In this document: in pieces, positions 1-64,000 of the stretch | How positions within the stretch are numbered: the first letter of the stretch is position 1 | Layout of the letters: every line of letters starts with the position of its first letter | Origin: Natrinema longum | GTDB lineage: Archaea; Halobacteriota; Halobacteria; Halobacteriales; Natrialbaceae | Reading direction: 5' to 3' | NCBI RefSeq assembly: GCF_017352095.1 | Contig: NZ_CP071463.1 | Coordinates: 3,100,001-3,164,000, forward strand | DNA: 64,000 bases | Made by a program: the position numbers and the translations under genes | Notes under the pieces: model-generated | Databases searched by the model: none | The model's input: only the letters and a program-made list of their open reading frames with translations | What the model was told of the DNA's origin: nothing

Positions 1-51
1 GTTGGCACGGTCGGCGACCTCGCGTGCCTGGTCACTGTCATTGTAGCGCAT
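1..51 (-). CDS. Hypothetical protein, N-terminal fragment cut by window edge
   Basis: An ATG on the minus strand at 51-49 opens a frame that runs without a stop to the window edge. It gives 17 acidic residues beginning MRYNDSDQAREVADRAN. The family is not recognised. The composition and a clean ATG after an AT-richer stretch suggest a real gene start, but 17 codons are too few to be sure. Confidence 0.45.
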   Translation of the reverse strand, partial: MRYNDSDQAREVADRAN

Positions 52-216
52 AGTAGGGATTCCCCCGATCGAAGGCTAAGCGTTGGGAGAACACCCACGC
101 GGTCGCAACTATCCCCATGATTTTTGATGGTGAACTGGAGGGACCGAACCTGATCGGTTCGAGCTGGGAGATATCGATTCCGGAGGTTCCGGAACACGGG
201 AGACGAGCCTGTACGA

Positions 217-984
217 TTATCGTGCCGTCCAGCCGCCGTCGGCCGCGAGTACGGAGCCGGTTACGTAGCCGGCGGCCTCGCTCGCGAGGAAGACGACGGG
301 GCCGGCGATCTCAGAGGGGTCGGCGAACCGGTCTAACGGCGTTCGATCGACGATCGATTGGCGCAGCCGGTCGTTCTCCTCGAGGTCTGCAGTCAGTTCC
401 GTCGAGACGTAGCCGGGCGCAACGGCGTTGACCCGGACGTCGGGGGCCCAGTCCAGCGACATGCTTTTCGTGAGTCCGACCAGTCCGTGTTTGGAGGCGA
501 CGTAGGGATGTTGGCGTGGGAGGCCGACCAGACCGCCGACGCTCGCGACGTTGATCACCGAGCCGCCGTCGCTCTCGAGGAGGTAATCCGCCGCCGCGTG
601 CGTGACCTCGTACGCGCCATTCAAATTAACGTCGAGCACGCGATCGAGGCTCTCGGTATCGACCTCTTCGGGCCGGCCGAGCGCGTCGTCGGGATTGAAA
701 CCCGCGTTGTTGACGACGACATCGACGCCGCCGAATTCGGCCGCCGCCCGATCGATGACGTCACTGACGTCGGTCGAATCCGTTACGTCCGCGGAGACGG
801 CGACTGCGTCCCCACCTGACTCCCGAATCTCCCCGGCGACGGCTTCGATTTCGTCCGTCGATCGGGCACTCGGGACGACGGCAGCGCCTGCGTTCGCCAG
901 TTCGATGGCGATCGCACGGCCGATGCCACGTCCGCCGCCCGTCACCACTGCAACTCGTCCGTCGAGATCGAATAGGTCGCTCAT
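217..984 (-). CDS. SDR-family NAD(P)-dependent oxidoreductase
   Basis: A 255-aa classical short-chain dehydrogenase. The cofactor motif TGGGRGIG is at residues 15-22, NNAG at 92-95, and the catalytic triad is Ser148, Tyr161 and Lys165 in the usual S-x12-Y-x3-K spacing. Length and the C-terminal GSVLAADGGW motif match 3-oxoacyl-ACP reductase/glucose-dehydrogenase-like SDRs. The start is supported by a GGAGG Shine-Dalgarno-like run a few bases upstream of the ATG. The substrate cannot be told from sequence. It is a single gene, divergent from the pilus operon across a 321-bp gap. Confidence 0.9.
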   Translation of the reverse strand: MSDLFDLDGRVAVVTGGGRGIGRAIAIELANAGAAVVPSARSTDEIEAVAGEIRESGGDAVAVSADVTDSTDVSDVIDRAAAEFGGVDVVVNNAGFNPDDALGRPEEVDTESLDRVLDVNLNGAYEVTHAAADYLLESDGGSVINVASVGGLVGLPRQHPYVASKHGLVGLTKSMSLDWAPDVRVNAVAPGYVSTELTADLEENDRLRQSIVDRTPLDRFADPSEIAGPVVFLASEAAGYVTGSVLAADGGWTAR

Positions 985-1305
985 CGGTCCTCCGTTTCGG
1001 CGGCACCGTCCTCAAGCTTTGGCACAGTTCGTGGCTCGAGTGATTCTCGGCCCCTGGAGTACCATGGGTTCCCCAACGACGGCCAAACGTGGCGTAGACA
1101 AGCCATCTGCGCTCCGCTCGGCCTCGCCTCGATCCGCCGTCGAATACCACTGCGTTTCGAGTACTCGCAACTGCGACTCGGCGGAACATACCAATTACCT
1201 AACTAAACTTTGCACCAACTCGTGTCATATCGTAAAAAATAGTTGGTACGGGGATTATCAGAACTGGTAATTGGCGGATGAGTTTTTTGAAGGGGGAGGG
1301 TTAGT
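985..1305. other. Intergenic region with the pilus-operon promoter area
   Basis: These 321 bp separate two divergent genes. The left two thirds are GC-rich and show nothing recognisable. The right third (about 1185-1300) is AT-rich, holds nested inverted repeats (1191-1274, listed separately) and ends in a purine-rich run, GGGGGAGGG at about 1292-1300, that fits a Shine-Dalgarno site for the GTG at 1306. No convincing gene was found on either strand. Confidence 0.6.
1191..1274. promoter_or_regulatory. Nested inverted repeats upstream of pilB-like operon
   Basis: Two inverted repeats are nested. The outer pair is CCAATTACC at 1191-1199 against GGTAATTGG at 1266-1274. The inner pair is ACCAACT at 1214-1220 against AGTTGGT at 1241-1247. 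They sit in the AT-rich stretch just before the 7-gene pilus operon, where promoter and operator elements are expected. They could be operator half-sites or form a stem in a leader RNA; the sequence alone does not decide. Confidence 0.45.
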
Positions 1306-4300
1306 GTGAACTCAATGGCTATTGACGAGGCTGACCAGTCGGATGCCGGGGACTTTTCTGAGGGGGAGGCATCCGACCCTGAATCGGAAGACAAGCGCCT
1401 TAATGAAAGTAAGTTGATATCTGGTTCAGCGGTCAGAGTCGGCGAGTACACCTGGGAAGAGTTCATGGACGAGCACGGGTACGGCGACGAGGTCTCCTCC
1501 CTGTATCCCGACGACAACACGGGAACGGACGGCCAACTCGGGCTCGATACCGGCGAAGTCGGATCGACAGCCCCCAGCGGGGACGACTGGGACCGAGTCG
1601 AGTTCGATCCGGAATCGTACCTCGGCTATCACCCGGACGACCTCGAGGAGCAACTGCTGCCCATCGCCGGCGACAACGCTGCCACGCTCTACCCCATCGT
1701 CCAGAAGTACGTCGATCCGGAGACGACCCCGGTCGTCAAGGACATCTGGACCTGGGAACACTACAAACGGGAGTACGGCTACGACGACGACGCATCGTCG
1801 CTCGACAAATCGGAGGCGCTTGGCTTCGATCCCGACACGTTGACGGACCGTCTTGCCGCCGGCAACGACGCCGCACTCGCGGTCGACGACATCGTCGAGG
1901 AACGAACCGTCAACGTCCAGGAGGAACTCGACGAGGACGAGTTCTTCTCGACGGCCGCGGGTAACACCACCGTTTCCAACCGGTACGACCTCGAGAAGGC
2001 CGTTCCCTTCGAGAAGAAGTCACACTTCCGTGAGGTCGAGCGCTACTGGGTCAACAAACCCTACGCCTATGTCGTCATTTTCCACTCGGAGAAGGAAAAC
2101 GAGAAGAAATACTACATGATCGAGCCCTACCAGAACGAGATCGAGACGGAACTCCAGGAGTTCCTCTCGGGCAAACTCAGGAAGGCGATCAAATACTCCG
2201 AGGAGGGAATCAAGGAGAAGACGAGCGAGGACGGCCGCCGAACCGTTATCGAGGACGAAACCCGACGGTTACTCAAACGGTACGACCTCTTCGAGGCCAC
2301 CTCCGGCGATGCGTCCGAGGGTATTTTCCAGACGCTGCAGGGACTGCTCGACGACGAGGAGGATGCAACGATCGAGAACGACGGCCCGGGACAACTTCAG
2401 GGAATCGAGGTCCGACCGGAGCCGGTCATCCTCGAGGAGGACCCGGACACGCTAAGCGAGTACCAGGTCGAGAAGCTCCTGTACCGACTCAAGCGTAACT
2501 TCATCGGCTACGAGCGCATCGACGGGATCAAACACGACATCAACGTCGAGGACATCTCGGTCGACGGCTACAACTCGCCAGTGTTCGTCTACCACTCCGA
2601 GTACGAACAGATCATCTCGAACATCTACCACGGCGAGGACGAACTCGACGACTTCGTCGTCAAACTCGCCCAGCGGTCGGGGAAAGGGATCAGTAAACGG
2701 CTTCCACAGGTCGACGCGACGTTGCCCGACGGCTCGCGTGCACAACTTACGCTCGGCAAGGAAGTCTCCGACCACGGGACCAACTACACCATCCGCCAGT
2801 TCAAAGACGTCCCCTTCACCCCGATCGACCTCATCAACTGGAACACGTTTAGTCTGGACGAGATGGCGTTCCTCTGGCTCGCGATCGAGAACCACAAGAG
2901 CCTGATCTTCGCCGGTGGTACTGCATCCGGGAAGACCACCTCGCTGAACGCCGTCTCGCTGTTTATCCCCTCGAACGCGAAGATCGTCTCCATCGAGGAC
3001 ACCCGCGAGGTCGAACTCCCACAGCGAAACTGGATCGCCAGCGTCACCCGCCCCTCCTTCTCCGACGACGAGCAAGGCGACGTCGACGAGTTCGACCTGC
3101 TCGAGGCCGCGTTGCGCCAGCGACCCGACTACATCGTCATGGGTGAGATCCGTGGTGAAGAAGGGCGGACGCTGTTCCAGGTCATGTCGACTGGTCACAC
3201 GACCTACACCACGTTCCACGCCGACTCGGTCGACGAGGTCCTCAAGCGATTCACCACGGACCCGATCAACGTCTCGAAGACGATGTTCACGGCACTGGAT
3301 CTGGTCTCGATCCAGACCCAGACGCGAGTGCAGGGGAACAAGGTGCGCCGGAACAAATCACTGACCGAAATCAACCACTACGAGGCCGAACACGACGAGA
3401 TCAACGTCCAGGACGTCTACCAGTGGCAAGCCGAAACCGACGAGTTCCTCAAGATGGGGGACTCGAACACCTTACAGGAGATCCAGTTCGACCGCGGGTG
3501 GAGCAAAGAGAAACTCGAGGAGGAACTGTTCAAACGCGAAGTCATTCTCGCGTACCTCATCAAGAACGGGCTCAATACGTACGCCCAGGTCGCTGCAACG
3601 GTGCAGGCGTTCATCAACGATCCCGATACCATCCTTACCCTCATCGCGAACGGCCAACTCGAGGACAGCCTCGAAGACCTCCGCGAGATGGAAAGTGTCC
3701 TGATCGACGTCGATCAGGAGAAAGAAGAGCTCGTTCCCCGTCCCGAGGCGACGGACGAGACGTACAACCTCTCGACTGATCTCCTCGAACGGGCCGAGGA
3801 ATCGGTGTTCGAGGAGTTTCGCGGCGAGGTTCCAAGCGGCCTCGCGAGCGCGCTCGGCAACATCGAATCGGACGATCCGATCGAAGTCGACCGTGGTGAT
3901 ACGGATGACTTCGAATTCGACAGCGCTCTCGACGAGTCCGTCGACGAAGAAACGTGGGAGCTGGGCGACGGCTCGGCCGAGTTCGCGGTCGAAGCTGGCG
4001 ACGGCGGGGCGGGCGGTAACGAGCCGGCATGGCTGAGCGACGACAGCGGATTCGACATCGAGAGCGACGATAGCGAGCCCACAGATACCGTCCCTGCCAC
4101 AGCCGGTAGCGAATCCACTGGGGAACCAACTACTGACTCCGATTCCGGAGCCGAATCGGGCACCGCTCCGCCGGCGTCGACGGCGGACCGAGACGCCACG
4201 TTGCCTGCCGACTCGAACCGAGAAACCGGGACTGGTGACACTGCAGGATCGACAGCGGGCGACTCGACGGTACTCCCGTCCGACGACGCCGAGGACGGAG

Positions 4301-4899
4301 ATCTCGGTGGACTGTTCGGCGATATGGGCGAAACCATCGACGAGATCGGCGATCAGGGCCAGGTGACGGCACCGACACGCGAGGGGTCGACGGCGACACG
4401 TGGATCGGACGTCGACGAAATCGATTCGATGTTCTCGGACGACGACGTCGATTCGATCTTCGATCCGGAATCGGGTGACAACGCGTCGACCGGTGACTTC
4501 AGCGAGCAACTCGAGGACGATGGAGAGCCGACGAGCGACGACGAGGAGACGGGCGAAGCCGACACTGCCGGGGAACCCACGAGCGAGAAACGGGAACCGC
4601 CGACGATCGAAATCGACGACGGTACCGAGGGGCCGCCGGACGACACGGATTCGGCAGCGGAGCCGACGACTGACGAGGTCGACGACGACGGCGAATCGAT
4701 CTTCGGCGACGAATCCGATTCCATCTTCAGCGAGGACGATACTGCGGACGCGGCCGACGATGACGGTTCGATGTTCGACGGCGCTGACTCGAGCGACGAC
4801 GCGTCGATCTTCAAAGACGACGCTGCCGACGAATCCGTGGCTGACGACACCGGAAGCATGTTCGACGCTGACGGAAGCGACGAGGAGAGCGACTCATGA
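1306..4899 (+). CDS. pilB: PilB-type type II/IV secretion ATPase with long acidic tail
   Basis: A 1197-aa ATPase that would power assembly of a type IV pilus-like filament at the inner face of the membrane. Residues about 200-800 form the archaeal GspE/PilB/ArlI core. Walker A GGTASGKTT is at 537-545, and RPDYIVMGEIRGEE (from 606) covers the Walker B region, followed by a GHTTYTTFHADS His-box. The N-terminal 200 residues are acidic. From about 850 to the end the protein is a low-complexity Asp/Glu/Ser/Thr tail with seven short S-[MI]-F-acid repeats from residue 1041. The core alone would be near normal family length, so the tail is an addition. GTG 1306 is chosen because GGGGGAGGG lies about 6 nt upstream; ATG 1315 is the alternative. 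The stop overlaps the next ATG (ATGA). PilB numbering among haloarchaeal paralogs is not assigned; the archaellum ATPase ArlI is less likely given the neighbours. Confidence 0.9.
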   Translation: MNSMAIDEADQSDAGDFSEGEASDPESEDKRLNESKLISGSAVRVGEYTWEEFMDEHGYGDEVSSLYPDDNTGTDGQLGLDTGEVGSTAPSGDDWDRVEFDPESYLGYHPDDLEEQLLPIAGDNAATLYPIVQKYVDPETTPVVKDIWTWEHYKREYGYDDDASSLDKSEALGFDPDTLTDRLAAGNDAALAVDDIVEERTVNVQEELDEDEFFSTAAGNTTVSNRYDLEKAVPFEKKSHFREVERYWVNKPYAYVVIFHSEKENEKKYYMIEPYQNEIETELQEFLSGKLRKAIKYSEEGIKEKTSEDGRRTVIEDETRRLLKRYDLFEATSGDASEGIFQTLQGLLDDEEDATIENDGPGQLQGIEVRPEPVILEEDPDTLSEYQVEKLLYRLKRNFIGYERIDGIKHDINVEDISVDGYNSPVFVYHSEYEQIISNIYHGEDELDDFVVKLAQRSGKGISKRLPQVDATLPDGSRAQLTLGKEVSDHGTNYTIRQFKDVPFTPIDLINWNTFSLDEMAFLWLAIENHKSLIFAGGTASGKTTSLNAVSLFIPSNAKIVSIEDTREVELPQRNWIASVTRPSFSDDEQGDVDEFDLLEAALRQRPDYIVMGEIRGEEGRTLFQVMSTGHTTYTTFHADSVDEVLKRFTTDPINVSKTMFTALDLVSIQTQTRVQGNKVRRNKSLTEINHYEAEHDEINVQDVYQWQAETDEFLKMGDSNTLQEIQFDRGWSKEKLEEELFKREVILAYLIKNGLNTYAQVAATVQAFINDPDTILTLIANGQLEDSLEDLREMESVLIDVDQEKEELVPRPEATDETYNLSTDLLERAEESVFEEFRGEVPSGLASALGNIESDDPIEVDRGDTDDFEFDSALDESVDEETWELGDGSAEFAVEAGDGGAGGNEPAWLSDDSGFDIESDDSEPTDTVPATAGSESTGEPTTDSDSGAESGTAPPASTADRDATLPADSNRETGTGDTAGSTAGDSTVLPSDDAEDGDLGGLFGDMGETIDEIGDQGQVTAPTREGSTATRGSDVDEIDSMFSDDDVDSIFDPESGDNASTGDFSEQLEDDGEPTSDDEETGEADTAGEPTSEKREPPTIEIDDGTEGPPDDTDSAAEPTTDEVDDDGESIFGDESDSIFSEDDTADAADDDGSMFDGADSSDDASIFKDDAADESVADDTGSMFDADGSDEESDS

Positions 4900-6947
4900 G
4901 CCTCCAAACGCAAGACAGTGGCGGCTCGGGCATGTCCGCCAGTTCCGACGCGCTCGGTGATCGGTTCTATCCGCTGTACGAACGGCTGTTCGGTGAGGAC
5001 AGCGAGTTCGTCTCCGAGGTCGAAACGAAACTGGCACAGGCCCGGATGACGGACACGGTCGAGTTGTACCTCTCTCGAGCACTCGGGATCGGCTTTATCA
5101 GCGGAGCGAGTCTCTGGCTGATCGGCCTCCTCCTGGGCTATGGCGTCTTCGCCTTCGGTCTCCTCGAAAACGAGACGCTCATCGGTATTCCGGTCGGTCA
5201 CGGACTGCTCCTCGATCTCATCGAACTGCTTCGCGTTCCGGCGATCGTCTTCTTCACGGGGCTCGTATTGGGCTCGATCGGCTTTCTGATCGGGTTCGGA
5301 TCGATGGTCGCGATCCCCTATTCGCGTGCGTCCGCCCGGAAACGCGAAATCAACATGCTGCTGACCGACGCCGTCTCGTTTATGTACGCGCTATCGGTCG
5401 GTGGCCTCAACCAACTCGAGATCATCGATGCGATGGCCCAGGCCGACGACACCTACGGCGAAGTCGCAATGGAGTTCCAGAGTATCGTCAAGGAGACCGA
5501 GTACTTCGACATCGACTACCGGACTGCTATCAGAAAGCAGGCCCTCGAGACCCCCAGCGACGATCTCTCGCAGTTCCTGACGGACATGCTCTCGATCGTC
5601 AACAGCGGCGGTGACATAGAGAGCTTTCTCGAGGACAAGAAAGAAAAGCACATGCGGACTGCAAAGCAGGAACAGGAGCTCACTCTCGAGACGCTCGAGT
5701 TGTTCGGCGAGATGTACATGACGCTGTCTCTGTTCCCGCTGTTGTTGATCATCATCATGGTCATCATGCAGATGATTCCGAGCGCGGACGTGTCGAATCG
5801 GATGCTGTACATGGTCGTCTACGGCCTGATTCCGATGATCGGCGTCGGCTTTATCGTCCTCGTTTCCACGGTCAAACACGACGAACCCGGCGACGGTTAC
5901 CTCTCGATGGGAGCGACCGATCAGCGGACCGAAACCGGCCAGGAAGGCGGGTTGCTCAGTCTCGGGCTCATCGAGCAGTTCACCGGGACGTACAGCGTCT
6001 TCGATCGGATCAAGAACCGGGAGGGAACCTACGAGACGATGGAAGTCCTCCGGAAACCCCACTTGTTCTTTCGGGACAATCCGCTGGTAACGCTCGCGTT
6101 GACCGTTCCGACGGCACTGGTCGTCGTCGTCACGGCCATGGTCAACGGGATGGCACCGATGTCCTGGGAGGAACTGCTGGAGAAACCGATCTGGGGAACG
6201 TTCATCTATCTCTACTTGCCGTTCTATATCATCGCACTCCCGCTCGCTATCTTCCGGGAGTGGAACGTGCGGTACAGAAACGCCATTGTCAACAAACTCT
6301 CCGAGAACCTCCGGAAGCTCTCGAGTTCGAACGAAACCGGGCTGACGCTACTCGAGTCGCTCAAAGCGGTCTCCGATACGACCAGCGGGAAACTAGCCCG
6401 CGAGTTCGAGGAGATGCACACGAAGGTCAACTACGGGACGAGCCTCAAAGAGGCGCTCATCGAGTTCAACAACAAGTACCACATCCCACGGCTCGCCAGG
6501 ACGACCCGTCTGATAACCGAGGCACAGGAGGCATCGAACCAGATCTCCGAGGTGTTGCGGACGGCCGCAACTGCAAGCGAGAACCACGACGACATCGAAC
6601 GGGAACGGAAGTCACGAACCCGGATGCAGATCGTGATCATTATCATGACGTTCATGACGGTGCTTGCAGTGATCGCGATCCTCAAGACACAGTTCATCGA
6701 TACGATGGCCGGCCTCGAGACCAGTGGTGGTGGCGGTGGCGGCGCTGACGGGATGGGGCAGGCAAACTTCAGCGAGAACGTCAACGTCGATATGCTGTCG
6801 GTGTTGTTCTTCCATGCGGTGACGCTGCAGGGGATCATTTCCGGATTCATCGCCGGCTATATCCGCGATGCAAGCATATTGAGCGGGTTGAAATACGCGA
6901 TCGGCCTCTCGGCGATCGCCCTCATCGGTTGGACGCTGGTGGCCTAA
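4896..6947 (+). CDS. pilC: PilC/TadC-type pilus assembly membrane platform protein
   Basis: A 683-aa polytopic membrane protein of the type II secretion F (GspF/PilC/ArlJ) family, the partner of the ATPase just upstream. It has the archaeal double T2SSF arrangement: two cytoplasmic helical domains (about residues 150-260 and 460-570), each followed by hydrophobic segments such as LFPLLLIIIMVIMQMI and MQIVIIIMTFMTVLAVIAIL. A glycine-rich linker follows the last domain (about 608-616), then two C-terminal membrane spans. The start overlaps the ATPase stop by 4 nt, indicating translational coupling. With the ATPase it forms the conserved core of an archaeal type IV pilus machine. Confidence 0.9.
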   Translation: MSLQTQDSGGSGMSASSDALGDRFYPLYERLFGEDSEFVSEVETKLAQARMTDTVELYLSRALGIGFISGASLWLIGLLLGYGVFAFGLLENETLIGIPVGHGLLLDLIELLRVPAIVFFTGLVLGSIGFLIGFGSMVAIPYSRASARKREINMLLTDAVSFMYALSVGGLNQLEIIDAMAQADDTYGEVAMEFQSIVKETEYFDIDYRTAIRKQALETPSDDLSQFLTDMLSIVNSGGDIESFLEDKKEKHMRTAKQEQELTLETLELFGEMYMTLSLFPLLLIIIMVIMQMIPSADVSNRMLYMVVYGLIPMIGVGFIVLVSTVKHDEPGDGYLSMGATDQRTETGQEGGLLSLGLIEQFTGTYSVFDRIKNREGTYETMEVLRKPHLFFRDNPLVTLALTVPTALVVVVTAMVNGMAPMSWEELLEKPIWGTFIYLYLPFYIIALPLAIFREWNVRYRNAIVNKLSENLRKLSSSNETGLTLLESLKAVSDTTSGKLAREFEEMHTKVNYGTSLKEALIEFNNKYHIPRLARTTRLITEAQEASNQISEVLRTAATASENHDDIERERKSRTRMQIVIIIMTFMTVLAVIAILKTQFIDTMAGLETSGGGGGGADGMGQANFSENVNVDMLSVLFFHAVTLQGIISGFIAGYIRDASILSGLKYAIGLSAIALIGWTLVA

Positions 6948-6948
6948 C

Positions 6949-7500
6949 ATGAGTCGGAAGCGAACTCCAGATCGGCGGCAGGATCGAACGCGGGCTCGCC
7001 GGCCCCGAACGGTTTCCCTCTCGATGAGCGATCGAGGCCAGACCACGCAGGACTTCGCCGTCGGGATCGGTCTGTTCCTGTTGGCGGTCGCGTTCGTCTT
7101 TTTGTTTCTCCCGACGATCGGGACACCGTACGAATCGTCGGGCGGCGCAGACAGAGCACAGGCCGATCGAATCGCCGATCGGATCGTATCCAACCTCTCG
7201 ACGGAGACGGCCAACGAGATCGATGGAAGCGGGTTCAACAGTAAATACAACGAGAGGAATTTGTCCACCCAGCTCGGCCTGCGGGCAAGCAGCAGCGACG
7301 ACATCGTCTACGATCGAATAAACGTAAGTATCGAAGAGTTCGACGGAACTCCCGTCGACGAGTCCGAACTGTCGGGCGGGGATGTATATCGCAACCAATC
7401 CGCAGCGAGTTCCGCACGCATCGTAACGATCGACAATTGGACTCCGGCGGATAGCAGTGACTGTGACCCAGGATGTCGACTCGTCGTGAGGGTCTGGTGA
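6949..7500 (+). CDS. Prepilin-like membrane protein 1 (DUF7287-like)
   Basis: A small protein with one N-terminal membrane segment. SDRGQTTQDF is followed by a strongly hydrophobic stretch (VGIGLFLLAVAFVFLFL), the layout of a type III (prepilin-peptidase) signal: charged leader, Arg-Gly, then the filament-forming helix. The rest is a hydrophilic extracellular domain with a C-terminal Cys pair (CDPGC). ATG 6949 lies one base after the pilC stop. ATG 7024 (MSDRGQ) is the alternative, and is favoured if the Arg-rich 25-residue leader is not translated. I recall related haloarchaeal proteins under the name DUF7287, not checked here. Role inferred: minor pilin or pilus-tip component. Confidence 0.75.
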   Translation: MSRKRTPDRRQDRTRARRPRTVSLSMSDRGQTTQDFAVGIGLFLLAVAFVFLFLPTIGTPYESSGGADRAQADRIADRIVSNLSTETANEIDGSGFNSKYNERNLSTQLGLRASSSDDIVYDRINVSIEEFDGTPVDESELSGGDVYRNQSAASSARIVTIDNWTPADSSDCDPGCRLVVRVW

Positions 7501-7504
7501 TAGT

Positions 7505-8113
7505 ATGTTCGGAACCAACACGTCCGACACCGACCGCGGACAGGCGTACACACTCGAGGGGCTCATCGGCGCGATGATCGTGTTGATGGCCGTCCTCTTT
7601 GCCCTCCAGTCGTCCGTGATCATGTCGTCGACGGGCGGAGAGGGCGACCAATCGGTACAGGAACAAATCCAACAGGAGGTACAGGACTCGTTGGTCGTCG
7701 CCAATCAAGAGGGAAACCTTTCCGAAGTCGTTCGAAATTGGAACGCTGACGGGGAGTTCGAAAACGCGAGTCAACCGATCAACGGGACGAACACCTACAC
7801 CGTATCGGAGTTCGAAAACGAATCCAAACTGGGGCAGATCCTGAACCACCGCTTCGAGGACCCGAGATACAACGTCGAACTTCATCCGGAGAACGGCCCC
7901 AAGCGCTACCTCGTCCGTCAGGCCAGCCCACCACCCAGCGCCTCGATAGCGAGCTACACCGTCACGCTGTACGATAACCAGACCGTGACATCGTCATCGG
8001 TTTCCAAGGAACTCCATGCCACCGATTCGGACACGCGAATTGTCCCACGGGAGTATCAGGACGAAACACCGGTCTACAACGTCGTCGAGGTACGGGTGAT
8101 CGTATGGCGATGA
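7505..8113 (+). CDS. Prepilin-like membrane protein 2 (DUF7288-like)
   Basis: A 202-aa protein. TDRGQAYTLEG leads straight into a hydrophobic helix (GLIGAMIVLMAVLFALQSSV), the same charged-RG-hydrophobic arrangement as its neighbours. The remaining ~165 residues are acidic, with many Asn-x-Ser/Thr sites typical of surface-exposed haloarchaeal proteins. It starts 4 nt after the previous stop, and its stop (8111-8113) overlaps the start codons of the next gene. Inferred to be a minor pilin or prepilin-like subunit of the filament made by the upstream ATPase and platform. The DUF7288 name is from memory. Confidence 0.75.
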   Translation: MFGTNTSDTDRGQAYTLEGLIGAMIVLMAVLFALQSSVIMSSTGGEGDQSVQEQIQQEVQDSLVVANQEGNLSEVVRNWNADGEFENASQPINGTNTYTVSEFENESKLGQILNHRFEDPRYNVELHPENGPKRYLVRQASPPPSASIASYTVTLYDNQTVTSSSVSKELHATDSDTRIVPREYQDETPVYNVVEVRVIVWR

Positions 8114-8562
8114 TGAGCGAGGATCGTGCGCAACTGATCCTCATCGGTGCGATCGCCCTCGCCTTCGTCATTCTGGGCATCGTCGTCGTGTACAACGGCG
8201 TTCTGTTCACGGAAACGCTTTCCTCCGGTGAAACGAGTCAGAGCGCGAGTTCCGCTGCCGTAACGGAACACGAACTCAACCAGAGCGTTGGCTGTCTGCT
8301 CGTGTGAGTCGAAGACGAGTCGAGTGCAGAGAACGACACGTTAGAGGACCACGCGGAGACGAACGTATCGAGGCTCAATACTGCCTATCGGAATTCGACC
8401 GTGCAGTCGACGCCGGCTGTAGTACAGCTCAGCGACATCGATGCGAACGCGAGTGGGGAGGACTTACAAAACGTAACCGTGAGAACCGAGTACGAGTCAC
8501 ATGCGCTCCGCTACAACCGAACTCGGACGATCGACAAAGGATGTCCCGGTGATGGAACGTGA
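8104..8562 (+). pseudogene. Prepilin-like protein 3 (DUF7261-like) with in-frame TGA at 8305-8307
   Basis: The frame opens at ATG 8104 (or 8110/8113) with SEDRAQLILIG followed by a hydrophobic helix, like the other prepilin-like proteins of the operon. It meets TGA at 8305-8307 after 67 codons. The same frame then continues open for 84 codons to TGA 8560-8562 with convincing haloarchaeal coding composition (for example DLQNVTVRTEYESHALRYN). The next gene starts at GTG 8559 with a 4-nt overlap to that second stop, so the original gene clearly ended at 8562. The TGA is one substitution from CGA (Arg) or TGG (Trp). It is either a true nonsense mutation, a sequencing error or read-through. Selenocysteine is not expected in haloarchaea. 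Confidence 0.8.
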
Positions 8563-9041
8563 TCGCTCGACGTGCCGGTCGAGATCGTGCAGTCTCGATT
8601 ACGATCACACACGTGCTCACGATCGCTATCACGACGATTCTCATAGCCATGCTATTGACGAGTGCCAGTACAATGCTCGATACCGAGACCGACCGAAGCA
8701 CCGAGTCCTCTCTCGAGACGATCGGCGAACGGCTCGCCAACGAGATCGGAAACGTCGATCAGATCGCGGGAGCGAGCGACGATACCGTGGCGATGGTCGC
8801 AGACCATCCACGGAAGGCAGCCGCCTCGGGATATACCGTCGAATTACGAACGAGCTGTTCTGCATCCCTGCTCGACGGGTCGACGGACTGTCTGATACTG
8901 ACGGCAAACAGCGCTGACGTCGTCGTTTACGTTCCGATCAAGACGGATCGGCCGATCGCCGACGGCAGCGATGCGGCCGGTGGACCGATCGAGATACGGT
9001 ACGACAGTACCGAAATTTCGATTACGGAGGGGCCCCGATGA
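8559..9041 (+). CDS. Prepilin-like membrane protein 4 (DUF7266-like)
   Basis: A 160-aa protein. RRAGRDRAVSITITHVLTI leads into a hydrophobic segment ending IAMLL, again with the basic-Arg-small residue-hydrophobic arrangement of archaeal prepilins. The C-terminal part is acidic and predicted to be outside the cell, with two Cys residues (CSASLLDGSTDC). GTG start, overlapping the preceding stop by 4 nt (GTGA); its own stop overlaps the next ATG by 4 nt. Inferred minor pilin of the same filament. DUF7266 name from memory. Confidence 0.75.
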   Translation: MIARRAGRDRAVSITITHVLTIAITTILIAMLLTSASTMLDTETDRSTESSLETIGERLANEIGNVDQIAGASDDTVAMVADHPRKAAASGYTVELRTSCSASLLDGSTDCLILTANSADVVVYVPIKTDRPIADGSDAAGGPIEIRYDSTEISITEGPR

Positions 9042-9817
9042 GGTCGAACCGCGATCGACCGGCCACGTTCACGGACTCCCGGGACCGTGGCGTCTCGGAG
9101 GTACTCGCGTTCATTCTGGTGTTCGCGACGATCATGGGCTCGGTGGCGCTGCTGTCGACGGTCGGCTTTCAGACGATGGCCGACTTTCAGGAGGGAGAAC
9201 AGCTTCGAAATAGCGAACGGGCGATGATCGCACTCGCGGACAATTTCAACACCGCCTTGCATTCCGACAGTATCGAGACACGGAACAGTGAACTAGCAGT
9301 ACGAGGCGGAACGGTTACGACCGGTGATGGCGGGACAGTCGTTTCTATCGACTTCGAATCGAGCGAGAGCGGGACTATCGATAGAGACGTCCCGCTGGGC
9401 GTCCTGACGTACCAATCCGGGTCGGATACGATCGCATACGAAGGCGGTGGCGTCGTCCGATCCGACGGCGACGGGAGCGTCGCGCTCAAAAACCCCCAGC
9501 TCAGGTGTACGCCGGGATCGGGCGGTTCCGATAACGGAACGGCGATCATCTCGCTCGTGGCGATCGATTCTGCCGATCGATCCATCCAAACCAGCGGGAC
9601 GCTCGAACTGGAGATGAACGTAACGAACCACGAGCGAACCGTCTACGACGTTACCGGCAGCAACAAAGTAACGGTGACAACGCCAAGCAGCGACTACACT
9701 ACCGCGTGGGACGGCATTCGCTCGACCGGTGGCTGGTCCGGTGGGACCTGTGAAAACGTCGATCAAGCCGCCGTCACCGTCGTCACCGTCGATATCACGT
9801 ATCCCAATCCCCGGTAA
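9038..9817 (+). CDS. Prepilin-like protein 5 (archaeal pilin N-terminal-like, DUF7289-like)
   Basis: A 259-aa protein. Its N-terminus DSRDRGVSEVLAFILVFATIMG is the most pilin-like of the five: haloarchaeal pilins show RG-V-S-P/E-V followed by a hydrophobic helix. A large soluble domain follows, rich in Thr/Ser and Asn-x-Thr sites, with two Cys near residues 164 and 248. It is the last gene of the operon and the longest of the five. Its 3' end overlaps the convergent gene at 9795 by 23 nt. Role inferred: filament subunit or adhesin-like cap. DUF7289 name from memory. Confidence 0.75.
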   Translation: MRSNRDRPATFTDSRDRGVSEVLAFILVFATIMGSVALLSTVGFQTMADFQEGEQLRNSERAMIALADNFNTALHSDSIETRNSELAVRGGTVTTGDGGTVVSIDFESSESGTIDRDVPLGVLTYQSGSDTIAYEGGGVVRSDGDGSVALKNPQLRCTPGSGGSDNGTAIISLVAIDSADRSIQTSGTLELEMNVTNHERTVYDVTGSNKVTVTTPSSDYTTAWDGIRSTGGWSGGTCENVDQAAVTVVTVDITYPNPR

Positions 9818-11045
9818 GCATCGCTCGCAACCCCGCTCGAGCGGCCAGCGCCTGGACGCGGGCGGCTCGTTCCTCGACGGTCCCTGCAGTCTCGAGATAG
9901 AGGCCGTTCGAGAGCTGTGTCGACGCGGCCATCGGTGAGCCGTCGGCGTGGATCGGGTCGCTGTTCAGCACCGTGCCGTCGGCCTCGTCCGGGCTCCAGG
10001 GAACGGTGATCCCGGAGAGACCACGCTCGAAGAGGTACTCGGTTGCTCCCACGAGTGCCCCCTTCGACGTCGAGTGGCCGATCGCACCGATCGAGCCGCG
10101 GTCGTTGAACAGCCGGACGACGTACTCCCTTTCCTCACCGTCTTCGGTCCCGTTCTCGGCGTCCGTGTCGTCGTCGGGGCCCCGTTGCTCGGCGTCGTCG
10201 TCTCGAGTGGAAGCCTCCCGGTCGTTCGATTCGGTCGGGGCTGTCGTATCCGCGACCCGTCCGGTCCCAGCGTCCTCGTTCGCGTCCGTCGTGGCGTGCG
10301 GGCTCGGGTCGGTCGCGGATTCGGTTTCGGTAGTATCTCCATCGGTCGGCGTCTCGCTGGAGATCGTCGATTCGTCGAATCGAATCGAAACGTCCGCGAC
10401 GGCGTTCGGTTGCTCGGGGTCAGCGTCGGTGAACGCCACGACGAGCTGGTCGAGAAACCGATCGGTCGCGGATTCGAACTCGTCGGCGTAGACGTCGCCG
10501 TGAACGGTTGCCGCCGTGAGCTGTTCGACGATCGAATCGACGAGCCGTGACCGATCGATCGCGAGCTGGCGGGCGACGTGATTCCGCGAGTGCTGTGCGA
10601 GGCGACGACCCAACGCGTCTCGCGAGTAGAGACCGACTGTCGATTCCCCGTCAGTGAGTTCCGAAAGCCTGAGTGTGTGGTACTCGATGTCCGTCGTTCC
10701 CGCGAGCAGGAGGTACTGGCGGCCGTTCGTGTAGATCGCGCGGTCGACGCCCGTCCAGGCCATCGCCTGCTGGAGGGCGTTTGCTCGCGTCTCCTTGAGG
10801 GGCTCGTCGGCTGTCTCGACGGCGACGAACAGCGCTGGAACCGAATCCACCAGCAAGACGTACTCGAGGGGGGTATCGTCGATGGTCCGATCGGTAACAC
10901 ACGACTCGGCTCGGAGATCCCAGCCGAGCGTTTCGAGGAAGGGTTCGACGAGCCAGGTACGGGTCTCCCGTCGTGACGCTGGCGGCGAGGAGTCGACCAG
11001 CGTCCCAGCGCGGGCGACGAACGAGCGGAGGTCGAGCGAAGGCAT
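9795..11045 (-). CDS. HsdR N-terminal-like protein of unknown role, last gene of the che block
   Basis: A 416-aa acidic soluble protein. Residues about 15-130 resemble the N-terminal nuclease-like domain of type I restriction HsdR subunits: ETRTWLVEPFLETLGWDL, then an acidic/hydrophobic core ending FVAVETADEPL, then RAIYTNGRQYLLL. No methylase or specificity subunit and no helicase domain is present, so it is not a restriction enzyme by itself. An Asp/Glu/Thr-rich linker (about 220-310) precedes a C-terminal domain of about 100 residues that I do not recognise. ATG 11045 is preferred over an upstream in-frame ATG at 11162, because the extra residues lie in non-conserved sequence. It follows cheR on the same strand. 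Confidence 0.75.
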   Translation of the reverse strand: MPSLDLRSFVARAGTLVDSSPPASRRETRTWLVEPFLETLGWDLRAESCVTDRTIDDTPLEYVLLVDSVPALFVAVETADEPLKETRANALQQAMAWTGVDRAIYTNGRQYLLLAGTTDIEYHTLRLSELTDGESTVGLYSRDALGRRLAQHSRNHVARQLAIDRSRLVDSIVEQLTAATVHGDVYADEFESATDRFLDQLVVAFTDADPEQPNAVADVSIRFDESTISSETPTDGDTTETESATDPSPHATTDANEDAGTGRVADTTAPTESNDREASTRDDDAEQRGPDDDTDAENGTEDGEEREYVVRLFNDRGSIGAIGHSTSKGALVGATEYLFERGLSGITVPWSPDEADGTVLNSDPIHADGSPMAASTQLSNGLYLETAGTVEERAARVQALAARAGLRAMLTGDWDT

Positions 11046-11186
11046 CCCTGGGGGGTATTCGGCGGACCGGCATGTAATACCTGGTTGTGTTCCACCCACT
11101 GAACTGGCGTCCGTCGGCGACGGGACGAGCTCAGCTCCAGGCGTTGTTTCGGGAGGTGACAATCGGCGTCCTCGCCGGTAGCTGCG

Positions 11187-12113
11187 TTACGATTCGGGGC
11201 TCGAGTTCACACGTCGATCGGGGCCCCCATCGTTTGGCTCCGTCAGTTCTCGCTGATAGATTCGGAGTCGGGCCTCGCGGACGGCGAAGGCCGACTGGAG
11301 GGTCGGCGGTATCGTCTCGGCCTTTCCGATGACGAGGTAGCCGTCCGTCCGGAGGGACCTGGCGATCGTCTCGAGCATCGGCTCTTTGTACGCGTTGTCG
11401 ATGTAAATAAACAGGTTCCGACAGATGACGAGATCGAACCCGGATTTGGGCTCGTCGTTGATCAGGTCGTGGCGCTGGAAGCGAACGTTTCGCTGGACGT
11501 GATCGCTGATCCGGTAGGTTCGATCGTCGACGTCGACGTACTGGCGGTAGTCGTCGAGAAAGGAGAGTTGGTCGTCGAGATCGATCGTTCGGGATTCCTC
11601 GTAGACGCCCGCTCGGGCGGTCTCGAGTGCTGGTGTACTGATGTCGGTTCCGAGAACGTAGACGTTCGATTCGTCGATCTCGGGGTCGTCGTGGGCGAGC
11701 ATGGCCAGCGAATACGGTTCCCGTCCGTCGGCACACGCGGCGCTCCAGACGCGGACGGTGGTCGTACTCGCGGATAGCTTTCGGAGGACAGCGCGAATCC
11801 CCTCCCAGACGTCCGGGTTTCGAAAGAAGCCCGTGACGTTGATGCTCAACGCCTCGAGCAGCGCCTCCTGTTCGGTCGGATCGGACCGTAGCTTCTCCAA
11901 GTACGCCCCATAGGTTTCGCGTTGCGTCCGACGCATCCGCGAGGAGACCCGCCGGTCGAGGTAGCTATCGTTGTAGTGGCTCGTCGCGAACGACAGCTCG
12001 TCCTCGACGAACGTAAGGAGGGCCGTGAACGCCGCGTCGTCAGCAGTCGTCTCGGCACGCCTCCGATCCCCATCGGAATCGTTGTCGGCGTCGCCGGCCC
12101 CGTTGCCGATCAC
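11187..12113 (-). CDS. cheR: CheR, chemoreceptor glutamate methyltransferase
   Basis: A 308-aa SAM-dependent methyltransferase that methylates glutamates on chemoreceptors for adaptation. It has an N-terminal helical domain with the basic patch DRRVSSRMRRTQ, then a Rossmann SAM domain: VWSAACADGREPYSLAM, VLGTDIS, and FDLVICRNLFIYIDN, typical of CheR. GTG start overlapping the cheD stop by 4 nt (GTGA). It lies at the end of the co-directional run cheY-cheB-cheA-cheC-cheC-cheD-cheR. Confidence 0.95.
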   Translation of the reverse strand: MIGNGAGDADNDSDGDRRRAETTADDAAFTALLTFVEDELSFATSHYNDSYLDRRVSSRMRRTQRETYGAYLEKLRSDPTEQEALLEALSINVTGFFRNPDVWEGIRAVLRKLSASTTTVRVWSAACADGREPYSLAMLAHDDPEIDESNVYVLGTDISTPALETARAGVYEESRTIDLDDQLSFLDDYRQYVDVDDRTYRISDHVQRNVRFQRHDLINDEPKSGFDLVICRNLFIYIDNAYKEPMLETIARSLRTDGYLVIGKAETIPPTLQSAFAVREARLRIYQRELTEPNDGGPDRRVNSSPES

Positions 12114-12625
12114 AACTCCGTCACTCCGTTGGTGCCGTCGGAGGTCTTCACGACGAGCGTCCCCGTTCCGGGCGTGAACTCCACGGTCCGGCCGTACTCA
12201 CCGCCGACGTCCTCGGCCTCGAGTGGCACCCCGAGTTTCTCGAGTTCCGTCTTTGCGGCGGCGATGTTTCGCTTCCCGACACCATCACCGAAGCTCTCGA
12301 ATTCGAACATGTCGCTGCCGCCGGCGATCTTCGCCTCGACGGCAGTGTAGTTAGCTCCCTGTTCGACCATTCGGCGTAGCAACGCCCTGATCGCCGTGTC
12401 GGCGTACTTGCCGGGTTTCCGGTCGCTGTTATCGGCGGCGTCGCCGTCGGGAAGCATCACGTGTGCCAACCCGCCGATTTCGGCGTTCGGATCGTAGAGT
12501 GCGATGGCGAGACACGAGCCGAGCCCGTAGGACTTGAGCGTGTCGTCGCCGTCGCTGACGACCAGTTCGGAGATTCCGACCTGGACCGGCGTCGGTGCCC
12601 CCGGTTCGGTGCCGTAGGTTTTCAT
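12110..12625 (-). CDS. cheD: CheD, chemoreceptor glutamine deamidase
   Basis: A 171-aa protein with the CheD signature: LKSYGLGSCLAIALYDP contains the catalytic Cys in GSC, and GGLAHVMLPDGD supplies the His. CheD deamidates receptor glutamines and in archaea and Bacillus interacts with CheC. It overlaps the upstream CheC gene and the downstream cheR gene by 4 nt each, so the three are translationally coupled. Confidence 0.95.
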   Translation of the reverse strand: MKTYGTEPGAPTPVQVGISELVVSDGDDTLKSYGLGSCLAIALYDPNAEIGGLAHVMLPDGDAADNSDRKPGKYADTAIRALLRRMVEQGANYTAVEAKIAGGSDMFEFESFGDGVGKRNIAAAKTELEKLGVPLEAEDVGGEYGRTVEFTPGTGTLVVKTSDGTNGVTEL

Positions 12626-13890
12626 GCGTTATCGACTTCCTGAAACTCCGCCGTCGTCTTGGCGTCTTCGATCCGGTCGACGTCGAGGCTGTTCAGCGCC
12701 CGCTCGAGGTCCGACTCGTCGGGGATCGCGTACACTTCACAGTCGAACTCGCGGCCGTCGGCCATGACGACCGTATCGAAGACGAACGCGAAGTCCTGAT
12801 TCTCGCCGAGTTGAATGATAACCGGATCGACGGCCGCAGCGCCGATATCGTGGATGAACTCCGGCGTGGAGTGGTCGATCGTCGTATCGAGCACGTTCGC
12901 CCAGCCATCGAGGAATCCGCTGGCCATGATGTTGCCCAGTTCTTTGATCGCGCTCGTTCCCATCTCGCCGAACCCGTCTTCATCGACCTCCATGGGAACC
13001 ATCGCGTCGACGATCTCGTGGGCCGACTCCTCGTCGAACAGGAACAGCAGATACCCGCTGGGCATGCCGTCGAACTCGAAGGCGACTCCGACGAGTTTCT
13101 CTTCGGCGACCTGCTCGGGGATCGCCTCGAGCGAGACGAAGTTGAGCCGACGGATCTCGACGCTCGTATCGATCCCGGTCAGGGTAGTCGCGGTCTTGGC
13201 GACCTCTTCGGCACCGCGCTCTGCCATCCGATCGAAGCCATCGAGTTTGTCGTACTCGATGCCGTCGCTCGTCCGCAGCCGCTCGAGGAGTTTCGACATC
13301 GACTCGCGTTTCGGGAAGAGGTAGTGGCTAAACCCGACCTCGGTGCCGACGGTCTCGATCTGGCTCTGGAAGAGCAATGCGAGGTCGTCGTCGGCCGGTG
13401 CCTCGTCGATATCGCCGAAGAACGGTTCGGAGGATTTGCCTTCGACGAACTCCGGCGTGGAGACGTCGATGACGGTCTCCAAGACGTCGGCCCAGCCGTC
13501 GATAAAGCCGCTGTTCATGATGTGGCCGACCTCCGTCGCGGCGCTTTCGGTCATCTCGTCGAACCCGTCTACGTCGCCGACGTCGGTGTCGACATCAGCG
13601 TCGGGCCCGGCCTCGGCGAGCAGGGTTTCGACGATCCGAATCGCGTTTTCGCGCTCGAAGACGACGACCGAGTAGCCCTCGATCCCGCCGGTCAGCTTGA
13701 CCCGAACGCCGACCTTCTCGGTCGAGTCCTCGAAATCACGCCGGATCTCCTGCCCTCGCATGAAGTTGAGTTTCGTCACGCCGACCTGCGTTTCGACGCC
13801 CAGCATATGGGTGAGTCGGCCCGCAGCCAGTCCCGCTCCTTCTCGAGCCATCCGGTAGAACGTGCCGAGTGCATTGACGTCGAGTTTCAT
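12622..13890 (-). CDS. cheC: Tandem CheC-domain protein
   Basis: A 422-aa protein made of two CheC-like domains of about 200 residues each; normal CheC is about 200 aa. The family dephosphorylates CheY-P. The C-terminal copy keeps the phosphatase motif as ELGNIMASGFLDGW. The N-terminal copy has EVGHIMNSGFIDGW, so the conserved Asn is replaced by His, and this half may be inactive or regulatory. Overlaps cheD downstream and the single-domain CheC gene upstream by 4 nt each. Confidence 0.9.
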   Translation of the reverse strand: MKLDVNALGTFYRMAREGAGLAAGRLTHMLGVETQVGVTKLNFMRGQEIRRDFEDSTEKVGVRVKLTGGIEGYSVVVFERENAIRIVETLLAEAGPDADVDTDVGDVDGFDEMTESAATEVGHIMNSGFIDGWADVLETVIDVSTPEFVEGKSSEPFFGDIDEAPADDDLALLFQSQIETVGTEVGFSHYLFPKRESMSKLLERLRTSDGIEYDKLDGFDRMAERGAEEVAKTATTLTGIDTSVEIRRLNFVSLEAIPEQVAEEKLVGVAFEFDGMPSGYLLFLFDEESAHEIVDAMVPMEVDEDGFGEMGTSAIKELGNIMASGFLDGWANVLDTTIDHSTPEFIHDIGAAAVDPVIIQLGENQDFAFVFDTVVMADGREFDCEVYAIPDESDLERALNSLDVDRIEDAKTTAEFQEVDNA

Positions 13891-14492
13891 GCGGGTTGGA
13901 CTTCGATGCCGTTGACCATTTCGACGAACTCTTCTAAGTCGGGGAAAGCGTAGATCTCGGCTTCGATCTGATAGCTGGGAACCGCCAGGTCGGAATCGAA
14001 GAACAGGGCGAGATCGTCGCCGCCGAGACTCGCCGTCCGGGTGACGATGTCGCCCGTCGGCGCGTAGACGAGCTGTGGCGCGGCGATATCGATCGCGCGG
14101 CCGAGCACGTCGGCCCAGCCGTCGATAAAGCCACTGGCCATCATGTTGCCCATCTCCTCGACGGCGCTGCGGGCCATCTTGCCGGAGACGTCGCCCATGT
14201 CGTCGACGACCTCGCGAAGCATGATCGCCGTGATCTTCTTTGCGCTCGCCTCGGGGAAGAGGATCAGGATGTGCCCGTGGGGTGGGTCGAGCAGCCGGAC
14301 GCGGACGCCAACTCGCTTGCCGCCGTCGAGTTGGGACTCGATGTCGTCGACGTCGATGAAGTTAGTTTTCGTCACCTCCATCTGGGCGTCCTCACCGGTC
14401 AGTTTGCTCATGTTATCGGCGACGCCGTTCGTCCCGACCTTCGCCATCTCGTTTATGAAACTCAACTTTCGAATGTCGACCATCATCGTCAT
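13887..14492 (-). CDS. cheC: CheC, CheY-P phosphatase family
   Basis: A 201-aa single-domain CheC. The active-site segment EEMGNMMASGFIDGWADV keeps the Glu and Asn of the family, so phosphatase activity towards CheY-P is expected. The start could be 14492 or the ATG encoding MMVDIRKL a few codons later. It lies 34 nt downstream of cheA and overlaps the tandem CheC gene by 4 nt, so this strain has three CheC domains in two adjacent genes. Confidence 0.9.
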   Translation of the reverse strand: MTMMVDIRKLSFINEMAKVGTNGVADNMSKLTGEDAQMEVTKTNFIDVDDIESQLDGGKRVGVRVRLLDPPHGHILILFPEASAKKITAIMLREVVDDMGDVSGKMARSAVEEMGNMMASGFIDGWADVLGRAIDIAAPQLVYAPTGDIVTRTASLGGDDLALFFDSDLAVPSYQIEAEIYAFPDLEEFVEMVNGIEVQPA

Positions 14493-14526
14493 GGATTACT
14501 CCGTAGGGTTTGGTGTTCGCGTTCGT

Positions 14527-17500
14527 TCATAGTGTCGTCACATCCAGGATGTTGACCACTTCCCCCCTCCCCCGAACCGTCGCACCGCTGATCCCGGGAA
14601 TGCCGCTCATAATGCCCTCGAAAGGCTTGACGACGACCTCCTGCTGGCCGTGCACGTGATCACAGTGCAGGGCCACTTCCCGGACTTCGTCGCGGATACG
14701 AACGACCATCCCATCCCCGTTCGCGCCCGGGGCCGGCGTCTCGAGGACGTCGGCAAGCGAGATGACGGGGTAGTCGCCCCCCTCACCGGGAAGCACGGAT
14801 TCTCCCTCGGCCGTCTCGATCGACCCGGCGGACTCGATGTCCTGGACGGCCTTGGTTGGAACGCCGAACTCCTCACCGCCGCTCTCGACGAACAGGATCT
14901 CGTCGATCGCGACCGTCACCGGGAGCGTCATCGTGACGGTCGTTCCGTCGCCCTCGTCGCTATCGATCGAAACCGTTCCGTCGAGGTCCTCGATCGTCCG
15001 TTTGACGACGTCCATCCCGACCCCCCGGCCGCTGACGTCCGTCACCTCATCGGCCGTCGAGAGCCCGGAGTGGAAGATCAGATCGTACGCGTCCTCGTCG
15101 GGCATCGCGTCCGCTGCGTCCGCGTCGAGAATCCCGGCCTCGACGGCTTCGTCGCGCAGTCGATCGGGGTCGAGTCCGCCGCCGTCGTCCTTGACGGTGA
15201 TCGTCACGCGGTCGCGCGCGCGGTCGGCGTGGACCTCGACGGTTCCCTCGCGGGGCTTGCCGGCCTCCTCGCGCTCTGCGGGCGATTCGATCCCGTGATC
15301 GACGGCGTTGCGGACGAGGTGGATCAGCGGATCGCCGATTCGGTCGAGGATACTGCGGTCGATCTCGACGTCCTCGCCGTGTATCTCGAAGTCGACCTCC
15401 TTGTTCTGTTCGCGGGCGATATCACGGACGACCCGCGGTAAGCGGTTCGTTACCGTCTGGAGCGGCACCAGTCGGATGTCCATCACCGTCTCCTGAAGAT
15501 CCGTCGTCAGGTCCGACAGCGCGTCGAGTTCCTTCTCGAGTGCCGTCCCACCGTCGTCGGAGTCGGCCGCGTGCCGGAGCCTGACACGACTGGTCACCAG
15601 TCCCTCGACGAGGGTCAACAGCGAGTCGACCTGTTCGATGTCGACACGGATCGACTGACTCTCGTCGGTTTCGGCGTCGGCGTCGGGCTGATCGCTCGTT
15701 TCCGGGATGGAGAGGTTCGGAATCTCTATCTCCGGCTCGTCGACGATCCGTACGACATCGGACTCGTCTTCGTCTCCCGAGTCGGCCGTATCGCTGCCGA
15801 ACGATTCCGTCGACGCCTGACCCGAATCGTCGTCCGTCTCGGGGGCCGAAGTCGGCGAGTCGAAGCCGGCATCGGCGGTATCGAACTCGTCTGCCCCCCC
15901 GAACATCTCGTCGTCGAAGCCGTCGTCAGTGTCGTCGAAACCGTCGTCGTCCAGGTCGGCCCCGACCGGACCGTCGTCGAAGTCGTCGAACGGATCGTCG
16001 GCACCCACGTCGAAGCCGTCGGTGTCGTCGAACGCGTCCGTCTCGGACGACGAATCGGCGTCGCCGGTATCGTCGAACCCTGCTGTCGGTTCGAACGCCT
16101 CGTCGGCGTCCGCACCGAACGAGTCGCTCGCTCCGTCGTCGTCAGGGTCGACGGACTCGGTCGCGTCATCGACTGGCTCGGTATCAACTGAATCGGCGTC
16201 GACAGGGGTTGTCACGGCGTCGTCGCTGCTCTCGTCTCCCGAACCGAACGCATCCGATTCCGCGTCGTCATCGAGCGGATCGACGCCGTCCGTACTACCG
16301 GCGTCGGCCACGGTTGCATCGTCAGTGACGGCTGATTCACCCGTCTCGTCGTCCGAGATGGCTTCTTCTCCCGTCCCAGCGTCACCCGCGGCCGTCTCAC
16401 CGTCGGCTCCACTTGCTTCGCTCTCACCGGCTGTTTCGGGGTCCGAATCGAGCGGAGCCGTTTCGGGCTCCACACCGGCTTCGGCGGCGACCGTTTCGGG
16501 TTCGCCACCCGATGGGGCATCGGCCGGGTCCTGGGCTGTCGCCGCATCGTCGTCGAAGCCGATATCGTCGGCAGTGGTCCCCTCGAGATCGGCGCTCGAG
16601 GCGTCCCCGGCGTCTTCGGCGGTCGCCACTCCCTCGTCGGTGGCGGTCTCGAGGTCGTCTTCGGCCGACTCCGACGCTTCGTCGGCGTCGGGATCGACGG
16701 TCGCGTCGTCGTCGGTCGACTCCGAATCGAACAGCACGTCGTCGACTGCCTCCTCGGATGGCTCCCCTGCGTCGAGGAAGGAATCGTCGTCGGCGTCCTC
16801 GCCGAGCAGTTCGTCCATGTCGACTTCCTCTTCCTCGTCGAACTCGTCGAACTCGAGCTCCTCGAGTTCGTCCTGGAGTTCGTCGAACCCGACCATCTCG
16901 ACCTCGTCTTTGAGTTCGTCGAAGACGGCACCGGCATCCTCGACGTCCTCCTCGGCCGATTGGGCGGCCCCCGCCGTCTCGTCGTCAGCTGCCGGTTGGG
17001 AATCGCCTGCCGGCCCGGATCCCCCCTCGTCGCCTACGTCTGGCTCGGTCGGTGGGTCGCCCGCCCCGCCCTCGAGTTCGGCGACGTCCTCGTCGTCGAG
17101 CAGGTCGTCGAACGAGCCGGCCTCGCCCATGTCTTCGAACGCGTCGAGCTCTTCGTCCTCGACGTCCTCGACCATCTCGTCTAAGTCGTCGAACTCGGTG
17201 AACTCGTCGAGCAGGTCGTCGACCTCGAGATCCTGTGCCTCGTCGGCTGTGATCCCGTCACCGGGTTCGGCAGCCGCGTCCGTTTCGGCGGTCCCGGTCC
17301 GCTCGTCGACGGCGTCGAATCGATCGGTGACGGCGACGATCTCGAAGTCGCCGACCTCCTCGACCGGCTCGAGACCGGAGGCGATCGCCGTTTCGCCGAC
17401 CGCAGTGGCGAAGACGGCATCGAAGCTGTCGCCGTACTCCCCGGCCTCGATCGTCTCGCGGGGCGGGTCGGTACCGATCAGATCGAACGCGTCGATCAGG

Positions 17501-18036
17501 GCCTCGACGACCAACTCCCCGTTGTTGACTCCGTCCTCTTTTGCGATCGCGAGACGGGCCAGATAGGCGTTGTGGCTGTCGTCAGCAGGCGGCTCGAATC
17601 GCGAACAGATGTCGTCGATCTCGTCTGTCGTCGGCGTCGTGATTCCCGTCGCCGGTTCGGCCGACTCCGACAGGTGTTCCCGAAGCGAGCCGATCGTCGC
17701 CGACGGATCGGTCTCGATCTCGCCGGCTGCGCCGACTTCCGCGACCATCGTCTCGAGTTCGTCGACGCCATCGAAGATGTCGTCCATCAGCGCCGGCGTC
17801 ACCTCGAGGTCGTCACCGCGGACGGCATCGAGCAGGTCCTCGATCGCGTGGGCGAGATCGCTGGCCGGCTCCAGCCCCATCGCCCCAGCGTTCCCCTTGA
17901 GGGTGTGTGCGATCCGGAAGATCTGGTCCATCGCCTCCTCGTCGTCGGGGTCTTCCTCCAGCGTGAGCAAGGCGTTGTTCAGTTCGGTAATCCGTTCTTC
18001 GCTCTCCTGAACGAAGTCTGTCAGATAATCACTCAT
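14527..18036 (-). CDS. cheA: CheA histidine kinase with very long acidic linker
   Basis: An 1169-aa central chemotaxis kinase. The P1 phosphotransfer domain has His44 in RIAHTLKGNAGAMG. Dimerisation, HATPase and CheW-like P5 domains occupy about the last 370 residues (SIRVDIEQVDSLLTLVEGL; HLVRNAVDHGIESP; DDGGGLDP; SGRGVGMDVVK; VTVAIDEILFVESGGEEFGVP). Between them lie about 500 residues of Asp/Glu/Ser/Ala low complexity, with repeats such as DDGFDD. Start ATG 18036 is chosen because it begins MSDYLTDFVQESEE, as in other CheA proteins; upstream in-frame codons are Arg-rich. The start overlaps the cheB stop by 8 nt. Most CheA proteins are about 650-700 aa. Confidence 0.95.
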   Translation of the reverse strand: MSDYLTDFVQESEERITELNNALLTLEEDPDDEEAMDQIFRIAHTLKGNAGAMGLEPASDLAHAIEDLLDAVRGDDLEVTPALMDDIFDGVDELETMVAEVGAAGEIETDPSATIGSLREHLSESAEPATGITTPTTDEIDDICSRFEPPADDSHNAYLARLAIAKEDGVNNGELVVEALIDAFDLIGTDPPRETIEAGEYGDSFDAVFATAVGETAIASGLEPVEEVGDFEIVAVTDRFDAVDERTGTAETDAAAEPGDGITADEAQDLEVDDLLDEFTEFDDLDEMVEDVEDEELDAFEDMGEAGSFDDLLDDEDVAELEGGAGDPPTEPDVGDEGGSGPAGDSQPAADDETAGAAQSAEEDVEDAGAVFDELKDEVEMVGFDELQDELEELEFDEFDEEEEVDMDELLGEDADDDSFLDAGEPSEEAVDDVLFDSESTDDDATVDPDADEASESAEDDLETATDEGVATAEDAGDASSADLEGTTADDIGFDDDAATAQDPADAPSGGEPETVAAEAGVEPETAPLDSDPETAGESEASGADGETAAGDAGTGEEAISDDETGESAVTDDATVADAGSTDGVDPLDDDAESDAFGSGDESSDDAVTTPVDADSVDTEPVDDATESVDPDDDGASDSFGADADEAFEPTAGFDDTGDADSSSETDAFDDTDGFDVGADDPFDDFDDGPVGADLDDDGFDDTDDGFDDEMFGGADEFDTADAGFDSPTSAPETDDDSGQASTESFGSDTADSGDEDESDVVRIVDEPEIEIPNLSIPETSDQPDADAETDESQSIRVDIEQVDSLLTLVEGLVTSRVRLRHAADSDDGGTALEKELDALSDLTTDLQETVMDIRLVPLQTVTNRLPRVVRDIAREQNKEVDFEIHGEDVEIDRSILDRIGDPLIHLVRNAVDHGIESPAEREEAGKPREGTVEVHADRARDRVTITVKDDGGGLDPDRLRDEAVEAGILDADAADAMPDEDAYDLIFHSGLSTADEVTDVSGRGVGMDVVKRTIEDLDGTVSIDSDEGDGTTVTMTLPVTVAIDEILFVESGGEEFGVPTKAVQDIESAGSIETAEGESVLPGEGGDYPVISLADVLETPAPGANGDGMVVRIRDEVREVALHCDHVHGQQEVVVKPFEGIMSGIPGISGATVRGRGEVVNILDVTTL

Positions 18037-19234
18037 CGTTCTCACCGTCCGTGGTAAACGCGTCGACGATTGCGTCGATGATGCCCTCGGCGGGCGCGAT
18101 CGTGTCGACACAACCCGTTTCGATTGCCTGACAGGGGATGCCAAAGACCGGGCTCGTCGCCTCGTCCTGGGCGATCGTGTGTCCTCCCACGCCTTTGATC
18201 GCCTCGATCCCGGCCGCACCGTCGCGGCCCATACCGGTCAGGACGACGCCACAGAGCCCGTTCGAGACCCGTTTGGCGGCACTTTCCATCGTCACGTCGA
18301 TCGCCGGTCGGACGCCGTGGACCCGATCGCCGTCCGTGAGTCGCAGCCGGAGCGAGTCGCCGATTTCGGCTGCCACCTCGAGGTGGACGTTCCCCGGCGC
18401 GACGGCGGCCTCGCCGGGTCGGAGCCGATCCCGGTCCGTGGCCTCACGCACGTCGTACGCGCTGTGTGAGTCGAGCCGGTCGGCGAACCGCTCGGTAAAC
18501 CCCGGTGGCATATGCTGGACGACCAGCAGTTTCGCTCCGAGTTCGGCCGGGAGTCGCTCGAAGAGCCGTTCGACGATCTTCGGACCGCCAGTCGACGCGC
18601 CGAGGACGATCGTCGGTGCGTCCGCAGGCTCGCCGTCGACGGTGACCGGCGTCGGGTCCTCGGTGGCGGTGGACCCGGTTCCGATTCCGGGCGGCACTCC
18701 CGGCCCGGTCCCGAGGTTTATTTGCGTGTCCGAACCGCCGGCGACGGCGTTCCCTGTCGTGGGTCCCCGCTCTGTACCGCCGGCGCGTTCGGATCGAGTC
18801 GCGTATGCTGTCGCGGAAGCTCGAGCGAGCGCCACCGACGACACGTTGGCTTCGGCGAGTTCGTCGACCTTCTCGACGACCTCGTCGGAGAGGTGTGCGA
18901 TGTTTCGCGAGTCGGAGCCGTCGGGCTTGTGAAGGAAGTCGACTGCCCCACGCTCTAAGGCATCGAGCGTCGCCTCCGCTCCCTGTTCCGTGTGTACGCT
19001 GAGCATGAGAATCACGGTCGGATTCGTCGCCATGATCCGCTCGACGGCGTCGATCCCGTCCAACTCCGGCATTTCCACGTCCATCGTCACGACGTCGGGA
19101 TCGAACGCAGCGACGGCGTCGACGGCGTCGGACCCGTTTGCAGCCGTTTCGACGTCGTAGTCAGCCGCCTCGAGCGCGTTGCCGATGACTGTCCGCATAA
19201 ACTTCGAGTCGTCGACAACGAGTACTCGCGTCAT
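18029..19234 (-). CDS. cheB: CheB, receptor methylesterase/response regulator
   Basis: A 401-aa two-domain protein. The N-terminal receiver has phospho-acceptor Asp52 (TMDVEMPELDG) and Lys103 (DFLHKP). A linker of about 70 residues is rich in Gly and Thr. The C-terminal methylesterase has its catalytic triad visible as GASTGGP (Ser), VQHMPPGF (His) and GMGRDGAAG (Asp). Removes methyl groups from receptors when phosphorylated by CheA. Overlaps the cheY stop region by 4 nt and cheA by 8 nt. Confidence 0.95.
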   Translation of the reverse strand: MTRVLVVDDSKFMRTVIGNALEAADYDVETAANGSDAVDAVAAFDPDVVTMDVEMPELDGIDAVERIMATNPTVILMLSVHTEQGAEATLDALERGAVDFLHKPDGSDSRNIAHLSDEVVEKVDELAEANVSSVALARASATAYATRSERAGGTERGPTTGNAVAGGSDTQINLGTGPGVPPGIGTGSTATEDPTPVTVDGEPADAPTIVLGASTGGPKIVERLFERLPAELGAKLLVVQHMPPGFTERFADRLDSHSAYDVREATDRDRLRPGEAAVAPGNVHLEVAAEIGDSLRLRLTDGDRVHGVRPAIDVTMESAAKRVSNGLCGVVLTGMGRDGAAGIEAIKGVGGHTIAQDEATSPVFGIPCQAIETGCVDTIAPAEGIIDAIVDAFTTDGENDE

Positions 19235-19593
19235 GCAGCGACGACGTCTGAAAGGGCTTTTCTGACGCTGGGCTCTTCGAACGGTTTCGTGACGTAGCCG
19301 TCGGCGCCAGCCTTCACGGCGAGTTTCATTTTCTCACGCTGTCCGACGCTCGTACACATGATGACGCGGGCGTCCGGATCGATCTTCTTGATCGCTGCGG
19401 TCGCCTTGATGCCGTTGCATTTGGGCATCACGATGTCCATCATGACGATGTCGGGATCGTGTTCTTTGTACAGTTTGACGGCTTCAGCGCCGTTGGACGC
19501 CTCTCCCAGAATGCGGTAGTCCTGCTCTAAGATCTGGCGCAGCAAGTTCCGCATAAAATGAGAGTCGTCCACGATGAGCACCCCTGTCGACAT
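19231..19593 (-). CDS. cheY: CheY, chemotaxis response regulator
   Basis: A 120-aa single receiver domain. The acidic pocket is at residues 9-10 (IVDDSHFM), the phospho-acceptor is Asp53 (MMDIVMPKCNG), CTS supplies the switch Ser/Thr and YVTKPF the Lys. Output in haloarchaea reaches the archaellum motor through CheF; no cheF is in this window. First of the seven co-directional overlapping genes. An upstream TATA-like CATTTATGG is at about 19632-19640. Confidence 0.95.
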   Translation of the reverse strand: MSTGVLIVDDSHFMRNLLRQILEQDYRILGEASNGAEAVKLYKEHDPDIVMMDIVMPKCNGIKATAAIKKIDPDARVIMCTSVGQREKMKLAVKAGADGYVTKPFEEPSVRKALSDVVAA

Positions 19594-19719
19594 TCAGTAG
19601 TACACCAAATTCTGGTAGCCATACAACTACCATAAATGCTTTCTCTCGATTATCAGTCGTGATAAACGTCGAATCCGCCCCAGAGAGCCCCCACAGATCC
19701 GCTCTCGTAACTCGGCCGA

Positions 19720-20520
19720 TTACGCCGTTTCTTCGGATTGACCGGACGCCAACAGCAGCCGGTCGACATCTACCAACGCTGTTGCCTCGAGGACGATCTC
19801 CCGCGTCGACTCGGCTTCGTCCTCGTCCGGCTCGGCAGTCGTCTCCTCGGTGGGTTCGATCTCGAACGTTTCACCGATCGACTCGCCGAGTCCACCGCTC
19901 GTCCCTCGAGAGGACGACAGCGTCGCGGAGCCGGCTCCGACAACTGGACTGGCCTCGGGACCGGCCGTCGGACCGCCATCGTCGTCGAGCGGGCCGTCGC
20001 TCACTCCGGTTCCGGCACCGACGCGTGACTCCCGTTCCGTCGTCACGAGTGCGACGATCAGGGGGTGTTCGAGGACGTCGCCGGAGAGTTCGCTGGTGTC
20101 GACCGTCTCGTCGTCGAAAATGTTACTTTCGGGAACGGTCTCGACGCCGATGACGTCGTCCACCCGGATCGCAACCGACTGTTCGTCGCTCGGCCGGTCG
20201 AGTACGAGCAGTCGCTCACGCCCCGGACCGGAGTCGGTTGTGGGGAAGTGCACGCGCGGATCGATGACCGCGGTAACCTCCCCACGAAGGTCCATGAGCC
20301 CTTCGATAGCGGGGGACGAACGCGGTACCCGCGTGAGTTCTGCCGGCGGTTCGGTGATCGTCCTGACGGCATCGACCGGGAGCGCCAGCCGATGTTCGCC
20401 CACAGTGACGAAGACGAACTGGACGAGTTGTTCCTCCTCACCGTCTTCGTCGCCCGAATCGCCGGGTCGGTCGTCGTCGACGTCCATTCCGAGAAGTTTT
20501 TCCGAGAGGTCCGGGGCCAT
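19720..20520 (-). CDS. cheW: CheW-family coupling protein with acidic linker
   Basis: A 266-aa protein. Residues about 30-165 form a CheW domain (EQLVQFVFVTVGEHRLALPV start; GLMDLRGEVTAVIDPR core) that links receptors to CheA. It is followed by an unusual tail of about 100 residues rich in Gly, Ser and Glu, then ALVDVDRLLLASGQ, which resembles the last strand/helix of a CheW domain. The linker therefore seems to be inserted within the domain. A TATA-like box (about 20548-20556) lies 28 nt before the ATG. The gap to cheY is 126 nt with its own promoter-like sequence. Confidence 0.9.
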   Translation of the reverse strand: MAPDLSEKLLGMDVDDDRPGDSGDEDGEEEQLVQFVFVTVGEHRLALPVDAVRTITEPPAELTRVPRSSPAIEGLMDLRGEVTAVIDPRVHFPTTDSGPGRERLLVLDRPSDEQSVAIRVDDVIGVETVPESNIFDDETVDTSELSGDVLEHPLIVALVTTERESRVGAGTGVSDGPLDDDGGPTAGPEASPVVGAGSATLSSSRGTSGGLGESIGETFEIEPTEETTAEPDEDEAESTREIVLEATALVDVDRLLLASGQSEETA

Positions 20521-20547
20521 GGTCCTGTTCGTGTATCAGGTTCCACC

Positions 20548-20556
20548 AATAAAACG
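20548..20556 (-). promoter_or_regulatory. TATA-like box for cheW (minus strand)
   Basis: On the minus strand CGTTTTATT lies with its centre about 32 nt upstream of the ATG at 20520. Archaeal transcription starts about 25 nt after the TATA box, giving a nearly leaderless mRNA. Confidence 0.5.
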
Positions 20557-20728
20557 TTGACTCCACGCGTATAATCTCGTCTCCGAACAGGAATTCGACG
20601 CCGATCGGCCTCCGTGTTCGTGACCCTGCGGTAGCGTGTCGACCTCTCCGAGACCGGAAACCGGGAGTCGGTGACGGCTCCGTTCGACCCACCGACGGCG
20701 TGATCGGATACCGGTGGACGCATCGGCA

Positions 20729-20737
20729 AACTTATTT
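20729..20737 (+). promoter_or_regulatory. TATA-like box for the divergent cheW
   Basis: AACTTATTT in an otherwise GC-rich stretch, centred about 31 nt before ATG 20764. Fits a short-leader or leaderless transcript of the second cheW. Confidence 0.5.
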
Positions 20738-20763
20738 TTCTGACTGGAGATCCACCATCCGGA

Positions 20764-21222
20764 ATGGGATCGGAATCGGACGACGACGGGGCCGACGCGA
20801 CCGAGCGAGTTACCGTGCTCACGTTCGATCTCGAGGAAACGGGCTACTGTGTCAGGGCCGACTCGGTCGTCTCCGTCCTCGACGTCGCGGCCGATTCCGC
20901 CCTCGCCGATACCGACGATCCGTGGGATGCGGGGACGGTTACTGCCGCCGGAGAACGTATCAGAGTCGTCGATCTACCGCGAGTGTTCGGATCGTCGACC
21001 CGGATCTCGGATCGGATCGACGAGCCCAAACTGCTCGTCTTCGCCGAGACTGATTCGGACGGTCGCCACTACGGCTGGCTCGTCGACGCCGTCGAGACGA
21101 CGACAACCGTCCGCGTCACGTCGCTCGAGTCGCCGGAGACGACGACCAACCACGTCAAGGGACGACTCGAAGTCGGTACGAGAGCCCTCGTCTGGCTCGA
21201 CGGGCGGACGATCAACGACTGA
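20764..21222 (+). CDS. cheW: Second CheW-like coupling protein
   Basis: A 152-aa single-domain CheW homologue: TVLTFDLEETGYCVRADSVVSV at the start, ERIRVVDLPRVFG in the core and GRLEVGTRALVWLDGRTIN at the end. It is shorter and more divergent than the cheW at 19720 and is transcribed the other way, so it has its own control. The two may couple different receptor sets to the one CheA. A long palindromic element begins two bases after its stop. Confidence 0.88.
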   Translation: MGSESDDDGADATERVTVLTFDLEETGYCVRADSVVSVLDVAADSALADTDDPWDAGTVTAAGERIRVVDLPRVFGSSTRISDRIDEPKLLVFAETDSDGRHYGWLVDAVETTTTVRVTSLESPETTTNHVKGRLEVGTRALVWLDGRTIND

Positions 21223-21223
21223 G

Positions 21224-21299
21224 ACGGTCTCCTGTCCGTCAGTGCCGGTGGGACCGCAGGATAGCGTGGTCCCACCGGGACATCGGGCAGCAAACCGTA
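21224..21299. repeat. Long imperfect palindrome, copy A, at 3' end of cheW
   Basis: A 76-bp imperfect palindrome. Outer arms are ACGGTCTCCTGTCCG (left) and CGGGCAGCAAACCGT (right), and the inner stem is GGTGGGACCGC against GTGGTCCCACC. It matches the reverse complement of 28292-28369 almost base for base, apart from a few positions at the loop and right arm. It begins two bases after the cheW stop, so it may act as a transcription-termination or mRNA 3'-end structure. It may also be a small mobile palindromic element. Confidence 0.75.
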
Positions 21300-21334
21300 C
21301 GAGTCGGCGTCCTCCCGGACCCGAATCGGATCGG

Positions 21335-22105
21335 CTACGGAAACCCTGGCGGGCCGCCATCCGAATCGTCGTCGGTATCGACGTCGAGCCCGAACTTCTC
21401 GCGTTGCTTCCGCAATTGCTTGACCTGCCGGTAGTAGTAGCCGATTCCGATTCCACCGAGTACGGCGACCGTTCCGACGAGGCCGAGGAACAGCGGGATG
21501 TCTCGCGTGAGATAGTATCGGAGCGAAATCGTGTTCTCGAGGTCAGCCCAGGAGAGGCGTTCCCGATCGTCGATTACCTCCCGTTCGTACCCGTTTGGCG
21601 ACACGTCTCCGAACAGGAAGTTCGACGTCCGATGCCCTTCGGGCACCGTCACTACGTAGGAGCCCTCGACGAACGCCGGCAACTGGAACGTCTTCCGGCC
21701 GGCATCGCCGGAGAACGCGAGGGTACCGTTCCCGTCGGGGACCTGTACCGTCGTTTCGGACTGGCCTTGCTCGACGGTGAGTTCCGATCCCGTCAGTTCG
21801 GTGCCGTTGGGATACCAGTAGCGGACGCTGTTGATGTCCAGCGGCTCGTCGCGATAGAGCGAGGAGCGGTAGAGGGACAGTTCCTCGGTCTCGTTGAGAT
21901 CGTAGACCGCCCGGAACTCGCCGTCCTCGATCACGCTGCCGTCCTCGAGATCGATGGCAACGTCGGCCTCGCTGTCGCGCAGGTCGTCGTACTCCGCCTC
22001 CTGATCGAGCTGTTCGTCGGAGATCCCACCCGAGAGTGCCGAACAGCCGGCTAACGTCGCCAGCAGTGCGATCGCGACCGCCGCGAGAACGAGCCGTCGA
22101 TTCAT
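21335..22105 (-). CDS. Haloarchaeal lipoprotein (DUF5803-like)
   Basis: A 256-aa predicted lipoprotein. RRLVLAAVAIALLATLAGC is a signal peptide with lipobox LAGC. About 175 residues of acidic exported domain follow, then a C-terminal membrane span (LFLGLVGTVAVLGGIGIGYYY) and a charged tail, so the protein is anchored at both ends. ATG 22105 (MNRRLVL) is preferred over 22120 because it places the basic residues right at the N-terminus. It lies one base downstream of the DUF2110 gene, on the same strand. Function unknown; the DUF5803 name is from memory. Confidence 0.8.
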   Translation of the reverse strand: MNRRLVLAAVAIALLATLAGCSALSGGISDEQLDQEAEYDDLRDSEADVAIDLEDGSVIEDGEFRAVYDLNETEELSLYRSSLYRDEPLDINSVRYWYPNGTELTGSELTVEQGQSETTVQVPDGNGTLAFSGDAGRKTFQLPAFVEGSYVVTVPEGHRTSNFLFGDVSPNGYEREVIDDRERLSWADLENTISLRYYLTRDIPLFLGLVGTVAVLGGIGIGYYYRQVKQLRKQREKFGLDVDTDDDSDGGPPGFP

Positions 22106-22106
22106 G

Positions 22107-22799
22107 CTATGGAACGACACACCGGAGTTCGGCCGGGAGATACTCGCCGACGCTCGCGAGCAGTCCCGGCGGATCGGTGTTTTCGGTACAGATGACGCTT
22201 TGCTCGAGCAAGCCGAGTCGCTCGACGGTCACGTAGTCCTGTGCGTGGCCCGCGCGGTTGAGCGTGGCTCGAACTTCCGCGCGCGTCGCGCTGTTGACGT
22301 TGAGTCGGCCGTCACCGCGGGTCCACTCGTAGAGGCGGTCCTGTTCGGCATCGGCGAGACGGGACGTGGCGTCGGGGTCGTCACTGTCGCCGCCGTATAC
22401 GAACGCCAGCGGGAGGTGCTGGACCAGCCCGTAGCGTTCGCGGATCTGCGTCGCCGACCCCGGACCGAGCCCGAGCTCCGCGGTCGGAATCCGTACTCCC
22501 TCGCCCTGTCCCGCATCGAGGACGAACCCGTCCTCGTCCCAGGACTCGAGCGTGCCGACGTACGTTTCGCCGGCCTCGAGATCGGGGACGATTTCGCCGA
22601 ACTCCTCGCGGAGGACGTTACGCGCGACGGTGGCGTCCTCGCCCTCGATCGTCACGGAGGGGAAGTCGTCGTGGCGAATGCCGATCTCGAATTCGACGTC
22701 GAGTTCGCCGATCTCGTTGGTGACGAGGGACCGAAGCGAGTCCAGCGACCGCTCGCGGGCCTCGCCCTCGACGTAGAGTTTCGTTGCGAGTACGACCAT
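22107..22799 (-). CDS. DUF2110-family conserved archaeal protein
   Basis: A 230-aa acidic soluble protein starting MVVLATKLYVEGEARERSLD. The middle has an S1-like stretch (GETYVGTLESWDEDGFVLDAG). The C-terminal part, with Arg-Leu-Asn-Val-Asn and a helix-hairpin-helix-like region, suggests nucleic-acid contact. Its start shares one base with the tfe stop (TAATG), so the two are coupled, as is common for this family in haloarchaea. A role linked to transcription is inferred from this context only. Confidence 0.8.
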   Translation of the reverse strand: MVVLATKLYVEGEARERSLDSLRSLVTNEIGELDVEFEIGIRHDDFPSVTIEGEDATVARNVLREEFGEIVPDLEAGETYVGTLESWDEDGFVLDAGQGEGVRIPTAELGLGPGSATQIRERYGLVQHLPLAFVYGGDSDDPDATSRLADAEQDRLYEWTRGDGRLNVNSATRAEVRATLNRAGHAQDYVTVERLGLLEQSVICTENTDPPGLLASVGEYLPAELRCVVP

Positions 22800-23323
22800 T
22801 AGGCGTCCGCGTCGATGTTGAGTTCGTCCTCGAGGGAGTCGAGGCGGTCGTCCATCGCAGTGACCAGTCGGTTGTTGTCCATCGATTCGAGCGGCGAGCC
22901 GCATTCGGGACATTCGAAGCCGAAGTCCATCGCCTCGCCGAACTCGAATCGGATCGAGCAGATCTCACAGAGGTAGAACTCGTGGTTGCGCTCGTACTCG
23001 CGGCGCTCCTCGAGTGCCTCGTGAAGCCGGTACATCTCCTCTTCGAGGTTCTCCGGAATGTTGTCGTACTCGAAGGTCCAGAGGTAGGTCAGCCAGCCCG
23101 AATCCTCGTCGCGCAGCCGTCGATAGGTGGCGAGATCGTTCTCGTAGAGAATGAACAGCGCGCGCCGCACGTCGTTCAACTCGAGGTCGAGCTCCTCCGC
23201 GAGCTCCTCGTCGGTCACTTCGCCGTCCGGGGGTGCCGCCGCGACGGGCATCCCCTTGGGACCGACCAGCTCGTGCAAATATTTCTGGATCACCGGGTCC
23301 TCGAGCAGGTCCTCAAAAGCCAT
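22799..23323 (-). CDS. tfe: Transcription factor E (TFE alpha)
   Basis: A 174-aa archaeal homologue of TFIIE-alpha that helps RNA polymerase open the promoter. It has an N-terminal winged helix (about 1-85: MAFEDLLEDPVIQKYLHELVG; EELAEELDLELNDVRRALFIL), a helical linker, and a zinc ribbon with Cys119, Cys122, Cys138 and Cys141. The start at 23323 (MAFEDL) matches the conserved N-terminus and lies about 28 nt downstream of a TATA-like CTTTAATGG (23347-23355), so the mRNA is probably leaderless. Confidence 0.95.
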   Translation of the reverse strand: MAFEDLLEDPVIQKYLHELVGPKGMPVAAAPPDGEVTDEELAEELDLELNDVRRALFILYENDLATYRRLRDEDSGWLTYLWTFEYDNIPENLEEEMYRLHEALEERREYERNHEFYLCEICSIRFEFGEAMDFGFECPECGSPLESMDNNRLVTAMDDRLDSLEDELNIDADA

Positions 23324-23346
23324 TACCTCCATGTAACGCCATGGAA

Positions 23347-23355
23347 CCATTAAAG
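23347..23355 (-). promoter_or_regulatory. TATA-like box for tfe
   Basis: On the minus strand CTTTAATGG is centred about 28 nt before ATG 23323, the expected spacing for a leaderless haloarchaeal transcript. Confidence 0.5.
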
Positions 23356-23478
23356 CTTGTCAACTGACCCCGCCCGCGGTGGCGTGTGATCCAGAAACGC
23401 AAAATCACCGCAACGATGTCGGACCCATGGCACCTTCGAGCGCGACGCTTATGATGCTGGATCGGCCTTTTCGAGACA

Positions 23479-24492
23479 ATGACTCCCGACGCTTCTTGCG
23501 GTGTCGCACGTTCCGATACTGCCTGCCCGCGGATCCATCGCCTCGAGTTCGACGTTCCCTGGCCGCCCAAACACGTCGCCGCCTATCTCCTCGAGGGGCC
23601 CGAACCGATCCTGATCGACGCGGGCGCGCCCGACGAGACGGGCGGGTCTGACCACGCCGGCGAGACGGAACTGCGCGAGGGACTCGCCGCGGTCGGCTAC
23701 GAACCGGCCGACGTCGAGCACGTCGTCGTGACCCACATCCACAGCGACCACATCGGCCAACTCCCCGCGCTACGGGCGGCCGGCGCGACGGTTCACGCAC
23801 CGAAAGCAGGGATCGAACGACTCGAGGACGATCTGGCCGCCGTCGAGTCGGGGCTTCGAGAGACGGCGATGTTTGCCGGCTACAGCGGCGACGCCCTCGA
23901 GACGGTGATCGAGGAGGAACTCGAGTCACGTCGTCGGGACCGCCGACTGGTCGACGGCGAGAGCGCCCAGCCGATCGATCCGACCGAGCCGTTGGCCGTC
24001 GGCGGCCGCGAGTTCGAGGTCTTCGAGACGCCGGGCCACGAGATCGACCACCTCTGTTTCGAGACGACAGTCGAGGGAACGGACGTCCTCTTCGCGGGCG
24101 ACGCGCTCATCGAACCGTTTCGCGCCGGGGCGTTCCACGTCGGGTTCAACGACGGTGCCTACGACGCCGTCGATGCCTACTACGAGGCCATGGACCGACT
24201 GGAAGGGACGACCGCGACGCACGTCTTCCCCGGCCACGGCCCCGTCTTCGAGAACCCCCAGCGAGTCGTCGCGACCACGCGGGAACGGCTGGACACGCTG
24301 CTCGAGGAGACGCGGGCGGCCCTCGAGACGATCGAGCCCGCGACGCCGCTGTCGATCGCCGAAGAGCGCGTCGGGAACGTCCGCTATCACGCACCGGTAC
24401 TCGACACGCTCGGGGCGCTGGGGACGCTCGAAACGCAGGGTAGGGTGTTCCACACAGCCGAAGACGGCGTCCACTACTACGAGGCGGAGTGA
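23479..24492 (+). CDS. MBL-fold metallo-hydrolase
   Basis: A 337-aa metallo-beta-lactamase-fold protein. Its metal-binding motif is THIHSDHIG (H-x-H-x-D-H), with the later ligands in FETPGHEIDH, FAGDALIEP and VFPGHGPV. The C-terminal segment of about 80 residues is helical, as in the glyoxalase II/LACTB2-like subgroup with a winged-helix tail. Substrate unknown; hydrolysis of thioesters or other small esters is typical. It stands alone, transcribed away from tfe. Confidence 0.88.
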   Translation: MTPDASCGVARSDTACPRIHRLEFDVPWPPKHVAAYLLEGPEPILIDAGAPDETGGSDHAGETELREGLAAVGYEPADVEHVVVTHIHSDHIGQLPALRAAGATVHAPKAGIERLEDDLAAVESGLRETAMFAGYSGDALETVIEEELESRRRDRRLVDGESAQPIDPTEPLAVGGREFEVFETPGHEIDHLCFETTVEGTDVLFAGDALIEPFRAGAFHVGFNDGAYDAVDAYYEAMDRLEGTTATHVFPGHGPVFENPQRVVATTRERLDTLLEETRAALETIEPATPLSIAEERVGNVRYHAPVLDTLGALGTLETQGRVFHTAEDGVHYYEAE

Positions 24493-24753
24493 GATCGCTC
24501 GAGCCGACCTGTGCTTCCCAGCCGGCCGGACACTCTCGAGGTAAAAGCGGCCCAGCCGAGGACGGGAGTGAGTGTGGGAGCACCTGTTTTGCTGGAAGCA
24601 ATCGTACGCGGCGTCGGTCCCACAACGACCGGGTCTGCTACGCGGCCCTCACTTGCAGCCGCTGACATCGGGTCAATCGTTGCTCGAACGTCACTAGCTG
24701 CCTACATACACTGTGCTCGCATAACGGTACGTGGCGGACTCGAGTTGCATATT

Positions 24754-25140
24754 ATGCACCAATCCAAAGAAGACCTACCAGTCGTCATAGAGACGTCGGA
24801 CGCAGTGGTACAGCATCAAGCGGGGTTCGGTGTGGCACCCGAACACGACGGCTTGGCGGCGGAGCACTTCCAACTCAGCGGGGGGACCGATCTCACGCCG
24901 CTGTTGGAAGGACTGCACGAAGACGCGTGTCAGTGCCCCCACTGGGGATACGTGATCGCGGGCGAGATCACGGTCCAGTATTCCGACGGCTCTCGGGAGG
25001 TAGACGAAGCTGGCGATCTCCTCTACTGGCCGCCAGGACACACGCTCTGGGTAGACGACGACGCGGAGTTCGTCCTGTTTAGTCCACACGAGGATCACAC
25101 GGCAGTCTTCGATCACGTGGCGGCCAAGACGGACGAATAA
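24754..25140 (+). CDS. Cupin-domain protein
   Basis: A 128-aa small beta-barrel protein starting MHQSKEDLPV. The first cupin motif is degenerate (CPHWGYVIAGEITVQYSDG) and the second is EAGDLLYWPPGHTLWVDDD. ATG 24754 is the first plausible start; earlier in-frame codons are not conserved-looking, and an AT-rich CATATTA sits just before it. The 260 bp upstream hold no other recognisable gene. Function unknown. Confidence 0.75.
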   Translation: MHQSKEDLPVVIETSDAVVQHQAGFGVAPEHDGLAAEHFQLSGGTDLTPLLEGLHEDACQCPHWGYVIAGEITVQYSDGSREVDEAGDLLYWPPGHTLWVDDDAEFVLFSPHEDHTAVFDHVAAKTDE

Positions 25141-25273
25141 CGGCACCAGCGACCCCGGAACGGGGGCTGGTGGCCGTCTCGTGTCCGATCGATCACCGAT
25201 TCTGGGCGGCTCCGTTGACGGTCGGCACTCCCATGCCGTGGCGGTCGCCGGAGAGACATCAGAGCCGCCGGCG

Positions 25274-26848
25274 TTAGGCCTCGTCCTCGAGTTTGTACTT
25301 CTGGACCTTCCCGCTGGTCGTCCGCGGGAGGTCCTCGATGAACTCGATCTCGCGGGGGTGTTTGTAGCTGGCGACCTCCTCGAGACAGAACTCCGTGAGC
25401 GCCTCGCTCGTCACGTCGCTGCCGGGTTCGACGCCCGGCGCGGGAACGACGAACGCCTTCGGCACCTCGTTGCGCCGCTCGTCGGGAACCCCGACGACGG
25501 CGGCGTCCGCGACGGCCTCGTGCTCGAGGAGGAGCCCCTCGAGTTCGCTGGGGTAGACGTTGTACCCGCCGGAGACGATAACGTGTTTCTTCCGGTCGAC
25601 GATCTCGTAGTAGTTGTCCCGATCGCGACGGGCGACGTCGCCGGTCCGAAAGTAGCCGGTCTCGGTGAACGCGGCGTCCGTGGCATCGGGCATGTCGTGG
25701 TAGCCTTTCATCACCTGTGGGCCGCGGACGAGGAGTTCCCCCTCCTCGCCGGGGGCGACTTCCTCGCCCGAATCGTCGACGATCTTGCAGTCGGTCATTC
25801 GGAGCGGCTGGCCGATCGTCCCGTGTTGCAGCCCGAAGCTCGACCCCATTTGCGTATGGGTGGCACCGTGGGTCTCGGTGAGGCCGTACCCCTCCGAGAT
25901 GTCCACGCCGGCGGTCTCCTCGAATCGCTCCTGGACCGCAGCCGAGAGCTTCGCACCGCCCTCGGAGGCCGACTCGAGGCTGCTGAGATCGTACTCGCCG
26001 AAGTCGTCGGCCTCGACCATGTCGGCGTACATCGTCGTCACGCCGACGAAGTGGGTGATCCACTCGTCCTCGATGAGTTGCATGCACTCCTGGGCGTCCC
26101 ACTCGAGCGCGCTGCGGAAGTAGAGCCGGCCGCCGCCGACCAGCGGCTGGAGCGCGGTGTGGGTGAAGCCGGTGATGTGGTACAGCGGGAGCCAGGTGAG
26201 ACTGCGGACGTCTTCGGGGTCGACGTCGACGTTGGACGCCGTCAAGGGCCACATGAGCTGGGCTCGCGTATTGCTGTGGGTGAGCTGGACGCCCTTCGGA
26301 TCGCCGGTCGTTCCCGACGTGTAGGGCAACAGCGCCACGTCGTCGTCGGCCCGCTCGACCAGCGTCGGCTCGCCCCGTAACTCCTCGAAGGCGTGGTCCG
26401 CTGGGTCTCGGGGCCACTCCTCGCTCTGGATCGTGATCACCTCGGGATCCATCCCGGCGTCCTCGGTCGCCTCGTCGACCACCTCCCGCAGGGCCGGATG
26501 GGTGACGATCGCTTTCGCCTCCGTGTCCTCGAGCTGGTAGGCCACCTCGCGGCGCTTGTACTGTGGGTTGACCGGCGAGATCACCACGCCGGCTTTGAAC
26601 GCCCCGATCGACGCGACCAGATACTGCGGACAGTTCGGCAGGAAGAGCAGGAGTCGATCGCCGGGCTCGAGGCCGATCTCGTGGAAGCCACCGGCGAGTT
26701 CGGCGGTCCAGTCGCGCACCTCCTCGTGCGTCCAGCGCCGCCCGTGGTGTTCCATCGCCTGTGCGTCCCCGTGGCGGGCCGCGGTCTGGTCGAACAGCTT
26801 CGCGACGTTTCCGTTTCGTGCGGAGCGATCGATGGCATCCAGATCCAT
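25274..26848 (-). CDS. AMP-forming acyl-CoA synthetase
   Basis: A 524-aa ANL-superfamily ligase that activates a carboxylic acid to acyl-AMP and then acyl-CoA. Core motifs are present: YTSGTTGDPKGVQLTH (P-loop), YGLTETHG, YFRTGDVARRD with the conserved Asp, and TTSGKVQKYKL near the C-terminus with the catalytic Lys. The family is normally 500-560 aa. The chain type (medium or long fatty acid, or another acid) is not readable. A minus-strand CTTTTACC at about 26872-26879 lies 25-30 nt before the ATG, so the transcript is probably leaderless. Confidence 0.93.
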   Translation of the reverse strand: MDLDAIDRSARNGNVAKLFDQTAARHGDAQAMEHHGRRWTHEEVRDWTAELAGGFHEIGLEPGDRLLLFLPNCPQYLVASIGAFKAGVVISPVNPQYKRREVAYQLEDTEAKAIVTHPALREVVDEATEDAGMDPEVITIQSEEWPRDPADHAFEELRGEPTLVERADDDVALLPYTSGTTGDPKGVQLTHSNTRAQLMWPLTASNVDVDPEDVRSLTWLPLYHITGFTHTALQPLVGGGRLYFRSALEWDAQECMQLIEDEWITHFVGVTTMYADMVEADDFGEYDLSSLESASEGGAKLSAAVQERFEETAGVDISEGYGLTETHGATHTQMGSSFGLQHGTIGQPLRMTDCKIVDDSGEEVAPGEEGELLVRGPQVMKGYHDMPDATDAAFTETGYFRTGDVARRDRDNYYEIVDRKKHVIVSGGYNVYPSELEGLLLEHEAVADAAVVGVPDERRNEVPKAFVVPAPGVEPGSDVTSEALTEFCLEEVASYKHPREIEFIEDLPRTTSGKVQKYKLEDEA

Positions 26849-26961
26849 GATTCGTGATACCGAGAGCCACGGTAAAAGTGTTCCTCACGGACAACTACCG
26901 ACTGAAACGAGGGCCGGTTCGGCCGACCGGACAGCGGAACGGACGAGTAATCGGGGACTCA

Positions 26962-27003
26962 TACGGTCTCCTGTACCGATGTACCGGGATACCGCGAACC
27001 GTC
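26962..27003. repeat. Short degenerate palindrome related to copies A and B
   Basis: The segment runs from TACGGTCTCCTGT to CGCGAACCGT. Its ends match the outer arms of the palindromes at 21224-21299 and 28292-28369, but the central GGTGGGACCGC stem is missing or decayed. It sits between two divergent genes. Probably a shrunken relative of the same element. Confidence 0.4.
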
Positions 27004-27103
27004 TGGCGGTTACACCGTCGCTGACTCCCAGTGGTCCGTCTCGGTCCAGTCGAATCCACGCCGAATCAGAACGTTTTCACCGGCTTACGAGCTACGCGTT
27101 CCC

Positions 27104-28291
27104 GTGCCTGCCGCTCTCGGAGAGGTCCCCGATAGCCGTCGCAGCTGGGTCGTGGCGTTCGTCGGTGCGGTCGCGATGGTGTTTACGTTCGGAACGCCGT
27201 TCTCGTATGGGGTGTTTCGGCAGCCGTTCAGTGACGCCATCGGGGTTTCGCCGGTCGCGCTCTCGAGTGTCTTCTCCGTGATGTTGTTTACCTTCTTTAT
27301 GGGCTCGGGAGCCGTCGGCGTGTTCGCCGCGCGCCTGCCGGCTCGAGCCGTCCTCCTAGCGTGTGCGGCAGCGACCGGACTGATCGCACCGTCGCTGTAC
27401 GTCGTCGACTCACAGTTGGGACTGACGGTCGTCTTTGCAGTCCTCGGCCTCGCCCTGGGATCGGTGTTCGTCCTGCTCGCGTCGATCGTTCCCCGCTGGT
27501 TCGAGGCCCGCCGCGGTGCCGCGACTGGACTCATCTTCGTGGGGAACGGGCTCGGTCTGGCCGTTCTGCCCCCCGTCTGGCAGTACGTCCTCACGCAGTT
27601 CGGCGTCGATCGGGGCTTTCTGCTCGTCATGACTGCGACCGCGATCGCGTTTGCCCTCGCCGGCGTCACGTGTCGACGGCCGCAGTGGGCCGATCAGGCA
27701 GCCGCGACCGTCGGCGACCTCCTCGAGTGGGTCGGCGGATTGCTCGGAACGCGGACGTTCCAACTGTTGTTCGTCGGGATCGGGCTGGCGTTCGCCTGGT
27801 ATCAGCTCCTCGCCGCGTACGCGGTCGACCTGTTTGCGTCCCGTGGGTTGACGGAGCCAAACGCCGCGGCGGCGTTCGGGCTGATCGGCGGCGTGAGTAT
27901 TATCTCGCGGATCGGGAGCGGCTATCTCACGGATTTCGTCAGCTCCGAGCGGGCCTTCCTCGGCTCGATCGCGTGTTCGGCCGTCGGAATCGCCCTGTTG
28001 TTCGTGCCACAGCTCCCGGCGCTCGCAGCGGGGATCTTCCTGATCGGACTCGGATTGGGCGGGTGTGCGACGTTGTACATCCCCGTGCTCATGGGGATAT
28101 ACGGCCCCGAGAGGGACACCGCGATCATCGGCGTGTTCAACGTCGCGATCGGGAGCAGCGCACTGGCCATGCCACCGCTCGGTGCCGCGAGCATCGCTTA
28201 CACGGGCGGGTACACCGCCGCCCTGGTGCTCACGTTCGGCGTGACCGTCGTCGCCTTCTGGGCGACAGTCGCCGGAACGACCGCCTCCTGA
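27104..28291 (+). CDS. MFS transporter (OxlT/monocarboxylate-like)
   Basis: A 395-aa major facilitator with about 12 hydrophobic segments. The N-terminus (VVAFVGAVAMVFTFGTPFSYGVF) and the loop LGSVFVLLASIVPRWFEARRGAATG follow the oxalate/formate antiporter-like pattern. GTG start at 27104. The substrate is probably an organic acid; the acyl-CoA synthetase upstream is divergent, so a shared pathway is possible but unproven. The stop is followed at once by a 78-bp palindrome. Confidence 0.88.
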   Translation: MPAALGEVPDSRRSWVVAFVGAVAMVFTFGTPFSYGVFRQPFSDAIGVSPVALSSVFSVMLFTFFMGSGAVGVFAARLPARAVLLACAAATGLIAPSLYVVDSQLGLTVVFAVLGLALGSVFVLLASIVPRWFEARRGAATGLIFVGNGLGLAVLPPVWQYVLTQFGVDRGFLLVMTATAIAFALAGVTCRRPQWADQAAATVGDLLEWVGGLLGTRTFQLLFVGIGLAFAWYQLLAAYAVDLFASRGLTEPNAAAAFGLIGGVSIISRIGSGYLTDFVSSERAFLGSIACSAVGIALLFVPQLPALAAGIFLIGLGLGGCATLYIPVLMGIYGPERDTAIIGVFNVAIGSSALAMPPLGAASIAYTGGYTAALVLTFGVTVVAFWATVAGTTAS

Positions 28292-28369
28292 TACGGTTTG
28301 CCGTCCCGATGTCCCGGTGGGACCGCAGGACAGCGCGGTCCCACCGGCACTGACGGACAGGAGACCGTC
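28292..28369. repeat. Long imperfect palindrome, copy B, at 3' end of MFS gene
   Basis: A 78-bp palindrome starting one base after the MFS stop. Outer arms are TACGGTTTGCCGTCCCG and CGGACAGGAGACCGT, and the inner stem is GGTGGGACCGC against GCGGTCCCACC, which here is perfect. It is the reverse complement of copy A (21224-21299). The position at a gene 3' end is the same in both cases. Confidence 0.75.
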
Positions 28370-28420
28370 TGACGCCCTCGAGGCCCGTGACGTTATCTCG
28401 ATCGGATCCATGCGTCGACG

Positions 28421-28496
28421 ATGCGCCCCGAGTTCGAGTCGCGGCTCAGATGCCGACTGTCCGAAGAAGGGTGTCTGTTCCCCGACTACGGGCGGT
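28421..28496 (+). pseudogene. Possible 5' remnant of an alkaline phosphatase-superfamily gene
   Basis: ATG 28421 opens about 25 codons ending in EEGCLFPDYGR. This resembles the N-terminus of haloarchaeal phosphodiesterase/alkaline-phosphatase-superfamily proteins, where FPDY is followed by a YCFANVP-type motif; that motif is missing here. After that the frame loses any likeness and runs into the antisense of the ZIP gene. Resemblance is from memory and short. Confidence 0.3.
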
Positions 28497-28547
28497 CGGG
28501 GCGATCGACCTCGAGTCGCTGTGACCCGGTCCTCCCTCCGTCGTCGA

Positions 28548-29381
28548 CTACCCAAGACTCACATCGAGGTAGAGCATCACGATGGTACCGGCCATCAACC
28601 CGAGTGTGGCGATTCGCTCGTATCCGCGGGTGTGGGTTTCGGGGATGATCTCGTCGGAGATCACGAAGAGCATCGCGCCCGCGGCGAACCCCATCGCGTA
28701 GGGAAGGATGGGCTCGGCGACGCTGACTGCCAGCGCGCCTACGACCGCGAGCGGGATTTCGACGATTCCCGAGCGCACCCCCGCAAAGGCCGCGTAGAAG
28801 CGACGATCCAGACCGGCGTTGATCGCGGCCACCGAGACGGCGAGCCCTTCGGGAACGTTTTGGATGCCGATCGCGATCATGAGCGGGATCGCGTTCTCGA
28901 TGTTGCCGGAGCCAAAGCCGACGCCCACGGCCAATCCCTCGGGCATATTGTGGAGCGTAATCGCCAGAATGAACAGGACGACGGGCGTCAGCCGCTCGTT
29001 ATCGAGTGGCAGAGACGTGCTGGGGTTGGCTTCGTCCGGTCGCTTGCTCCCGGTCAACAGATAGTGTGCGTGTGGGACGATCCCGTCGGCCCGGTCGAGA
29101 AAGGCCGCGCCCAGTGCGACGCCGACGAGCGTGGGTATCGGATTCCCCCCGGAGTACTGCTCGATACCCGGGATGATGAGACTCGTGAACGCTGCGGCGA
29201 GCATCACGCCGGCCGCGAACCCGAGCGCGCCGTCGAGTGCACGCTCGGAGGGGTCCCGCCACACGAGTACCAGCGACGCGCCAAAGAGGTTCAGGGTCGC
29301 GATAACGATCCCACCCACGAGTCCCTGGATCACTGGATCTTCGCCGGCGACCCGAACGAACAGTTCGACTACCGAAACCAC
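28548..29381 (-). CDS. ZIP-family metal transporter
   Basis: A 277-aa divalent-metal permease with eight hydrophobic segments. The metal-site helices read ITLHNMPEGLAVGVGFG and IGIQNVPEGLAVSVA, the diagnostic His-Asn-x-Pro-Glu-Gly pair (the second copy with Gln), with a further helix at FVISDEIIPETHTRGYE. GTG 29381 is chosen since it starts right before the conserved ELFVRVAGEDPVIQGLVGG; the frame stays open upstream for about 80 more codons of non-membrane sequence. Zinc or iron uptake is likely. Confidence 0.87.
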   Translation of the reverse strand: MVSVVELFVRVAGEDPVIQGLVGGIVIATLNLFGASLVLVWRDPSERALDGALGFAAGVMLAAAFTSLIIPGIEQYSGGNPIPTLVGVALGAAFLDRADGIVPHAHYLLTGSKRPDEANPSTSLPLDNERLTPVVLFILAITLHNMPEGLAVGVGFGSGNIENAIPLMIAIGIQNVPEGLAVSVAAINAGLDRRFYAAFAGVRSGIVEIPLAVVGALAVSVAEPILPYAMGFAAGAMLFVISDEIIPETHTRGYERIATLGLMAGTIVMLYLDVSLG

Positions 29382-29619
29382 GATTCGATCCCTCTCCTCG
29401 GTGAGACGGCATCGCGTCGTCCCTTCGCTCGAACCATTGTCGTGGGATACAGTCACGACTGACAAATAAACCCACGACACGCGACGGTCGGTTTCGGGAA
29501 CGACCGAACTGCCGCGGAACGTTTCGCTGCTGGCGACGGGCCCAGTGCTCTCGAGGGACTGCTGACCCCCGGTCGTGAATCCTGCACCGCTAAGTGTCCG
29601 CGTCCCCGACCACGTGGTA

Positions 29620-30771
29620 ATGAACGGCAACCGCTTCGGTCGCCTCTTTCAGGTGACCACGTTCGGCGAGAGCCACGGGGAGGCGATGGGCTGTACCGTC
29701 TCGGGCTGTCCGGCCGGCCTCGAGCTCTCCGCGGAGGACATTCAGGAGGACCTGGATCGGCGCAAGCCGGGCCAGTCGATGATCACCACCAGCCGCGGCG
29801 AACCCGACGCCGTCTCGATCAAGTCGGGGATTCAGGACGGCTACACGACGGGGACGCCGATCGGGCTGATCATCCAGAACAAGGACGCCCGCTCGGGCAA
29901 GTACGAGCCGTTCATCACTGCACCCCGGCCGAGCCACGGCGACTTCACCTACTCCGCGAAGTTCGGCACGCGCAATTGGGGCGGTGGCGGCCGCTCGTCG
30001 GCTCGCGAGACCGTCAACTGGGTCGCGGCCGGTGCGATCGCGAAGAAGCTCCTCGCCCGCGAGGGAATCGAACTCAAGGCCCACGTCAACCGGATCGGCG
30101 ACATCGAAGCGCCGGACGTGAGTTTCGAGGAAATCGTCGAACACTCCGAGGAGAACGACGTGCGCTGTGCCCACCCCGAGAGCGCCGAGCGAATGCAAGA
30201 GCGGATCGCGGAGTACCAGGAGGAGGGCGACTCGATCGGCGGCAGCATCTACTTCGAAGCCCGGGGCGTCCCCGTCGGCCTCGGCGCACCTCGGTTCGAC
30301 TCGCTGTCGGCCCGGCTTGGCCAGGCGATGATGTCGGTGCCGGCGACGACGGCCTTCGAGTTCGGCCTCGGGACCGAGGCCGCCGAGTGGACCGGCAAGG
30401 AGCGAAACGACGACTGGGAGTTCGACGACGACGGAAATCCGACGCCCGTCGAGAACGACCACGGCGGCATCCAGGGCGGGATCAGCTCCGGCGAGCCGAT
30501 CTATGGGGAAGTGACGCTTCACGCGCCGACCTCGATCCCCAAGTCCCAGCAGACCGCCGACTGGGAGACCGGCGAGCTCAAAGAGGAACAGGTCATCGGC
30601 CGTCACGATCCCGTCCTGCCGCCACGAGGCGTTCCTGTCGTCGAGGCGATGCTCGCCCTGACCCTGGTCGACTTCATGCTCCTGTCGGGCCGGATCAACC
30701 CCGACCGCGTCGACGACCAGCCCGGCGAGTACGATACGGACTACCACCCGAGCAGTCCGCGAAACGAGTAA
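29620..30771 (+). CDS. aroC: Chorismate synthase
   Basis: A 383-aa enzyme that converts EPSP to chorismate, the last step of the shikimate pathway. It starts MNGNRFGRLFQVTTFGESHG, with the family GESHG motif. The other signatures are also seen: RKPGQSMITTSRGE, NWGGGGRSSARETVNWVAAG and the C-terminal RHDPVLPPRGVPVVEAM. ATG 29620 is preferred over earlier in-frame codons, which precede the conserved start. It stands alone; no other aro gene is in the window. Confidence 0.96.
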   Translation: MNGNRFGRLFQVTTFGESHGEAMGCTVSGCPAGLELSAEDIQEDLDRRKPGQSMITTSRGEPDAVSIKSGIQDGYTTGTPIGLIIQNKDARSGKYEPFITAPRPSHGDFTYSAKFGTRNWGGGGRSSARETVNWVAAGAIAKKLLAREGIELKAHVNRIGDIEAPDVSFEEIVEHSEENDVRCAHPESAERMQERIAEYQEEGDSIGGSIYFEARGVPVGLGAPRFDSLSARLGQAMMSVPATTAFEFGLGTEAAEWTGKERNDDWEFDDDGNPTPVENDHGGIQGGISSGEPIYGEVTLHAPTSIPKSQQTADWETGELKEEQVIGRHDPVLPPRGVPVVEAMLALTLVDFMLLSGRINPDRVDDQPGEYDTDYHPSSPRNE

Positions 30772-30900
30772 CTCGCCAGTCAGTACGCTATCCCGTCCGT
30801 TCGATTCTTGGATGGATACGGTAGGGACGTGTTGGAACCACTGAATCGTCTCGGATGATGTCTCTACACTGCAGCGATCCGTCTCCCGAGCGCGACCGCG

Positions 30901-31557
30901 TTAGTATCCCAGCTGATCGCGGATCAGGACGACGGTCGTCCGACCGTCCTCGAGTTCCTGCCGGAAGATGAGCTGCTTGGCGATCGCGGACTCGACGCCA
31001 TAGGCCTCCTTTGCTCGTTCGTTCTCGAGGGGGTAGGCCACCGACTCGAGGCGGTCGAGTGCATCGTCGAGCGTCGGCACGATCTTGTTCACGCCGCTGA
31101 CGATCACGACGTTGCTCGCGGCGAAGGGGTACGCGCCGATCCGACTGCCCGAGCGGTCGGCCGCGACGAGTGCACCGGTCTGGGCGATCGCGTTGATACC
31201 GCCGAGGAAGTAGTCGGCAGTCTGTGACTCTCGACGAGCGGCCTGGCGTTTCGCATCGTCGTCGATACTCCAGATCTCGTCCGCCAGGCTCTCCCACTCG
31301 TGGTCGCCCTCGGACAGGTAGTCGACGAAGCCGATCTCTTCGAGCGTCGTGGAATGGCCGTTCATCACCGACGCGTCGGCGGGGATATGCGACTGCAGCG
31401 TCGTCAGGGCGTCCTCGGCCGAGTCGGCGACGACGACCTCGAAGCCGTTGGCCTCGAGGTTTGCCACGGTCTCCTCGATGGCCGCATCGGTCGGGAGGTC
31501 GTCGAGCGCTGCGTCGATCTCGGTATCGGCTACGTAATCTGATTTTTGCTGTGACAT
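30901..31557 (-). CDS. LUD-domain protein (LutC/YkgG-like)
   Basis: A 218-aa member of the lactate-utilisation LUD family: VMNGHSTTLEEIGF near the middle, then GGINAIAQTGALVAADRSGSR and VIVSGVNKIVPTLDDALDR, the family's conserved nucleotide-sugar-isomerase-like core. No LutA or LutB partner is next to it, so a lactate role is not shown. Single gene. Confidence 0.88.
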   Translation of the reverse strand: MSQQKSDYVADTEIDAALDDLPTDAAIEETVANLEANGFEVVVADSAEDALTTLQSHIPADASVMNGHSTTLEEIGFVDYLSEGDHEWESLADEIWSIDDDAKRQAARRESQTADYFLGGINAIAQTGALVAADRSGSRIGAYPFAASNVVIVSGVNKIVPTLDDALDRLESVAYPLENERAKEAYGVESAIAKQLIFRQELEDGRTTVVLIRDQLGY

Positions 31558-31751
31558 TTGTGCTGTATCCGTACATTCGTCTGGGGCTGAGACCGACTTA
31601 AGCGCTCGCGGATACCAGGGTTAGCTGATTACACCGGTGTTACTTCCTCCATTCAGCGAACTATTCACCTCGTCTAACGGGAACGAAAAACACCGTCTCA
31701 CCGCCCGCGAATCCCACGGTTCGGACGCGTTCCGCGAGCAAAACGAGTGAA

Positions 31752-31905
31752 CTACCCCGCTCTACTCGCCTGCTTCGCAGGCTCCTCGAGGGCAGGCTTC
31801 CTGTTTCGACGACGCGACTTGCAGATACGATAACGGAATCCACAGTGGTCGCAGTTTCCACAGGCGTGGCTTCGGAGTGAACCACTCCTCGTTTTTTCGG
31901 GCCAC
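31752..31905 (-). mobile_element. Frameshifted C-terminal remnant of IS1341-type TnpB
   Basis: On the minus strand one frame reads VVHSEATPVETATTVDS..VSASRVVETGSL, the usual C-terminal tail of haloarchaeal IS200/IS605-family OrfB (TnpB). After GSL a one-base shift continues it as PALEEPAKQASRAG and a TAG at 31752-31754, the normal ending. So only the last ~50 codons survive and they are broken near 31797. A small stem (CCTGC..GCAGG) lies at the end, where the element's right end would be. No TnpA and no RuvC or zinc-finger domains remain. Confidence 0.65.
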
Positions 31906-31916
31906 GCGAGAGGACG

Positions 31917-32231
31917 TTCAACTCCCGGACGGTCCCCGAGATCAACGCCGGGCGGGCGCTGATCGACGCCACGGTCGTCCATCCGGCCGAGCCGTTCCTG
32001 ACCGTGCTCCGTGACCACGACGTCGCCGTGACTGTCGGCACTGACTTCCATCATCCGAGCGAACTTCCCGACCGGGCCGACTTTCTCGCCGACTTCGTCG
32101 CCGTACTGGGGCTCGAGCCGGTTTTTCCCGACGGACTCGAGCGGTCCTCGCGGGAATGCGCGGCGCGAACGGCAACTGTGAGAGCGAACCGCGACCCGAT
32201 CACGTCGGACAGCGGTCGGCAGGCACCGTAG
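31917..32231 (+). pseudogene. C-terminal fragment of a PHP-domain phosphoesterase
   Basis: A frame without its own start in the first third reads EINAGRALIDATVVHPAEPF, then VLRDHDVAVTVGTDFHHPSEL, then RADFLADFV. The GTD-x-H-x-P-x-E-L motif is typical of the last metal-site strand of PHP-family (histidinol phosphatase-like) proteins. The N-terminal HxH-containing part is absent, replaced by the TnpB remnant ending about ten bases upstream. A frame from ATG 32004 could still give 75 aa but would lack the active site. Confidence 0.5.
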
Positions 32232-32332
32232 CGAGGATGGCGTGACGAGCCGACCGGTTGCCGTCGATCACGACACGTTCTGACCGATGAACTCCACGTT
32301 TCCTAGATCGTTCATCGAGTGGTACAACCAAG

Positions 32333-32340
32333 TTATAAAT
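32333..32340 (+). promoter_or_regulatory. TATA box for the E1 operon
   Basis: TTATAAAT about 45 nt before ATG 32382. A transcript starting about 25 nt downstream would have a short leader of roughly 15-20 nt. Confidence 0.6.
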
Positions 32341-32381
32341 GCTAGATATATGTGGAACGGTATCGTATCTCAAGATGGCTC

Positions 32382-33428
32382 ATGGCAGATTTTGACCTCG
32401 ACAGTGCGGACGGCCGGCGAGAGGCGTTGCGCCGGATGGTAACCATCCGGGCGTTCGACGAGGAGGCAGGTGATCGGTTCGCTGACGGCGAAATACCGGG
32501 GTTCGTCCACCTCTATATCGGGGAGGAGGCGGTCGGCGTCGGTGCCTGTGCGTCGCTCGACTCCGACGACTACATCGCGAGCACGCATCGCGGTCACGGC
32601 CACTGTATCGCGAAGGGGCTGGACCCGAAATACATGATGGCAGAGCTCTACGGCAAGGCCGAGGGCTACTGCAACGGCAAGGGTGGTTCGATGCACATCG
32701 CCGACGTCGACGCCGGGATGCTCGGCGCGAACGGCATCGTCGGTGCCGGGCCGCCGCTGGCGACCGGTGCGGCCCTGTCGATCGACTATCAGGACCGCGA
32801 TCAGGTCGCGGTCGGCTTCCTCGGTGACGGGGCCGTCGCCCAGGGGCAGGTCCACGAAGCGATCAACCTCGCTTCGACCTGGGACCTGCCGGCGATCTTC
32901 GTCGTCGAGAACAACCACTACGGGGAGGGAACCCCGGTCGAGAAACAACACAACCTCGAGAACCTGAGCGACACGGCACAGGCCTACGACATCCCCGGCG
33001 TGACCGTCGACGGCATGGACATCACTGCCGTCGCGGAGGCAGTCGCTGAGGCCCGAGAACGGGCCCGTGCCGGCGACGGGCCGACGATGGTCGAGGCCCA
33101 GACGTACCGCTACCGCGGTCACTACGAGGGCGACGAGGAACCCTACCGCGACGAGGACGAGATCGAACGCTGGAAGGACCGCGATCCGATCGAATCGTTC
33201 AAAGATCGACTGATCGAGCGTGGCGAGCTAACCGACGAGGAGTTCGACGAACTCCGATCCGACGCCGAGGCGACGATCGAAAACGCCGTCGAGTACGCAC
33301 AGGAGACGGACTCGCCGGACCCGACCGCGGCCTACGAGGACGTGTTCGCCGACCGGCCGCCGGAGCTCGACCGCTTTGCGAACGTCGCGCGTACCGACGG
33401 CGGAGCGAACGGAGGTGACCACCGATGA
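32382..33428 (+). CDS. 2-oxoacid dehydrogenase E1 alpha subunit
   Basis: A 348-aa thiamine-diphosphate enzyme subunit that decarboxylates a 2-oxoacid or acetoin. The TPP motif starts with GDG at 148-150 (GDGAVAQGQVHEAINLA). FVHLYIGEEAVGVG, STHRGHGHCIAKG and YRYRGHYEGDEEPYR also match the AcoA/PdhA family. ATG 32382 begins MADFDLD; an upstream in-frame start at 32352 is less likely. The stop overlaps the next start by 4 nt. With AcoX downstream, acetoin dehydrogenase is plausible, but branched-chain or pyruvate substrates cannot be excluded. Confidence 0.92.
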   Translation: MADFDLDSADGRREALRRMVTIRAFDEEAGDRFADGEIPGFVHLYIGEEAVGVGACASLDSDDYIASTHRGHGHCIAKGLDPKYMMAELYGKAEGYCNGKGGSMHIADVDAGMLGANGIVGAGPPLATGAALSIDYQDRDQVAVGFLGDGAVAQGQVHEAINLASTWDLPAIFVVENNHYGEGTPVEKQHNLENLSDTAQAYDIPGVTVDGMDITAVAEAVAEARERARAGDGPTMVEAQTYRYRGHYEGDEEPYRDEDEIERWKDRDPIESFKDRLIERGELTDEEFDELRSDAEATIENAVEYAQETDSPDPTAAYEDVFADRPPELDRFANVARTDGGANGGDHR

Positions 33429-34426
33429 CGGCACAGGCAGAACTCGAACTCGAGACCGAGACGATGACCGTACGGGAGGCGATCCGCCAGGCGCTCCGCG
33501 AAGAACTCCAGCGCGACGAGGACGTCTACCTGATGGGCGAAGACGTCGGTCTCTTCGGCGGCGTCCTCGAGGTGACCAGCGGCCTCTTCGAGGAGTTCGG
33601 CGAGGAACGGGTCCGGGACACGCCGATCAGCGAGGCCGGCTTCATGGGCGCGGCGACCGGCGCGGCGGCGACCGGCACGCGGCCGGTCGTCGAACTCATG
33701 TTCTCGGACTTCGCGGGCGTCGCGATGGAACAGATCATGAATCAGATGGCGAAGATGCACTACATGTTCGGCGGGAAGGCCGAACTGCCGGTCACCGTCC
33801 GGACCACCGAGGGCGGCGGGATGGGCGCTGCCAGCCAGCACTCGGGGACGGTCCACACCTGGATCGCACACTTCCCGGGGCTGAAGGCCGTTGCGCCGGG
33901 AACCGCCGCGAGCGCCAAGGGGCTGACGAAGGCGGCCATCCGGTCTGACGACCCCGTGTTCGTCTTCGAGAACAAGATGATCTACGAGCAGTCGGGCGAA
34001 GTCCCGACCGACGAGGACTTCACGGTCCCGATCGGCGAGGCGGCCGTCGAGCGTGAGGGCGATGATGTCACCGTCGTCGCTACCCAGCGACTCGTCGGCG
34101 AGTCCCTCGGCGTAGCCGACTCGCTCGAGGGGGACGTCAGCGTCGAGGTCATCGACCCGCGCTCGCTGTACCCGCTCGATACCGAGACGATCGTCGAGAG
34201 CGTCGAGAAGACGGGTCGGCTGGTCGTCGCCGACGAGAGCCCGCTCTCGTATGGCACCCACGCGGAGATCGTCGCACGCGTCCAGGAGGAGGCGTTCTTC
34301 AGCCTCGACGCGCCGATCCAGCGGGTCGGCACGCCGGACACGCACATTCCGTTTAGTCCGCCACTCGAGCAGGAGGTCCTGCCCGACGACGACGACGTCA
34401 GAGCCGCGATCGAGCGGATCGCATAG
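33425..34426 (+). CDS. 2-oxoacid dehydrogenase E1 beta subunit
   Basis: A 333-aa partner of the E1 alpha gene. It has the N-terminal pyrimidine-binding domain (VREAIRQALREELQRDEDVYLMGEDVG, with the catalytic Glu) and the C-terminal transketolase domain (GDDVTVVATQRLVGESLGVA; VEVIDPRSLYPLDTETIVESV). Translationally coupled to E1 alpha by ATGA. Belongs to the AcoB/PdhB family. Confidence 0.93.
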   Translation: MTAQAELELETETMTVREAIRQALREELQRDEDVYLMGEDVGLFGGVLEVTSGLFEEFGEERVRDTPISEAGFMGAATGAAATGTRPVVELMFSDFAGVAMEQIMNQMAKMHYMFGGKAELPVTVRTTEGGGMGAASQHSGTVHTWIAHFPGLKAVAPGTAASAKGLTKAAIRSDDPVFVFENKMIYEQSGEVPTDEDFTVPIGEAAVEREGDDVTVVATQRLVGESLGVADSLEGDVSVEVIDPRSLYPLDTETIVESVEKTGRLVVADESPLSYGTHAEIVARVQEEAFFSLDAPIQRVGTPDTHIPFSPPLEQEVLPDDDDVRAAIERIA

Positions 34427-34438
34427 CGGGGTCACCAC

Positions 34439-35452
34439 GTGGCGACTATCGGACTGCTCGTCAATCCCGCTGCAGGCCGCGACATCCGCCGGCTCACCGG
34501 CGGCGCGAGCGTCGTCGACAACTACGCGAAGCGCCGGGTCGCCGAGTGCGTCTGTGACGGGCTGACCGTCGCGGGCGAGCCCCTCGAGGTCTCGATCATG
34601 CCCGACCGGACGGGAATCGCCGACCACGCGGTCACGGAGGCTCCCGCTGACATCGAGGCAACGAGGCTCGAGATACCGATCGAGGAGAGTGCGAAAGACA
34701 CCCGTCGAGCGGCGGCCCGATTTCGGGACGCGGCTGATGTCGCTGTCGTCCTCGGCGGCGACGGGACGACCTGCGACGCCGCGCTCGAACTCGGCGACGT
34801 CCCGCTGGTCGCGGTCTCGACGGGGACGAACAACGTCGTCCCGTCGGCCGTCGACGGCACCGTCGCGGGTGCGGCGGCAGCGCTCATCGCGACCGGGACG
34901 GTCCCGGCCGAAACGGTGACCACGCGACACGGGATGGTCGAGGCGCGCGCCGAGACGCCGACCGGCGAGCGACGGCTGACGGGGCTCGCGGCCGTCGAGG
35001 TCTCCTCGCGGTCGTTCATCGGGACCCGTGCGCTGCTCGACCCGACCGATCTCCGCGGCGGGGTCGTTTCGCAGGCGCATCCTGGCGACATCGGGCTGCC
35101 GGCCGTCGCAGGCAGCCTCGAGCCGCTTGCGCCCGCCGAGCCCGGTGGCGTCGCCGTTCGCCTCGCCGAGCCGGCAGACGCGCCCCGATCCGTCCGCGCG
35201 ATCGTCGCGCCGGGGGTCACGGCGACGATCGGTGTCACGTCGTGCGACCGGCTCGAGCCGGGCGAGTCCGTCTCGTTCGACGTCCCCGACGGGGTCGTCG
35301 GTGCCGACGGCGAGCGCGAACTCGAACTCACGGACGCGACGGTCGAGTTGACGCCGATCCCGGAGGGCCCGCGACTCGTCGATGTCGACGCGACCCTCGA
35401 GGCGGGCGCACGGGTCGGCGGCTTCGAGGCTGCCGGGATCGACGAGCGCTAG
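34439..35452 (+). CDS. acoX: AcoX-like NAD-kinase-fold protein
   Basis: A 337-aa protein. IGLLVNPAAGRDIRRL starts the ATP-NAD kinase fold and VVLGGDGTTCDAAL is the GGDGT motif; STGTNNVVPSAVDGT is the second motif of AcoX-type proteins. AcoX genes accompany acetoin dehydrogenase genes in bacteria; its reaction is not settled. GTG 34439 follows the E1 beta stop by 12 nt, so it is in the same operon. Supports an acetoin-type role for the E1 pair. Confidence 0.85.
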   Translation: MATIGLLVNPAAGRDIRRLTGGASVVDNYAKRRVAECVCDGLTVAGEPLEVSIMPDRTGIADHAVTEAPADIEATRLEIPIEESAKDTRRAAARFRDAADVAVVLGGDGTTCDAALELGDVPLVAVSTGTNNVVPSAVDGTVAGAAAALIATGTVPAETVTTRHGMVEARAETPTGERRLTGLAAVEVSSRSFIGTRALLDPTDLRGGVVSQAHPGDIGLPAVAGSLEPLAPAEPGGVAVRLAEPADAPRSVRAIVAPGVTATIGVTSCDRLEPGESVSFDVPDGVVGADGERELELTDATVELTPIPEGPRLVDVDATLEAGARVGGFEAAGIDER

Positions 35453-35519
35453 GGAACGTCGGCCACATCCAGCCGACACAAAGTACTACTTCGACGTCGT
35501 GGTAGCGGCGGTCGTTACA

Positions 35520-36029
35520 ATGGTGAACGATACCATTCCACAAGTAGACGTCGAGATTCCGGAGTTGTCTCAGGTCGCGTTCGTCGTCGAGGATATCGAC
35601 GACGGGATGGATCGGTTCGGATCGATCCTCGGGGTCGGCCCGTGGGAGGTGTACCGGTTCGAGCCGCCGACGCTCACCGACCGGACCTACCGCGGCGAGT
35701 CCCACGAGTATTCGATGGTGCTCGCGCTCACCCAACTCGGCGAGACGATGATCGAGCTGATCGAACCCCTCGAGGGGCCGAGCATCTATACGGCCCACCT
35801 CGAGGACCACGGCGAAGGGCTCCACCACGTCGCCTGTTTCGCCTTCGACGATCCCCACGCCGTCGTCGAGGAGTTCGAAGACGCCGGACTGCCGGTCATC
35901 CAGAGCGGCAACTACGGCGGCACCGAGTTCTGGTACTTCGATACCGCCGACGAACTCAACGGCGCGATCTTCGAGACCGCGGCGAACGTCGACGCGATGC
36001 CGGGACCGGACCGGACGTACCCGGAGTAA
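35520..36029 (+). CDS. VOC-family protein (methylmalonyl-CoA epimerase/glyoxalase-like)
   Basis: A 169-aa vicinal-oxygen-chelate protein. LSQVAFVVEDIDDGMDRFGSILG opens the fold, and GLHHVACFAFDDPHAVV and ELNGAIFE give a His and Glu at the positions used for metal binding in the family. Lies 67 nt after acoX on the same strand, perhaps in the same transcript. It might act on an intermediate or by-product of the oxoacid pathway; that is inference. Confidence 0.82.
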   Translation: MVNDTIPQVDVEIPELSQVAFVVEDIDDGMDRFGSILGVGPWEVYRFEPPTLTDRTYRGESHEYSMVLALTQLGETMIELIEPLEGPSIYTAHLEDHGEGLHHVACFAFDDPHAVVEEFEDAGLPVIQSGNYGGTEFWYFDTADELNGAIFETAANVDAMPGPDRTYPE

Positions 36030-36059
36030 CGGCCCGCCACACGGGCCGTCCCCGCGATT

Positions 36060-37886
36060 TCAGAGCCGCTCCCAGGAGAGGTCGAGTTCCAGATCCTCTC
36101 GAAGCATTTGCGAGACGTGACAGCCCCGTTCGCCGAGGTCGACGAGCCGGTCGATCGTCTCGTCGTCCGCGTCGGTTGCGAGCCGGATCGTCGCCGCGAT
36201 CTCCTCGACTGTCCCCTCTTCGGGCGTCGCGTCCACGTCGACTCGGATCTCGTCGACCGACATGTCGCGTTTGCTCGCCTGGAATCTGGTACTCAGCGAG
36301 AGACACGAGGCGAGACCGCCGAGGGCGACGTCGACCGGAGTCGGGCCGGTCTCGGTACCCCCGCTGGATTCGGGTTCGTCGTAGGCCCACTCGAAGGAGC
36401 CGGCCTCGATACGACCCCGCATCCCGTCGGCGTTCGTGGCGGTGACCGACCGGCCGGGCATCTCCGTCTCGGCTTCACCAGTGGTCCCGCGTTCGCCCGT
36501 TCGATCCGCCGCCGTGGCGACGTCCTCGGGAAGGAGCGGCCACGGATTCTCGACGTGGTCGACGAGCGTCTCGAGGACGCGGGCGGCGTCCGCGCCGTCG
36601 ACGACCCGGTGGTCGAACGTCAGATCGAAGGGAAGGTGCCGTCGCCACTCGAGGCCGTCGTCGCCGCGGGTCGGCTGCTCGGCGATGGCGTCGACGCCGA
36701 GGATGGCGACCTGTGGCGGGTTGATGATCGGATCGAACGCCTCGACGCCGAGGACGCCGAGATTGGTCACGGTGAACGTCCCGCCCTGCAGATCGTCCAT
36801 CGTGTAGTCGCCGCTCGTCGCGCGGTCGACGAGGGCTCGTCGCTCGTCGGCGAGTTCCGTCAGCGACTTGCTCTCGACGTCCGGGAGCACCGGCGCGATC
36901 AGTCCCTGTTCGATGTCGACGGCGATCCCGATGTTGTGTTCCTCCCAGAGATGGTGGACGTCGTCTTCGAACGTCGCGTTGAACGCGGGGTGGTCCGCGA
37001 GCGTCGCCGAGACGACCCGGAGGAGGACGTCCTGGACCGACACGTCGGTCTCGAGGGCTTCGTCCGCGGCGGCGGCGGCAGCTAGCAGCGCCTCGGCGTC
37101 GGCCTCGCGGTGGACGGTCACGTGGACGGCCTCGCGATAGCTCTCGCTCAAGCGGGCGGCGATCGTTTGGCGCATCCCGCTGAACGGCCGTTCGTCCGCG
37201 ACCGTCCGGCTCGTCCCACCGGTCTCGGCCGCGGCCGCCTCGACGTCGTCCTCGGTGATCGATCCCTGATAGCCAGTTCCATCGACGCTCGCGAGGTCGA
37301 CGCCGAGTTCGTCGGCACGGCTGCGCGCTCGCGGCGACGCGTCCGGCTCACCAGCGCCCGCACCCTCGCTGGCCGCTCGTTCGACGTCGTCCTCGGTGAT
37401 CGATCCCTGATAGCCGGTTCCCTCGACGGCCGCCAACTCGACGTCCAGTTCCGCCGCCCGGTCCCGTGCGCGGGGAGAGGCTCTAACGTCGCCCGTCGCC
37501 TCGCTTCCGGCACTGGCTTCGCGTCCGCTTGCGGCCGCGTCGGTCGCGCGCTCGTCCGGTTCCGGTTCGGGTTCGGCCTCGTCGGCAACTTCGACGTTGC
37601 CCTCGAGGTCAGCCGTCGCTTCGGCCTCGAGATCGTCGATGTCGACCTCGGCCGCCGCGACGATCCCGATGGGCGTCCCCGGCGGGACCGTCTCGTCGGC
37701 CTCGAGGTAGGTCCGTCGCAACACCCCGTCTTCGCGAGCCTCGACCTCCGCGATACTCTTTTCGGACTCGACTTCGGCGATCCGCTCTCCTTCGGAGATC
37801 GAGTCGCCCTCGTCGATCGCCCACTCGAGGAGCGTCCCGCGTTCCATCTCGAGCCCGAGTTTCGGCATCCGAACGATGTAACCCAT
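36060..37886 (-). CDS. E2 dihydrolipoamide acyltransferase fused to OsmC domain
   Basis: A 608-aa multi-domain protein in one uninterrupted frame. Residues 1-76 are the lipoyl domain with the lipoylated Lys43 (VESEKSIAE). An acidic hinge follows, then two nearly identical peripheral-subunit-binding domains (about 134-172 and 182-220, both ending GTGYQGSITEDDVE). The acyltransferase core is about 232-455, with the catalytic His426 in DHRVVDG. The linker 456-475 leads to an OsmC-like domain (476-608) keeping its two Cys: Cys528 in GGLASC and Cys589 in GCHVSQML. OsmC proteins reduce organic hydroperoxides with thiols and can use dihydrolipoyl groups. Convergent with the E1-acoX-VOC operon, whose E2 it most likely is. 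The start at 37886 fits a TATA box 27 nt upstream. Confidence 0.92.
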   Translation of the reverse strand: MGYIVRMPKLGLEMERGTLLEWAIDEGDSISEGERIAEVESEKSIAEVEAREDGVLRRTYLEADETVPPGTPIGIVAAAEVDIDDLEAEATADLEGNVEVADEAEPEPEPDERATDAAASGREASAGSEATGDVRASPRARDRAAELDVELAAVEGTGYQGSITEDDVERAASEGAGAGEPDASPRARSRADELGVDLASVDGTGYQGSITEDDVEAAAAETGGTSRTVADERPFSGMRQTIAARLSESYREAVHVTVHREADAEALLAAAAAADEALETDVSVQDVLLRVVSATLADHPAFNATFEDDVHHLWEEHNIGIAVDIEQGLIAPVLPDVESKSLTELADERRALVDRATSGDYTMDDLQGGTFTVTNLGVLGVEAFDPIINPPQVAILGVDAIAEQPTRGDDGLEWRRHLPFDLTFDHRVVDGADAARVLETLVDHVENPWPLLPEDVATAADRTGERGTTGEAETEMPGRSVTATNADGMRGRIEAGSFEWAYDEPESSGGTETGPTPVDVALGGLASCLSLSTRFQASKRDMSVDEIRVDVDATPEEGTVEEIAATIRLATDADDETIDRLVDLGERGCHVSQMLREDLELDLSWERL

Positions 37887-37908
37887 GCGATGGAGTAGCA
37901 TGAAAAGA

Positions 37909-37917
37909 GTATAAAAG
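37909..37917 (-). promoter_or_regulatory. TATA box for the E2-OsmC gene
   Basis: On the minus strand CTTTTATAC is centred about 27 nt before ATG 37886, giving a leaderless transcript. Confidence 0.6.
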
Positions 37918-38128
37918 GTATCGCCGGTCGAACCGCTGGGACGTGAGCGGGCCGGACGAATGCGGACAATTATAAACACGTTTCGCTCCAATAGTAATGA
38001 TCTTCCATACATATTCTTCAATGGATGTCCATTCTTCACGAAAGATCCTTGGTAATCTATAGCAAAGGCTTTAGGCCCGGTGGTCCGAAATTCCGGGTAC
38101 GGTTGGCCCACCGGCCACTGATCCACCT

Positions 38129-40030
38129 ATGAGCGACGAACTCATCTGGCGAATCGCGGGCGGTTCCGGCGACGGGATCGACTCGACGAGCCAGAACTTT
38201 GCCAAGGCGCTGATGCGCTCGGGACTCGACGTGTTTACACACCGCCACTATCCGTCGCGGATCCGCGGTGGCCACACCTACGTCGAAATCCGGGCCGCAG
38301 ACCACGAGGTACAGTCACGTGGTGACGGCTACAACTTCCTGCTCTCGCTGGGCGACTCCTTCGCCCGCAATCCCCAGGAAGACGCCTACTACGGCAACGA
38401 AGAGGTCAAACCCCTCTCGGAGAATCTCGACGATCTCCGCGAGGGCGGCATCATCGTCTACGACGAGGGGCTCATCAGCGAGGAAGACGTCGAGGCGATC
38501 GACCTCCACGAGCGTGCCGAGGAGAACGACTGGCACGTCTTCCCGATGGACCTTCGGTCCCTCGCACGGGAACACGGTCGCGAGGTCATGCGCAACACCG
38601 CCGGCGTCGGCGTGACGGCGGCGCTGCTCGAGATGGACCTCGAGCACATCGAGGACCTGATGTCCGACGCCATGGGTGGAGACGTTCTCGAGGCGAACCT
38701 CGAGATCCTCCACGAGGCCTACGAGACGATCAACGAGGAGTACGAGTTCGAGCACGAACTGCGCGCCCCCACGGGCTCTCACGAGACCGAACAGGCGCTG
38801 CTGTCGGGTTCGAACGCGATCGCCTACGGTGCCATCGACGCCGGCTGTCGGTTCATCGCCGGCTATCCGATGACGCCGTGGACGGACGTGTTCACCATCC
38901 TCGCCCAGAACTTCCCCGACATGGGCGGCGTCTCCGAGCAGGTCGAAGACGAAATCGCCGCTGCCGCGCTCGCCCTCGGTGCGAGCCACGCGGGTGCCAA
39001 GGCCATGTCCGGCTCTTCGGGCGGTGGCTTCGCGCTCATGAGCGAACCGCTCGGCCTCGCCGAAATGACCGAGACGCCGCTGGTTCTCGTCGAGTCGATG
39101 CGAGCCGGCCCCTCGACCGGAATGCCGACGAAACCCGAACAGGGCGACCTCGAGTTCGTCCTCTACACGAGTCAGGGTGACTCCTCGCGGGTCGTCTTCG
39201 CTCCGGGCAACATCGAGGAAGCCTACGAACAGACACGACTCGCCTTCGAGATCGCGTGGGATTACCAGATCCCGTCGATCATCATCTACGACCAGAAACT
39301 CTCCGGCGAGAACAAGAACGTCGACGTCGAGTTCTTCGACCGCGAGCCCGAACCCGATCTGGGAGCGACGCTGACCGAGGACGAGCTCGCGGAAGCGGCC
39401 CACGACGCGAGCGGCAAGTTCAAGCGGTTCAACTACGCGGACGCCGAAAACAACGTCGCCCCGCGGTCGTTACCCGGCCAGAAGGGCGGTCGCTACCTCG
39501 CGACCGGGAACGAACACTCGCCCGTCGGCCACATCAGCGAGGATCCCGACAACCGCGTCGCACAGATGACCCGTCGCATCGAGAAGCTCGACTCCATCCG
39601 CGAGGACCTCGACGAGGAACACGAGTCGAACCAGACCTACTTCGGCGACGAGACGGCCGAGTATGGAATCATCACGTGGGGCTCCTCGCAAGGTGCCGTC
39701 CGCGAGGCCGTCGAGCGACTCAACGAGAACGGCCACTCGGTGAAAGGCATCGGCGTCTCCGACATGATGCCGTTCCCCGAGACCGAGGTGACCGAGTTCC
39801 TCCAGAGCGTCGACGAGGCGATGGTCGTCGAGATGAACGCCACCGCGCAGTTCCGCGGGCTGATCCAGAAGGAACTGGGTCGCTTCGGCGAGAAGATGAC
39901 CAGCCTGCTGAAGTACAACGGCAACCCGTTCGAACCCGCCGAGATCGTCGAGGGCTACGAGGTCAACCTCGCCGACGAGGACCGCGAACCGACCGCACAG
40001 GTACGAATCGAACCCGCAGCAGGTGACTGA
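38129..40030 (+). CDS. porA: 2-oxoacid:ferredoxin oxidoreductase alpha subunit
   Basis: A 633-aa fused gamma-alpha subunit. The N-terminal gamma domain (ELIWRIAGGSGDGIDSTSQN; YPSRIRGGHTYVE) is followed by the alpha domain (AIAYGAIDAGCRFIAGYPMTPWTDV; SSGGGFALMSEPLGLAEMTE) and the C-terminal transketolase-like domain. Oxidises a 2-oxoacid plus CoA to acyl-CoA with reduced ferredoxin, the main haloarchaeal route instead of NAD-linked complexes. The length and the 311-aa beta partner fit the pyruvate enzyme (Por) better than the 2-oxoglutarate enzyme (Kor), from memory of the Halobacterium proteins. Two TATA-like sites lie upstream, at about 37968-37978 and 38066-38075. Confidence 0.88.
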   Translation: MSDELIWRIAGGSGDGIDSTSQNFAKALMRSGLDVFTHRHYPSRIRGGHTYVEIRAADHEVQSRGDGYNFLLSLGDSFARNPQEDAYYGNEEVKPLSENLDDLREGGIIVYDEGLISEEDVEAIDLHERAEENDWHVFPMDLRSLAREHGREVMRNTAGVGVTAALLEMDLEHIEDLMSDAMGGDVLEANLEILHEAYETINEEYEFEHELRAPTGSHETEQALLSGSNAIAYGAIDAGCRFIAGYPMTPWTDVFTILAQNFPDMGGVSEQVEDEIAAAALALGASHAGAKAMSGSSGGGFALMSEPLGLAEMTETPLVLVESMRAGPSTGMPTKPEQGDLEFVLYTSQGDSSRVVFAPGNIEEAYEQTRLAFEIAWDYQIPSIIIYDQKLSGENKNVDVEFFDREPEPDLGATLTEDELAEAAHDASGKFKRFNYADAENNVAPRSLPGQKGGRYLATGNEHSPVGHISEDPDNRVAQMTRRIEKLDSIREDLDEEHESNQTYFGDETAEYGIITWGSSQGAVREAVERLNENGHSVKGIGVSDMMPFPETEVTEFLQSVDEAMVVEMNATAQFRGLIQKELGRFGEKMTSLLKYNGNPFEPAEIVEGYEVNLADEDREPTAQVRIEPAAGD

Positions 40031-40032
40031 CT

Positions 40033-40968
40033 ATGAGTGCATTCAACGCGATCGGAGAGGAACGGGAGATCGACCGGGACGAGTTCACGCCCGGCGTCGA
40101 ACCCCAGCCGACCTGGTGTCCGGGCTGTGGCGACTTCGGCGTCCTGAAGTCCCTGAAACAGGCCCTGCCGGAGGTCGGCAAGACGCCCGAAGAAGTACTG
40201 ACCGTCACCGGGATCGGCTGTTCGGGCAAACTGAACAGCTATCTGGATACCTACGGCTTCCACACGATCCACGGGCGCTCGCTGCCCGTGGCCCGTGCCG
40301 CCAAACTGGCGAACACCGACCTCGAGGTCATCGCCGCGGGCGGTGACGGCGACGGCTACGGGATCGGTGGGAACCACTTCATCCACACGGCCCGGGAGAA
40401 CCACGACATGACCTACATCGTGTTCAACAACGAGATCTTCGGCCTGACGAAGGGCCAGACCTCGCCCACGAGCCCGAAGGGTCACAAGTCCAAGACCCAG
40501 CCATCCGGCAGCGCGAAGACGCCGCTGCGGCCACTGTCCCTGTCGCTGACCGCCGGTGCGAGCTACGTCGCCCGCACCGCCGCCGTCAACCCGAACCAGG
40601 CCAAGGAGATCATCGCGGAAGCCATCGAACACGACGGCTTCGCCCACGTCGACTTCCTGACCCAGTGTCCGACCTGGAACAAGGACGCCCGGCAGTACGT
40701 CCCCTACATCGACATTCAGGAATCCGACGACTACGACCACGACGTCACCGACCGGCGCGAGGCCGCGGAAATGATGCACGAGACCGAGGACGTCCTCAAC
40801 GAAGGGACCGTCCTGACCGGCCGCTACTACGTCGACGAGGACCGACCATCCTACCAGGCAGAGAAGTCCGCCGTCGGCGAGTTGCCCGACCAGCCCCTCG
40901 CCGAACGGTACTTCGACGACGACGCCGAGTGGGAGCGCAGCTACGACTTACTCGAGCGTCACACTTGA
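40033..40968 (+). CDS. porB: 2-oxoacid:ferredoxin oxidoreductase beta subunit
   Basis: A 311-aa TPP- and iron-sulfur-binding subunit. Cys29 and Cys32 (WCPGCGDFG), Cys63 (GIGCSGK) and Cys212 (TQCPTWN) are set as in archaeal PorB to hold one [4Fe-4S] cluster. The TPP site GDGDGYGIGGNH is at 104-115. Starts 2 nt after the porA stop. Forms the alpha2-beta2 enzyme with PorA. Confidence 0.92.
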   Translation: MSAFNAIGEEREIDRDEFTPGVEPQPTWCPGCGDFGVLKSLKQALPEVGKTPEEVLTVTGIGCSGKLNSYLDTYGFHTIHGRSLPVARAAKLANTDLEVIAAGGDGDGYGIGGNHFIHTARENHDMTYIVFNNEIFGLTKGQTSPTSPKGHKSKTQPSGSAKTPLRPLSLSLTAGASYVARTAAVNPNQAKEIIAEAIEHDGFAHVDFLTQCPTWNKDARQYVPYIDIQESDDYDHDVTDRREAAEMMHETEDVLNEGTVLTGRYYVDEDRPSYQAEKSAVGELPDQPLAERYFDDDAEWERSYDLLERHT

Positions 40969-40969
40969 T

Positions 40970-40989
40970 CTCGCGAACCGATTCGCGAG
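40970..40989. terminator. Hairpin after porB, with T-rich tract downstream
   Basis: CTCGCGAA and TTCGCGAG form a perfect 8-bp stem with a 4-nt CCGA loop, starting 2 nt after the porB stop. A T-rich run (GTTTTTCGTTTCG) follows about 50 nt later. The hairpin may protect the mRNA end, with the T-run as the actual terminator, since archaeal termination depends mainly on U-tracts. Confidence 0.45.
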
Positions 40990-41079
40990 TCCCATAGCCG
41001 GCAGTCGGTCGCCGTCTCGGCCCGACTGTCGTCAGCCGTTTTTCGTTTCGTTCTACGGTGAGACGATAGTTGATACCAG

Positions 41080-42249
41080 TCAACAGTCGAGATCGAGGGA
41101 TTCACCGACCGTGACTGCCGTTCCGTCGTCGAAGCTGTCCTCGACGAAAACCGAGTAGTACGAGCCCCCACACGACCACTGCAGTTCCGTCCCCTCCTCG
41201 GTTTCGGCGATCGTTCCCCTGGCAGTTCCGACCGGGACCGCCTCGCCGCCGACCGCGAACCGACGCGGGCCGTCGCTCGTGGTGACCGACACCGTCTCGT
41301 CGTCCGCAGTCCGGTACTGGAGCGACACCTGCGTTCGATTCTCGTCCGGGAACTCGTATCCCGTGATCGAATCGAGTTCGACGCCTGCTGGCAGCGCGCC
41401 CGCCGGCGGTTCGGCAACCGTGAACGGAACGGCTTCGTCGGCCGCTGTGAGGGTTTCGTAGTCGTCGATCGATGGCAGTGCGATCGACTCGACGTCGGTC
41501 TCGGTGCCGCCCACGGCCGCGGGATCGAAGTCGAACCGCTCGTCGTCGATTCCACCGTCGATCGAGAGGTTTCGGTAGGTTCGTTCCAGTACGACACCGT
41601 CGCCCTCGATCGTCTGTTTGACCGGGAACAGCGTCTCCTGATCGTACCAGACCTCCACGCGATCGGCCCCGCGTTCGGCGTGTTCGACGTCGCTGGTCGC
41701 CAGCGGGATGACGTACTCCGTATCCTCGATCGATACGCTGATCGATCGTTCGATCGTCTCGTTCGCCGGCGGGTCGAACGTGACGTGGTAAGTGTCCCGG
41801 CCATCGACCGCTTCCTCCTCGACCGCCGTCATCTCGTACGCCTCGAGGTATCGTTGCTGCTGGACGTACAGCCCTTCGAGGATCGACAGCGCGGTCGGGT
41901 CGGTCTCGAGCCGAGTCACCCAGTCGTGAGTGACATCGTAGTGCCAGCGCTGGGTCTCGTCGTCGACGATGACCGTACCGACCCCGCTCGATTCCGTCTC
42001 GATCCGACTCCGTCCATCCGCACGGAGCCAGACCGCCTCGGTAGTTCGGATCGTTTCACCGTCGACCGTCCGGGTACTGACGACCGTCGCAGTGACCTCG
42101 TCGGGCGGGGCGGCCGCGGCGACCTCGTCCTCGAGGGTGGCTGGATCGGGACCAGCACTCGGCACGGAGACACAGCCTGCCGTCAGGAGGACGACCGCGA
42201 GCGCTAGAACCGAGAGGACGGAGCGGCCGTCTCGATCGCCGACAAACAT
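41080..42249 (-). CDS. Exported lipoprotein, LolA-like outer-membrane-lipoprotein-sorting fold
   Basis: A 389-aa lipoprotein. The signal peptide ends VVLLTAGC (lipobox). Residues about 45-255 look like the LolA/LppX-type beta domain common in haloarchaea (ATVVSTRTVDGETIRTTEAVWLRADGRSRIE; TYRNLSIDGGIDDERFDF). The C-terminal part is a DUF4367-like domain (YETLTAADEAVPFTVAEPPAGALPAGVELDS). Role unknown; surface lipid or metal handling is only a guess. Confidence 0.82.
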   Translation of the reverse strand: MFVGDRDGRSVLSVLALAVVLLTAGCVSVPSAGPDPATLEDEVAAAAPPDEVTATVVSTRTVDGETIRTTEAVWLRADGRSRIETESSGVGTVIVDDETQRWHYDVTHDWVTRLETDPTALSILEGLYVQQQRYLEAYEMTAVEEEAVDGRDTYHVTFDPPANETIERSISVSIEDTEYVIPLATSDVEHAERGADRVEVWYDQETLFPVKQTIEGDGVVLERTYRNLSIDGGIDDERFDFDPAAVGGTETDVESIALPSIDDYETLTAADEAVPFTVAEPPAGALPAGVELDSITGYEFPDENRTQVSLQYRTADDETVSVTTSDGPRRFAVGGEAVPVGTARGTIAETEEGTELQWSCGGSYYSVFVEDSFDDGTAVTVGESLDLDC

Positions 42250-42272
42250 GTATTCTCACTCACCTATCGTGT

Positions 42273-42284
42273 AAATTTAATATA
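42273..42284 (-). promoter_or_regulatory. AT-rich TATA element for the 41080 lipoprotein
   Basis: On the minus strand ATATTAAATTTA is centred about 29 nt before ATG 42249, giving a leaderless transcript. Confidence 0.55.
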
Positions 42285-42325
42285 TCGGTCCGTTCGATAC
42301 CGCCGCCGCCGAGATCGTGCGTCAA

Positions 42326-42640
42326 CTACTCACGGCTACCGAATCCGCCGGCGAACAGTTTCGAAACGTAGCTCAGGACGAGCAGGGCAACGATCAGCCC
42401 GGCGAGCAGGCGCGGTTCGAAGCCGTAGCGCATCTCGCGGACGCCATACGCCACGACGAGCACCCCCATGAGCAGGCCCGTCCCGCCGGCCCACCGAGCG
42501 GCGTACGTCGGGTCGACCGACTCGTCGTAGTTCGCGTGTAGTTCCACTCGGCCACGGACCGCGATGAGCCAGCCCAGACCCACGATCGCGAATCCACAGA
42601 TCATCCAGACGGCACCGCTAACGAGATTCGGATCGACCAT
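42326..42640 (-). CDS. Small three-helix membrane protein, unknown function
   Basis: A 104-aa protein with three hydrophobic segments (VWMICGFAIVGLGWLIAV; GGTGLLMGVLVVAYGV; LLAGLIVALLVLSYVSKLF). Acidic loop between spans one and two. Divergent from the Lrp regulator. Not recognised; start at 42640 is the only good ATG. Confidence 0.7.
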   Translation of the reverse strand: MVDPNLVSGAVWMICGFAIVGLGWLIAVRGRVELHANYDESVDPTYAARWAGGTGLLMGVLVVAYGVREMRYGFEPRLLAGLIVALLVLSYVSKLFAGGFGSRE

Positions 42641-42761
42641 TCAGTGTCCGAACAGGCCCCAGCGAGCGATAAGTCCGGCGGTTACGACTGTCGGTATCCG
42701 ACCCTCGAGACGGCCGTCTCAGCGCGCTTCCGTTCGGATATCCGTCGTTTTCGGATACAAA

Positions 42762-42770
42762 AGATATTTT
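42762..42770 (+). promoter_or_regulatory. TATA-like box for the Lrp regulator
   Basis: AGATATTTT lies about 29 nt before ATG 42795 in a locally AT-rich run. Lrp proteins often bind their own promoters; no clear operator repeat was seen. Confidence 0.45.
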
Positions 42771-42794
42771 TCCGCCGGAGCAAAACATACTCTC

Positions 42795-43223
42795 ATGAGT
42801 ACCCAGGCGACGGAAGATCGTATCCTCGAAGTCCTCGAGGAGGACGCACAGGCGTCCTACGCCGAGATCGCCGAGCGGGCGAACGTCTCGAAACCGACGG
42901 TCCGAAAATACATCAATCAACTCGAGGAGGAGGGCGTCATCGTCGGCTACTCGGCCGACGTGGACCCGAAAAAGCTCTCGAGCCAGACGATCGCGCTGGT
43001 CGGACTCGACGTCGCGAGCGAACGCTACGTCGAGGCGACACAGGCGATCAAGGATCTCGCGGAGGTCGAAGCACTGTACAGTTCCAGCGGTGACCACATG
43101 CTGATGGCCGAAGTGCGCGCCGAAGACGGCGACTCGCTTGGCGAGATCATCTCCGACGAGTTGCTCGAGATCGACGGTGTCACTGCGGCTCACCCGTCTT
43201 TCCTGCAAGAGCGGCTGAAGTAG
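42795..43223 (+). CDS. Lrp/AsnC-family transcriptional regulator
   Basis: A 142-aa regulator. The N-terminal winged HTH (EDRILEVLEEDAQASYAEIAERANVSKPTVRKYINQL) is followed by the RAM/AsnC ligand domain (ALVGLDVASERYVEATQAI; LYSSSGDHMLMAEVRAEDGDSLGE). Close in pattern to haloarchaeal LrpA1-type regulators of amino-acid metabolism, but the paralog number is not assigned. ATG 42795 (MSTQATEDRI) is chosen on domain start and TATA spacing. Confidence 0.92.
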   Translation: MSTQATEDRILEVLEEDAQASYAEIAERANVSKPTVRKYINQLEEEGVIVGYSADVDPKKLSSQTIALVGLDVASERYVEATQAIKDLAEVEALYSSSGDHMLMAEVRAEDGDSLGEIISDELLEIDGVTAAHPSFLQERLK

Positions 43224-43319
43224 GTACTCGGGACTCTCCGTCGCCACCGGGGTTCGGGTCCGTGGCGTTCGCCGTTTGGGACCCATGTTTTCACGTTGGC
43301 CGCCCTAGGAGACCACGTC

Positions 43320-43799
43320 ATGCCGACCTACGAACGCGAAACGACCGTCGACTCGCCGTTCGAAGACGTCTGGGCGTTCAACTCCCGAATTTCGGGGCTC
43401 GAGGCGGTAACGCCCGACTGGATGGGGCTGCGGGTCGAGCGCGTGATCGGCTCCGAGGGCGAGTCGGACCCGGACGTGCTCGAGCCCGGGTCGGAAATCG
43501 CGCTGTCGATCCGCCCGTTCGGCGTGGGACCGCGCCAGCACTGGACGTCGGTGATCACGGCCCGCGAGCGCGACGATGGCTCGGCGTACTTCCGCGACGA
43601 GATGGTTCACGGCCCGTTCGACCACTGGGTACACACCCACACGTTCCACGCCGACGGCGACCGGACGGTGATCCACGACCGTGTCGAGTACGAACTGCCG
43701 CTTGGCGGACTCGGCGACGCGGTCGCACCGCTGTCGAAGGTCGGTTTCGAGGCCATGTTCCGGCGTCGTCATCGCCTCGCGAAATCGCGCCTCGAGTAG
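43320..43799 (+). CDS. SRPBCC-family (START-like) protein
   Basis: A 159-aa protein starting MPTYERETTVDSPFEDVWAF, the beginning of a polyketide-cyclase/ligand-binding helix-grip fold. The middle holds FRDEMVHGPFDHWVHTHTF and RTVIHDRVEYELPLG, usual for haloarchaeal SRPBCC proteins annotated as cell-division-inhibitor-like. ATG 43320 is preferred over 43296, which would add eight non-conserved residues. Ligand unknown. Confidence 0.85.
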   Translation: MPTYERETTVDSPFEDVWAFNSRISGLEAVTPDWMGLRVERVIGSEGESDPDVLEPGSEIALSIRPFGVGPRQHWTSVITARERDDGSAYFRDEMVHGPFDHWVHTHTFHADGDRTVIHDRVEYELPLGGLGDAVAPLSKVGFEAMFRRRHRLAKSRLE

Positions 43800-43888
43800 C
43801 CGATCCGGAGCCGGGAGCCGATGCACGGACCGTCGCATTCGATAGCTGAACCAGGTCGGTTTTGATCGGTGGTGCCCTAGAGGCGGGT

Positions 43889-44497
43889 ATGAGTGACGAC
43901 GAACTCGAGCGGCGGGGGCTACTGGGTGCGCTCGGGGTCGGCGTGGCCACGGGTATCGCGGGCTGTCTGGGCGGTGTCCGACCTGGGAACGACGGGAACG
44001 GCGACACCGACGACGAGCCGCCACCGCAAGTGTACGAGCCCACGATCGAGAACGTCGAGGACGGTCCATTCGAGTTTCCCGAGGGGCACCGCTGTGCGGT
44101 CTGTGGGATGCCAGCGACCAAGTACTACGGCAAGGGCCAGCTCGTCCACGAAAACGGGCTGGCGGCCGTCTTCGACTCGCCGGGGTGTCTGTTCGCCTAC
44201 AAAGTATCGTCGACGCCGGACTCGCCGATCGCCGGTGCCTGGACGACCGACTACGAGACCGCTGACCTTATCGACGCGACCGAGGCCCACTTCGTTCTCA
44301 TCACCGACAAGGAAGCGGCGGAGGACCCGATGGGGATCGATCCCCGTCCCTACGCCGCCCGCGAGGATGCCGTCGCCTTCCTCGAGGGGTGGGAGGCCGA
44401 GGACCTCTCGCCCGAGGAGGACATCATCGTCGGTCTGGACGACGTCGACCTCGAACTCGCGTCGATCTACCGCGGGACGCGGCTGCCCGACGAGTAG
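43889..44497 (+). CDS. nosL: NosL-like copper-binding lipoprotein
   Basis: A 202-aa lipoprotein with Arg-Arg near the N-terminus (ELERRGLLGALGVG) and lipobox Cys26 (GIAGC), so export may be by Tat. The NosL motif C-x-x-C-G-M is at 69-74 (CAVCGM). NosL proteins bring Cu(I) to nitrous oxide reductase, but no nos gene is near, so a general copper-chaperone role, for instance for a heme-copper oxidase, is as likely. ATG 43889 begins MSDDELERR. Confidence 0.85.
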   Translation: MSDDELERRGLLGALGVGVATGIAGCLGGVRPGNDGNGDTDDEPPPQVYEPTIENVEDGPFEFPEGHRCAVCGMPATKYYGKGQLVHENGLAAVFDSPGCLFAYKVSSTPDSPIAGAWTTDYETADLIDATEAHFVLITDKEAAEDPMGIDPRPYAAREDAVAFLEGWEAEDLSPEEDIIVGLDDVDLELASIYRGTRLPDE

Positions 44498-44551
44498 GGT
44501 GCCTGCTTCGTTTCGGAATCCGTTTAGTTTCCCGGCCCCGTCGACACCGAT

Positions 44552-45463
44552 GTGACCGTCGATTTCGAGGCCACGCCGACGCTCGCGCTCGCCGTCGCGG
44601 TGGTCGCGACGAGCACGAGCGCGATTCTGGTCCGCTGGAGCGACGCCCCCAGTTCGGTCGCGGCTCTCTATCGCGTGCTCTTTACGACGGTACTCGTCGC
44701 CCCGCTCGCCGTCACCCGTCACCGCGGGGCCTTCGCTGCCCTCTCGCGTCGCGACCTCGCGGGGGCCGTCCTCGCCGGCGTCGCACTGGCCGTCCACTTC
44801 GCGGCCTGGTTCGCGAGCCTCGAGCGGACGACCGTCGCCGCGAGCGTCACGCTCGTCCAGAGTCAGCCGATTTTCGTGGCGCTCGGGGCGGGACTGTTCC
44901 TCGGCGAGCGGATCGGCCGCGGGACGGTCGCGGGGATCGCTGTCACGATCGTCGGAGCCACCGCGATGTCGCTGGGGAGCGTCGGGCGGAGCGGCCTCGC
45001 CGACGTGACGCTCCGTGGGAACGCGCTCGCGGTACTCGGCGCGATAACCGTCGCCGGCTACGTCCTGGCCGGTCGTTCGATCCGCCAGCGCGTTCCCGTG
45101 TTGCCCTACGTGACCGTCGTCTACGGCGTCTGCGTCGTCACGCTGTTCCTCCTCGTCGGCGTCCAGGGCCATTCCTACGTCGGCTACTCCCTCCGCGAGT
45201 GGCTGCTCTTTCTCGGCCTGGCCGTCGGCCCCGGCATCGTCGGCCATACGGTGAGTAACTGGGCCCTCGAGCACCTCGAGTCGGTCGTCGTCAGCGTCGC
45301 CTGGCTGGGCGAGCCCGTCGGTGCGACCCTCCTCGCGCTCGTCTTGCTCTCGGAGGTCCCCGACGCGATCACGGTGATCGGCGGGGTCGTCGTGATCGTG
45401 GGAATCGCCGTGACGACGCTCGAGCGGGAGTCATCGCGAGGCGTCGACGTGAGTCGGTCCTAG
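44552..45463 (+). CDS. EamA/DMT-family transporter
   Basis: A 303-aa membrane protein with ten hydrophobic segments in two EamA repeats. The first repeat contains VAALYRVLFTTVLVAPLA and SLERTTVAASVTLVQSQPIFVAL; the second contains HTVSNWALEHLESVVVSVAWLGEPVGATLLA. The Glu-Pro motif at the end of each repeat is typical. Metabolite exporter of unknown substrate. GTG start 44552 is 54 nt after nosL. Confidence 0.9.
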   Translation: MTVDFEATPTLALAVAVVATSTSAILVRWSDAPSSVAALYRVLFTTVLVAPLAVTRHRGAFAALSRRDLAGAVLAGVALAVHFAAWFASLERTTVAASVTLVQSQPIFVALGAGLFLGERIGRGTVAGIAVTIVGATAMSLGSVGRSGLADVTLRGNALAVLGAITVAGYVLAGRSIRQRVPVLPYVTVVYGVCVVTLFLLVGVQGHSYVGYSLREWLLFLGLAVGPGIVGHTVSNWALEHLESVVVSVAWLGEPVGATLLALVLLSEVPDAITVIGGVVVIVGIAVTTLERESSRGVDVSRS

Positions 45464-45543
45464 TCCCGTTCTACCCGTCGACTGCGGGGTCGGTGGGGCA
45501 CGCACCGCCGGATTCGACCCCCCAGTGGGGGCGTGGACCGCCA

Positions 45544-46212
45544 CTAGATCCACTTCACGCCGACGTCGTGCATCCCCTCGTTGTACTTCGCGATGTTGAT
45601 GACCAGCGGCGTGACACTCTCGACTTCGGCGGCGTTGGCGAGTGGCCCGGCTTCGAGTGCGCGCAGCCCCTCGATCTCGTTTGCGACCGACAGGACGGTT
45701 TCTTTGGCATCGTCGTCGTCGGCGACGACGAGCGTGTCGAGGTCCAGGTCGTTGTCCAGATTCGATAAGGCGTCGGCCGCGAGGTTGTGGAAGGCACCGA
45801 CGACCGGTACGTCGTCGGGAGCCCGCCCGGCGACGAGCTGGGTGACGCTCCCGGCGTCGGGCGGGTGGTAGTGGAGTCCGTCCTCGTCGCCCTGCATGCC
45901 GACCGCAGGGGTGACCAGAATCGAGTCGGCATCGAGGCTGTCGGCGACCGCCTCGACGGTGTCGCCGGCGTAGTACGGCGGGACGCTGAGGACGACCACG
46001 TCGGCGCGGTCGGCCGCCATCTCGTTTCCGAAGCCCTTGATCTCCGCCTGGGCACCGCGCGTCTCGAGTTCGTCCTCGTACTCCGCGACCGCGTCGCGGG
46101 CCTTCTCGGGATCCCTCGAGCCGATGAGGATCTCGTGGCTCGTGTCGCGTGCGAACCGAAGTGCGAGTCCTTCGCCGATGTCGCCAGTGCCGCCAAGTAG
46201 TGCAATTCGCAT
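45544..46212 (-). CDS. npdG: NADPH:F420 oxidoreductase
   Basis: A 222-aa enzyme moving hydride between NADPH and coenzyme F420. The N-terminal Rossmann motif ALLGGTGDIGEGLALRFAR and ILIGSRDPEKA (Ser/Arg for the NADP phosphate) are typical. VVGAFHNLAADAL and the C-terminal NIAKYNEGMHDVGVKWI complete the family pattern. Supplies reduced F420 for enzymes such as the LLM oxidoreductase at 58658. ATG 46212 lies about 27 nt after a minus-strand TTTATT box (46237-46242), so leaderless. Confidence 0.92.
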   Translation of the reverse strand: MRIALLGGTGDIGEGLALRFARDTSHEILIGSRDPEKARDAVAEYEDELETRGAQAEIKGFGNEMAADRADVVVLSVPPYYAGDTVEAVADSLDADSILVTPAVGMQGDEDGLHYHPPDAGSVTQLVAGRAPDDVPVVGAFHNLAADALSNLDNDLDLDTLVVADDDDAKETVLSVANEIEGLRALEAGPLANAAEVESVTPLVINIAKYNEGMHDVGVKWI

Positions 46213-46313
46213 ACGTCCCCCTCGGGACGGCACCCGAATAAAGGGGCCGGAGATCGGCCGATATCGCCGGCTCCTCCGACGGAATCGACAGTGGACCGCC
46301 GGTCACGGAGACG

Positions 46314-46333
46314 GACACGTCGAACGACGTGTC
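46314..46333. promoter_or_regulatory. Perfect 9-bp inverted repeat between npdG and the next gene
   Basis: GACACGTCG and CGACGTGTC are separated by only two bases. It lies about 100 bp upstream of npdG and 85 bp downstream of no other start, between two minus-strand genes. Could be an operator for a dimeric regulator, or chance in GC-rich DNA. Confidence 0.35.
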
Positions 46334-46418
46334 TCTCCGCCCGCCGGAGCCCCATCATGCGATGGTGTCCAGCGTTCGCGACCGTGGGCGACGCCGTTAG
46401 CCGCCGTTCGGACCGCTA

Positions 46419-46676
46419 TTAGGGGGCGTCGTCCTCGGCCGGGTTCATCGCCGACCCCAGCCCGCTGTCGTAGGCGTCGCGCTGCTTGACCTCGCGGATC
46501 CGCTGCTCGAGTCGAGTTTCCAGTTCCTGTCGCCGCTCCTCGTCCACGTCAGGGTTGTTCGCCAGATCCCGGACGTCCTGTCGGGCCGTTCGCAACACCG
46601 AGACTGCCTCAGCGGTCTCGAGGTCGGCGGCACGATCGAGGGCGCGTTCGACGTCCCCAAGGGTGGGCTCGGTCAT
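46419..46676 (-). CDS. Small acidic helical protein, unknown function
   Basis: An 85-aa protein, almost entirely charged helix (GDVERALDRAADLETAEAVS; ERRQELETRLEQRIREVKQR). It probably forms a coiled coil or helical hairpin. It looks like a conserved haloarchaeal small protein, but I cannot name it. Stop at 46419; ATG 46676. Confidence 0.7.
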   Translation of the reverse strand: MTEPTLGDVERALDRAADLETAEAVSVLRTARQDVRDLANNPDVDEERRQELETRLEQRIREVKQRDAYDSGLGSAMNPAEDDAP

Positions 46677-46782
46677 ACCGGACGGTCACGGAGCAGACGC
46701 ATCAACGACTGGCCGGGAGACGCCACGTCGCCGACTCGTCCGTCTCCGGAGCTTCCATTAGTCGGCCGGTCGTCGACCCGCT

Positions 46783-47616
46783 ATGGTCCGTCCCGCCGTC
46801 ATCGCACACCGCGGCTACGCCGGCGTCGCACCCGAGAACACCGTCGCTGCCGCCCAGCGGGCGGCAGCTCACGAGGAGACCGCGATGCTCGAGATCGACG
46901 TCCAGCCGGCGGCCTGCGGGACGCCGGTGGTCGTCCACGACGAGCACCTCGCGGGGAGCCGTGACGGGCGAGCGCTCACCGACGCCACCGGACTCGTCTG
47001 GGAGACGCCCCTCGAGGAACTACGGGAGACGCGGGTGCTGGGAACCGATGCCACGATCCCGACGCTGTCGGAGCTACTCGCGGCAGTTCCGGAGACGGTC
47101 GGCATCAACGTGGAACTGAAGACCCCCGGGACGACGGACCTGCGAATCGGCGAGTCGCTTTCCCCGGACGAGCGCGCCCAGCGACGGGCGATGTGGCAGC
47201 CGTTCGTCGAGCGCGTCGTCGCCGACTGTGGGGCCTTCGACGGCGACGTCCTCTTTTCGTCGTTTTGTGAGGGGGCAATCGCGGCGTTCCGGGAGACCAC
47301 GACCGCGTACGCAGCCGCACCGTTGCTCTGGGACGACCTCGAGGCCGGCCTCGAGATCGCGCGTCGCTACGACTGCGAGGCGATCCACCCGCCGCGAAAC
47401 GCGATTGCCGGGACGGAACTGACCGCGACGGCGTACGCAGGGCTGTCGGACGGAGCGCCCGAGGTCGACGTTCTCGCCGCGGCCCACGACGAGGGGCGGG
47501 CGGTCAACGTCTGGACGGCGACGAACTGGATCCAGTTCGACGACCTCGCAGCCGCCGGCGTCGACGGGGTCGTCGCCGACTATCCGGGATTGGCTGGGCG
47601 CTCGAGCGATCGGTAA
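46783..47616 (+). CDS. Glycerophosphodiester phosphodiesterase
   Basis: A 277-aa GDPD-family TIM-barrel enzyme that hydrolyses glycerophosphodiesters to glycerol-3-phosphate. It starts AHRGYAGVAPENTVAA, with the catalytic His and the metal Glu. LEIDVQPAACGTPVVVHDEHL carries the second metal ligands and the general acid/base His. VNVWTATNW and GVDGVVADYP close the barrel. No signal peptide, so cytoplasmic. Confidence 0.92.
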   Translation: MVRPAVIAHRGYAGVAPENTVAAAQRAAAHEETAMLEIDVQPAACGTPVVVHDEHLAGSRDGRALTDATGLVWETPLEELRETRVLGTDATIPTLSELLAAVPETVGINVELKTPGTTDLRIGESLSPDERAQRRAMWQPFVERVVADCGAFDGDVLFSSFCEGAIAAFRETTTAYAAAPLLWDDLEAGLEIARRYDCEAIHPPRNAIAGTELTATAYAGLSDGAPEVDVLAAAHDEGRAVNVWTATNWIQFDDLAAAGVDGVVADYPGLAGRSSDR

Positions 47617-47776
47617 CGCCGGCGGAGGGGATGTCGACGTCGTATCGTCCCGGGAGACGGGTCTGAGGACTGTTACTGGCTATCTCCTGGATTCGAGACG
47701 GACCGAACCGTCGAGTACTGCTTGCAAACGCACCGGACATCTTGATACGGCAAATCGTGATGAGGATGTGTTGAGT

Positions 47777-47905
47777 ATGGTTTCAGTCGTGTCTTCGACG
47801 AGTCGTCTCGACCGGTGGGACGTCGGCCGCTCCGACCCGGCATCGTTCGGAGACGACGCCGACTCGAGACGCCGACCAGGGAGGGAGGTGGCCACCGATG
47901 AGTGA
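47777..47905 (+). CDS. Possible 42-aa leader protein overlapping ctaD
   Basis: A short frame from ATG 47777 to TGA 47903-47905 gives 42 residues, charged and Ser/Arg/Asp-rich, without a membrane segment. It overlaps the start of the oxidase gene by 8 nt, as the coupled genes of this window do. Nothing else marks it as real; it may be a chance frame in the leader. Confidence 0.3.
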   Translation: MVSVVSSTSRLDRWDVGRSDPASFGDDADSRRRPGREVATDE

Positions 47906-50363
47906 GTTGCCCCCACGGACGACGATCAAGCGGTGGCTGGTGACGACCAACCACAAAGACGTCGGGATCCTCTACCTGGTGACCGCGCTGTTCTTGCTCG
48001 TGGCGGGCGGCGTGCTGGCACTGGTGTTTCGCCTCCACCTCTGGGAGGCCGGTGGTACCGGACTGCTCACGAACACCGAGTACAATCAGGCGGTTTCGGT
48101 CCACGGACTCCTGATGGTGTTCTGGTTCATTTCGCCGCTTGGCTTCGCGTTCGCGAACTACGTCGTCCCCTTGCAGATCGGGGCGAATGATCTCGCATTT
48201 CCGCGGCTAAATGCATTGAGCTACTGGTTCTACCTGTTTTCGGGGATTCTCGTCTTGCTCTCGTTCTTTCAGGGAACGTCGTGGGCCAACGGCTGGTACA
48301 TGTACGCCCCGCTGAACGTGCCGATCTACAATCCCGGCTATTCGCTGACCATGGGCGGGAACACGACGATCCTCGCCCTGACGCTGTTCGTCATGTCGAC
48401 TACCCTCAGTACGGTGAATTTCCTGACGACGATACACACCTGTCGCGCCGAGGGACTCGGCCTCTGGAACATGCCGCTGTTCACCTGGGGGACGCTGCTG
48501 ACCGTCTGGATGATGCTGTTTGCCTTCGCGGCGTTGCTGGCCGCATTGATCCTCATGCTCACCGACCGTATCCTGCTGACGCAGTATTTCTCGTCGACGG
48601 GGCAGGGTTCGAGCCTGCTGTGGGGGCATCTCTTCTGGTTCTTCGGCCATCCGGAGGTGTACATCGTCTTCTTCCCCGCGCTGGGGATCATGCTCGAGAC
48701 GGTACAGACGTTTACCGGACGCCGACTCGTCGGTCGGAAGTGGGTCATCATCGCGATGGTCCTAGTGGCGGTGCAGTCTTTCCTGGTCTGGATGCACCAC
48801 ATGTTCCTGACCACGATCAACCTCCCGATCAAGACGCTCTTTATGGCGACGACGATCGGGATCTCGTTACCCTTCGACCTGATGGTCTTCGCGATAATCT
48901 ATACCATGGTCAAGGGTCGCGTCCGGTTTACGACGCCGTTTCTCTTCACGCTGGGTGCGCTCGTGTTGTTCATCATCGGCGGCATTACGGGCGTCTTCCT
49001 GGGTGCCGTCGTCCTCGACTACGAGTTCCGTGGCACCTACTGGGTCGTCGCTCACTTCCACTACGTGATGGTCGCGGGCGTCACCGCGCTGATCGGCGGG
49101 CTCTACTACTGGTGGCCCAAGATCACCGGAAAGATGTACTCCGAGCGGCTCGGTAAACTCAGCTTCGCCGTCTACTTCTTCGGGTTCAACCTGCTGTACT
49201 TCCCGATGTTCATCGCCTGGGAGACGCCCCGGCGTGTCTTCCACTACGGCGAGGGGGCACAGCTCTACCACCAGCTGGCGACCGTCGGGGCGTTCGTCCT
49301 CGGTCTGTCCGTCCTGCTCGTCTTCGTCACGCTCGCGAAGAGCCTGGTTTCGGGCCCCGACGCACCCGACAACCCGTGGGCGTTTGCCCGAACCGCCGAG
49401 TGGGCGACCACCTCGCCGCCACCGCTCGAGAACTGGCCCGATCGGCCCAGCTACGCCACCGGCCGCCTCGAGTTCGTCGACGATGCGACCGCGACCGACG
49501 GCGGGGCGACCGGCCACGAGCGAGTCGACCACCCCGAGCCCCTCGAGGCGGGCCACGAGGATCACGCGAGTATCTGGCCGTTCGGAATCGGGATCGGCAT
49601 GTTCGTCACGTTCCTCGGGCTGTCGGGGCTGACCCCGTGGGTCGCCGAGTTCGCCACCGCACGCGGGGCGGAGGTTTCCGGCGTCGGTTCGACCACTCTA
49701 GTCTATCCCGTGCTCTCGGTCGTCGGTGTCGGAATCCTCCTGGTCACGCTCTTCGAGTACGGTCGCGAGCGGTTCGACGCCCCCGAGATGGCGATCGCCG
49801 AGCGGTGGCCCTTCGAGGGCGTCGGAACCACGAAAACCGGCGTCTGGTTCTTCCTCGCATCCGACGTCGTCGTCTTCGGTGCTGTCATCGGGGCGTACGT
49901 GTTCATGCGGCTCCACACCGGCTGGGGCGAGATCGAGCCCGTCCCGCCCTCCGAGGTGATCGGTCTCGTCAACACCTACGTCCTATTGACCTCGAGTTTC
50001 ACGGTCATCCTCGCACTGGTGATGGCCCAACGCGAGCACAAGCGCGGCCTGCTGGCGTCGCTGGGGGCCACGCTGGTGCTCGGGCTCACGTTCCTCGGAA
50101 TCAAAGGCTACGAGTGGGGACAGGAGTTCGCCCACGACATCTACTGGTTCACCGAACTCCAGTACTCGATGTACTTCGTGACGACGGGGCTGCACGCGCT
50201 CCACGTCATCCTCGGCTTGCTCATCGCCGGGTTCATGATCTACCGCGTCGTGTCCGTCGACGCCTACCTCCGGGACCACCGGCCAGTCGAGTACTTCGGG
50301 CTCTACTGGCACTTCGTCGACATCGTCTGGGTGATCCTGTTCCCGCTGTTCTATCTCATGTAG
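47898..50363 (+). CDS. ctaD: Heme-copper cytochrome c oxidase, subunits I and III fused
   Basis: An 821-aa membrane protein. Residues 1-510 are subunit I: His69 (VHGLL) binds low-spin heme, His251 and Tyr255 (GHPEVY) form the cross-linked CuB pair, His300-His301 (MHHMF) complete CuB, and His386 and His388 (AHFHY) bind the hemes. This is the A-type (mitochondrial-like) family, since Tyr255 is present in HPEVY. An acidic linker follows (about 475-560). Residues 600-821 are subunit III, with VWFFLASDVVVFGAVIGAYV, TTGLHALHVILGLL and YWHFVDIVWVILFPLFYL. Reduces O2 to water and pumps protons. No subunit II gene is next to it. Confidence 0.95.
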   Translation: MSELPPRTTIKRWLVTTNHKDVGILYLVTALFLLVAGGVLALVFRLHLWEAGGTGLLTNTEYNQAVSVHGLLMVFWFISPLGFAFANYVVPLQIGANDLAFPRLNALSYWFYLFSGILVLLSFFQGTSWANGWYMYAPLNVPIYNPGYSLTMGGNTTILALTLFVMSTTLSTVNFLTTIHTCRAEGLGLWNMPLFTWGTLLTVWMMLFAFAALLAALILMLTDRILLTQYFSSTGQGSSLLWGHLFWFFGHPEVYIVFFPALGIMLETVQTFTGRRLVGRKWVIIAMVLVAVQSFLVWMHHMFLTTINLPIKTLFMATTIGISLPFDLMVFAIIYTMVKGRVRFTTPFLFTLGALVLFIIGGITGVFLGAVVLDYEFRGTYWVVAHFHYVMVAGVTALIGGLYYWWPKITGKMYSERLGKLSFAVYFFGFNLLYFPMFIAWETPRRVFHYGEGAQLYHQLATVGAFVLGLSVLLVFVTLAKSLVSGPDAPDNPWAFARTAEWATTSPPPLENWPDRPSYATGRLEFVDDATATDGGATGHERVDHPEPLEAGHEDHASIWPFGIGIGMFVTFLGLSGLTPWVAEFATARGAEVSGVGSTTLVYPVLSVVGVGILLVTLFEYGRERFDAPEMAIAERWPFEGVGTTKTGVWFFLASDVVVFGAVIGAYVFMRLHTGWGEIEPVPPSEVIGLVNTYVLLTSSFTVILALVMAQREHKRGLLASLGATLVLGLTFLGIKGYEWGQEFAHDIYWFTELQYSMYFVTTGLHALHVILGLLIAGFMIYRVVSVDAYLRDHRPVEYFGLYWHFVDIVWVILFPLFYLM

Positions 50364-50465
50364 CACGGTCGTGATTTCTACGCGTGAGAAGCGAGCCACA
50401 CTCGAGGCCGTCGTACGACCGGCTGAAACCAGCCGATACAAGGAGATCCCCGGTCAACGAGAGGT

Positions 50466-51233
50466 ATGGAACTCTCGAGGATCGTCGACCGACTCGACGA
50501 GGAGCTTGGAACCGCCGACTACGCCGACCTCGACGCCAGCGCGAACGGCCTGCAGGTCGGGCCGGATGAGGGCGAGATCGAACGCGTCGCCGTCGCCGTC
50601 GACGGCGTCCGCGAGACGTTCGAGAGGGCGATCGAGGCCGACGCGGACCTGCTCGTCGTCCACCACGGGCTCTCGTGGGGCGGCTTCGATCGCGTGACGG
50701 GACGAACCTACGACCGGATCGCCCCCCTGATCGAAAACGACCTGGCGTTGTACGTCTCACACCTCCCGCTGGACGGCCATCAGGAACTGGGCAACGCCGC
50801 CGGCGTCGCCGACCTGCTCGGCCTCGAGGATCGATCCCCCTTCGGCGAACTCGGTCCCGAGTACGTCGGCCAGCGCGGGCGGGCAGCCGACCCCTCCGCG
50901 CCCGACGAGGTACGCGAGCGACTCGAGGCCGGCCTCGACACGGGCGGCCAGCCCGTCCAGCACCTCGATTTCGGCCCCGACCGGATCGAGGACGTGGCGA
51001 TCGTCACCGGCAGCGGCACCGACTGGCTCGACGACGCCGTCGCGGCCGACGCCGACGCGCTCGTCACGGGAGAGGGGAAGGGGAAAGCCTACCACGAGGC
51101 CCAGGAGGCCGGGATCCACGTCTTCCTCGCCGGGCACTACGCGACGGAGACGTTCGGCGTGCGGTCGCTCCAGGAACTGGTCGGCGAATGGGGCCTCGAG
51201 ACGACCTTCCTCGACGTGCCGACCGGACTGTAG
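50466..51233 (+). CDS. Nif3/YbgI-like dinuclear metal-centre protein
   Basis: A 255-aa member of the Nif3-like toroid family. The metal ligands are seen in DLLVVHHGLSWGG near residue 65 and in GEGKGKAYHEAQEAGIHVFLAGHYATE near 210. The length is that of the short archaeal form without the central insert. Its reaction is not settled; GTP cyclohydrolase I type 2 has been proposed for relatives. Confidence 0.9.
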   Translation: MELSRIVDRLDEELGTADYADLDASANGLQVGPDEGEIERVAVAVDGVRETFERAIEADADLLVVHHGLSWGGFDRVTGRTYDRIAPLIENDLALYVSHLPLDGHQELGNAAGVADLLGLEDRSPFGELGPEYVGQRGRAADPSAPDEVRERLEAGLDTGGQPVQHLDFGPDRIEDVAIVTGSGTDWLDDAVAADADALVTGEGKGKAYHEAQEAGIHVFLAGHYATETFGVRSLQELVGEWGLETTFLDVPTGL

Positions 51234-51299
51234 CGATCGGAGCCGCGCCGACGCCCGATATCGGAACGTTCTCGGACGTGGTCGCCCTACGATGGGGCG

Positions 51300-51779
51300 A
51301 TGCTCGAGGTACGAGTCGCGGAGAACGAGGCCGATCGGGGGGCTGCGTTCGCGGTTCGTCGCGAGGTGTTCGTCGAGGAACAGGGCGTCGACGAGGCGCT
51401 CGAATACGACGACCACGACAGCGAGGCGACGCATCTGGTCGCCGTCGACGGCGACGAAGCGATCGGAGCCGCGCGGCTTCGACGCCTCACGGACGTCGCG
51501 GATCTGGAGGAACCCGAGGCGATCGACACGGACGGCGCAGGCGACGTCGGCAAGGTCGAACGCGTCGCCGTCCGTCGTTCACGCCGGGGTGAGGGGGTCG
51601 GCCAGGCGCTGATGGACGCCGCCGAAACGTGCGCCGAATCGCGGGGTCTCGGACTCCTCGTGTTGCACGCTCAAACCCGCGTCGTCGGGTTCTATCGAGA
51701 GCACGGGTACGAACAGGTTGGCGACGAGTTCGAGGAGGCAGGCATTCCACACGTCGAGATGCGAAAACGACTGCAGTGA
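51300..51779 (+). CDS. GNAT-family N-acetyltransferase
   Basis: A 159-aa acetyltransferase. FAVRREVFVEEQGVDEALEYD is the ElaA-like N-terminus, and VERVAVRRSRRGEGVGQALMDAA is the acetyl-CoA pyrophosphate loop (R-x-x-G-x-G/A). LVLHAQTRVVGFYREHGYEQVG is the usual closing helix-strand. Acceptor unknown. Confidence 0.9.
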   Translation: MLEVRVAENEADRGAAFAVRREVFVEEQGVDEALEYDDHDSEATHLVAVDGDEAIGAARLRRLTDVADLEEPEAIDTDGAGDVGKVERVAVRRSRRGEGVGQALMDAAETCAESRGLGLLVLHAQTRVVGFYREHGYEQVGDEFEEAGIPHVEMRKRLQ

Positions 51780-51894
51780 TCGACGAGGGGACCTGCGGAC
51801 CGCCGTTGGTCCCTGGCTCACCGATACCCCAGTCGAGAGGGCGTCTGTCGTCCGTCTGACTGAAGTTCAAGTCCGTGCATCTGGTGTCGCCGGT

Positions 51895-52053
51895 ATGGCA
51901 CAGGCGATTTACCTTCCCACGAAAGCGGCGTCGACAACGGCAGCTGCGGTCCGGAAGACCCTCCGTATCGCCCTTCCCCTCGGGCTCGCGGTCGCGATTA
52001 CCGGCGTCGGGCTGTTCGTCTTCTTCCAGCTGGTAACCGCGCTCCTATCGTAG
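51895..52053 (+). CDS. 52-aa single-span membrane protein
   Basis: A small protein starting MAQAIYLPTKAASTTAA with basic residues before one membrane helix (ALPLGLAVAITGVGLFVFFQLV). The pattern is clear and the frame has no overlapping gene, so it is likely real. The stop lies inside the start of a long hairpin (52045-52130). Role unknown. Confidence 0.65.
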   Translation: MAQAIYLPTKAASTTAAAVRKTLRIALPLGLAVAITGVGLFVFFQLVTALLS

Positions 52054-52130
52054 TCACCGAAAGTCATTGCACACCTGATCGCACGACGGCGTTGCGATCA
52101 GTGTGTAACTCGTTTCAGTGACTACGATAG
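52045..52130. repeat. 86-bp long hairpin at end of small membrane gene
   Basis: Left arm CTATCGTAGTCACCGAAAGT.. pairs with the right arm ..CGTTTCAGTGACTACGATAG over about 39 positions with few mismatches. The outermost 13 bases (CTATCGTAGTCAC) are a perfect match, and CACACCTGATCGCA pairs with TGCGATCAGTGTG near the centre. The loop is about 8 nt. It covers the stop codon of the 51895 gene and lies between convergent genes, so it could be a shared terminator. The near-perfect terminal repeats also look like a MITE-type element. Confidence 0.7.
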
Positions 52131-52157
52131 TGTGACGGCTCGAGGCTGCTCGCCCGA

Positions 52158-52499
52158 TCAATCGGACTGCCAGCTCGGGTTTTCGCGTGGCGGGCTGAAG
52201 ATGTCGATCCCGCGGACGGTCTCGTCGCCCCGGTTTTCGGCGGCGTGGGGCTGGTCGCCCGGAATCGCGTAGGAATCGCCCGGTTCGCAGACGAGTTCCG
52301 TTCCGTCGACGAGAAAGACGAGTTCGCCCGCGACGATGAAGCCGGTTTGCTCGTGTGGGTGGCTGTGCTCGTCGACGACGGCACCGGGCTCGATCTCGAA
52401 GTGTTGGACGTTCATCGAGTCGGTGCCGGCCATCAGTGCCAGGTGGACGCCGTCAGCCGCTTCCGACGGCTCGCAGTCGTCGAGCGAAACGCGTTCCAT
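52158..52499 (-). CDS. Cupin-domain protein
   Basis: A 113-aa conserved-barrel cupin starting MERVSLDDCEP. Motif 1 is GAVVDEHSHPHEQTGFIVAGE, with the metal-binding His-x-His and Glu, and motif 2 is PGDSYAIPGDQPHAAEN with the last His. Unlike the 24754 cupin, all metal ligands are kept, so an enzymatic or metal-binding role is likely. ATG 52499 is chosen because earlier codons are non-conserved. Confidence 0.87.
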   Translation of the reverse strand: MERVSLDDCEPSEAADGVHLALMAGTDSMNVQHFEIEPGAVVDEHSHPHEQTGFIVAGELVFLVDGTELVCEPGDSYAIPGDQPHAAENRGDETVRGIDIFSPPRENPSWQSD

Positions 52500-52635
52500 A
52501 CGCAGTTCCGACGGGGGCGACCGACATAATTCCGCGGATATCGGCGGCTGCAGCCACACTCGGTCGATCGTCTCGTGGGTTCGGTCCGCATCACGTTTCG
52601 AAACAAACATCAACTTTCTATGACTATGGCGTCGT

Positions 52636-52968
52636 ATGAATCCGTACGCCATCCTCACCGGAGCGATCCTCTCCGAGCTGTTGGGAACGACGGCGCTCAA
52701 ACTCTCCGAGGGCTTCTCGCGGCCACTCCCCAGTCTCGGCGTTCTCGTCGGCTACGGCCTCGCGTTCTACCTCCTCTCGCTTACCCTCGAGGAGTTGCCG
52801 GTCGGCATCGTCTACGCGACGTGGGCCGCACTCGGTATCGTCGGCATCGTGTCGGTCGGGGTGGTGGCGTTCGACGAACGGCTCGATGGAGCGGCCGTCA
52901 TCGGCGTCGGCCTCATCCTCGCGGGCGTCTACTGTCTGAACATCGTCTCCGACGTCTCCGCGCACTGA
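52636..52968 (+). CDS. Small multidrug resistance (SMR) efflux protein
   Basis: A 110-aa protein with four membrane helices. The first helix reads AILTGAILSELLGTTALKLSEGF with the essential Glu (in LSELLG). The second holds GVLVGYGLAFYLLSLTL, then PVGIVYATWAALGIVG, a family hallmark, and the last GVGLILAGVYCLNIV. Works as a dimer to export cations or guanidinium-type compounds with proton exchange. Confidence 0.92.
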   Translation: MNPYAILTGAILSELLGTTALKLSEGFSRPLPSLGVLVGYGLAFYLLSLTLEELPVGIVYATWAALGIVGIVSVGVVAFDERLDGAAVIGVGLILAGVYCLNIVSDVSAH

Positions 52969-53076
52969 CCGTCCCGGTTTCTCGGCGGCGATACTCGCGG
53001 GACGGTCGTCGACGGAACCGACCAGTTTCACTCCGCGTGCCGAACGTTGAACTATCCCGAGGGACCACTCCGAGAC

Positions 53077-53601
53077 ATGTACGCCGTCGTCGGCTGTAGC
53101 GAGTGTTCGAACCTCTGGATCATCGAGGGCCGATCGGAGACGACCCAGTGTCCCCGCTGTGGCTCACGCCGGGCCTACGAGAAGCGCAAGAAATTCGTCG
53201 AGACCGACGACGTCGCCCACGCTCGCGACGTGCGCGCATCGATGCTCGCGAACCGGCAGGGCGAGGGCGAGGCCTTCGCCGAACTCGATTCCTTCCGTGC
53301 CCTCGAGGACGACGTGGCCGACGGCGTCGTCGACGACGACGAGTACCTCGAGGAAGCCGGACTGGACGTCGACGAGATCGACGCGGCCGGTGACCGGGAT
53401 CCGCGCGGGCCCACCCGGAGTGGCAGTAAGAAAGAGATCGTCGAGCGCGCACTCGAGCGCCTCGAGGAACCGACCGAAGCCGACGTCGTCGACTACGCCG
53501 CCGAACGTGGGGTCGGGGCCGACTCCGTCAGAACGATACTCGAGAAGCTCACGCGACGCGGCGTCGTCAGCGAGAGTCGCGGACGGTACCGACTGCTCTG
53601 A
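53077..53601 (+). CDS. Zinc-ribbon/winged-helix protein (DUF5817-like)
   Basis: A 174-aa protein. VVGCSECSNLWII and TTQCPRCGSRRAY give a four-Cys zinc ribbon at the N-terminus. After a charged linker, the C-terminus (SKKEIVERALERL; AERGVGADSVRTILEKLTRRGVVSESRGRYRL) is a winged helix. It looks like a nucleic-acid-binding protein. ATG 53077 (MYAVVGCSEC) is preferred over TTG 53047. The DUF5817 name is from memory. Confidence 0.8.
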   Translation: MYAVVGCSECSNLWIIEGRSETTQCPRCGSRRAYEKRKKFVETDDVAHARDVRASMLANRQGEGEAFAELDSFRALEDDVADGVVDDDEYLEEAGLDVDEIDAAGDRDPRGPTRSGSKKEIVERALERLEEPTEADVVDYAAERGVGADSVRTILEKLTRRGVVSESRGRYRLL

Positions 53602-53629
53602 GTCGCGGACAGTACCGACGGCGTTGCGG

Positions 53630-54745
53630 TCACCCGGCTGCTCTCGACCGGGCTGTTTCGACTGCATCGACTGGATCGTCGTTGCTGTTCGGATCGGTCG
53701 CTCGGGGAAGTTCCACGACGAAAACCGTGCCCCGAGGGTCGTTGTCCTCGATCCGTGCCGTCCCGCCGTAGCCGTCGATCAGGGTGCCGACCAGCGAGAG
53801 CCCACCCGTGGATCCGTCCGCGCTTGTCTCGAAGATCGCTCCCTTCCGTGCGTCGGGAATCCCCGGTCCGTTATCCCGGACGGACAGTCGGACCGTCTCC
53901 GATGCGACCGTCACCTCGACGTGGATCCGTGGCTCGTCGGCATCGTTGTGTTCGGCGGCGTTTTCGAGGACGTTGTCGACGACCGATCGCAGTCCGGGGT
54001 TGGCGGTGACGCAGGCCCGCTCGGGGAGGTCGGTCGTTACGTCCACCTCGAACGTCTCGTCGACTCGAGTGGCCATCTCGGCGGTGATCGCCGCGAGATC
54101 GATCGGCTCGAAGTCCGGATCGCCGATCAGAACGTCCGCGATCGCTTCCGTCGTTTCGATACGGGTGAGCGCCTCGGCGGTCTTCTCGAGGATGACTGTT
54201 GGGTCGTCGGCATCCGGTTCGGGAGCCGTCGCCATCGAGTCGGCGTAGCCCTGGATTACGTTCAGGTCGTTGCGCAGATCGTGACGGATGAGGGTATTGA
54301 CGAACACGAACGCGTCGGTCACCCTTTCCGCCTGCCGGGCATCCGCCCGCGCTCGAGCGTTGTAGTAGCCGGCGACGCTGCCCGCGATGGCCCCTGCTTC
54401 GACTGCGACCAGCAGCGGGAAGACGGGTTCGGCGATGGTCCGCCCCTCGAGCGTCCGTACGAGGACCGTGGCACCCATGACGGCCCCGATCAGGACGGCT
54501 CCGGCGAGACACCAGAGCCACACGGTCCACCGGCCATCGGTCGAGAGATCGCTATCGGAAAGCCGGTACCCGACGAAGACGAGGCCCAGTGCCGGGGCCC
54601 CATCGAGAACCACTGCGAGGATCGGCCCCATCCCGTCGTGGGTGGAAAACTCGGTCGCGTGGTGCCCCACCGCGAGCAAAAACAGCGCCGTTCCGAACGC
54701 GCCAACGAGGCGGGCGGCGTTCGTCCGGAGCCAGCGCTGAGCCAT
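53630..54745 (-). CDS. Membrane sensor histidine kinase
   Basis: A 371-aa kinase. Four hydrophobic segments fill residues 10-130, with no large sensor domain. The phospho-accepting His155 lies in TLIRHDLRNDLN, the haloarchaeal H-box. The N-box is VVDNVLENAAEHND, the G1 box DNGPGIPDARK, and GGLSLVGTLIDGYGG the G2 box. No receiver gene is adjacent, so the partner regulator is unknown. Confidence 0.9.
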   Translation of the reverse strand: MAQRWLRTNAARLVGAFGTALFLLAVGHHATEFSTHDGMGPILAVVLDGAPALGLVFVGYRLSDSDLSTDGRWTVWLWCLAGAVLIGAVMGATVLVRTLEGRTIAEPVFPLLVAVEAGAIAGSVAGYYNARARADARQAERVTDAFVFVNTLIRHDLRNDLNVIQGYADSMATAPEPDADDPTVILEKTAEALTRIETTEAIADVLIGDPDFEPIDLAAITAEMATRVDETFEVDVTTDLPERACVTANPGLRSVVDNVLENAAEHNDADEPRIHVEVTVASETVRLSVRDNGPGIPDARKGAIFETSADGSTGGLSLVGTLIDGYGGTARIEDNDPRGTVFVVELPRATDPNSNDDPVDAVETARSRAAG

Positions 54746-54954
54746 GGAAATAGTATGTTCTCATTACGCTTATGAGTTCTGGCAGATTGACTGTTGGGCC
54801 CCCTTGTACCTGCCGAATAAAGTGCTCTCGAAGCAACCAGTTCTATCCGAACAAATATTGGATATATGATTACTACTGGTGGAGTTAATCTATTGACGGC
54901 CGGCGTTCCCCGGAGCGCGTCCGTAATGGGATAGCCTGCCTCTGAACCCGACTC

Positions 54955-56232
54955 CTACCGCCCCAGATCCTCGTGGGCGCTCGCGAGGTGTCGCGAGGAC
55001 AGCGCACCGAGCAGGGAGAGTTCGCCGGCGAGCGCGCCGACGGCGATGATCTCGGCGAGTGCGTCGGCGTTGGACCCCGGCGGATCGCCCCCGCCGCGGA
55101 GACCGAGGATCTCGAGCGCTTCGGACTGCGTCGACAGCGTCGTCCCGCCACCGACGGTGCCGACCTCGAGGGAGGCAAGCGAGACGCTGGCGTAGAGGTC
55201 GGTGGAGCCGTCCTCGCGCTCGCGAGCGTCCATCGTCGTGATCGTGTTGGCCGCTTCGACGACCTGGGCCTCGTCCTGTCCGGTCGCGAGGAAGGCCGCG
55301 CCGACCACGTTGGCTGCGTGGGCGTTGAACCCCAGACTGCCCGCCTTGGCGCTGCCGATCAGGTTCTTTCGGGTGTTGGCCTCGGCGATGGCGTCGGCGG
55401 TCGTGTGGAGTCGCTCCTCGAGGAGGTCGCCGGGGATCACGGCGTCGGCGGTGACAGAGCGGCCCCGTCCCTCGACGGCGTTGACGGCCGCGGGTTTCTT
55501 GTCCGAACAGAGGTTGCCCGAGAGCGCCACGAGCGAGGCAGGGGTTTCAGCCTCGACGAGTTCGCAGGCCTCGCCGGTCGCGATCGTCGCCATGTTCATC
55601 CCCATCGCGTCCTTGGTGTCGTAGGCAAACCGGAGGTAGACCGAGTCGCCGACGACATAGGGCTCGATGTCGAGCAGTTCGCCGTGGCTCGTCGTCGATT
55701 CGGCGGCCTCGCGCAGGGCCTCGAAGTTCGCTTCGACCCACTCGACGGTCTCGGCGGCCTCGACGACGCCCCCAACCCGAAAGACCGGCGCTCGAGTCAT
55801 CCCGTTTTTCGTGACGCGGGCGTCGGCTCCGCCGGCCGCGCCGATTACCGAGAGCCCGCGGTTGACCGACGCCAGGAGCGCGCCTTCGGTCGTCGCGAGC
55901 GGCAGGTAGTGTTCGCCGTCGGCCGCGCCGCCGTCGTTCGCGGAACTCGGGGAGTTCTGCGAGGTCGGTGAGGTCCCCTCGCCGTTGACGGGGACGGGAC
56001 CGACGACGCCCATCGGTACCTGTGCCGCGCCGATCATGTTCTCGATGTTCGGATCCGCCTGCTCGGCGGGGAAGGCGTACTCCCCGATCGCTTCGAGCTC
56101 CGTTCCCGTTTCCCGTTCGATGAACAGTCGGCGAGCCCGGGCCGCGGTGTCGTAGTCGGCGTGATCCTCGAGTTCGTGAATGCGGAGGTCGCCCTCGCGC
56201 ACCCGTTCGGCGAGTTCCTCGGGGTCTGTCAT
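54955..56232 (-). CDS. hmgA: HMG-CoA reductase (class I)
   Basis: A 425-aa enzyme of the mevalonate pathway for archaeal lipids: HMG-CoA plus 2 NADPH gives mevalonate. Catalytic signatures are ATTEGALLASVNRG (Glu), SDKKPAAVNAVEGRG (Lys) and the C-terminal SSRHLASAHEDL (His); DAMGMNMATIATGEA is the NADP-binding part. It is about 22 residues longer than the Haloferax protein as I recall it, because of a Ser/Asn/Asp-rich insert after PVPVNG (about residues 83-105). This is the target of mevinolin in haloarchaea. Confidence 0.96.
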   Translation of the reverse strand: MTDPEELAERVREGDLRIHELEDHADYDTAARARRLFIERETGTELEAIGEYAFPAEQADPNIENMIGAAQVPMGVVGPVPVNGEGTSPTSQNSPSSANDGGAADGEHYLPLATTEGALLASVNRGLSVIGAAGGADARVTKNGMTRAPVFRVGGVVEAAETVEWVEANFEALREAAESTTSHGELLDIEPYVVGDSVYLRFAYDTKDAMGMNMATIATGEACELVEAETPASLVALSGNLCSDKKPAAVNAVEGRGRSVTADAVIPGDLLEERLHTTADAIAEANTRKNLIGSAKAGSLGFNAHAANVVGAAFLATGQDEAQVVEAANTITTMDAREREDGSTDLYASVSLASLEVGTVGGGTTLSTQSEALEILGLRGGGDPPGSNADALAEIIAVGALAGELSLLGALSSRHLASAHEDLGR

Positions 56233-56441
56233 GGATGGGCCAAGAGGGTGGTGGGCCCTAACAGTTGCTGATCGTCGTGGCTCGAGCGCGGTCGACCGGG
56301 TTCGAGAGCGTCACCGACTGGACCCGCTCCGTGGTTCCGCTGCCGTCGCGTCCCGATCGCCCGCGCCGAGTTCGGAGCCGTTCCGAGACATCGTGCCCGA
56401 AACCGGGATCGCGTCGGTCACGCACCGATACTGCGACCCGA

Positions 56442-56828
56442 CTACGAGAGACCGATCACGGGGCCGTCGCTGGCGGCGCGGTAGTCCGCGAGGACTTCAT
56501 AACAGAGCAGTCCGAGGAGCGAGGCGGTGCCGATCGTCGCGATCAGGAGATTGTAAAGGCCGTCGGCGTCGGCGGCGAACGCGACCGCAAACGTGGCCGT
56601 GGCGACCGCGACGAACCGGAGCCTGCTTCGTGGGGACAGCCCGCCGTCCGTGACCGCGAGATACAGCTGGGGGAGTGCGACGGCGACGCCGGCAAACAGG
56701 AGAAACGACAGCAACGGCCGCTCGGTCAGCGCGATCCCGAACTGGCGATCGACGACGCTCGAGCCGGCGTGCGCGAGGACGAACAGGAGCAACGAGCCGA
56801 ACACGATGCGGCTTTCGCGATCGATCAT
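56442..56828 (-). CDS. Four-helix membrane protein, unknown function
   Basis: A 128-aa protein with four hydrophobic segments (IVFGSLLLFVLAHAGSSVV; LLSFLLFAGVAVALPQLYLAV; FVAVATATFAVAFAADADG; LLIATIGTASLLGLLCYEV). ATG 56828 starts MIDRESRIV. Not recognised. It follows hmgA upstream on the same strand by 209 bp and seems independent. Confidence 0.72.
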   Translation of the reverse strand: MIDRESRIVFGSLLLFVLAHAGSSVVDRQFGIALTERPLLSFLLFAGVAVALPQLYLAVTDGGLSPRSRLRFVAVATATFAVAFAADADGLYNLLIATIGTASLLGLLCYEVLADYRAASDGPVIGLS

Positions 56829-57009
56829 AGGAGGACAGTCCACGAACGGCTACGTCAACCTTGTGCCCGGATCGCGTTTGTAGGCCGGCGTTACGTCCGT
56901 ATTTCGGCGTTTGGCGTTCCTTACACTCGAGCTGCCACTCGCCGAGGCGCGTCCAACCGATCCGTTCTCGGTCCCAATTCTTTTGCTACTCGACCGCGGG
57001 CTCACTCCC

Positions 57010-58602
57010 ATGACGGAGGCCGCCGATCGCTTGCTGATCGACGCGGAGGTCCATACGCTCACCGAACCCGACAGCGTCCACGAGGCAGTCGCGATCCGCG
57101 ATGGCGAAATCGTCCGGCTCGGAGCCACGGACGAACTCGAGTTCCTCGCGGGAGTCGAAACCGACGTGATCGACTGCGGCGGTCGCGTCGTTCTGCCGGG
57201 GTTCATCGACGCGCACACGCACATGGAGCAACTGGGACAGCACCTGGTCCACGCGGACCTCTCGACCGCCGCCTCCGCCGGGGAGTGTGTCGATCTGCTT
57301 CGGGCAGACGCGGACGACGACCCCGATCGCGAATGGGTCCTCGGGTTCGGCTACGACGAGAGCGAGTGGTCGGCGGCGGATTCGACGCCGCTCACGCGGA
57401 CGGAACTCGACCGCGTCAGCGAGGAGCGGCCGGTCGTCGCGATGCGAGTGGACCTGCATACCGCGTCGCTGAACACGGTCGCTCTCGAGCGCCTCGCGGA
57501 CGACCTTCCCGACGCCGACCTTCGACACGAGGACGGCGAGCCGACCGGCGTCGCCGTCGAGGATGCGGCCACGGTGGTCAGAGAGCGGCTCACGGCCGAC
57601 TGCGAGGAGATGCGAACGCTTCTCGCAGCGGCGACGGCGGACGCGGTCGAACGCGGTGTTACCGGCGTCCACGACAAGGTTCGTGGCTCCGTCGCCCCGC
57701 GCGTCTACCGCGACATGGCCGCCGACGGCGATCTCCCGTTGCGCGTCCGGATCGACTACTGGAGCGACCACCTCGAGGCACTCGTCGAGGTCGGAGTGGG
57801 GACGAACGACGGCGACGGGCGCGTCCGGACCGGCGCGATCAAGTCCTTCTCCGATGGGAGTTTCGGGAGTCGGACGGCGAAGTTGCGGGAGCCGTATGCG
57901 GACGCCGGTCGCGACGACGCCGCCGAACTGGCAACTTCCGACGACGCGACCGACGAGCGTGGGCAGTGGGTCGTCGACCCCGCCGACCTCGACGACCTCG
58001 TCGAGCGCGCCGACGCCGAGGGATTCCAGCTTTGCGTCCACGCCATCGGCGACGACGCGATCGAGGAGACGCTGTCGGCCCTCGAGTCGACCGCCGATCC
58101 CGACTGCTCGCGCCACCGGATCGAACACGCGGAGCTGGCGACCGACGACCACCTCGAGCGCATGGCCGAGGCCGGGATCGTCGCGTCGATGCAGCCGAAC
58201 TTCCTCCGCTGGGCGGCGGCGGGTGGGCTCTACGACAGGCGGCTGGGCGAGGGCCGACGCGATCGGACGAACCGGTTCCGCCGAGTCCTCGAGGCGGGCG
58301 TCACCCTCGCGTTCGGGTCGGACTGTATGCCTCTCGACCCGCTATTGGGGGTCCAGCATGCGGTGAACGCGCCGACGGACGCACAGCGACTGTCCGTTAC
58401 GGACGCACTCCGTGCCTACACACAGGGCGGGGCCGAGGCCGGTTTCGACGGCGATCGGCTCGGGGCCCTCGAGCCCGGCACGCGTGGGGATCTGGTCGTG
58501 CTCGAGGAGTCTCCGTGGGCCCACTCGGATCGGATCGACGAGATCGAGGTCACGATGACGCTCGTCGACGGCGATGTGGTCTTCGACGACCGACCGACGT
58601 GA
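57010..58602 (+). CDS. Amidohydrolase family protein (YtcJ-like)
   Basis: A 530-aa metal-dependent hydrolase. GFIDAHTHMEQLGQ gives the H-x-H metal site, and FSDGSFGSRTAKLREPY is the YtcJ-subgroup signature. LCVHAIGDDAIEETL and RIEHAEL add two His, and AFGSDCMPLDPL the Asp. The flanking composite beta-domain is made by both termini (DRLLIDAEVHTL; GDLVVLEESPW). Substrate unknown. ATG 57010 begins MTEAADRLL. Confidence 0.9.
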   Translation: MTEAADRLLIDAEVHTLTEPDSVHEAVAIRDGEIVRLGATDELEFLAGVETDVIDCGGRVVLPGFIDAHTHMEQLGQHLVHADLSTAASAGECVDLLRADADDDPDREWVLGFGYDESEWSAADSTPLTRTELDRVSEERPVVAMRVDLHTASLNTVALERLADDLPDADLRHEDGEPTGVAVEDAATVVRERLTADCEEMRTLLAAATADAVERGVTGVHDKVRGSVAPRVYRDMAADGDLPLRVRIDYWSDHLEALVEVGVGTNDGDGRVRTGAIKSFSDGSFGSRTAKLREPYADAGRDDAAELATSDDATDERGQWVVDPADLDDLVERADAEGFQLCVHAIGDDAIEETLSALESTADPDCSRHRIEHAELATDDHLERMAEAGIVASMQPNFLRWAAAGGLYDRRLGEGRRDRTNRFRRVLEAGVTLAFGSDCMPLDPLLGVQHAVNAPTDAQRLSVTDALRAYTQGGAEAGFDGDRLGALEPGTRGDLVVLEESPWAHSDRIDEIEVTMTLVDGDVVFDDRPT

Positions 58603-58657
58603 CCGTCGCCCCCTTCTGGGGAGTCGATTTTTGTCGCTGGGGAGCAACGGCGGGAGC

Positions 58658-59641
58658 ATGGACGTTGGACTCATGGTCACGTCGTTCGGCGACGTGAATC
58701 TCGGGGATATCGCCGTTCGAGCCGAATCGCAGGGATACGACGCCGTCTGGGTCGGCGAGCTCTGGGGCGAAAGCGGCGTGGTGCAGGCAACCGAGATGGC
58801 CTGCCGGACCGACGAGATCGGCATCGGCACCGCGATTTTGAACGTTTACTCCCGGTCGCCGGCCGTCCTCGCGATGACGGCCACCTCGCTTGCCCGTGCC
58901 TCCGAGGGACGGTTCACGCTCGGGCTCGGGACGAGTACGGCGACCGCAGTCGAGGGCCTCCACGGAATGGCGTTCGATCGACCGGTACGGCGTGCTCACG
59001 AGACGATCGAGCTGATTCGCGAGTTCACCGCCGGTACCGGCGAGGCCGTCGAGTACGAGGGCGAGGTGCTCGAGGCGGCGAACTTTCCGTCGGTCGAAAC
59101 CGATGTCCCGATCTACCACGCCGGACTCGGGCCGGCCAACCGGCGCGTCGTCGGCCGACTGTGCGACGGCTGGATCCCGCACAACATCCCCTTCTCGCGC
59201 CTCGAGGACGCGTTCGAGGAGGTCGCGACGGCTGCGCGGGAACGCGATCGGGAGCCCGACGAGATCACGATCGCACCCTACGTTCCGTCGGCGGTCAGCG
59301 AGGTGCCGGCCGACGCTCGCGAGACCCTGCGACGGCACGTCGCCTACTACGTCGGGAGCGGTGAGGGGTACCGCCGGGCCGTCGCGACGGCGTTTCCGAC
59401 GGCGGCGGATCGGATCGCCGAGGCGTGGCGCGAGGGCGACAAACGGGCCGCCGCGAGCGCGGTGACCGACGACATGATCGCCGATCTCGGCGTCGCCGGC
59501 ACGCCCGAGGAAGCCCGCGACCAGCTCCGGACGCTCGTTGCCGAGACGGGGATCGACCACCCGATCGTCGTCGTTCCGGAACCGGCCTCGAGCGAGGTCA
59601 CGGAGACGACGATCGAGGCGCTCGCGCCGGACCGACTGTAA
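58658..59641 (+). CDS. F420-dependent LLM-class oxidoreductase (Mer-like)
   Basis: A 327-aa bacterial-luciferase-like TIM barrel. It begins MDVGLMVTSFGDVNLGDIAVRAE; WVGELWGESG, IGIGTAILNVYSRSPAVLAM and GRFTLGLGTSTA are the F420-binding pattern seen in 5,10-methylenetetrahydromethanopterin reductase relatives. Haloarchaea use this family for other substrates too. Starts 55 nt after the amidohydrolase, likely the same transcript. The NADPH:F420 oxidoreductase at 45544 could supply its cofactor. Confidence 0.9.
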   Translation: MDVGLMVTSFGDVNLGDIAVRAESQGYDAVWVGELWGESGVVQATEMACRTDEIGIGTAILNVYSRSPAVLAMTATSLARASEGRFTLGLGTSTATAVEGLHGMAFDRPVRRAHETIELIREFTAGTGEAVEYEGEVLEAANFPSVETDVPIYHAGLGPANRRVVGRLCDGWIPHNIPFSRLEDAFEEVATAARERDREPDEITIAPYVPSAVSEVPADARETLRRHVAYYVGSGEGYRRAVATAFPTAADRIAEAWREGDKRAAASAVTDDMIADLGVAGTPEEARDQLRTLVAETGIDHPIVVVPEPASSEVTETTIEALAPDRL

Positions 59642-59770
59642 CGTCCGCGTCGGTGCGATCGTCGCGTTCGTATCGGCAGGGTCGGCGCTGACACCGACGA
59701 ACAGTCCTTGCGAATCCACGGCTAGCGCTTTTGGGGTGGTCCCCCGCACCGTCGATCACTGGCGACTCCC

Positions 59771-59989
59771 GTGAGCACGAGCGACGCTGATTTCATCGGC
59801 GAAGGACAACACAGGATCGAGACCGGCCGGCAGGCCGAGGCGGTCCACCGGATCGAGGCCGTCGTCGATCCCGTCAGCGAACGGGTTCCCGGCGGGGAAC
59901 TGGCTCACGCGGAAGCGCGGTTGCCCGACGAGTTCGAGGGGTTGTTCGCGTTCGTCGACCTCGAGACCAAGCCCTGGGAGGCGGCCTGA
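59771..59989 (+). CDS. Short DUF2267-like protein
   Basis: A 72-aa acidic protein with GTG start 59771. FIGEGQHRIETGRQAEAVHRIEA and the later LPDEFEGLF resemble the first half of the DUF2267 domain, which is usually about 120 residues. The second half is missing, so it is either a natural short version or a truncated gene. No function is known for the family. Confidence 0.6.
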   Translation: MSTSDADFIGEGQHRIETGRQAEAVHRIEAVVDPVSERVPGGELAHAEARLPDEFEGLFAFVDLETKPWEAA

Positions 59990-60147
59990 CGGTCCGCGTG
60001 GGTGGTCCGACGAACGACTCGAAACCGCGGAGCGCGTCGAAACGACCGACGATGCCTGCGACTGTCACGAGAGGCCCAGACCCGCCTCGATGATCGGGAC
60101 CCGACATCTCGGGAGGAGTGAGGGGCCGACGCCGATTCCGTCGCCGT

Positions 60148-61047
60148 TCACCGACGATCGTAGATCTGGACTGCCCGGTCGTGTCGCTCCGAAATCCCGT
60201 TGGGATTTCGCTGGGTCGATCGATCGGCGTATCGGGCCCGGACGCCGTCCCACAGCCCACGGGCGATGTTCGTGACCACGTCGGTCCCGTCCGACACCCA
60301 GCCCGTCGGCGTGGCGTCGCCGGACGCCAACCGATAAACGCCGCTGAGGCCGTCCCGGAGTGCGCTTCCGGCAGTTCGAGCGAGGACGCTCGGTCGCGGG
60401 CCGTAGTTTTTCGCGAGCCGATAGGACAGCGACCGGTAGGTCGCCCCCCAGTCGGGATCGGCCCGACCGCCGTCGGTTCCGACCTCACAGCGGGCGGCCA
60501 TCGACTCCGACCACGTCACCTCACAGCCCATCGTTGCCACGCGATGGGCACAGTCGCGTTCGCTTTCCTCCGCGAGGTACTCGTCGAACCCGTCGATGGC
60601 CTCGAGGACCGATCGCTCGAACGCGACGTTTTCGCCGTGGAAAAGCGTCACCGTCCGTCCGGCGATCCGCTGTGAGGACTGGTCGGCCGTTCCGACCGGG
60701 CCGCCGGTGACGGGCCCGGTAACGATCGCCGTCTCGGTGGTGATCGCGTCGTCGATGGCCGAATACCAGTCGGTATCAATCGCGTACTCGCCGTCGAGGA
60801 AGGCGATGACGTCTCCGGTCGCGACCTCGAGGCCGGCGTTCCGAGAGACGCTGCGGTTTCGCTCGGAAATCTCGACGAGGACGTCGACGTCGTCGCGCTC
60901 TCGGACCGTCCCGGTGGTTCCGTCCGAGGAGGGACCGTTGACGACGATGATCTCCGTCGACGACGGCGTCCGGTCCGCGAGGGCGTCGAGACACGACAGC
61001 AACTGCTCCCGGTCGTTGAGCGTCGACACGACTACCGAGAGCTCCAT
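60148..61047 (-). CDS. Family 2 glycosyltransferase
   Basis: A 299-aa GT-A-fold enzyme. SVVVSTLNDREQLLSCLDAL and EIIVVNGPSSDGTTGTV bind the nucleotide sugar, SRNAGLEVATGDVIAFLDGEY carries the metal-binding D-x-D-like site (Asp-Gly-Glu), and FERSVLEAIDGFDEYLAEESERD holds the catalytic acid. No membrane anchor is obvious. Start at ATG 61047 (MELSVVV); 61056 would add three residues. It lies 71 nt after the methyltransferase on the same strand, so the pair may modify the same glycan or lipid. Confidence 0.88.
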   Translation of the reverse strand: MELSVVVSTLNDREQLLSCLDALADRTPSSTEIIVVNGPSSDGTTGTVRERDDVDVLVEISERNRSVSRNAGLEVATGDVIAFLDGEYAIDTDWYSAIDDAITTETAIVTGPVTGGPVGTADQSSQRIAGRTVTLFHGENVAFERSVLEAIDGFDEYLAEESERDCAHRVATMGCEVTWSESMAARCEVGTDGGRADPDWGATYRSLSYRLAKNYGPRPSVLARTAGSALRDGLSGVYRLASGDATPTGWVSDGTDVVTNIARGLWDGVRARYADRSTQRNPNGISERHDRAVQIYDRR

Positions 61048-61118
61048 ACGAGCCAATAGGGGGTCCGAATAGTAAATAGGTGGGTTTCAGATCGACTCCA
61101 TCGTTCGGTTCGGTCCGG

Positions 61119-61826
61119 TCATCGAACCCGCGCGTTCCAGTAGGAGACCGACGCGAAGTGGTCGGCGATCGGGAGCTTCCCGACCGCCTCGTCGAGCGCC
61201 CGGAGCGGTGACGCGAACCCGTTGGGGATCGAGCGGTAGAGCCCGTACGGAAGGAGGAAGTCGTCCTCGACGTCGACGAGCGTGAGGTCCGTCTTCGCGA
61301 GGAGCACCGCGACTTCGCTTTTCGAGTAGAGTCGCGATCCCATCGGGAGCGCCCAGTTGTAGACGCTCCGCGTCGAAAACCGGTTGAACGTATCGAAGAC
61401 GATCTGGTCGCGGGAAACACGGCGCATCTCCTCGAGGAAGCCCTCGGGATCGTCCGCGAGATGGAAAAACCGCATCGCGACGACGGTATCGAAGTGATCG
61501 TCCGGGAACGGCAGCCGACCCGCGTCGCCCCGGAGGAACTCGAGGCTGCCCGCGAGCTCGGTATCCTGCGTTTTGCGTCGTCCTTGCTGTAACATCGCCG
61601 CCGAGATGTCCAATCCGACCACGTCGGCGCCCTGGTGGGCCAACATGACCGTGAATCGCCCGGTACCACAGGCGATTTCGAGGACCTTCCGGTCTTCGAC
61701 GGGCATGATGGCCTCGAGGACGGCCTCCTTTTCGCGGCGGTCGATCAGCTGTCCGCCCCGGGAGAACCGCTTGTCGTCGTATTCCTCGGCGATATCGTCG
61801 GCTTGGTACCACTCCTGTCCTTTCAC
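61119..61826 (-). CDS. Class I SAM-dependent methyltransferase
   Basis: A 235-aa methyltransferase. EIACGTGRFTVMLAHQGADVVGLDIS is motif I and the Asp of motif II. GDAGRLPFPDDHFDTVVAMRFFHL covers the ubiquinone/menaquinone-type motif, and the C-terminus is longer than minimal. GTG 61826 is chosen: it begins VKGQEWYQADDIAEEYD, and a TATA-like TTTTATCC (61853-61860) sits about 30 nt upstream, so the mRNA is leaderless. Substrate unknown. Confidence 0.87.
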   Translation of the reverse strand: MKGQEWYQADDIAEEYDDKRFSRGGQLIDRREKEAVLEAIMPVEDRKVLEIACGTGRFTVMLAHQGADVVGLDISAAMLQQGRRKTQDTELAGSLEFLRGDAGRLPFPDDHFDTVVAMRFFHLADDPEGFLEEMRRVSRDQIVFDTFNRFSTRSVYNWALPMGSRLYSKSEVAVLLAKTDLTLVDVEDDFLLPYGLYRSIPNGFASPLRALDEAVGKLPIADHFASVSYWNARVR

Positions 61827-61852
61827 ACTGGGCGAATCTACTATTGTGAGAG

Positions 61853-61860
61853 GATAAAAC
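61853..61860 (-). promoter_or_regulatory. TATA-like box for the methyltransferase
   Basis: On the minus strand GTTTTATC lies about 30 nt before GTG 61826. Confidence 0.5.
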
Positions 61861-61950
61861 GATACTGGAGTCCGCCGAGGGTCGCTGGCGAATTCGCCCG
61901 ACCGTTCCGCAATCCACGCGCCGGGACCCGGCGAACGCGCCCTTTTGATC

Positions 61951-62010
61951 ATATGTGTTAATACACCATTCATACCCCTTATACAAACTACAGTATTCGT
62001 ATCCACATAT
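61951..62010. promoter_or_regulatory. AT-rich region with 7-bp inverted repeat before the HTH gene
   Basis: ATATGTG (61951-61957) and CACATAT (62004-62010) are inverted repeats. The second overlaps a TATA-like CACATATAG. A small GTGT-TAAT-ACAC element lies just after the first. The region precedes a HTH regulator gene and may be its autoregulatory operator. Confidence 0.35.
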
Positions 62011-62048
62011 AGGGAAGCTTTACCATCGGCGATTCCGCTCGAGTAGGT

Positions 62049-62330
62049 ATGAGCATGAGTACAGCTGAGGATCGTGCCGCTGCCGCCGAAGATACCCTTT
62101 CGAAGGACGAATACCGCGACCGTCTCCGTGAGCTGCCACCGAGTGCGAAGCTCGTCGCGAAAGTGCTCGAGACCGACTCGCCGCTCTCGCAGGGCCAACT
62201 CGCCGAGGAATCGCTCCTCCCCGACCGGACCGTTCGCTACGCGCTCAACCGCCTCGAGGACGTCGGCCTCGTCGGCTCTCGATACAGTTTCCGGGACGCG
62301 CGCAAGCAGGTGTACTTCCTGAAACACTGA
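62049..62330 (+). CDS. MarR/TrmB-like HTH regulator
   Basis: A 93-aa winged-helix protein. LPPSAKLVAKVLETDSPLSQGQLAEESLLPDRTVRYALNRLEDVGLV is the DNA-binding HTH, and SRYSFRDARKQVYFL the wing. No effector domain is present, so it probably responds through partners or acts as a constitutive regulator. Either ATG 62049 or the next ATG six bases on may be used; CTTTACC about 25-30 nt upstream favours a leaderless start. Confidence 0.88.
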   Translation: MSMSTAEDRAAAAEDTLSKDEYRDRLRELPPSAKLVAKVLETDSPLSQGQLAEESLLPDRTVRYALNRLEDVGLVGSRYSFRDARKQVYFLKH

Positions 62331-62461
62331 GTCGAGAGCGAATCGAGTCCGTCGGGTACGCGACGCGGGCAGGTCACACCGGTCGCTGACGCGTCCGATT
62401 CGATCACGGGGCATCCACCGGCTGCCGACATACACTTTTTCCCTCGGTGTCACGTCGAGGT

Positions 62462-63259
62462 ATGGACGTCGTTTCCCGCTCCGTCCCAGTTGCGACACGC
62501 GCCCCCAGTGGCGAAACGAACGCCTATCTACTCGGGGCGAATCCCGCGATCCTCGTCGATCCGGCGGCCCGAACCGACGCGCTCGACCGACTGGTTGCCG
62601 AGCGCAACGTCGAGCACGTCCTCCTCACGCACACGCACCCGGATCACGTCGGCGGCGTCGAGTCCTACGCCGCGGAGACCGGTGCGACCGTCTGGGCCCG
62701 GTACGGTCGAAGCGACCGATTTCACGACGCGACGGGGTGTGAGCCCGATCGGACGTTCGCGCCGGGGACGGCGATCCGACTCGGCGACGAGCGCGTTCGA
62801 ATCCTCGACGCGCCCGGCCACGCGCCCGATCACGTCGCGCTCGAGGCCGGCCTCGACGGCCCGATCCTCTGTGGTGACTGTGCCGTCCGCGAGGGCAGCG
62901 TCGTCGTCGGCGCACCCGAGGGCGACATGCGCGCGTACGTGACGACGTTGCGCCGCCTCTGGGCGATCGATCCGCCGGCGCTCTATCCGGGCCACGGGCC
63001 CGACATCGACGCTCCGCGAGCGACCCTCGAGCGACTCCTCTCCCACCGGGCCGAGCGCGAACGACGAGTCAACGAGGCAGTCACTGCGGGTGCAGAGACG
63101 CTCGAGGAGATCGTCGACGCGGCCTACGAGAAGGATCTGTCGGGCGTTCGTGACCTCGCGACGGCGACGGTGGTCGCCCATCTCGAGAAACTCGCCGTCG
63201 AGGGAGCGCTGGCGTGGGACGGTGACCGCGCGACGGCGACCGCGGGCGAGGGCGACTGA
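62462..63259 (+). CDS. MBL-fold metallo-hydrolase with winged-helix tail
   Basis: A 265-aa metallo-beta-lactamase-fold protein of the LACTB2/glyoxalase-II-like group. LLTHTHPDHVGG is the H-x-H-x-D-H motif, LDAPGHAPDHVAL, LCGDCAV and LYPGHGPDI bring the remaining ligands. The C-terminal 60 residues (RERRVNEAVTAGAETLEEIV; TATVVAHLEKLAVEGALAW) form a winged helix. ATG 62462 begins MDVVSRSVPV. Likely a hydrolase of thioesters or RNA ends; unresolved. Confidence 0.88.
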   Translation: MDVVSRSVPVATRAPSGETNAYLLGANPAILVDPAARTDALDRLVAERNVEHVLLTHTHPDHVGGVESYAAETGATVWARYGRSDRFHDATGCEPDRTFAPGTAIRLGDERVRILDAPGHAPDHVALEAGLDGPILCGDCAVREGSVVVGAPEGDMRAYVTTLRRLWAIDPPALYPGHGPDIDAPRATLERLLSHRAERERRVNEAVTAGAETLEEIVDAAYEKDLSGVRDLATATVVAHLEKLAVEGALAWDGDRATATAGEGD

Positions 63260-63288
63260 CTTTTCCGCGTCGCCGCGTAGGTTGTGGT

Positions 63289-64000
63289 GTGCAATCGCTC
63301 GAAGCCGACCTCGAAGAGGCACGCCAGCTCGCCGTCGACGACCTCGCGGACGTGATCGAGTCGATCGGCTTCGAGTGTACCCGCTGTGGGGCCTGCTGTC
63401 GGGGCCACGGTGAGGAGGACCACACCGCGACGGTGTTTCCGGACGAAGTCCGCGCTCTCGAGGAGGGCGAGAGCTATGACGGCGACTACGACTGGCGCGA
63501 CGTCGCTCGACCCATGCCGTACGGGCTCTCGGAGGGTGACGACGGGCTCGAGGGCGAGACCTTCGAGTGGGCGCTCCAGACCGACGGCTGTGGCGACTGT
63601 ACCTTTTACGAGGAGGACGAGTCGGGGACGGGAGCCTGTACCGCCCACGAGGACCGCCCACTGATCTGTCGGACCTACCCCTTTAGCATCGCGCTCGCCG
63701 GTACCAGCCAGCCGATGGGTGAGGCTGTCGACAGCGTTGCGCTGGAAGCGCAACGGGAAGCCGGCGAAGCCGGCGACGAGGCGGGGATCGTCCGCGCCCA
63801 CGAGTGCGAGGGACTCGGTCGGGACATCTCCCGTGCGGACGCCCGGGAACTGGCGCGAGCGCTGAAGGAACGCGCCGTTCGGGAACTCGAGGAAGCCATC
63901 GCGGTTCGAGACGAGTACGAACCCGCCGACCCCGACCCCGGCGAGGTGGTCGTCCACGACTCCGAGGGTGCGAAACGGATCGATGGGACGCCCCGCGAGG
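63289..64000 (+). CDS. YkgJ-family cysteine-cluster protein, cut by window end
   Basis: A frame from GTG 63289 open to the window end, at least 237 residues. FECTRCGACCRGHG is the C-x2-C-x2-C-C metal motif of the YkgJ/UPF0153 (zinc- or iron-chelating) family. DGCGDCTFYEED, GACTAHEDRPLICRTYPF and AHECEGLG supply the further cysteines. A short Ala/Glu/Gly-rich stretch (QREAGEAGDEA) interrupts the last third and is coded by a GC-rich hairpin. The family binds metal; its role is not known. Partial at the 3' end. Confidence 0.85.
   Translation, partial: MQSLEADLEEARQLAVDDLADVIESIGFECTRCGACCRGHGEEDHTATVFPDEVRALEEGESYDGDYDWRDVARPMPYGLSEGDDGLEGETFEWALQTDGCGDCTFYEEDESGTGACTAHEDRPLICRTYPFSIALAGTSQPMGEAVDSVALEAQREAGEAGDEAGIVRAHECEGLGRDISRADARELARALKERAVRELEEAIAVRDEYEPADPDPGEVVVHDSEGAKRIDGTPRE

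What the first reader, a model, noticed from the sequence alone, without database searches (positions are those of the whole stretch)
36060..37886. E2 acyltransferase fused to an OsmC peroxide-reductase domain
One uninterrupted frame joins lipoyl, binding and catalytic E2 domains to a C-terminal OsmC domain with both cysteines. In bacteria, OsmC/Ohr can be recharged by dihydrolipoyl groups from E2 enzymes, so this fusion could couple oxoacid oxidation directly to hydroperoxide removal. I know of no described haloarchaeal enzyme with this proposed use.
Basis: partly seen in the sequence, partly recalled or inferred. Interest (0 to 1): 0.6.

Follow-up and report, generated by a model that had tools for sequence, protein, structure and literature searches.

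The report
Acetoin dehydrogenase E2 carrying OsmC domain
In salt-loving archaea, one subunit of an enzyme complex that probably breaks down acetoin carries an extra two-cysteine thiol domain at its tail; the fusion is real and widespread, but the evidence does not favour a peroxide-removing enzyme powered by the subunit's own lipoyl arm.

Summary
Window 36060-37886 (-) encodes 608 aa: lipoyl domain (K43), two E3-binding domains, intact acyltransferase core (FDHRVVDG) and a C-terminal OsmC domain with both cysteines. It is not an assembly artefact: the fusion recurs in about 55 haloarchaeal loci of many genera. It lies beside convergent E1alpha-E1beta-AcoX(-VOC) genes, like bacterial acoXABC, so it is most likely the E2 of an acetoin dehydrogenase.

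The mechanism is only partly supported. The OsmC domain resembles YhfA rather than Ohr/OsmC: it lacks the Arg and Glu that activate the peroxidatic cysteine (Glu column 0/69). YhfA has no shown peroxidase activity, and a known esterase-OsmC fusion tested negative. A replicated natural experiment also argues against in-cis lipoyl coupling. In at least six lineages the E2 core was lost. Every protein from them (14/14) also lacks the lipoyl lysine, and every one keeps both OsmC cysteines, which are 2 of only 3 invariant positions among 69 proteins. In Haloterrigena, OsmC is a separate gene in the same cluster.

Best reading: a self-sufficient YhfA-type thiol module tethered to an acetoin-dehydrogenase E2. 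Its chemistry is untested. I found no published description of this architecture (open-access library only).

The parts
36060..37886 (-). E2-OsmC fusion gene, 608 aa, start ATG at 37886
37662..37874 (-). Lipoyl domain, residues 5-74 (PF00364); lipoyl-lysine K43 in ESEKS
   Evidence: K kept in 54 of 55 family proteins that keep the E2 core
37239..37485 (-). Two tandem peripheral-subunit (E3) binding domains, about residues 135-170 and 183-216 (PF02817)
   Evidence: two stretches
36534..37193 (-). 2-oxoacid dehydrogenase acyltransferase core, residues 232-451 (PF00198), active-site motif FDHRVVDG
   Evidence: coordinates
36063..36461 (-). OsmC domain, YhfA-like, with linker (residues 476-608); cysteines at domain positions 53 and 114
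37910..37916 (-). TATA-like box (TTTTATA) 24-30 nt upstream of ATG 37886, consistent with a leaderless transcript
   Evidence: sequence; inference
32352..33428 (+). E1 alpha subunit (AcoA-like)
   Evidence: 50% identical to the E1 alpha of the Paracoccus denitrificans aco cluster
33425..34426 (+). E1 beta subunit (AcoB-like)
34439..35452 (+). AcoX-like protein with NAD-kinase fold
35520..36029 (+). VOC / Glyoxalase_4 protein between AcoX and the convergent E2-OsmC gene
   Evidence: start approximate

Best explanation
The gene encodes the acetyltransferase (E2) of a haloarchaeal acetoin-dehydrogenase-type complex. E1 (E1alpha/E1beta) would cleave acetoin and load acetyl onto the lipoyl arm (K43), the E2 core passes it to CoA, and E3 bound to the tandem binding domains reoxidises the arm. 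The core's C-terminus carries, on an acidic linker, a YhfA-type OsmC domain. The OsmC fold forms dimers in its solved relatives. I take it to be a self-sufficient two-cysteine thiol module that cycles between dithiol and disulfide while clearing a reactive small molecule near the complex (an organic hydroperoxide or another electrophile). It would be reduced by general cell thiols or by lipoylated proteins in trans, not specifically by its own lipoyl arm. Shown: architecture, fold class, gene context, cysteine invariance, persistence without E2 or lipoyl-lysine. Inferred: acetoin as substrate, dimerisation, redox cycling, its substrate and its reductant.
For: Aco context: AcoX-E1alpha-E1beta beside nearly every fused gene; the same gene set in Paracoccus with annotated acetoin-dehydrogenase E2 and 2,3-butanediol dehydrogenase; an (R,R)-butanediol dehydrogenase homologue (PDB 6ie0, 7e-94) next to the fusion in L043; the Haloferax homologues HVO_0669/0668 are closest to B. 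subtilis AcoA/AcoB (PMC8305020). Thiol module: both Cys in 69/69 proteins, 2 of the 3 invariant columns. Self-sufficiency: at least 6 independent losses of the E2 core plus one loss of the lipoyl domain alone, OsmC kept each time; none of those proteins has the lipoyl lysine; OsmC pN/pS about 0.16-0.47 in these lineages. Continuing link to the aco cluster: stand-alone OsmC in Haloterrigena clusters whose E2 was replaced and a separate OsmC gene beside E1alpha in G166. YhfA-type: nearest folds 2onf (TM 0.86) and 1ml8 YhfA (TM 0.85, rmsd 2.0).
Against: No enzymatic activity is known for YhfA-type OsmC domains, so the redox chemistry is inferred from two conserved cysteines. Many aco-type E2s in other haloarchaea have no OsmC, so the module is not required for the pathway. 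The E2 tree does not settle whether OsmC was gained once and lost or gained more than once. Acetoin as substrate rests on gene context; in Haloferax no substrate was found for the homologous E1 (PMC8305020).
Confidence: 0.5

Rival explanations
1. One reading: the OsmC domain is an organic-hydroperoxide reductase recharged directly by the dihydrolipoyl arm of the same E2, coupling substrate oxidation to peroxide removal.
For: Both cysteines invariant; Ohr/OsmC are lipoyl-dependent peroxidases in bacteria (PMC8945050) and Ohr has been crystallised with dihydrolipoamide (6ebg, 6ebd); the domain is fused to a lipoyl-bearing chain in 54 of 69 proteins.
Against: Ohr Glu column is V/I/P in 69/69 and the Arg column is mostly M/L; YhfA-type fold; all 14 E2-less proteins lack the lipoyl lysine but keep both Cys; the esterase-OsmC fusion has no peroxidase activity (PMC5113044).
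Confidence: 0.2
2. The OsmC domain acts on another reactive product of the pathway (acetaldehyde, diacetyl) or on acyl-thiol intermediates rather than on peroxides.
For: In related clusters the E2 instead comes with an alpha/beta hydrolase (L072, L145) or is a lipoyl-hydrolase fusion (L135), and bacterial AcoC is annotated as the acetoin-dehydrogenase acetyltransferase without this E2 core; bacterial esterase-OsmC fusions exist (PMC5113044); a VOC/glyoxalase-like gene is adjacent.
Against: No OsmC protein is known to me to do such chemistry; OsmC persists after the whole aco cluster is gone.
Confidence: 0.15
3. The domain is structural or regulatory: OsmC dimers cross-link E2 trimers or a disulfide switch controls the complex.
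For: OsmC/Ohr proteins are homodimers (PMC8945050); the domain sits at the E2 C-terminus.
Against: The domain survives on its own in at least six lineages that lost the E2 core, and the two cysteines are more conserved than almost every other residue.
Confidence: 0.14
4. Assembly artefact or accidental read-through fusion.
For: None found.
Against: Same fusion in complete and draft genomes of many genera; purifying selection across the whole protein.
Confidence: 0.01

Closest known systems
E2 of acetoin dehydrogenase (AcoC) in acoXABC clusters
   Same: Gene set AcoX, E1alpha, E1beta, E2; butanediol dehydrogenase nearby in some genomes
   Different: Bacterial AcoC matches this protein only over the lipoyl region; here a canonical 2-oxoacid_dh core, two E3-binding domains and OsmC, and the E2 gene is convergent to the others
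YhfA subfamily of OsmC (E. coli YhfA, T. acidophilum Ta0195)
   Same: Fold (TM 0.85-0.86), two Cys, E near the second Cys; YhfA also lacks the Ohr Arg/Glu pair
   Different: Fused to an E2; about 20% identity
Ohr / OsmC lipoyl-dependent peroxidases
   Same: Fold and two conserved cysteines
   Different: Activating Arg and Glu missing; lower structural match
Esterase-OsmC fusions (PMC5113044; PDB 9wo1)
   Same: C-terminal OsmC domain with two Cys on a metabolic enzyme
   Different: Partner is an alpha/beta hydrolase; no peroxidase activity was found there

Membership tests
2-oxoacid dehydrogenase E2 | Lipoyl domain with attachment lysine | tested here: met
   PF00364, ESEKS K43
2-oxoacid dehydrogenase E2 | Acyltransferase core with DHRxxDG motif | tested here: met
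   PF00198 3e-67, FDHRVVDG
2-oxoacid dehydrogenase E2 | Acyltransferase activity | not testable with these tools
   needs enzyme assay
Acetoin dehydrogenase system | AcoX-AcoA-AcoB gene set with the E2 | tested here: met
Acetoin dehydrogenase system | Activity on acetoin | not testable with these tools
   no substrate shown for the Haloferax homologue (PMC8305020)
OsmC superfamily | OsmC fold with two cysteines | tested here: met
   model pLDDT 92.7; Foldseek; 69/69 Cys
Ohr/OsmC hydroperoxide reductase | Arg and Glu partners of the peroxidatic Cys | tested here: not met
   Arg column mostly M/L, Glu column V/I/P in 69/69; sequence alignment only, no measured geometry
Ohr/OsmC hydroperoxide reductase | Lipoyl-dependent peroxidase activity | not testable with these tools
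   needs assay; Lys loss in E2-less relatives argues against cis coupling
YhfA-type OsmC | Two Cys without the Arg/Glu pair; nearest fold YhfA | tested here: met
   definition from PMC8945050

The most novel reading that the evidence does not exclude
A previously undescribed haloarchaeal protein family in which a YhfA-type OsmC domain was fused to an acetoin-dehydrogenase E2 and then repeatedly outlived it: at least six lineages independently dropped the E2 core, most of them leaving a lipoyl-like barrel without its lysine joined to OsmC. If the domain proves enzymatic, it would give the orphan YhfA subfamily a function and link carbon oxidation to thiol defence in archaea.
Probability: 0.4. 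Interest if true: 0.65.

Novelty: new variant of a known kind. Interest (0 to 1): 0.45.

Why it matters
The function of YhfA-type OsmC proteins is unknown. A stable fusion to a defined metabolic enzyme, and later versions of the same domain freed from it, gives matched natural constructs (E2-OsmC, lysine-less lipoyl-OsmC, stand-alone OsmC) with which the function and reductant of the domain can be tested. It also cautions against reading 'OsmC plus lipoyl' as a lipoyl-dependent peroxidase from architecture alone.

Tried and rejected
Assembly error: rejected. Ohr-type peroxidase membership: Arg/Glu pair not met. Lipoyl-OsmC remnants in G117/G174 first looked like support for cis coupling, until the lipoyl lysine proved to be missing. 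Bacterial E2-OsmC fusions: none seen, but the genome scan used one narrow peptide pattern and the plasmid search is only one collection (no hit covering 80% of the query), so absence in bacteria is not proven. AcoX against the PDB: no match. Full-length structure model: pTM 0.44, so domain arrangement was not interpreted. Literature searches for an E2-OsmC fusion found nothing; most subscription papers are not in the library.

Full report
Observation. The frame at 36060-37886 on the minus strand encodes 608 aa without interruption. Pfam finds a lipoyl domain, two E3-binding stretches, the 2-oxoacid_dh core and an OsmC domain, each above its cut-off. K43 lies in ESEKS, the core has FDHRVVDG, and the OsmC cysteines lie in LASC and ERGCHV. 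The frame stays open to 38126, but ATG 37886 is preceded by TTTTATA at 24-30 nt, as expected of a leaderless haloarchaeal transcript (sequence; inference), and relatives start at the same MGYIVRMP.

The genome. The window is part of one complete 3.59-Mb contig. A genome labelled as the same species (G255) matches the record of Natrinema ejinorense in position. The genome has three OsmC genes, a canonical E2, this E2 and a 264-aa E2-like frame.

Distribution. A search of 195 genomes of the order found full-length relatives in several families. A scan of named genomes gave 30 loci, all haloarchaeal or from haloarchaeal-type MAGs: Natrinema, Natronococcus, Natronorubrum, Halobiforma, Haloterrigena, Halogranum, Halobellus, Halorubrum, Halegenticoccus, Natribaculum and others. 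A profile of the OsmC domain over 392 genomes gave 58 matches of at least 98 bits, and then a gap down to 78 bits; 43 of the 58 lie in frames of 490 aa or more. Collecting these loci gave 72 proteins, 69 after removing duplicates of the same genome.

Gene context. Most fused genes stand opposite E1alpha-E1beta-AcoX, often with a VOC gene. The window's AcoX, E1alpha and E1beta are 33%, 50% and 45% identical to those of a Paracoccus denitrificans cluster whose next gene is an annotated acetoin-dehydrogenase E2, with a 2,3-butanediol dehydrogenase three genes after that. In L043 a neighbour matches the solved (R,R)-butanediol dehydrogenase 6ie0 at 7e-94. A review of Haloferax annotation lists HVO_0669/0668 as closest to B. 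subtilis AcoA/AcoB, without a proven substrate (PMC8305020). I infer an acetoin-dehydrogenase-type complex. A few fused E2s sit in other oxoacid-dehydrogenase contexts, for example with E3 (L046, L114).

Class of the OsmC domain. NCBIfam places it nearest OsmC-related NF041052 (67.5 bits, below its cut-off of 95), far ahead of Ohr (23.7 bits). The domain model is confident (pLDDT 92.7). Its nearest solved folds by E-value are Ta0195 (TM 0.86) and E. coli YhfA 1ml8 (TM 0.85, rmsd 2.0); most Ohr and OsmC chains score about 0.7-0.8 at rmsd 3-4.6. In alignment with Ohr, E. coli OsmC and YhfA, the Ohr Glu position is V, I or P in all 69 and the Arg position is mostly M or L. These two residues drive the reactivity of the Ohr cysteine (PMC5962072). 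YhfA lacks both, and its function is unknown (PMC8945050); it is excepted from the peroxidases (PMC4069020). An esterase-OsmC fusion with both cysteines had no peroxidase activity (PMC5113044).

Natural experiment. On the OsmC tree, six separate losses of the E2 core are required, all supported by starred branches, plus one case (G055) that lost the lipoyl domain but kept the core. The tree has only 133 columns, so fine branching is uncertain. The 14 E2-less proteins come in two forms. Ten have a lipoyl-like N-terminus whose lysine motif is gone (for example VASESG, VASERR, VGTAGA; in G073 and G089 only about half of the domain remains), and four from the Haloterrigena group are stand-alone OsmC. 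All 14 keep both cysteines, which with one proline are the only invariant positions in the whole family. OsmC pN/pS among them is about 0.16-0.47, against 0.10-0.35 between fused relatives, so the genes look constrained, though some comparisons are noisy. Because the set was gathered with an OsmC profile, losses of OsmC are not counted in this comparison. On the E2-core tree, the fused/unfused label needs two to four changes.

Links that remain when the fusion is absent. In Haloterrigena the E2 was replaced by one without the DHR motif, next to an alpha/beta hydrolase, yet OsmC remains as its own gene between VOC and E1alpha. In G166, whose E2 lacks OsmC, a different OsmC gene lies directly beside E1alpha; its relative G194 has a broken copy there. 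These cases support a link of OsmC to the aco cluster, but other aco clusters have no OsmC.

Mechanism and confidence. The E2 role is well supported; acetoin is likely. For the OsmC domain I favour an independent two-cysteine thiol module that does not need its own lipoyl arm (0.5 for the whole statement). A trans-lipoyl-dependent activity is not excluded.

Novelty. I found no description of this architecture in the open-access library. Every domain is known, so I rate it a new variant of a known kind.

Noticed in passing
L135:11417-13030 (G050): Lipoyl + E3-binding + alpha/beta hydrolase (Abhydrolase_3, LipP1-type) fusion in an aco-type cluster, a haloarchaeal parallel to bacterial AcoC.
   Followed up: partly
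L072:5137-6660; L134:7342-9033; L135:6619-8136: E2-like proteins with lipoyl lysine and two E3-binding domains but a core in which DHRxxDG has become YDARAIG/YDSRAIG/YDTRVLG; in L072, and in the similar Haladaptatus halobius cluster L145, a separate alpha/beta hydrolase lies next to the E2.
   Followed up: partly
L141:9982-10311 (P0004): An AhpD-like protein with CxxC...H lies between the acetoin-dehydrogenase E2 and butanediol dehydrogenase genes of Paracoccus denitrificans, another thiol protein in an aco cluster.
   Followed up: no
L054 about 11500-12500 (G194): Broken copy of a stand-alone OsmC gene beside E1alpha; intact in the related G166 (L121:11817-12230).
   Followed up: partly
G000:C1:1001143-1001874: 264-aa frame matching only the E2 catalytic domain; lipoyl or binding domains were not looked for.
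   Followed up: no
L082:4796-6082: Second E2-like protein (428 aa) near E2-OsmC in Halegenticoccus soli whose lipoyl region lacks the lysine motif.
   Followed up: no
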